Shown here: in pieces, positions 1 through 64,000 of the stretch
How positions within the stretch are numbered: the first letter of the stretch is position 1
Layout of the letters: each line of letters opens with the position of its first letter
NCBI GenBank assembly: GCA_009760855.2
Contig: WPIO01000015.1
Coordinates: 3,796,001-3,860,000, forward strand
DNA length: 64,000 nt
Source: Cristatella mucedo
Lineage: Eukaryota; Bryozoa; Phylactolaemata; Cristatellidae
Reading direction: 5' to 3'
Made by a program: the position numbers and the translations under genes
Notes under the pieces: generated by a model
Seen by the model: only the letters and a program-made list of their open reading frames with translations
The model's database searches: none
What the model was told of the DNA's origin: nothing

Positions 1-865
1 ATTTACTGTGAACCCACTTGGTACCCGCGAGTTGCCTGCTTTTGTGTGCTACCGTCGTTCCGCCGTTGTTGTCACTGACCAATTTACACGTACCCATTGC
101 TGAAAATAGATAGATCTTGCCTAACAAAGAGATTTATTTTTTTGTTAATAGTGCAAACTTCGTATTATTATTATTATTATCTTTACGAGTTTTGCTACTG
201 TCCCGATTTGCAATGGCCGATTAATTAGTGACGACTTCAAAAGCACCACTCTGTTACCAGTGACAGGCTGAAATCACTGTACAGCCGTTCTTGGTCATTT
301 CGGATGTCTTAAGAACCCATGGAAATTGATCGGTTGAGCTAGAGAAACAAGCACTATAATGTTGGCCCGACTATTTGGCCAAGCTGTCTTATACTTTCCT
401 AGCCAGCCAGACAGGTCCTGACATGTCGGGTGTCAGGACAGCTTTCTCGGCCTCTCTAGTATGACTCGACCCTCTGTGTCGTGCCTATCGAACGGGCAAC
501 ACAGCGGTACGTTTAGGTGGCCCAAAAGTCTCAATAAACTCTTTCAGACGCTGCTAGCGATTAGATTTCATGGCGAATGCTCCGGAACGTACCGTAAGCC
601 AGGCTCCCGAGTGAACCGGCAGCCCTACTTCCCAGTAAGTCCAGCGCAATCGTTTCACGAGAGAGGCCACTGTTTGGAAAGTATGAATGCCCTCCCTAAC
701 CTGGCCCGAGACCAGCACTCCGCGAAATTCCAACGAGCAGCCTAAGAACTTCTTGCTTCAAACAATCGGGCAGTGCTGTCCTGTGCGAGCAGCCTGAGTG
801 CGTGGCGCCGTGTCGCGTGGTTGGCTGGACACAGTGGCTCCATCGCTGCGCTATGTTTTGTGCAG
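1..865. other. Presumed intron or upstream sequence of the large gene
   Basis: I see no convincing exon here. A short TTA triplet run lies near 165-180. Open frames at 461-745 and 773-865 lack independent support; the latter merely extends exon 1 through its acceptor. Confidence 0.3.
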
Positions 866-37335
<36,470 letters not shown>

Positions 37336-38382
37336 ACAGAGGACCAGCCGCCAGTGCATCGCCGTCATTTTTCGAGAAGCTTCGATGCGGCGCACTGGTG
37401 ATCTCGAGCTAAACCGTCGGCGAGCTTCCTGATTGTAATCTGTCGCTCAGTCGTTGCCGAGCGGCGACGAACGCTATACAGCTGCAACGTTTGCAGCACG
37501 ATTGATTATTTGTCAAGTAAATTTCGAATGTGCTCAAATAACACCTCAGGCTTAACTCCATTCGTACGTTTCTCACAGTCCCATTTCATGCAAAAACACG
37601 AACGGCAGCCGCTCAGCGGTTTCCTCGTTTCCGATGCATTGCATCGATCCAAATCAATGGCAATAGGCACTGGATTTACGTGCGTTTGCAAACGCTCCGA
37701 TGCTCTGCGACGCCCGGCTGCCTGGGATAGGGCATGCAGAAAGCCACTGTGTATTTCAGTGTGGCTGTTAGTCTCAAACTGCCATGTCACAGCTGCCTAG
37801 GAAAAAGCCTCGTCTCCCAAAACACCGAGGAAGCCGCTGCCAGTGCTGCAGCTCCTTGTACGATCGGCTCAATGAAAACTCTCAGCAAAATGCATTAGCA
37901 ATGCCACCAGGTTCAGCTCAAAGACTGTGGCTGCCGGAAGGTCTGGCTCCACTGGTTCTAGGCTGAGGGAGCCCTCTTTCACAGCTCCAATGAAGCAGGT
38001 GTGTGTGCGTGCGTGCGTGTGCGTTTCGGCTCCTTACCCGCTCCAGCTGGCGACTCTCTAATGCCATCTTGACTCATCGATGCTTCACAAGTCGTCTTTG
38101 TGTGCTCAAGAGGCTTCCTGGGGAGTTGGGGTTGGGAAATACCGCACGGGACTCGAAAGCAGCACTGGCTTCCAGCGAAATGCTGGAGAGAACTCTCCAG
38201 CCTAACGATATTCTATTGTGTGCAGCTAAATACGACGTTGCAGGACCGGCTCATTCAAATGTTATCCTTGCTTGCTTGATCGACTTTCCGTGTAGACAGA
38301 CCATTAGACAGGCGGAAGTAGCCGCTTTCACTTGAGCCCACGAATTACAAACTGCTATGAAGAGGCGCGGCGTCTACGTCGA

Positions 38383-38412
38383 GATGAGCTACCGATGCAT
38401 CGGTAGCTCATC
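38383..38412. repeat. 30-bp perfect palindrome with flanking inverted repeat
   Basis: GATGAGCTACCGATG is followed directly by its exact reverse complement. GCGTCT just upstream and AGACGC just downstream pair as well, with a short unpaired stretch between, giving a structure of about 50 bp. Confidence 0.9.
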
Positions 38413-38639
38413 CGATCGAGACGCAGAGATGATGAAAGCAACAGAAGATGATGAAACAGACGATGAAAGCAACAGTCCGAGAGCTCAGCTCAGCGGCTGC
38501 TTCGCATGCGGCAGTCGGAGGCCCTCCGATAGGCACTCTCTGCATTTGTGGCTGAGAATTGGCTAACAACTCGTAACGACGTAGACTCCCGACGAGTGCT
38601 CGCCGTTGCCGACTCCGCGCCATCCGCGGAGCGGCCAAA

Positions 38640-39020
38640 AATAACTATGACAAGTCTTTTATATAGCAACCCGAGAGAAGCACTGGCTAAAAAAAGGCAA
38701 CGTTTAGTTCGCATGCCCCAAAAGCCTGGAACTCACTACCGACGCACGTCGCAACGTTCTCTGCCATGACGATATTTTAAAGGCAGCTTCAAATGCACCT
38801 CCTTATTATTACCGCATTTGGCGGGTCTTTGTGATTTGTCCTTCGTGTACACGCACCTGCTTTCCTGCTCGTGTCTGCTGCTTAGAGATCCTGCTGCTTG
38901 CGGATGCTACTACCAAATATGTGGTAATGCATTATTTGCATAATCTGTAAAGTGCCTAGAGAGAGAGAGAGAGAGATTTAGTCCTCTGAGGGCGCTATAT
39001 AAATACTGTACTATTATAAT
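38640..39020 (+). mobile_element. LINE family B 3' end, degraded
   Basis: A remnant of the C-terminal block is readable across frames (HAPKAWNSLPT-like), then the tail AAAGTGCCTAGAGAGAG, then GGGCGCTATATAAATAC. A short GA expansion has grown inside the tail. Confidence 0.65.
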
Positions 39021-39624
39021 TCAGGTTATTTATTGCTTCTCTTGCAGCGAGTTTTGATCCCAAAAAAGACAGATCCGCTGCGGCTCTAAACTTGAGCATG
39101 GCGTTGTAGCACATAGTAACTTTGTGCAGAGTTTCATAACGCACTGTCAAGCGGAAGGAAAATTTATTTGGACGGAACAGAGCCAGCGAGAAGATGGCCG
39201 AGTTTTAATTTTTCTACTTTAAAATCGGCAAAACAGGAGATGCCGTGATTGTAGTCGGTTACGAGCTCACAACTTGTGCAGCATAGTAACTGAAGGCACG
39301 ATCTCAGCGAAATTTGCAATTAGTTTGGCGCGAGGCACAAGTAATCAGCCAGGGTCAGAAGATTACGTGGTGCGACGTTTGGCTAGCGATTTTAGTTCAC
39401 ATAGGTTGGCCGGAGTAAGCGGGTGGAGGAGGGACCTAAAGGTGGGCGAAATAATCCTGAAGTCATCGTCTTGCTCTCTATAACCTGGTGTGCTTAAAAA
39501 GAGGGCTCGCAGCCTCGCCCTTTTGATTGACTTTTATGCTTTCAGGGCCCTAATAGTTTTTCGTGGTGCTACTCACGCTAGTTATTCACACGGATGCAAA
39601 GCTCTAGTAATTTAATGGCTACTA

Positions 39625-39757
<133 letters not shown>

Positions 39758-40609
39758 CATTTTGTATGGACCAAGGAAGCAAGCGCGCAGAAAAGTGCGT
39801 CGAAAAGCGAGCGATGGAAATAGATTATTTCTCGGTGACTAAATTTGGTTTAGCATTAACGGATCCGCCAAAGTCTTACGGCAGTTGTACGAGTCGTGCG
39901 GTCAGAGCCACTAGCAGCGCAGTACTACAGCCATGCGTAGATTGGGACCGGGCGTATGGGCGATTTTCATTCATGACCGCCTGGACTTCCGTCTTATTAG
40001 ACGACTGTGTCTTATTAGAGTTGAGCATTGCGCGCGCGTGCACATGGGCACTGTCGCCGCGTCATTCGTTCCTGTAGCTGTCTGCTTCCTGCTTTAAGAA
40101 AATGAGCCAGCATCGGTTTGCAGAGCCGACGCTCAGCTCGCAGCGTCCGCGAGTGGCGCGCGGGACCCGAGTGGCTGCCGTCCATGTCGTCGGGCGTAAA
40201 AGAGACTCGCCGCAGTCTCAGCGGCTTCTTGAACGACCCGTCGTTCTGTAGCCCGGTGCCCGCGTGCCGTGCGGGAGCCGCCGCGATGACCGCGCTCGGG
40301 GCCGCTTTAGTGCGTTTGCACCAGCGGCAAGCTTAAAACCGCTGGCGTACGCTCGGGCGTAACGCGTAACGTTAACACGTAACGCGTAACGTTCGGGCGC
40401 CTGCGACGCCCACTGCTCGTCACTCTGTCACTCAACTCCTCCAGTAATTCATCCATCGCTCACGTGCGCAACTGCCCACTTCGGCGGCTGTCCTGGCCTT
40501 AGCTAGCGGCGTTTTGCGTTTCCGTCGGCGTACAGCTGCACTGGCGAGTACATCGCGTAGTCAGCCCAGGCTTTCCGCCCGTCAAGCGTTTGCAATTGCA
40601 GTCAGTTTC

Positions 40610-40700
40610 AGCTATCGCGGTCTCTCATCATGCTTCCTTTGCCGCAAATGTAAAATACATAGAAAGAGATTAGTAATAACAATGATAATGACAATAATAT
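40610..40700 (+). mobile_element. LINE family B tail, truncated
   Basis: GCCGCAAATGTAAAATACAT, then AGAAAGAGATTAG, followed by an AT-rich triplet-like run, resembles the start of the family B tail. Confidence 0.45.
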
Positions 40701-41264
40701 ATTTGATATAGCATACTCACTGAACTCAATCTTTTTCTAGGCACTTTACGTTAGGTGCAAAGGAAGCACGATCGAATGGTTAGTTGTAGCATACTTAATA
40801 AACAGCAAGAATAACATGTTGGCTAGGATTGAGTTTTGTGAGGTGGCTCTAGCCAATGTATTCCTATTATTGTTATTAATATGAATACTTTTCTCGACAC
40901 ACTGCTTGACCGGCACGCTTTGTTAATATGAGTACTTTTCTTGATACACTGCTTGACCCTCGCGCTCGGCACGAGATGAAGAGTGCGTGCGGGACAGCAC
41001 AGCGTGCCGCCATTCACCGGCAGTGAGCGCCGCAAAAACTGCTCTCGTCGCGGTGAGCGCCGACCGACCGACTGCTCTCAGCCGCGAGCATGTCGTCCCA
41101 TCAATCAGCTTACGCCGCTGTCGGCCTAGGTCGCGCCCCTTCGGAATTCTTTCGGTGCCTGGAACTCGGACGTCAGTCGCTAAAGCATCGCGAACCGTCG
41201 GGAAAGCTTTCCCTGCGCGCTGCGCCTGAAGGCGTGCGCCGGCGCGCGGCGGCGGCGTCCGTGC

Positions 41265-41570
41265 GTTTCTTACGCAACGACAACTACTCTCCTGCTGCCG
41301 ACTATGGCTCGTGCTTTTCAGCGATCCTGAGCTCCGATCCTACGTCCGATCCGATGCTACGTCCGTGCTACTCACTACTTCAACTGCTCTCCTGACTCTG
41401 CTATGCTTCCCACTTTCTCTTTGCTGCGTGAGACGAAGTCTGTTGGCTACCGAATGCGTACCGAAAGCTGCTTAGGCTGTGAGTGCACTATACAAAACTC
41501 TCCTGCGTAACAACCACACGGTCTTGATGACTTTATGGAGTTAAAGAAGGAGATACATTGCAATCGCTCG
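41265..41570 (+). mobile_element. LINE family A C-terminus and 3' tail, plus strand
   Basis: DNYSPAADYGSCFSAILS is followed by sequence closely matching the reverse complement of 8240-8480, including TCTTTGCTGCGTGAGACGAA and the end GGAGATACATTGCAAT. This fixes the 3' end of the family. Confidence 0.75.
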
Positions 41571-42189
41571 AGCGCGAACTCGTCCGAGTCGCGGCCGCAG
41601 CGGCGGCGGCGGCGGCGGCTGAGTAGCGGCGCCCCAGACTTTTCTTTGCGGCTCAGCCGGACTTTTTTTCGTCGTCGCCGCGTTCCTCGCGCTCCATCCG
41701 CCGCTCCCTAGATTTCGCCGCTCCTTTTCGCCAGCGCTTTTCGTTGTTGAGTCGGCGGTGTGCAGGCCGCCCGCCCGCCCGACGGCGAACCGAAAACCGA
41801 AGCGACTTTTCTTGTTAGCGGTCTCCCATTTCAAGAGTCCGGTTGAACGTTCGTGTCCGTCCTGCAGTGAGCAGTTCTTCAGCGTTACGCACTTCGTAAC
41901 GCAGAAGCAATCGGAAGTGGCACTTCGGCTGCATCTGCTCTGCCCGCTAGAGAAATGAGGTTGCAAAATCAGCTAGTCTTTACTTTTTTCTTATCGCCTT
42001 GTATTCCCGCCTGGTTCACGGAAGGTCGCATCGCACGAGATTTTTTTAAGGAGTGCAAATCCGAATGCGTCGTGCTAGACGTGCATAGATGCTGCGGCCG
42101 TCGCGAGTCGCAAACGGTGGTGGCGGCGACGACAGGTGGCACTGTCGAGCACGAACCGAGCCACCGCGGCCGCCACGCAACGTAAAGAC

Positions 42190-42221
42190 GCTGGCGAACG
42201 CGCTCCTGCGCGTTCGCCAGC
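42190..42221. repeat. Perfect 14-bp hairpin, 4-base loop
   Basis: GCTGGCGAACGCGC, loop TCCT, then the exact complement. It is the first of three adjacent hairpins. Confidence 0.92.
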
Positions 42222-42224
42222 CGA

Positions 42225-42259
42225 AAGATTGAAGCGTTTAGAATGGACGCTTCAATCTT
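42225..42259. repeat. Perfect 13-bp hairpin, 9-base loop
   Basis: AAGATTGAAGCGT at 42225-42237 pairs exactly with 42247-42259. It begins three bases after the preceding hairpin. A third, 7-bp, stem (GAGCGCC/GGCGCTC) follows at 42270-42300. Confidence 0.9.
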
Positions 42260-44190
42260 GTCTGAACTTGAGCGCCGCTGTCTTTCTTCTCAGGGCGCTC
42301 CGGAAGGGGATTCCCGATTTCGCACACTATCGACGGGCTCCCTCCTTCACTTCAACAGCACAAGCTTGTGCCGCAGACTAAGGCGACGACCGTATGCGTC
42401 GCCGCGGCCGAGCTCGGCACGCACACGGCGCCGACCTTCGTTTGCACCGAAGGGCCCACATTAATCTTACTAATCCTACTATCTCGAGCGACGATAACTT
42501 GAGCCAAGCTAGCCGCGACCGAAAAGAGGTTAGAGAGGTCGCAGTCACCGCCGGGCCTCATTTACAGTGGGGGCGCGGCTGTTTGCTCAGCCTCCCAGGG
42601 GGTGGGGGGGTGGTGGTGATCTTGGCGGCAGCCGCAGGGTCGGCTCTGCGCACGGTGGGCACGCTGCCGTCAATCGCAATTTCTGGCTGCGTGCTTACAG
42701 CGGGACGGCGTGCGCGGCCGCGCGCCGATTGAAGCTGGCTGTCGCTAGAGGTCGCTGCCGTCGCCTGCATGACGGGCGGCCTCTGTTTCGTCGCGCGTCG
42801 TTCCGCGGCGGCGGCGTCGAGCCATCGCCCCGACTAGTCGCGGTCCTGCGGCCGCTCGAAGTGATGGCCACAGAAGGCGTAGCGCCGGGAACCGGCCGTG
42901 TCGCGGCCGATTCGGTAGCGGGCGCCTCGTTAGTTTGCTCTACCTCGCGCCGCCGCCGCCGCGCGCATCCTCCCGCTCGGCCACTCCCCCCCTCCAGCTC
43001 GCCGCGCGCCCATCCACGCCGCCGCCGCGAGGCGAACGCGGCGGCCGCGCGAGCCTTCGAAGCCGAAACGCGATTTTGTGGACGGACGTGCGTGTTTTCT
43101 GAAACGAGCGACGCCTGTGGGCCGAGTGTAGGGGGGGCCAACGGCGGCCGCGGCAGCCCAGCGCTCCCACGGCAGCGTGTCTCAGACTGGCCATTGTTCT
43201 GTCCAGAAGTGAGTCAGCACCGGTGCCAGCTTGTGCGACGGTCGCTAGCCGGCGAGCGAGCGGGCGGCGCCCGCTTCCCGCCAAAATGCTGCCCAACCCC
43301 CCTCGGGCGTGCCGCGCCCGGCCGACGGTTAATTCGCGAGCAACGGCTTTAGCAGGGAGTGCGGCGAAATGAAGCCCAATCGCCCGCAAAACGCTACCGA
43401 CTTTCGGCAACGCGGGCGCGCTGCTGGCTAGCGACCGCCGACCGAAAGGAGCGGCAGCGGCAGAGAACGGGCGGGCGGGTTCCGGCGGTCTATGGCGGCT
43501 TTCCGCTGGATGGGGGCTGCCCAGACTATCGAGACGTTCGAGCGAGGGAGCGGGGTCAGAACGGCCGCGGGATCCAGCTGGGATTAACTTCGCCGCATGC
43601 TCTACCGCCGCCGCCTCGTCCCTCGCCGGCAGCCACGTTTACGACAAGCCGTATTCCGGCTAGTGCGGCGCGCCATATTGTTTTTCTTTGTTGCCGCTGC
43701 CGGGCTTGCTAAGCTCCCCCGCGCGCGGGCCCGCTATCGCGCCCGTCCCTCGTGGCGGTGCAGCTGCCGCTCGACTTCGTGGCGGTCGCCGGTAACTCGC
43801 CATCGCAATAAAGTCCCCACAAAGCGCACGCGGCGGACCAGCGAGAGCGCCACCGCGTACGCTGGCGTATCCGCTGAGGCCGCGTCGCTACGGCGCGACG
43901 CCAGCCCTACCGACAGACGACGCAGCGTCGGCCACCGCGGCCCGGTAGAGAGCACCGACGGGGGGGGGGGGGAGGACTCTCACGCCTCTCACGCGCCAAG
44001 CTCGACACAGCTTCTCGCACGCACGCACTCCTCGGCGACGACCTTCGCTCGCCATCTCTCGCACCCGGCGGCGTCGCTGGCGAACCGTCCCGCGTCTGCG
44101 GCCGCCGCCGCACCGGGCCTTACCCAACCGCGGATGGGGCTGTTCGTCGAAGCTCGGGCAGCCGCCGCGAGTGAGTGCGCGTCTCAAAGG

Positions 44191-44216
44191 GTGAGCCGAA
44201 CGTGGGCTCGGCTCAC
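44191..44216. repeat. Perfect 9-bp hairpin, 8-base loop
   Basis: GTGAGCCGA at 44191-44199 pairs exactly with TCGGCTCAC at 44208-44216. Confidence 0.85.
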
Positions 44217-45006
44217 GTCGATCGTAGCACGAGCGTTGGCCCGAGGCCAGGGCGCGGGCTGAAAGTCACCGACGCTCAAGGTCATTTGGGTGCACCTCGT
44301 CTCCTGAACCGCGGCTTCGAACCCCGCTTTGCCGACTCGCGGCGCGTCGAACGCAGCAAAACGGGGAGGGCGAAATTCCGAAAGCCTGGCCGCACGTGAC
44401 GCCCAGTCCGTGCCCCTACTACCTGCGTACTGTCGGCTAGCAGAACTGCGTGCGAAACGGCCGGGGGACCGTCGGGCTAGGAGGACGACCGATGTTAAGC
44501 GAGCGGCTATACAAGCGGCGCCGTCAAGACGTCATGCACTCTAGCGAATTCAAGCAAATCACCTCGTACAGCAAGATGACAGGACACCGCGGACTGTACA
44601 AGTCTTCCGTGGTGCACAGCACCCACGGCGCTCCATTTTGGATCAGGCGGGAATCCGCCTGCCGTTCGGCGGGTCGCGTGATGCACCCTGCTGTAGCACA
44701 CGGGGTGGGGGGGTCGGTAAGTACAACAATACACCCTGGTACGGGCTGGTACGGCCCGGGGCGGAGCTATCTTGCCGCCGTTGCGTACGTGACTATTTCA
44801 CCGGTCGGCTTTCGCCGTTCCTACGACCGGAATTCACCGGGAGAACACTTCATCGTGTGTGTAATTTTATTTTAGGAACATTTTAGAAGTTTTGCGCGAA
44901 ATTCAATGCTGAATTGAGCGCTTTTACGCTTACTTTACGTTTTGGCGGGAAAGGCTCGGCCGGCGCGGTAGCCTAATCCCCTACCCACGCCAACGTGCCG
45001 CGAACT

Positions 45007-45075
45007 GATTGGCCGACCGGCGTCGGCGATTTCGTATATAATGCGGCTGGCACCGGCCAGCCATCGTCACTCGTT
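45007..45075 (+). promoter_or_regulatory. Putative core promoter with inverted CCAAT and TATA boxes
   Basis: GATTGG (inverted CCAAT) lies at 45007-45012 and TATATAAT at 45035-45042. A start site would be expected near 45065-45070, where TCGTCACTCG offers an initiator-like TCACTC. It lies in the CpG-rich block, 85 bases ahead of an ATG. The motif spacing is right for TATA to start site; the CCAAT is closer than usual. Seen from motifs only. Confidence 0.45.
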
Positions 45076-45128
45076 CGCTGCGAGTCGACCCGCACGCTAG
45101 TTCCTTTGCACGCTTGCCTGTGTGTACC

Positions 45129-45797
45129 ATGCCGCTGCTGCCGCCGCCGCCGCTGCTGCCGCCGCTGCTGCCGCCGCCGCCGCTGCCGCAGCCGCTGCTG
45201 CCGTATTCGTCGCTGCCACAATCGTCGTTGCCATATTCGTCGCTGCCACAATCGTCACTGCCGCATTCGCCGCCGCCGCAATCGCCGCCGCTGCAGCATT
45301 CGCCGCCGCCGCATTCGCCGCCGCCGCATTCGCCGCCGCTGCAGCATTCGCCGCCGCAGCATTCGCCGCCGCAGCATTCGCCGCCGCCGCATTCGCCGCC
45401 GCCGCATTCGCCGCCGCCGCATTCGCCGCCGCCGAATTCGCCGCCGCCGCATCCGCCGCCGCATTCGCCGCCGCCGCATTCGCCGCCGCCGCATTCGCCG
45501 CCGCCGCAATCGCCGCCGCTGCCGTATTCACCGCCGCCGCAATCGCCGCCGCTGCCGCATTCGCCGCTGCCGCATTCGCCACCGCAGCAATCGCCGCCGC
45601 TGCCGCATTCGCCGCTGCCGCATTCGCCGCCGCCGCAATCGCTGCCGCATTCGCCGCTGCCGCATTCGCCACTGCCGCATTCGCCGCCGCCGCAATCGCC
45701 GCCGCTGCCGCCGCCGCCGCCGCATTCGCCGCCGCCGCCGCAATCGCCGCCGCTGCCGCATTCGCCGCCGCTGCTGCCACTTCTGGACCGCCCGTGA
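45129..45797 (+). CDS. Possible Pro/Ser/His-rich repeat protein in a 15-bp minisatellite
   Basis: The first ATG after the putative promoter (TGTACCATGCC) opens 222 codons, starting [12 protein letters not shown], then [10 protein letters not shown]-type repeats, ending LLPLLDRP and a TGA. Most of it (about 45247-45790) is a CATTCGCCGCCGCCG-type minisatellite. Its period is a multiple of three and it contains no stop in other frames or on the minus strand (long Asn-Ala or Arg-Met runs). Only the upstream promoter motifs favour this frame, so it may equally be noncoding. Confidence 0.3.
45247..45790. repeat. 15-bp GC-rich minisatellite
   Basis: Units of CATTCGCCGCCGCCG with CAATCGCCGCCG variants and occasional extra or missing triplets. 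Confidence 0.9.
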
Positions 45798-46141
45798 CCG
45801 TCGGCGTCGTTGACGCATAGCCGGTCAACGCTACCAAATGCCGCTAGAATAGACGCCGTAATGCAGCATCGGCGTCCCAGTGTGTGACCGTTGTGCGGTT
45901 TTCAGGTACGGCGAGCTGTCGCGACGGAATTCGACTGACGCACTCGTCGGGCGGCGAGCTTCGAAGCGGGCCGCCGACGAACCGTCTGCACGACCGGACA
46001 CCGACCCGAACGGCCAGCGCGCATCAGCGCCGCCGCCGCTCGCCGGGCGCCGCTTGCATTTTCCAGACGTCGCCGCGCGCAACTAGCAGTCCAAACGGGC
46101 AGGCTAAGCGCTCGCGACGCGGCCTCCGCCATTGCAAGATG

Positions 46142-46173
46142 GCGATTGCGACGCCGCGAGGCGTCGCAATCGC
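46142..46173. repeat. Perfect 14-bp hairpin, 4-base loop
   Basis: GCGATTGCGACGCC, loop GCGA, then the exact complement. It has the same geometry as the 42190 hairpin, with unrelated sequence. Confidence 0.92.
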
Positions 46174-46699
46174 TGGACTGCGAACGACCCCGTTTTGACC
46201 CGCGAACCGCGTTCTCGTTATAGGCACGATAGCTGCGTGACGATGGACGGAGAGTCTCTCGTCGGTTGCCGCCGGAAATTTCACCAAGTCAGTAAGGCGA
46301 ATGCGCGTGGCCGGTGCCCGGGCGGCGAACGCTCCATTCTCGGCACCCGCGGGCATTTTTGAGTTGCTACTAAAATTCGTCACTCAGGCGTGCATTTCGC
46401 GGCGCTATTTAGCACCGATCGCCGCTGCCGCTACCTCGGCCGCTTCACCGCAGCGCCGGCTGTCAGCCCACTAAAGCTTCAGTCAGTCGTGCATCAGGTT
46501 TTCGGTCGTCGCTCCTATACGCGGTTGGCCGTCGGCGGGCAGTGGCGTCTTGGGGCGCCTTCTAGCCTCCCTTTAGAACGGGTGACGGTCCAAAGTTCAG
46601 CCGGCACTCCCGCTGAGACCGGAGCCGGGCAGGGTCCAAAGTTGTTGAAAGATTGTTGAAGCGACTAGAAGCCGGCTCCAGGCAGGAGAGCGTGGTGAA

Positions 46700-47600
46700 G
46701 TGGAGAGTACCCAGCTTGAATAGTTGTTTACGCCGCATGTAGCTGTAGTTGACCTATTTCGTTATTCGGCTTATCTGCGATAGTCTTGTGGCGGCGGGTT
46801 TGAGGCGATCGACGCCGGTGGCTGATGCCCCTAAACGGGCTTGCCTGCCGGGTAGCCGGGCATAGCGTTCGCCGGGCAAATTTAGTAAACATGTGCCGCC
46901 AGCATTCGCCGTGCCAGCTGTTGTTCATCTGAACTCCATGCCCGCTGAACTTGAGTGACATTTTACGACGATCTTTCTCAGACTTCGACTTTTGTTTGTG
47001 CGTATAGGTATGCATGCTTTCGTACATAGGTTCTACAGGCGGATGGGCCGTTAGGAAGAGGTGTCCAAATCTTTCACCACACTTACGGTCAGCTGAAAGT
47101 GCTGAAATAATGTGAAAGAGCTCGCGTTGAAACATGTGGAGTAAGACTGCATGACTGGATGTATTTGCATGTATGGATGTGTGGTGTATGCCCTGAAAGG
47201 ATTCATGGCCCTGAGCCAAGGCATTTGGAGTGCATGCTAGCTTTCTGAGCATCTGCTTCGAGATTGAGTGAGGTGGTCTAGCATTGCTATCTTGAGTTGC
47301 TCTCGGCTTAAGCATTGTGATGCCCCATGTGGTTTATCGTGTGATAAGATTTCTTTCGCTTTCCATTACAGATGGCGATATTTTGCTTACGGCTATACCC
47401 CTGTTGTATTACAGGCGATGACTATGTCTTACTCCTGCGGCATTTTATGGAGACGATGCGTTTCGAGTCAATAAGGCTCACTCGTCAAGGAGTCTGCTTG
47501 AAGTTGGGCATAACACTTTAAGTACTGATGATTTATTTAGTCATCAGGCTTCCAGTGCTATACCTGGCACAAAGCCATACCGTCGTTCCACACCTCAAAC
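46700..47600. other. Spacer between the CpG-rich block and the hairpin cluster
   Basis: The sequence returns to lower GC. No gene or mobile element recognised. It would be intron or 5' sequence of the proposed host transcript. Confidence 0.3.
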
Positions 47601-47917
47601 CGGTGAGGTGAATGTTCGCAGATACAAAGGCTGTTGAGCGCTAGCGTGCGAGTAGATTGTTTGTAAGTAATTTTCCGGTTGTTGCAGGCCTCATTCAGCA
47701 GGTTTTTTGATGCACAGTCCATGTGACCTCATCGTGAGCCTCCTCATTGGAGGCACAGAGCAAAACGGTTGATGGTAAGTAACTTTGACCTTTCGGTAGT
47801 ATCGTGTACAAAGCTGCTTTTAACACTGTTTTAAGATTGATCGTCGTCACCCGAGTTGAGTATGCTAGACCAGTGATTTGAAAATGTATCACTGTTTTGA
47901 AACAGTGACAGCGTTTG

Positions 47918-47990
47918 GAGCAGAGCATGGCACTATGTACCACTGGTGGTTGGCACAAAACACCGTTGGTCTAGTGCCATTCTCAGGTCC
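47918..47990 (+). ncRNA. MicroRNA-like hairpin 1
   Basis: The 5' arm at 47923-47948 (GAGCATGGCACTATG and on) pairs with the 3' arm at 47961-47984 (CACCGTTGGTCTAGTGCC and on) over about 23 pairs with a small internal loop. The terminal loop is 12 bases. Its arms match those of hairpins 2, 3, 5, 6, 7 and 8. A short inverted repeat (TCACTGTTT/AAACAGTGA) lies just upstream at about 47890. Confidence 0.65.
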
Positions 47991-48224
47991 ATGGTGAGCG
48001 TCTAACCGGTAAGTTAGCTGCACCAATTTTAGTTCTAGCTCGTCCTATGAGCAAGGACATGCTTTGTCAGGTTTCGAAACTAGATTATTGCTCGTTTGAG
48101 TCTCAATGTTTACGTTGCAATCCCTACCGATCTCGTTATTTGGTGACTGCCGAAGCCAACAGCTTACCTCACATGTCTTGCTCCTCGCGTGTCCACCTGA
48201 CCTCACATGTCGTGTCGTGTTCAC

Positions 48225-48345
48225 TCGCCTGCGCCCGTGTCATAGCCAAGAGGGGCTCGCTCTCTAAGGCCCAAGTCGTGGGTTCGAGCCCAGCAGTGGG
48301 CAGTACTGGTTGAGTGCCATATTCGACAGCACCTAACTGACTCCT
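48225..48345 (+). mobile_element. tRNA-derived SINE-like element
   Basis: It has a B-box GGTTCGAGCCC at 48281-48291 preceded by an A-box-like TAGCCAAGAGGGGCTCGC at 48243-48260. The downstream body is unrelated to the other SINEs. It lies between hairpins 1 and 2. Confidence 0.55.
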
Positions 48346-48710
48346 CAGGTGAGTAAGCAGCAGCTGTGATGCTGTCATTGCTTGATGTGCTTGCGTTCTT
48401 GGCCGTTTTGCCGAACATGGAAATGCTAGCGAATAGCTTTAAAGCGCTTCTGCCCTCTTTCTTGTCTGTCAGAAGTCGAGCTAGAAGAAAACAGGCAGCC
48501 ACTCATGATCACCACGTGGGTCCATCGTCCAAGCGGAACTGCACATACCTGCCTCACTCGGTCGCAGGTAAGAGCAGCAACGGTACCGCGTGCAATGCTG
48601 ACGATCGCCTTTACCGCGGCCATCTTTCCATTTCCAATTGCGGTCGAGCTGCAAAGCTGTCGGATTTAAATTGAATAAGTGCAACGAGTTTGCCTTGCCA
48701 TCTCTCGGGG

Positions 48711-48775
48711 TTGAGGATGGCACCTGAGTCAAGGGCGACTGAGTTTGAGCTCATCTTTGATGGGGTGCCATAATC
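48711..48775 (+). ncRNA. MicroRNA-like hairpin 2 (most divergent of the family)
   Basis: The 5' arm (GAGGATGGCACCTGAGTC) pairs with the 3' arm (CATCTTTGATGGGGTGCC, then ATAA). There are more mismatches than in the other hairpins, but ATGGCACC/GGTGCCAT and TCAA/TTGA blocks align in the same register. Confidence 0.5.
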
Positions 48776-48864
48776 AGCTCCAAGATCCGTCTACGTGAAA
48801 GCCTCACGGTGAGTTGTGTGCAGCAGCTGCTTTTTATTAGCATTACGCTTACTTTGCTCTCGGA

Positions 48865-48932
48865 GCAGAGTGTGGCGCTAGAATCAGCGGTGACATCGCT
48901 AAAGCTCATCGTTGATGCAGTGCCACTCTCTG
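48865..48932 (+). ncRNA. MicroRNA-like hairpin 3
   Basis: The 5' arm at 48865-48893 (GCAGAGTGTGGCGCTAG and on) pairs with the 3' arm at 48907-48932 (CATCGTTGATGCAGTGCC and on). It has a stem of about 25 bp with wobbles and one bulge, and a loop near 13 bases. It lies 90 bases after hairpin 2. Confidence 0.65.
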
Positions 48933-49248
48933 ATCCAAGGCTTTGCCACTTGCAGAAAAAGTTCTAAGGTATGTTCTATCGAACCTAGAGATATGGCTGC
49001 TGAGATACCAAGCTAGCTTGTCCGTGTCTTGAAATTAGCTTTCAGCATATAAAACCAGGCAAAAGTGAAACAGTGGGCTGCCAATTGTCAGTTGTCGTAA
49101 TGCCTGTTATCTATTACTTTTTAGCGGAAGCAAGTTCTAGATCAAGTTCAGTTCAGAGCTGCAGTGGGAATCAGTCGGATCGCGACGGATCACGATTGTT
49201 CTACTTGATGACGCCTGCACTATCAGACTGCTCAACTTGAAGGGGGGC

Positions 49249-49301
49249 CTGGAACTACTGCTAATGATTGCATTCTCATACTTCATGAGCAGTAGTTCCA
49301 G
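49249..49301 (+). ncRNA. MicroRNA-like hairpin 4, unrelated arms
   Basis: CTGGAACTACTGCTAATGA at 49249-49267 pairs with 49283-49301 at 18 of 19 positions, with a 15-base loop. The arms do not share the family words of the other hairpins, but it sits among them on the same strand. Confidence 0.55.
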
Positions 49302-49710
49302 ATCCTCGTCCAAGCTAATCTTGCTCCAGACTGAAACCGCAGAGCAATTGGATCATGATGTTTGCGACACGCTGCTGAAATAAGCCCTCATCTACGTGAG
49401 TAAACTTGCTTAGTATTCAGGGTTCGAGATTGCCCTGCTAATTTATTGGTAGATGCTCCACTGCCATTAATGCAATGCTACTACTTGCTGTAGGTGCAGC
49501 AGTCGGCAAGGCAGGATGGAAAAACAAACATGCATCAACGTGAGTCGAATCTCGACTGGAATTTACGCTTCAAGTTAGCTTTGCTAACGTATCAACATTT
49601 TGATAATGCAATCTCATCCTCATGCCGTAGGTGCACCAATTGGAGAGATGAGGCTGCAGAAGGTATCAAACAACAGTGACGCGAGTCTCTATTGAGCTGA
49701 CTTTCAGTGT

Positions 49711-49775
49711 AAGGAATGGCGCTGCTATTGACGGTGGCTGTACCGGATCACCGACGATACAGTGCCATTCCTCGA
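49711..49775 (+). ncRNA. MicroRNA-like hairpin 5
   Basis: The 5' arm (AAGGAATGGCGCTGCTATTG and on) pairs with the 3' arm (CACCGACGATACAGTGCC, then ATTCCTC). It has a stem of about 24 bp with two small mismatched spots and a loop of about 10 bases. Confidence 0.68.
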
Positions 49776-49894
49776 TCTGATGCGAGCAGCACTTCTCTTC
49801 TTCAGCTAGTGATGCCTTCTTGGCGATGCCTGCTTGGTGATGCTCCCAAACAGTTCACTCAGCCTAGAGGGCAGCCTATGTATGATAATGGTAT

Positions 49895-49973
49895 GTAGTG
49901 CAGGGCATGGCGCTACTATCAACGATGGCTGAACATAGTCCCATCGTTGATGTAGCCCCATTTCCTGAACTAC
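49895..49973 (+). ncRNA. MicroRNA-like hairpin 6, longest stem
   Basis: The 5' arm at 49895-49928 (GTAGTGCAGGGCATGGCGCT and on, ending ATCAACGATGG) pairs with the 3' arm at 49941-49973 (CCATCGTTGATGTAGCCCC and on, ending GAACTAC). About 33 positions pair with four mismatches and one bulge; the loop is 12 bases. This is the clearest hairpin in the window. Confidence 0.72.
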
Positions 49974-50491
49974 GCTGACCTTCGAGCATGGCATGAGTTT
50001 TTGCAGGTTAATTCAAATCAAGGCTCCAAACATTGGCAAGTAAGTCGCATGCTTTTATTATTGGCTTAATGCTTACTGCCACTTGCACATGGATGTAATG
50101 TTTTATTTGAGTAGGTTTCTGGTTGAGTATTGAAAGCTACGTTGCCCTTTGGGACACACTCGGTAAGGGTTTTGGAGTAGATCGTTAACCATGTTGCACA
50201 GGTGGCAGTTATTTTAATGGTGCCCTGCTGCGCGGTGCTAATGTAAGTTGTATTTAACTGATATATACCATCAAGTAGACAGCTCAACGTAAAGCTTTGT
50301 TAACGTTAAGTTCTGCTTTAGTTTGCAGCACGGCCTCTCACCTGGCGTCCTACCTGATCAACTCGACGTCGTTGTGGTCCACGAGAGAACTTGCTTCGAT
50401 CTGTCGGTAAGCAAGAAATCGTACTGTAATTTAGTGCTGGACTGGTCAATATTTCCTTGCATGCTTTCCCTGCTGTGAGAGAGTGCTGCAG

Positions 50492-50558
50492 CAGAGTATG
50501 GCACTTGTATCGACGGTGACCGTATGTAAGGCCACCGTTGACACAGTGCCATTCTCAG
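50492..50558 (+). ncRNA. MicroRNA-like hairpin 7
   Basis: The 5' arm (CAGAGTATGGCACTTGTATC, then GACGGTG) pairs with the 3' arm (CCACCGTTGACACAGTGCC, then ATTCTCAG). It has a stem of about 24 bp with small internal mismatches and a loop near 12 bases. Confidence 0.66.
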
Positions 50559-50651
50559 ATGTGGCCGAAGCGACAGCGATCGCAAGATGTGCATGCTTCG
50601 ATTTTCCTAGCTAATAAGCCAAGCCGTAGCGTTGAACAGTGCTGAGTCGAA

Positions 50652-50724
50652 GAGCCTGGCATGGCGCTAGTATCTACGGTGGAGGCACCGATTCCCACCG
50701 TAGATGTAGCACCATATCTGGCTC
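50652..50724 (+). ncRNA. MicroRNA-like hairpin 8
   Basis: The 5' arm at 50652-50682 (GAGCCTGGCATGGCGCTAG and on, ending CTACGGTGG) pairs with the 3' arm at 50695-50724 (CCACCGTAGATGTAGCACC and on, ending GGCTC). About 30 positions pair with few mismatches; the loop is 12 bases. It follows hairpin 7 by 94 bases. Confidence 0.7.
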
Positions 50725-51217
50725 CGATCCGAGCTTCATCTGTGGGAGATTGACCCGATGCGTGTCTACCAGGTAAGTTTAGCAAACCAATTTGTTGAGC
50801 CATGTTCATAGGAATCATTGAATGCAATCATTTTTACCTTTGCACGCATTGCATTTTCATGTATTTTCGATATTTCACTTACGGCTTTTGACCATGTTTA
50901 CTTGCAGACACTCAACAACACCAGTGAGCTAGTGATCGTCCTTCTAAGGGACGAATCAAAACCAAGCGCTGTGTCACAATATCGCAGTTGAAGTAAGATT
51001 CTGCACCGCCAACGTATAACATCTGGAACCATGTTGGTGCGAAACATGGACACAGCCAAAGACATTTGACTTAAGGCATTTGCTTATTTAAATTTTGTCC
51101 CTCGATGAAGCAGGACATCAAAGAAGTCCTCCTTCTCGGGGTCTCAGATTTATGTGTGGAGATATTACCTGGAGCGTGCAAACTGTTATTTGGCGCCATG
51201 CATCAGTTGTCTTGCAA

Positions 51218-51223
51218 AATAAA
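51218..51223 (+). terminator. Candidate polyadenylation signal AATAAA
   Basis: A canonical AATAAA about 500 bases after hairpin 8, followed by a T-rich stretch. It is a candidate 3' end of the transcript carrying the hairpins. Confidence 0.35.
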
Positions 51224-51239
51224 CTTCATGACTATACAT

Positions 51240-52140
51240 ATTTGCTCTTACTTGCTGCTTGCTAGGAGCGTCTTGCTTAGTTGCACAGAGAGTTGCTGCA
51301 GTGCTAAAAAAGGCGACTGAGAGCAAGCGCACAACGCTCGAAGGTCAACCGTTCGAACCAGCTTGTTATATACACACCGATAAAGTAGCACTGCTCTCCC
51401 ATCTGCCCTATTATCTGCCAAATTAGTGGCTGCTCTCCTTCACCAGTGACTTACTATTGAGCTGTGTACATACTTGCAGGTGGGTCATTAGGGTGGTCCC
51501 ATTAACTGGTGCCATTCAAATGGACAAGTCAAACCAGAACATACCAATCCATCTCAATTTCACGAATGCCAAATATTTCGCTAGGCGTTTCAATGGTGGC
51601 AGGATTAGAGTATAGATTTATAAAGGAACCGATCCCTGGAGTAACCCTCATTGGCTTTTGGGGGAATGTTTGCCGTTGGCACCTATGCTGTGAAATCTAG
51701 TATTTAAGGCCTTGACTAATTGGCGCCCTTTGACCATTTATCGTCTGGCGAGATCGCATGTCCTTACGAGGAGACACTCGATCAATTGTAAAATTATACA
51801 CGAAAATTCGAGTTAAACTAGCTGTGAGATTCTACTCAAGTTTGCCTTACTGGATGGTAGGTTGTTGTGCTCTTGACAGTGTGCTGATTCTGAATCTGGG
51901 TGGTTAGCTCTAACATGCGGCAGAAAATGTCATGCTCGGTGTGAGTTTTTGAATGTGAGTCTCTATTGGTTGGCGACTAATCATTCCGTCGTCTTTAAAG
52001 CAAACGGCAGCAGAGAAACTGGCGGAGATTGATTAATTCTCCCGTCTATTGGACTATATATTTCCTAAAGAGTGGCCTAACAAGTCTTTTTGAAGCCGAC
52101 GAGACCCTAGCCGCTGGAGAGAGAGAGAGAGAGTAGAGAT
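51240..52140. other. Spacer, nothing firm recognised
   Basis: A GTTCGAACC word near 51350 hints at a decayed tRNA-like B-box, but no matching A-box was convincing. Confidence 0.25.
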
Positions 52141-52460
52141 AATGAGGCGCCTGGCGTCACGACATCCCATAACCTGTCGACATTTAAAAAGAAGCTGAAA
52201 ATGTACCTACATGTCACAACATTTAGTGGGTCCATGTGATTCGTCGTTGATGTGCTTATACGCGGTGAAGCTGTGCAAGCTGCCACTAACCATATTTGCA
52301 CACTCACTCTGTGCAGCATGCCAACTCCAACCATGTTATGCTTATAGTCATTGAGCGTGCTACAGCTTAAAATGCGACCATACTTCATTTTCAGCAAATG
52401 CGAAGTGCCTAGAAGGAGATTAAGTTCTCAGAGGGTGCCATAACAAATATATTGTTTTTA
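52115..52460 (+). mobile_element. LINE family B 3' end
   Basis: It begins at a short GA run, shows FKKKLKMYL-like coding remnant, and ends with AAGTGCCTAGAAGGAGATT, then AAGTTCTCAGAGGGTGCC. Its 3' UTR words (TTTAGTGGGTCCATGTGATT and others) match the copies at 6.9 and 56.1 kb. Confidence 0.75.
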
Positions 52461-53940
52461 TCATAATTGTCCCTAGGTTGTAAGCCCAGTGTCATTTTGC
52501 ATCCTCTTTAGTTATGGCAAACGTGAGTGCAACTGTTATAGTCAGCTCAGATCTTAATGTGATGCAATAGCCTTTGCAATTAAGCCCTTACAATTTTAAT
52601 GAATAGTGTACTGGAGTTCTCCGAAATACTTCGCGTACCTGTTGAGAGCCGTTTTTCCATTGATAAAGGAATAAACTATGTAGTGGCTTATTCGACAGCC
52701 TCTTTTGCACATGCCTTTTTGAAGAGCCTTCATGGCTGCCATCACCGCTTGCAGCAGCGATAGAGGAAGCCCGCAGCAGAATTTGTATGACATCGGGATC
52801 GAGGTCACGAGAAGAACCGCCTTACCTAGTGTGTGCCATCATGGCTACACGCCGTTCTACCACTAGCACTGCTTATATTTGTCTGCTGATGCTCACGCAC
52901 ACGTTTTTGTTTTAAATTGAGGAGGAGTCAAATTAGCGTTCCTCCGGCGCTACATAAATTTGCGATTCTGAATAACTGGGACAGGGTTGGGGTATTGGAG
53001 CAACAGAGTGCTCTTTGTGTCTCGGTTACATTTCGGTGACTACCTAAATACTACCTTATGGAACAATTGTATAGTTTCCAAGAGTGCGGTTTGGCATGAG
53101 GAATGGCACTGCAGTTCTCAGTCTGCTGTGATCGCGATGTATAGTCCGCTTTGGTAACGCGTTTCCTCGAAGAGAGTGAAAGTGTTTGGCGAAATTATCA
53201 GTCAAGCTTTCTCTTGTAACAAGATCACTTTGTTCCCAAGCGACAGAGCAAGCTCTCCCCTCGAGACGGCTCATATCGCGACAGCCCCAGTCGCTCAAGC
53301 GACGCGTCTACTCGCCGTCTGCCCCTCTCCGTCGTGTGCTTCGAAACTCGGGTGCCTAGGTCATGTCGCCAATAGCACCAGCACTAAGGCCCGCTGTGGC
53401 ACACACAACTGGTAAACCACAGAGCAGAGCCTGGACGCTCAAAGCACGAAGCCGGCCACGGCCCAAGCTGATGCCACTCACTGCCTACCCATCTCGCTCG
53501 CTGCTGCTATCTAGCTACATTGGCAGGACATGGAACATTACAGCGACTTCGTGCGCAAGACTCATAAGGTTTTTCGCCAGTTGATCATGTGCGTGGTGTG
53601 AACTGGATCTTACATTCTCCTGCAAACTCTGGCCTGCTGTCTGCTTCGGTCGGTTATTACCAAATTGTGCACACCTGACCATGTATTGATTTTACTCAGT
53701 CTCCAATCTCAATGGGAAACAAAGAAAAACGCAGAAAGCGCGAAATCGACCAGCAATTTACACAGGCATAATAAATAGAGGACAGATTTTTAACTTAAAA
53801 TATTGTCACTACATTAAACATTGCGAAAACAGATTCATCATCCACACATGATGAGACCTGGGCATAAAACCAATGACTTAGTATGGTCTCTATCGGCTGC
53901 ACATGCACATCAGAGAACAAGTTAATCACCTCAAAGTTCG
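52460..53940. other. Spacer, nothing recognised
   Basis: A GGAATGGCACTGCAG word at about 53100 resembles the 5' arm of the hairpin family but has no pairing partner nearby. Confidence 0.25.
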
Positions 53941-53941
53941 C

Positions 53942-54024
53942 TTATATATATATATATATATATATATATAAGCGAATGAGTTGCTATGCAAATGAGTTAT
54001 ATATATATAACTCATTTGTATAGC
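53942..54024. repeat. (AT)n followed by a 42-bp near-perfect palindrome
   Basis: An AT run at 53943-53970, then GCTATGCAAATGAGTTATAT (53983 on) is mirrored by its complement ending at 54024, with one mismatch and no loop. The arms match the SINE tail word GCTATRCAAAT, so it may be two SINE tails in opposite orientation. Confidence 0.75.
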
Positions 54025-54150
54025 ACCATAAGAGAACCGAATCTCTATTCATGCGCTTCACGTATGCCATGGGGCTTGAGCCCGCGACCTCGGCCAGACA
54101 GTGTTCGGCTCGAGCACCTTAACCACTAGTCCAAATCAGCGCGGCTACCT
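54015..54150 (-). mobile_element. tRNA-derived SINE, minus strand
   Basis: On the minus strand: A-box-like TAGTGGTTAAGGTGCTCGAG (54110-54129), B-box GCGGGCTCAAGCCCC (54071-54085), then the tail GAATAGAGATTCGGTTCTC and GGTGCTATACAAAT. It has the same architecture as the 14.9 kb copy. Confidence 0.75.
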
Positions 54151-55379
54151 TATGGCAGTCTCGAGTCATCGTAATGGTTATTGTAGTGATAGTAAAACAT
54201 TCGCAGTCACAGGATCTCTGAATGCTATAGCCAACCTCTTCTTTCCTCCCATCTTCAGACGAGGTCAACATAACAAAGCATCGGCACATTGCTAAGAACG
54301 GCTCCGCACTCTCGGCCGAAATCGAAAATTCATGCTTCCGAATCCATGTATATAGTTTTCCGATTTCACCAAGAGAAGATTCAAGCGTGGTCTACACCTA
54401 TACTATATTGATAACGCTTTCGCCCATTATATCTTCTGGATTGGCAATTGAAGGTCAATTCATCCAAGCTATGTTAACGTACAACTCTATCCGAGTCGAA
54501 GCATTACTCTTATCTCACTGCTGTTTAGCCGTGGCTCATCCTTTAAATATTAGGTTTGCGGCATCGGCGCACATCCGGGAAATTTGATGAAACGGCACAC
54601 TGGCGAGCAGGCTTCGACAAGCGTGTATTCAGCCGATGCACGCAGCAGCCGCTCTATCCTGCGTCTTCGTCATAACTCCCACTGGCCCTGCCCATCTCTT
54701 TGCCCATGCCTTCCTGCCAATGGTGCGCTTCGCAACGTCATGGGCAAGCTATGCTGACTGTACTGCCTGTGCCACTCTTCTCGCCAGCCAAAGGCGCGGC
54801 ACGCAACGTCAAGGGCAAGCTGGCCCATCAAGGGCAGGCTGTGCTGACTGGCCCTGCCGTTCTTTTCGCCTACCCACCTGCCAATGGAGGCAACTCGAAG
54901 TCAAGGGCTAGCCTGCAAGCCACAGTTAAGCGCAGGCAACACCCTATTAGACCACATGCTCCTGTGATCTCACGATCAAAAATGACCCGGGACGTAAAAA
55001 CATGACGGTAGAAAAAGACAGAACGGCAAGCGGAGTACTAAATTCAGAACAGAGTGGCTCTGTCAGTTGGTAAGCGAGACGCGAATGAACATGTTGAGCA
55101 GCAAGCCTACCACGAAAGGGAAAAAGTACATCGCAACACGACACCGCCACATCATGAAAACAGCCAACATTAAACAGCGGTCCCCGTAGGCGGGCGGTCA
55201 CCTCGCAGCAGCCACTCGGAGGAGGCCCACTGAAGCACTGCCTTTAGCAACAGACTGGCTGCAAGAGCCACTTGCCCTTGTGCACTGGCGGGGCATCGCT
55301 GTGGCCCTCTGCTCTTTGCCCACCGTCTCCTCTCACTCCCTCGGGGTCGTAGGGTGCACCAATGGTGAGCCGTGATGAC

Positions 55380-55545
55380 ACACCAGGTAAGGTGGTTGCT
55401 TTAACTACCTCGGTCCTGATGTCGTGGGTTCGATTCCTGCTGTGGGCTATCCTATATAGCCACTGCGAGTAGTGGTGATGGCCGTAGAGGCTCTTCTGTC
55501 GCTATACAAAAAGAGGCTGTTTAATCAGCTAGGATTTGTTATCCA
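55380..55545 (+). mobile_element. tRNA-derived SINE, second type
   Basis: It has a B-box GGTTCGATTCC at 55427-55437, a plausible A-box around 55388-55405, and the tail GTGATGGCCGTAGAGGCTC, then TTCTGTCGCTATACAAA. The tail is shared with 32,535-32,612. Confidence 0.7.
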
Positions 55546-55855
55546 TTTAATGTAAGATCGCTGCAGGTGGCCGTTGTTGGATGGTAGTAATTTTCGATCC
55601 GGTGAGATTGCGTGCCGTGTCGAGTCGTTGTTTTGGTCGTGAGGCAGCGCGTCGAGTCATCTGTCACGACGTCACTACTTATAGGGGCTCGGCGAGTTAA
55701 CTGTTGCGGTGTGACGTAAAACCGATGAGCGGATGACCCCACATACGCACTGGGAGTTACACGATGGCTGTATTATGCAGTTGACACCCGAAAGCACGAT
55801 CATTTACTGATGTAGTAGCGGTCGTGTTGGCATCATTAGCACGAGGAGAAACAGG

Positions 55856-56016
<161 letters not shown>

Positions 56017-56300
56017 AGTTAGCATCCTTACAGAAAAGCACCTATTTATGACAGCATTAGTGGGTCCCTGTCATTCGTCCTTCATGTGCTTATGCGTGCT
56101 GACATTGTGCATGCTGCCACTAACCACACTTGCATGCTGACCCTGTGCATGTTGACCCTAACCATGTCATTCATGTTGTTTATCAAGCATGATATTACTT
56201 ACCATTCAATCGAATTTCCCTTTGCAGCAAATGTAAAGCGCCTAGACAGAGATTGAGTTCTCCGAGGGTGCTTTATCAAGTGCATTAATAATTATTATTC
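56017..56300 (+). mobile_element. LINE family B 3' UTR
   Basis: It matches the 6.9-7.16 kb copy across the 3' UTR (CTTGCATGCTGACCCTGTGC, ATGATATTACTTACCATTCA) to the stem-loop tail and an AT-rich triplet end. It is 5'-truncated at the GA run. Confidence 0.8.
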
Positions 56301-57354
56301 TCGCAATCTGTGTATTCTTTCACTTTTGCCATCGTTTGACTCTTGCATGTACAAAAACTTTCATGAACTAGGCTGTCAATGCTTACGGTTTCCACAACTA
56401 GCATTTCTGTCTCTGTACACAGTGGGCTCATATGCAGAGCTTGAAGAAGGATGAGCTGCCAGCCATGGTAAACAATGGGGTCCTGTTTACCAATGGCGCG
56501 AGTGCACACTTAGGCAGCGAATGTGCCCTTTGCTCTAAGGATACATACAAGGAGTCATTCAAATGCCTCGGACAGGCAGAAAGTACGTTGGTCAGAGTGG
56601 CAGCCACTGGCAGTTGAAGATGCTTCTTTCTCATTGAACTTGACCTCTCGGTCTCTGCCAGATAGGTACTGTGCTTGGTGTTCCAAATAATCGTACTGTC
56701 GGGTCTTTTTGTTGTGCAAAACCATGAGCAAGCTTAATTTCGAATCGGGCACTTTATCGTTCACTGCACGGGAAGAAATAACCAATCGTCAGTTCCTGAC
56801 TAGGCAGGCATGCCAAAGCACCGAATGTTAGTGCTAAAAAAAGCATGCTAAACTCACAAGACTAACGGCCACTTGTTTGTCGAACCCCATCACTCAATAA
56901 TGAACAGGTGAACGAAGCTCGCAAGAAAAATTACAGATTCGATGGGATGCTAAGCACGAGCATATCTCTTAGCAATTAGTCCTGACGAAGCTCAGTTTCA
57001 TCATTTAATCGCAATAGTTGTAATAACTACAGCTTCTTGTTTCTACTAGTGCAAGGGTACAATTAATACTTTCTGAGGTTCTGGATGCATGGATGTCTGG
57101 AGGTCGCGACCGAGAGTCGGATACATGAAACAGCCACTCTCCTCCGTACAGTCTCACCGAAACTACGCCTAGCACGGTGGATGGCTTATACGACCTAGTA
57201 GTCCAACGCAGTTATCATGTGATACATTTTTCCAAAACCACAACCTCTAATAGTGGCTCCTCGATGAGCTGGGCTAGCCCCCAGTCGTGGGCAGCATGTT
57301 AATGCGTCTTTATAAGGCTAGCACATTGATGATGAATTCCAGGTAGCAAGCAGC

Positions 57355-57732
57355 TTGCACACCCTGCGAATCTTCGCTAGTGCGATCAAGTTGTCCCCTC
57401 GTTACTTTGGTAGCCGCTTCGCAAACGTGGAACTCCATAGACTAGCGCCTCCTCTTCCAGAGGCCAGCTCCAGCAACCCATGCTCTTGCAACTGCTTGCA
57501 AATGCTCGCTAAAGATAAGAAGAGATGCCGTGACCTCCGGTACATGTCCTCCCCGTCCTTCGGTACGCCTAGCCTAATGGCACGCAGGAGTCTGACACTT
57601 GGATGCTTTGATGCCCCGCCTCGAAGCCCGGCTCCATTCAGCATCGTCTACGGTCCACCTGAGATCCGTGCTGCTCGGCCTGGCGAGCCACTGCTGCCCT
57701 TCCTGGGTGTGAGTAATTCACCTGGCTTATAG
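57355..57732 (+). other. Unrecognised 125-codon open frame
   Basis: It contains normal-looking sequence (KDKKRCRDLRYMSSPSFGTP), preceded by a CAG at 57342-57344 and followed by GTGAGT at 57709. It could be a single exon of an unseen gene; the minus strand is partly open too. No family recognised. Confidence 0.22.
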
Positions 57733-58324
57733 AGTCCAAGCGAAATGATGTCGGTGAGTGTAAAAGGAATTACGGAAGGAGCCGCTATTGGACAGTTAAA
57801 TTGACGACTTCGTCTTTGGTCAATCCACGTCGGTGGGAGCACGTCAGAGGAGAATTAAGTGTCTGCAAGTGCCAAAAGAATGATAAAAAGTGTCAGAAGA
57901 TCACCGAAAACTGTGCAGCTGAGAAGGAGACCCTGGGCAGCAGAGTGTGTCATGCCGGACAGAACAGCTTACTCTGGCTAAAGTAATACTGCTCAGGAGT
58001 GTTTCACAGCCTTGGGCTTTGATAGGGTCATCTTCCACAATACAGCCGCATGCCTAGCGCTGTGTGATGATAAGTTCATCAAAGTGTTCCCAGTGGTGCC
58101 CCAGGGGTGGAACCCAAGATAGCTCTGGCTGGGCTGCTACTTCCTTAGACCGGCGTTCTAGTGCACAAACTAAATAAGAAAGACTTTCCTTTATAACACG
58201 AGTGAACTCTTCTTTCCCACGCAGCACTTTCACAAAATAAGGTCGCAGCCCACAAGCTCTACCGATAGAAAACCGCTAAACGTGAAGCCGAGCACACTAG
58301 TCGTAGTCGTGTGAGCCGGAGTGA

Positions 58325-59110
58325 GTTGCATGTGGAGCAATAGCAGGAGCTGCAGCCGCTAGGACTGTTGAAGCTGCAGCAGCAGGAGCAGCAGTGACAG
58401 CATTAGCAGCGAGAGTGGAAGTTGAGGCAGCAGCAGCAACAGCAGAAGCAGCAACCCTGTCTCTGCAGCTGCAGTATCGCCAGCCACCGCAGCCGGAACA
58501 ACATAGTAACAGCAGCTGCGTTAGCACCTGCAGCTGCCGTAGCATTGACATCACATTTAGTAGCAGAGGCTGTATCGGTGGCAGTCGCTGCTGCAGCAGC
58601 ATCTGTGGTAGTAACAGCAGCAATAGCAGTGGCAGCAGAGGCAGTAGTGGCAGTGGCAGCAGCAGCAGCATCAGTGGCAGTGAGGACAGCAGAGAAGCAG
58701 TAGCAGCAGCAGCAGCATCAGTGGTAGTGGAGGCAGCAGCGACAGAAGCAGCAGTAGCACCAGAGGAAGCGGCAGTGCTAGCAAAAGCAGAAACCCTGCT
58801 TTTACAGCTGCAGCATCGCCAGACACTGCAACAGGTATAGCAGCACCTGTAGCCACAGCAGCAGCCTTAGCAGCTGCAACTGCAGACACTGCCATAGCAG
58901 ATTCAGCGACTGTAGTAGTAGCGGCTATATTGGAGACAGTGGCTCTGCAGCAGCATCAGTGGTAGTAACGAAAGCAGCTGCAGTGGCAGCAGCAATAGCA
59001 GCAGCAGTGGCAGAGGCAGAAGCCATGAAAGCAGCGATAGCATCAGCAACAACTTAGCACCAGCTGCAGCAGCTGCTGGTGCTGTAGCTGGTGTGGCGGC
59101 AGTAGCAGTT
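58325..59110. repeat. Imperfect GCA/GTA trinucleotide-rich region
   Basis: About 780 bases of interrupted GCA, GTA and GGC triplets. It gives Ala-, Ser- or Gln-rich frames on plus and Leu-rich frames on minus. No frame stays open across it, so I treat it as an expanded and decayed triplet repeat. Confidence 0.8.
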
Positions 59111-61700
59111 AAAGCAGCAGAAAAGAGGCTGAAGTGGCCGCAGGAGCATTGATGAAAGCAGTAGTTTTGGCAGACAAAAAGTGTCGGCAGAAGTGACAGA
59201 AACTCTCGTTACTGTAATGTGGAAATAGCACTGCTGCCATAACCATACTGACTTCGGCATTAGCTGCAATGGGATCAGCTAAATAATAAATACAGCTTCC
59301 TATATGTTCCACGATGATAAAAACAGCATCTACGTAGAGGCCATATGAAATATGTTAACTTAGTTCATTTAGAGGGTAATCTTGCCATTTCTGAGTTTCA
59401 CTTAATGTGAAAATTAATATTAGGTTGATTTTTTATCGTTTTGCATGTCAAAGAAAATTGTTTGCCATCTAAGTATGAAAGCCAGCAATATCTACCAGAA
59501 GAGAGTTGTGGGTTTTATGTGATGAGAGGCAAGGACGGAACAAATACAGGGTGCAGCTGTCCATAGAAATGGAAGCCTAGATTGTGCACTGCTCTCGCAG
59601 AAAAACGCAAATTCAAAATTGCGAAACTAGTGGATCAAGCACAGCCCACTCACGTCCCCATACTTTTACGTTTTTTCTGATTTAAACAGTTCATTAGCAA
59701 GAGGAATTTGTCAAGTGGTTCTAATGAATTCCTGTCTTCACGAACCTGCAGAACATGCTTCAATTGGCGATTTTAGTACCAGTCTCAAACCCACAGAATA
59801 AGTGTACTTTGATCAGATCTAGCCAATGAATATGCGGACAGATACGCACAGGAAGTTTGATCATCGGGCTTGTGCACTAGAAGCCTGTAGAATTTTGAAT
59901 TTTAAGTAACTAACTTAAACAAATCAAAAGGCCAAATTTCCATACGAGCGGTACATAAAATGGGAGGTCATTCAAGTCCAACTTACTAAATTGGCAAACA
60001 GGACACGCCTTAAGGAGCATGCTTCGAAGCATTTGATGCTCATCATTGATCATCGCAGTTTAATTATAAATTGGGTGAAGCACAGAAAAAGTACTTAAGT
60101 TGATCCACTGCTCGAACGGTTACTACAGGCAAAAATACACATACGTCTTCAACTCCTAGGCGTCTGACAAGTCATTTCCTGCTTGCAACGTGGCTGCCAA
60201 AATAGTTCAACACTGAAGCATATCCCGAACAGGTCTCGTAATGCGTTCAACACTGCATTTTAAACTTTGTACAATGACGTGGCTTATTACAAAAGGAATG
60301 CCACGCAGGATTCCCCAACGCGATCCAAGGCATGGCATTCTCCCGGCACGTTGAATGCACAGTTCATACGGGGAAACAATTCAAAGATAGAAGCTCGCAT
60401 TATTGTGCGCACCAAGAATCAGTAGTGTGTTGCAGAAGACGCTACCAGGGGGGCGGCTACCAAGAGGGTTGCCGCTCGCTGACCGCGGCAGCAGGCTGAT
60501 CAGCTCACTGAGCAGCAGAACTAACTCTAACTGGCCAAGTCTGCTTAGGAATCGAGTGACCCTTCTAAAACCATAAGGTGTCAGTGCTCACTGGGTAAAG
60601 AACAAACGAGCAAGTGAAAAAGGCGAAAGCGCGTAGCTAGCGTACACAGCGCAACCGTGCGCACACTGCGTACATTAGGTAACCGAGTGCAAGGGGCCAA
60701 CAGTGCCAATTGTGCGAGCTAAATTTACTACTTAGTATCAAATTTCCTTAAGATAGACTAAGTGGAACAACGCAGATCGTAAGAAATTTCACGAAACAGT
60801 CCAAGGACGGAAGCGCTGGCTGCGCTCAGCCGAGCCTCGGTGGCCGTTACCCTATAGCAACCTTGCTAACCTTGACCTACAACAAGCAAACCTTGACCTA
60901 TAATGCAGCATTTTCTCAATTATAGTTGCATAACTTCACTAGTGTACTCTTCTAAATGTTAAATATTGCTTAAATTCAATTATAAAGGCTGCTTGCGGTA
61001 TTCCCACCGCTCTTATTAGTCGCAGTAGCGAGTCTAATAATGCCGTCTCACTGGACTCCAAGCGTCCGTTGCGACCGCACTTGGCCGTTGCGATTGTACA
61101 ATCGTATAGGGCTGTTTCAATAAGCTCGATGGATATATAGTTTCACACAGAACGCAAAAAACGGTGAAAGCTTGTCGGTGACTAGCGATGTAGTCATGCC
61201 GTCCGCTCCACTGATAGCTCCAGAGAGTGATTTGCTCGCACTTTCAGTTGCGGTTCGTCCGGGTAGCCGAACCATTCAAACCTCCGCTTGAGTAATGCAC
61301 ATCTGTAGTGATGTGTGGGAACGTGAGTCAGAAGGCCGCAAGCATTCGGTGGAGGCCATACTACGGATCAGACTGCCTAAGCAACCGCCGGCTCTCGAGC
61401 TGCTGAGGGGGTGGACAATGGTTCTCGGCGGATGGCACGGCAGTCGGGCACAAATACTAACTCCACTGCTTCGGATTTTATGCGATCTTGCGACCTTGTA
61501 GATTGTCACGCAATCGGTTCCTAGCCGCTATTTTTAGGAACCTCGAGTAATAAATAGCAAGTCATTATCGGGATGACTTGGAACTTCGTCGTTTCAGTGC
61601 TGAATCGATGGAGTTCTATATCAGTGATATTAGGATATCCTTTAAGATGTGAGCGGCTCGGCAATTACAAGCTACTTGAAGAGGATGCGGAATCTATACT
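59110..61700. other. AT-rich spacer, nothing recognised
   Basis: No long open frame, repeat family or RNA gene could be supported. Short frames at 61276-61509 overlap on both strands. Confidence 0.3.
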
Positions 61701-61702
61701 AA

Positions 61703-61792
61703 CATGTATAATATGTATAATATATTATAATAGTAATAATAAAAATATAATAAAGTAAAGTAAATATAAGTAATATAATATAATATAATAGT
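61703..61792. repeat. AT-only low-complexity run
   Basis: An irregular TAATA/ATAAT-type sequence of about 90 bases with almost no G or C. Confidence 0.85.
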
Positions 61793-62339
61793 CAGTTGAA
61801 CTATCGACTTCGATTCAGGCGGCAGTGACTTAGGCTTGGAATCACTTTGTATGCTTACTTTGGCTGGTGCTCTCTGCTCGTACCTTTTGGTGGCTACCGA
61901 ATGGAAATTGGCCCAAGTGCCATGAATATCACGTTTAGTAAGGTGTGGGCGCTCTTTACTTCCGCCGCGCTGTGCTGTCGTCGGCACATTTGCGGGTTGC
62001 ACCGCCGAGGCTGCGACTCGTCTTTGCCGCGTAACGCCGAGCCTGAGGGGGGAAGCATGCGTGCTCGACCGCTGGCCTGTCGCAGCAAAGCTGTAACGCC
62101 GAAGGCTCGGCGGGGTAGGCTTGACCTGCCGCTTACCTAGCGGCGTAGCCTTGCGCCTAATGCCGTTCGGTGCGCGCCTACGCGCAATAAGCTGGCCGCC
62201 ACGAAACGAGCGTTTCTGGCGCTGACCTGCTTACCGTTACTAAAGGGGGTCGTGAGTCCGCGGCGTGAATTGGAAAGCGAGACACACAGATTGGGGATTT
62301 TACTGAACTTTATTCGCAAGCGCACAAAGTCGCTGCGAG

Positions 62340-62900
62340 TCTAGTTCAGCTTGATCTCCACACTCCTCGCACGTTCTCAACTGCACCAACACTCTAGTGG
62401 AGGGGATACTCCTCCACACTGGGCGCGACCCGGACCCTAAACCCTAACCGGTGAACTAGGAATCCGTTCCCACCTGTGCCGAGGGAATACCCCAAACACG
62501 CCAACGTAAACACTCTTGCGGAGGGAATACTCTCCGCACTGAAGCGCATACCGGAGTCTAAACCCTGACCGGTGAACTAGAACTCGGTTTCCACCAGTGC
62601 GACCGGAATACTCCACACACACCAACTCAAGCACTCTTGCGGAGGAAATACTTCTCCACACTGGGGCTACTTACGTGTATAATGGGAAACGACTCAAATA
62701 GACGGAGCCCGAACCAGAGTCTAAACCCTGACCGGAGAACTAGAACTCGGTTTCCAACAGTGCGGCAGGAATACTCAACACACGCCAACTCAAGCACTCC
62801 TGAGGAGGAAATACTTCTCCACACTGAAGCGCGAACCGGAGCCTAAACCCTAACTGGGGAACTAAGGGTCCACACACGCCAACTACGCCTAGCTCGCACC
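62340..62900. repeat. 121-122 bp tandem repeat, about four units, one with an insertion
   Basis: The anchor word CTAAACCCT recurs at 62437, 62558, 62721 and 62843. Spacings of 121, 163 and 122 show a unit of about 122 bp with roughly 42 extra bases in the third interval. Units share ACCGGTGAACTAG, AATACTC and CACTCTTGCGGAGG-type words; the first and last are incomplete. Confidence 0.85.
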
Positions 62901-64000
62901 GGCAAATCCCTATGCCGAGACCACGTGCTAGCACGCACACACACGACACAAAAGAAACACAAAATGCCAGCTCGGGCGCGATACGACCGTATTCGGTGGA
63001 GTTCCACCGAATCTTCCTAGCGCTGTCTCGTCCTGTTCCGTCAATCGCCGGCTGACAGCCCGCCCTCCTCCCTCGCTTTCAGAGAAACGAGTGCCCGACG
63101 GCGTCGAAGGGCAGAGCCGGACCAAAGACACGAAGATACTAAAGACCCAGAGCGAGCGTCGCTCGATTCTTAAATACTTAGCTGAGACAATGGGGCAAGA
63201 GCTTAGTGGTATTGGGCCAGACACCAGGGCCCATTACGGTAAGGAATTAATACCGGCACTAGGCCACTGGAATGTCCCCTCTGTCCAGCTTGAATGGCGA
63301 ATGGGTTCCAGACGATTCTTTTTGGACAGAGTGATGGCGAAGGTTGACAGGCCAGCCAACATCAATCAGCCGCTCCTGCGGGTATCGGACCAATTCTGAA
63401 GGCCGACTCGCCACCGCTGGCCAGAGAGCTTCCTGGCTTGCTCTTAAGCGCTTCCTCTCTAACCGCACTGACGCTCCTCTCTGGCTCACTGCAACCGCAC
63501 TGACGCTCTTCTCTGGCTCACTGCTCCCGGACAAAGGAGTTCTAGCCCGCCTCCGAACAGCTCTTGTTCGCGCTAAAATTCAGCCAAGGCCAGCAGTGCG
63601 CTACAAAGCCAACCCCAGAATGCTGCGTAGGTAGATCGCCTTGATCGGAGCATAAGAGATGCTTTGATAATTAGGGTTAATAAGAACTTGAGGTCCTTGG
63701 CAGGAAGTACGTGCAGTTTTAGTCGAGTTCCAAGAGTCAGAGGCTAATTCATGCAATGCTGGGGCCACGCCGCCGCTCACCATGTCGCTGAGCTAGGGTA
63801 AGACGAGCAGCCGTTAGATTAACCTCTTTATAACATCGCATGCGCCAACGACAACAGGGGAACTAAACAAGTCCACAGGGAGGGTCCTTTACAAAGTTAA
63901 CTAAAGGGGCGCAAGGCAACGCTGCAAGCTTTAACAAACGTGTTAGTTGGTCAGTGGGCTTCGGCAGTCCCGCCGTTGTACCGACTCTTTTCCAACAGTA
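62900..64000. other. Right end of window, no gene recognised
   Basis: Open frames at 63091-63399 (plus) and 62928-63224 (minus) overlap and show no known motif. Confidence 0.3.
63461..63524 (+). repeat. 32-bp tandem duplication
   Basis: AACCGCACTGACGCTC, then TCTCTGGCTCACTGC occurs twice back to back with one base changed. Confidence 0.9.

Follow-up and report, generated by a model that had tools for sequence, protein, structure and literature searches.

A probable locally duplicated family of microRNA hairpins in the bryozoan Cristatella mucedo

The window analysed here, the whole stretch of 64,000 nucleotides from Cristatella mucedo (contig WPIO01000015.1, positions 3,796,001 to 3,860,000), carries seven plus-strand hairpins, h1 to h7, which extend across 47917-50726 and form one family. 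Upon folding, MFE values ranged from -36.5 to -42.7 kcal/mol and z-scores, calculated with 300 dinucleotide shuffles per hairpin, from -4.3 to -8.1 (h4 was folded as 49707-49778). When a profile of the other six hairpins was run with nhmmer against the 64-kb window, the hairpin left out was recovered in 7/7 cases (E 1.1e-5 to 8.2e-15). The kinship of the seven exceeds chance, and the seven related plus-strand hairpins reported in a preliminary description of this DNA are confirmed.

47917..47991, plus strand: h1, pri-miRNA-like hairpin (MFE -36.5, z -4.3; leave-one-out E 1.3e-7; 72.9 bits)
47926..47947, plus strand: predicted 5p arm product of h1 (from pairing geometry, ends uncertain)
48707..48785, plus strand: h2, pri-miRNA-like hairpin (MFE -42.7, z -6.5; leave-one-out E 1.1e-5)
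48862..48937, plus strand: h3, pri-miRNA-like hairpin (MFE -42.3, z -6.6; leave-one-out E 4.3e-14)
49703..49780, plus strand: h4, pri-miRNA-like hairpin (MFE -37.9 for 49707-49778, z -6.1; leave-one-out E 1.4e-10)
49895..49973, plus strand: h5, pri-miRNA-like hairpin (MFE -41.5, z -8.1; leave-one-out E 2e-14)
50488..50563, plus strand: h6, pri-miRNA-like hairpin, 5p TATGGCACTTGTATCGACGGTG (MFE -38.2, z -6.3; leave-one-out E 8.2e-15)
50651..50726, plus strand: h7, pri-miRNA-like hairpin, 5p CATGGCGCTAGTATCTACGGTG (MFE -41.3, z -6.1; leave-one-out E 4.7e-11)

The count of seven given earlier is right for the family, but at least one further hairpin of other sequence, hx, lies in the cluster at 49236-49318. 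Three other elements were noted in or beside the array.

49236..49318, plus strand: hx, hairpin of sequence unrelated to the family, arms CTGGAACTACTGCTAATGATTG / TTCATGAGCAGTAGTTCCAGAT (MFE -39.2, z -6.8)
47500..47571, plus strand: h0, doubtful divergent family member, 5' ATAACACT.., 3' ..AGTGCTAT (family model 19.1 bits, E 0.0042)
48250..48308, plus strand: SINE fragment (21 dispersed matches in its own genome; query 331-409 = 48230-48308)
48309..48331, plus strand: possible 3'-arm remnant GTTGAGTGCCATATTC adjoining the 3' end of the SINE (sequence reading, tentative)

The family model search did not detect hx. The element h0 may be a weak eighth family member upstream; it is doubtful because its score is close to that of a background match in the 220-kb flank (18.8 bits) and because it was missed by all seven leave-one-out profiles run on the 64-kb window. 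The SINE fragment appears, from its sequence, to be tRNA-derived; a tRNA scan found none. The candidate 3'-arm remnant was reported neither by the family model nor by any leave-one-out profile, and a 5' splice-site-like cagGTGAGT is found beyond it, at 48349.

Aligned over 28 stem pairs, the seven hairpins give 196 stem cells, 91.3% of which are paired. Compensated double changes were observed in 15/28 stem pairs, against 6.3 +/- 1.7 in shuffles (0/500 reached 15), and when the partner columns were slid by 1-3 positions as a control the number of double-change pairs fell to 1-3. The proposal that a change in one arm is often compensated in the other is therefore borne out. The 5p side of column pair 18/65 is C in 7/7 hairpins and is paired in 5/7. 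In h5 and h7 one pair is lost through the 3p base while the 5p word is intact; regarding the two shared arm words described previously, the 5' word is kept in these hairpins but the 3'-arm word AGTGCCAT is broken there (2/7). Read on the plus strand, the stems contain 18 G-U cells and 7 A-C cells (an A-C cell becomes G-U on the minus strand), so that the plus strand is favoured. The minus-strand folds of h5, h6, h7 and hx equal or exceed the plus-strand folds in stability.

Mean pairwise identity among the paralogues was 0.71 for the 5p arm, 0.69 for the 3p arm and 0.39 for the loop, and local alignment scores of the flanks stayed at shuffle level except for one pair, in agreement with the earlier remark that loops and flanks differ. 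The most conserved part, as measured among paralogues only, is the ATGGCRC block (0.88). MirGeneDB-type criteria ask for arms conserved above loop and flanks, which is what we observed, among paralogues only; they also ask for at least about 16 arm-arm pairs and at least 8 nt between arm products. Assuming that the 5p product starts one base ahead of ATGGC, 17-20 of its 22 bases are paired in 9/9 hairpins (h0-h7 and hx) and the assumed arm products lie 11-16 nt apart, so that both pairing and spacing agree with these criteria. In h2, h3, h4 and h5 the MFE fold leaves just 3-4 nt unpaired in the terminal loop. Below the assumed cut, trimmed folds contain 5-10 paired positions where about 11 are expected, a shortfall that counts against microRNA precursors. 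The predicted 5p seed is AUGGCAC in h1, h2 and h6, AUGGCGC in h4, h5 and h7, and GUGGCGC in h3. Concerning mirtrons, inspection of the hairpins as folded revealed none that starts at a strong donor; the base of h5 carries a GTATGT at 49891, which scores weakly (3.7). Six predicted arm strings, written in RNA letters, were not found in a literature search of a single library.

Several hairpins are followed by 5' splice-site-like sequences. These were scored with a donor matrix that reflects what is generally known of human donors and is unfitted to the host genome, and the score thresholds were picked after the sites had been seen. At a score of 5 or more, such a sequence is present within 80 nt downstream of 5/9 hairpins, and h0, hx, h4 and h6 have none within this distance.

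48009..48014, plus strand: 5' splice-site-like GTAAGT, 18 nt past h1 (donor score 6.6)
48809, plus strand: donor, 24 nt downstream of h2 (score 5.8)
48969, plus strand: donor, 32 nt downstream of h3 (score 5.8)
50040, plus strand: donor, 67 nt downstream of h5 (score 5.6)
50773..50778, plus strand: 5' splice-site-like cagGTAAGT, 47 nt past h7 (donor score 8.8)

None of 2444 hairpin sets shifted outside the cluster reached this proximity. Inside the cluster it was reached by 74/3159 rotations and 268/20000 random placements, and the nearness of donors to hairpins within the cluster is only moderately unlikely. The region 47.7-50.8 kb contains 9 of the 22 plus-strand donors of the window with a score of 5 or more; as a control, at most 5 were counted per 3.1 kb in the flanks (616 overlapping segments, 220 kb, both strands). 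The host RNA of the cluster may be spliced. Against this, at threshold 7 just 1/9 hairpins has a downstream donor (2.6-6.3% of shifted sets match, depending on distance), and acceptor-like sites with a score of 5 or more number 2 between 46.5 and 52.5 kb, too few for drawing exons.

The same assembly contains a mir-71 hairpin (54.9 bits, above the curated threshold of 50) and, about 340 bp from it, a mir-2-like hairpin (38.2 bits, below the threshold of 45.5), a pairing that most likely marks a protostome genome. Because of the foldback anatomy, the compensated stems, the free loops and flanks, this mir-71 and mir-2-like pair and the lack of dispersed copies in the searches described below, a locally duplicated microRNA family, as first proposed, is the best-supported reading. 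The locus is very probably a protostome polycistronic microRNA gene, formed by repeated local duplication of one hairpin and containing at least one hairpin of other origin.

A rival reading takes the hairpins for a short inverted-repeat transposon (MITE) whose copies lie next to each other by chance, an origin that the preliminary description had itself raised. In its favour, the units are nearly palindromic and alike in length, the genome is rich in repeats and a SINE lies inside the cluster. When the whole genome was searched at DNA level for the 2841-bp cluster, an approach that is blind to copies as diverged as the cluster members are from one another, 23 matches resulted: the cluster, h5 matching itself on the minus strand, and 21 that fall in the SINE part, the sole part matched outside the cluster. 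Allowing two mismatches at most, the pattern of the 5p arm occurs at 61 places in the genome versus 65 for the reversed control; five places have 0-1 mismatch, four in the cluster and one outside. None of the 11 places examined among the 56 outside fits the hairpin model, and the 220-kb flank holds a single match, the one of 18.8 bits. The stem pairs also covary, a property not required of transposon copies. No dispersed inverted-repeat transposon emerged from these searches, and we consider this origin highly improbable. The donor sequences raise another explanation, namely that the hairpins serve splicing or transcript structure, for instance by holding exon ends or pairing exons, and are not processed into microRNAs. 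The donors near 5/9 hairpins (0/2444 outside shifts, 74/3159 inside rotations) speak in its favour, as does the mir-71/mir-2 stretch, where 3 kb contained a single plus-strand donor (score 4 or more), at a distance of 2.2 kb from the hairpins. We nevertheless judge it very unlikely: stem length, inter-arm distance and pairing are those of a microRNA precursor, conservation peaks in a seed-like 7-mer on one arm, and h0, hx, h4 and h6 are without such a downstream donor.

The resemblance of ATGGCAC to the miR-183/263 group, raised with reserve in the preliminary description, is strengthened by Rfam searches and makes the cluster a candidate member, but all scores are far below thresholds. At curated gathering thresholds no Rfam family matched the 64-kb window; among ten weak matches (E up to 10, both strands), three belong to clan CL00093, the sole recurring signal.

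h7: Rfam mir-228, 27.6 bits, E 0.0027 (gathering 45), top match among the ten
h6: Rfam mir-183, 21.3 bits, E 0.24 (gathering 53)
h1: Rfam mir-263, 18.1 bits, E 0.73 (gathering 51.3), on the minus strand

The family may descend from an ancestral miR-183/263/228 gene by tandem duplication, the 3' half having drifted away and the seed having been left, a history to which we give slightly less than an even chance. It would refine the microRNA family reading, not compete with it. Besides the Rfam matches, the h6 5p arm agrees with the mir-183 consensus over TATGGCACT and again over a following GTA, and no genomic match with up to one mismatch was found to the canonical miR-183/263 word WTGGCACTGGTAGAATTCAC. 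Among 49 places listed with 2-3 mismatches, ten were folded (4/4 with two, 6/45 with three), and in these the word never lay in the arm of a microRNA-like foldback. On the other side, the scores are low, the mir-263 match is on the wrong strand, the exact AUGGCAC seed occurs in just 3/7 members, the second half GAAUUCAC is missing and convergence can yield a 7-nt seed. Moreover, the 49 approximate matches exceed the control (25), so that a diverged canonical copy may hide among the other 39.

The miR-183/96/182, miR-263a/b and miR-228 group (CL00093), in which the 5p seed is AUGGCAC or UUGGCAC, shares the former with three cluster members. The miR-183/96/182 genes are clustered paralogues with near-identical seeds (PMC4551935), like the present hairpins. 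CL00093 gives the best weak Rfam matches of the cluster, yet below curated thresholds, and the cluster differs from it in having seven members, some with AUGGCGC or GUGGCGC, and in lacking the second half noted above. In C. elegans, part of the miR-63/64/65/66/229 group forms one tandem cluster, and the seed of this group is AUGACAC, different from AUGGCRC here, and nothing points to common descent. Several nematode microRNAs are listed as distant relatives of miR-263b/miR-183 (PMC2486268). The protostome mir-71/mir-2 cluster, represented in this assembly, likewise has microRNA hairpins lying close to each other, but its arms are unrelated to the present family and no donors lie near its hairpins. 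In Arabidopsis MIR163 and MIR161, the hairpin lies upstream, in an exon. The 5' splice site of the intron stimulates microRNA accumulation there (PMC3701235) and is situated shortly past the hairpin, as at several hairpins of the cluster; Arabidopsis is a plant DCL1 system, whereas the cluster is animal and its splicing is predicted only. It is conceivable, though unlikely, that canonical miR-183/263 was lost in this protostome and its role taken by an expanded, seed-drifting tandem array. Several of the hairpins would then sit close to the ends of exons, and a 5' splice site kept after each of these would link U1 binding to microRNA processing, as described for plants.

For the polycistronic microRNA gene, we infer that the hairpins would lie on a single plus-strand, probably noncoding RNA that runs from about 47.5 to 50.8 kb of the window. 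With 30-nt flanks, h1, h2, h3, h4, h5 and h7 (6/9) contain stops in all three frames, and one stop-free frame remains in each of h0, hx and h6. The RNA would probably be spliced, and 5' splice sites would follow closely on several hairpins. Drosha would cleave near the hairpin base and Dicer near the loop, and the 5p arm would be the main Argonaute-loaded guide (seed AUGGCRC; GUGGCGC in h3), repressing mRNAs whose 3' UTRs contain matching sites. The A/G difference in the seed would then create two overlapping target sets. Such a locus would represent a sizeable expansion, probably specific to the lineage, that centres on the seed of a microRNA family associated with sensory organs, and its alternative seeds, lying side by side, would offer a case for seed drift after duplication. 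If real, the donors amid diverged flanks would provide an animal test case for splicing-linked microRNA processing.

No host gene was recognised with Pfam among 40 ORF queries, some overlapping (30 from the window and 10 from the neighbourhood). These queries matched reverse transcriptase (3), double-jelly-roll (1) and Exo_endo_phos (1), with six further weak matches below cut-offs. Two LINE ORFs have animal transposons as relatives among the 120 matches listed for each, the best of those listed being 54% (fish) and 73%.

Seven plus-strand hairpins (h1–h7), each 72–79 nt long and together spanning 47917–50726, form one family. Folding of the segments gave MFE values of -36.5 to -42.7 kcal/mol and z-scores of -4.3 to -8.1 (300 dinucleotide shuffles per hairpin), and leave-one-out profiles, built from six members and run on the 64-kb window, recovered the seventh in all seven cases. 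A covariance model made from h1–h7 scores its own members at 72.9–85 bits, as it must by construction. The hairpin finding is real.

Hairpins and neighbouring features of the cluster (window positions; E, leave-one-out profile)
47500-47571: h0, weak covariance-model match (19.1 bits), about 345 nt upstream of h1
47917-47991, plus: h1, E 1.3e-7
about 48250-48308: SINE, tRNA-type by our reading
48309-48331: 3'-arm-like word
48707-48785, plus: h2, E 1.1e-5
48862-48937, plus: h3, E 4.3e-14
49236-49318: hx, hairpin of unrelated sequence between h3 and h4, z -6.8
49486-49506 (TGCTGTAGGTGCAGCAGTCGG) and 49623-49643 (TGCCGTAGGTGCACCAATTGG): short direct repeat, resembling a duplicated exon start
49703-49780, plus: h4, E 1.4e-10
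49895-49973, plus: h5, E 2e-14
50488-50563, plus: h6, E 8.2e-15
50651-50726, plus: h7, E 4.7e-11

The consensus stem comprises 28 pairs, and 91.3% of its 196 cells are paired. Both sides have changed in 15 of the 28 pairs, compared with 6.3 in shuffles, of which none of 500 gets to 15, and with 1–3 when the stem partners are slid. Therefore, the compensating arm change given as an example in the preliminary description belongs to a wider pattern. The arms are conserved and the loops are free, as had also been proposed: mean identity is highest in ATGGCRC (columns 14–20; 0.88), followed by the opposite block (0.82) and the remaining arms (about 0.6–0.75), versus 0.39 in the loop. Since the 100-base flanks of the hairpins, both upstream and downstream, resemble one another on average no more than shuffled sequences do, the duplications are old. 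The exception is the sequence downstream of h1 and h7 (score 26; at most 18 in 50 shuffles), where by reading the two have the bases around a donor (5' splice-site-like) sequence in common.

With respect to strand, the plus-strand pairing contains 18 G-U and 7 A-C cells (read on the opposite strand, an A-C cell becomes G-U), which favours the plus strand for h1–h7; minus-strand folding is slightly better for h5, h6, h7 and hx. All seven members retain the 5p C of column pair 18/65, while h5 and h7 have altered the 3p base and lost the pair. This retention, together with the conserved ATGGCRC, points to the 5p arm as the guide. When the 5p product is assumed to start one base before ATGGC, a position that we set ourselves, 17–20 of its 22 bases are paired and 11–16 nt separate the arm products. 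Below the assumed cut the trimmed folds hold only 5–10 paired positions, short of the 11 or so expected of a Drosha substrate.

Copies of a dispersed inverted-repeat element would offer another origin for such units, and the assembly (572 Mb, 688 contigs) was searched accordingly. The whole 2841-bp cluster, used as DNA query, gave 23 matches. Of these, 21 fall on the SINE part, and the other two are the cluster itself and h5 matching its own minus strand. No hairpin matched another, so that this search would overlook copies with the divergence seen among the members. With up to two mismatches allowed, the pattern of the 5p arm occurred at 61 places versus 65 for the reversed control. Five of the 61 lie in the cluster (h3–h7; h1 and h2 exceed the two mismatches), and the covariance model matched none of 11 places taken from the 56 outside it. 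As far as these searches reach, the cluster does not appear to be a dispersed repeat. The earlier interpretation as a locally duplicated microRNA family is the best one, and the hairpins represent a predicted microRNA cluster that is new, probably lineage-specific and of a known kind.

Further members are doubtful. Across 220 kb of flanking sequence the hairpin model scores at best 18.8 bits, and the leave-one-out profiles did not report h0, so the case for h0 is mainly positional. The 3'-arm-like word read directly after the SINE may be a decayed family member; no profile reported it.

The main interest of the cluster lies in its seed drift, its link to clan CL00093 and its donor sites. A likeness to miR-183/263 had been suggested from the ATGGCAC word. 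Among ten Rfam matches in 47400–50900 (both strands, E up to 10), three belong to CL00093: mir-228 on h7, the best of the ten (27.6 bits, E 0.0027, threshold 45), mir-183 on h6 (21.3 bits against a threshold of 53, E 0.24) and, on the minus strand, mir-263 at h1 (18.1 bits against 51.3, E 0.73). The likeness thus recurs in three weak matches, but all stay below their thresholds; the other seven concern other families, including two lncRNA regions. The canonical miR-183/263 word, WTGGCACTGGTAGAATTCAC, had no place within one mismatch genome-wide, four with two and 45 with three mismatches (49 in total versus 25 for the control). None of ten folded places (all four two-mismatch and six of the 45 three-mismatch ones) carried it as an arm of a microRNA-like foldback, so that no canonical member was found in the assembly by exact or near word or among these 10 of 49 approximate places. 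That the cluster is a diverged CL00093 member of this lineage is a serious possibility, a little short of probable on these sequence comparisons. In the review PMC4551935, miR-183 paralogues have near-identical seeds and a one-base difference affects targets, a difference of the same kind as AUGGCAC versus AUGGCGC here. C. elegans miR-63 to 66 and 229 are listed as miR-263b/183 relatives in PMC2486268. PMC4156656 ties miR-183 and miR-263 to bilaterian sensory organs and describes such sensory microRNAs as undetected in a trematode. Six predicted arm strings had no match in the literature searched.

Donors were scored with a general matrix of human 5' splice sites rather than one fitted to this genome. 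The window holds 22 plus-strand and 15 minus-strand donors of score 5 or more. Nine of the 22 fall in 47.7–50.8 kb, and the bin 48.0–51.2 kb has the top minus-strand count (three); no more than five occur in any of 616 overlapping 3.1-kb windows that cover both strands of 220 kb of flanking DNA. A donor lies within 80 nt downstream of five of the nine hairpins h0–h7 and hx (h1, 18 nt; h2, 24; h3, 32; h5, 67; h7, 47), and h0, hx, h4 and h6 have none of score 5 there. Of 2444 shifted sets lying outside the cluster, none reaches five; this control mainly shows the donor richness of the cluster. Inside it, with h0 left out, donors follow 5/8 hairpins within 80 nt and precede 1/8; rotations reach five in 74 of 3159 cases, and randomly placed donors do so in 268 of 20000, so the nearness is only moderately unlikely and the splice-site point is weakened. 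Two of nine hairpins remain at threshold 6 (0/2444 shifted sets) and one at threshold 7, equalled by 2.6–6.3% of shifted sets. Donors 47775, 48568 and 50243 have no hairpin within 80 nt upstream, and 48349 follows only the tentative 3'-arm-like word. Acceptor-like sites are few, so exons cannot be drawn; with 30-nt flanks, six of the nine hairpins have stops in all three frames. For Arabidopsis MIR163 and MIR161, PMC3701235 states that the intron 5' splice site raises mature microRNA levels.

Elsewhere in the assembly, the miR-71 word has two places with up to two mismatches (control, one). The better of these, on contig C310 and with one mismatch, is identified by Rfam as a mir-71 hairpin (54.9 bits; threshold 50), a mark of a protostome animal. 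A mir-2-like hairpin follows some 340 bp downstream, slightly better as minus (38.2 bits; plus 35.0; both under the threshold of 45.5); the two occupy L050:212-704 (G000:C310:214511-215003). Over 3 kb, the mir-71/mir-2 region holds a single plus-strand donor scoring at least 4, at 2.2 kb from the hairpins. Reverse transcriptases, which we read as CR1-like LINEs, also fit an animal. LINE fragments, CR1-like by reading, lie on the minus strand of the window at 8684–10698; the reverse transcriptase and an endonuclease match below threshold fall in separate ORFs. In other stretches (L024:9192-9725 and L025:2-535) an ORF carries a double-jelly-roll-like domain (Pfam), and a nearby ORF, which has no Pfam match, resembles a YqaJ-type exonuclease by eye; together they are perhaps an adintovirus- or Polinton-like element. 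The plus strand of the window also has a 1462-residue open frame at 19084–23469, rich in alanine, proline, lysine and glutamate, whose ATG/GTG part has no Pfam match and which is possibly a large single exon. A tandem repeat at 62388–62663 has a 121-bp unit containing telomere-like CCCTAAACCCTAACC words.
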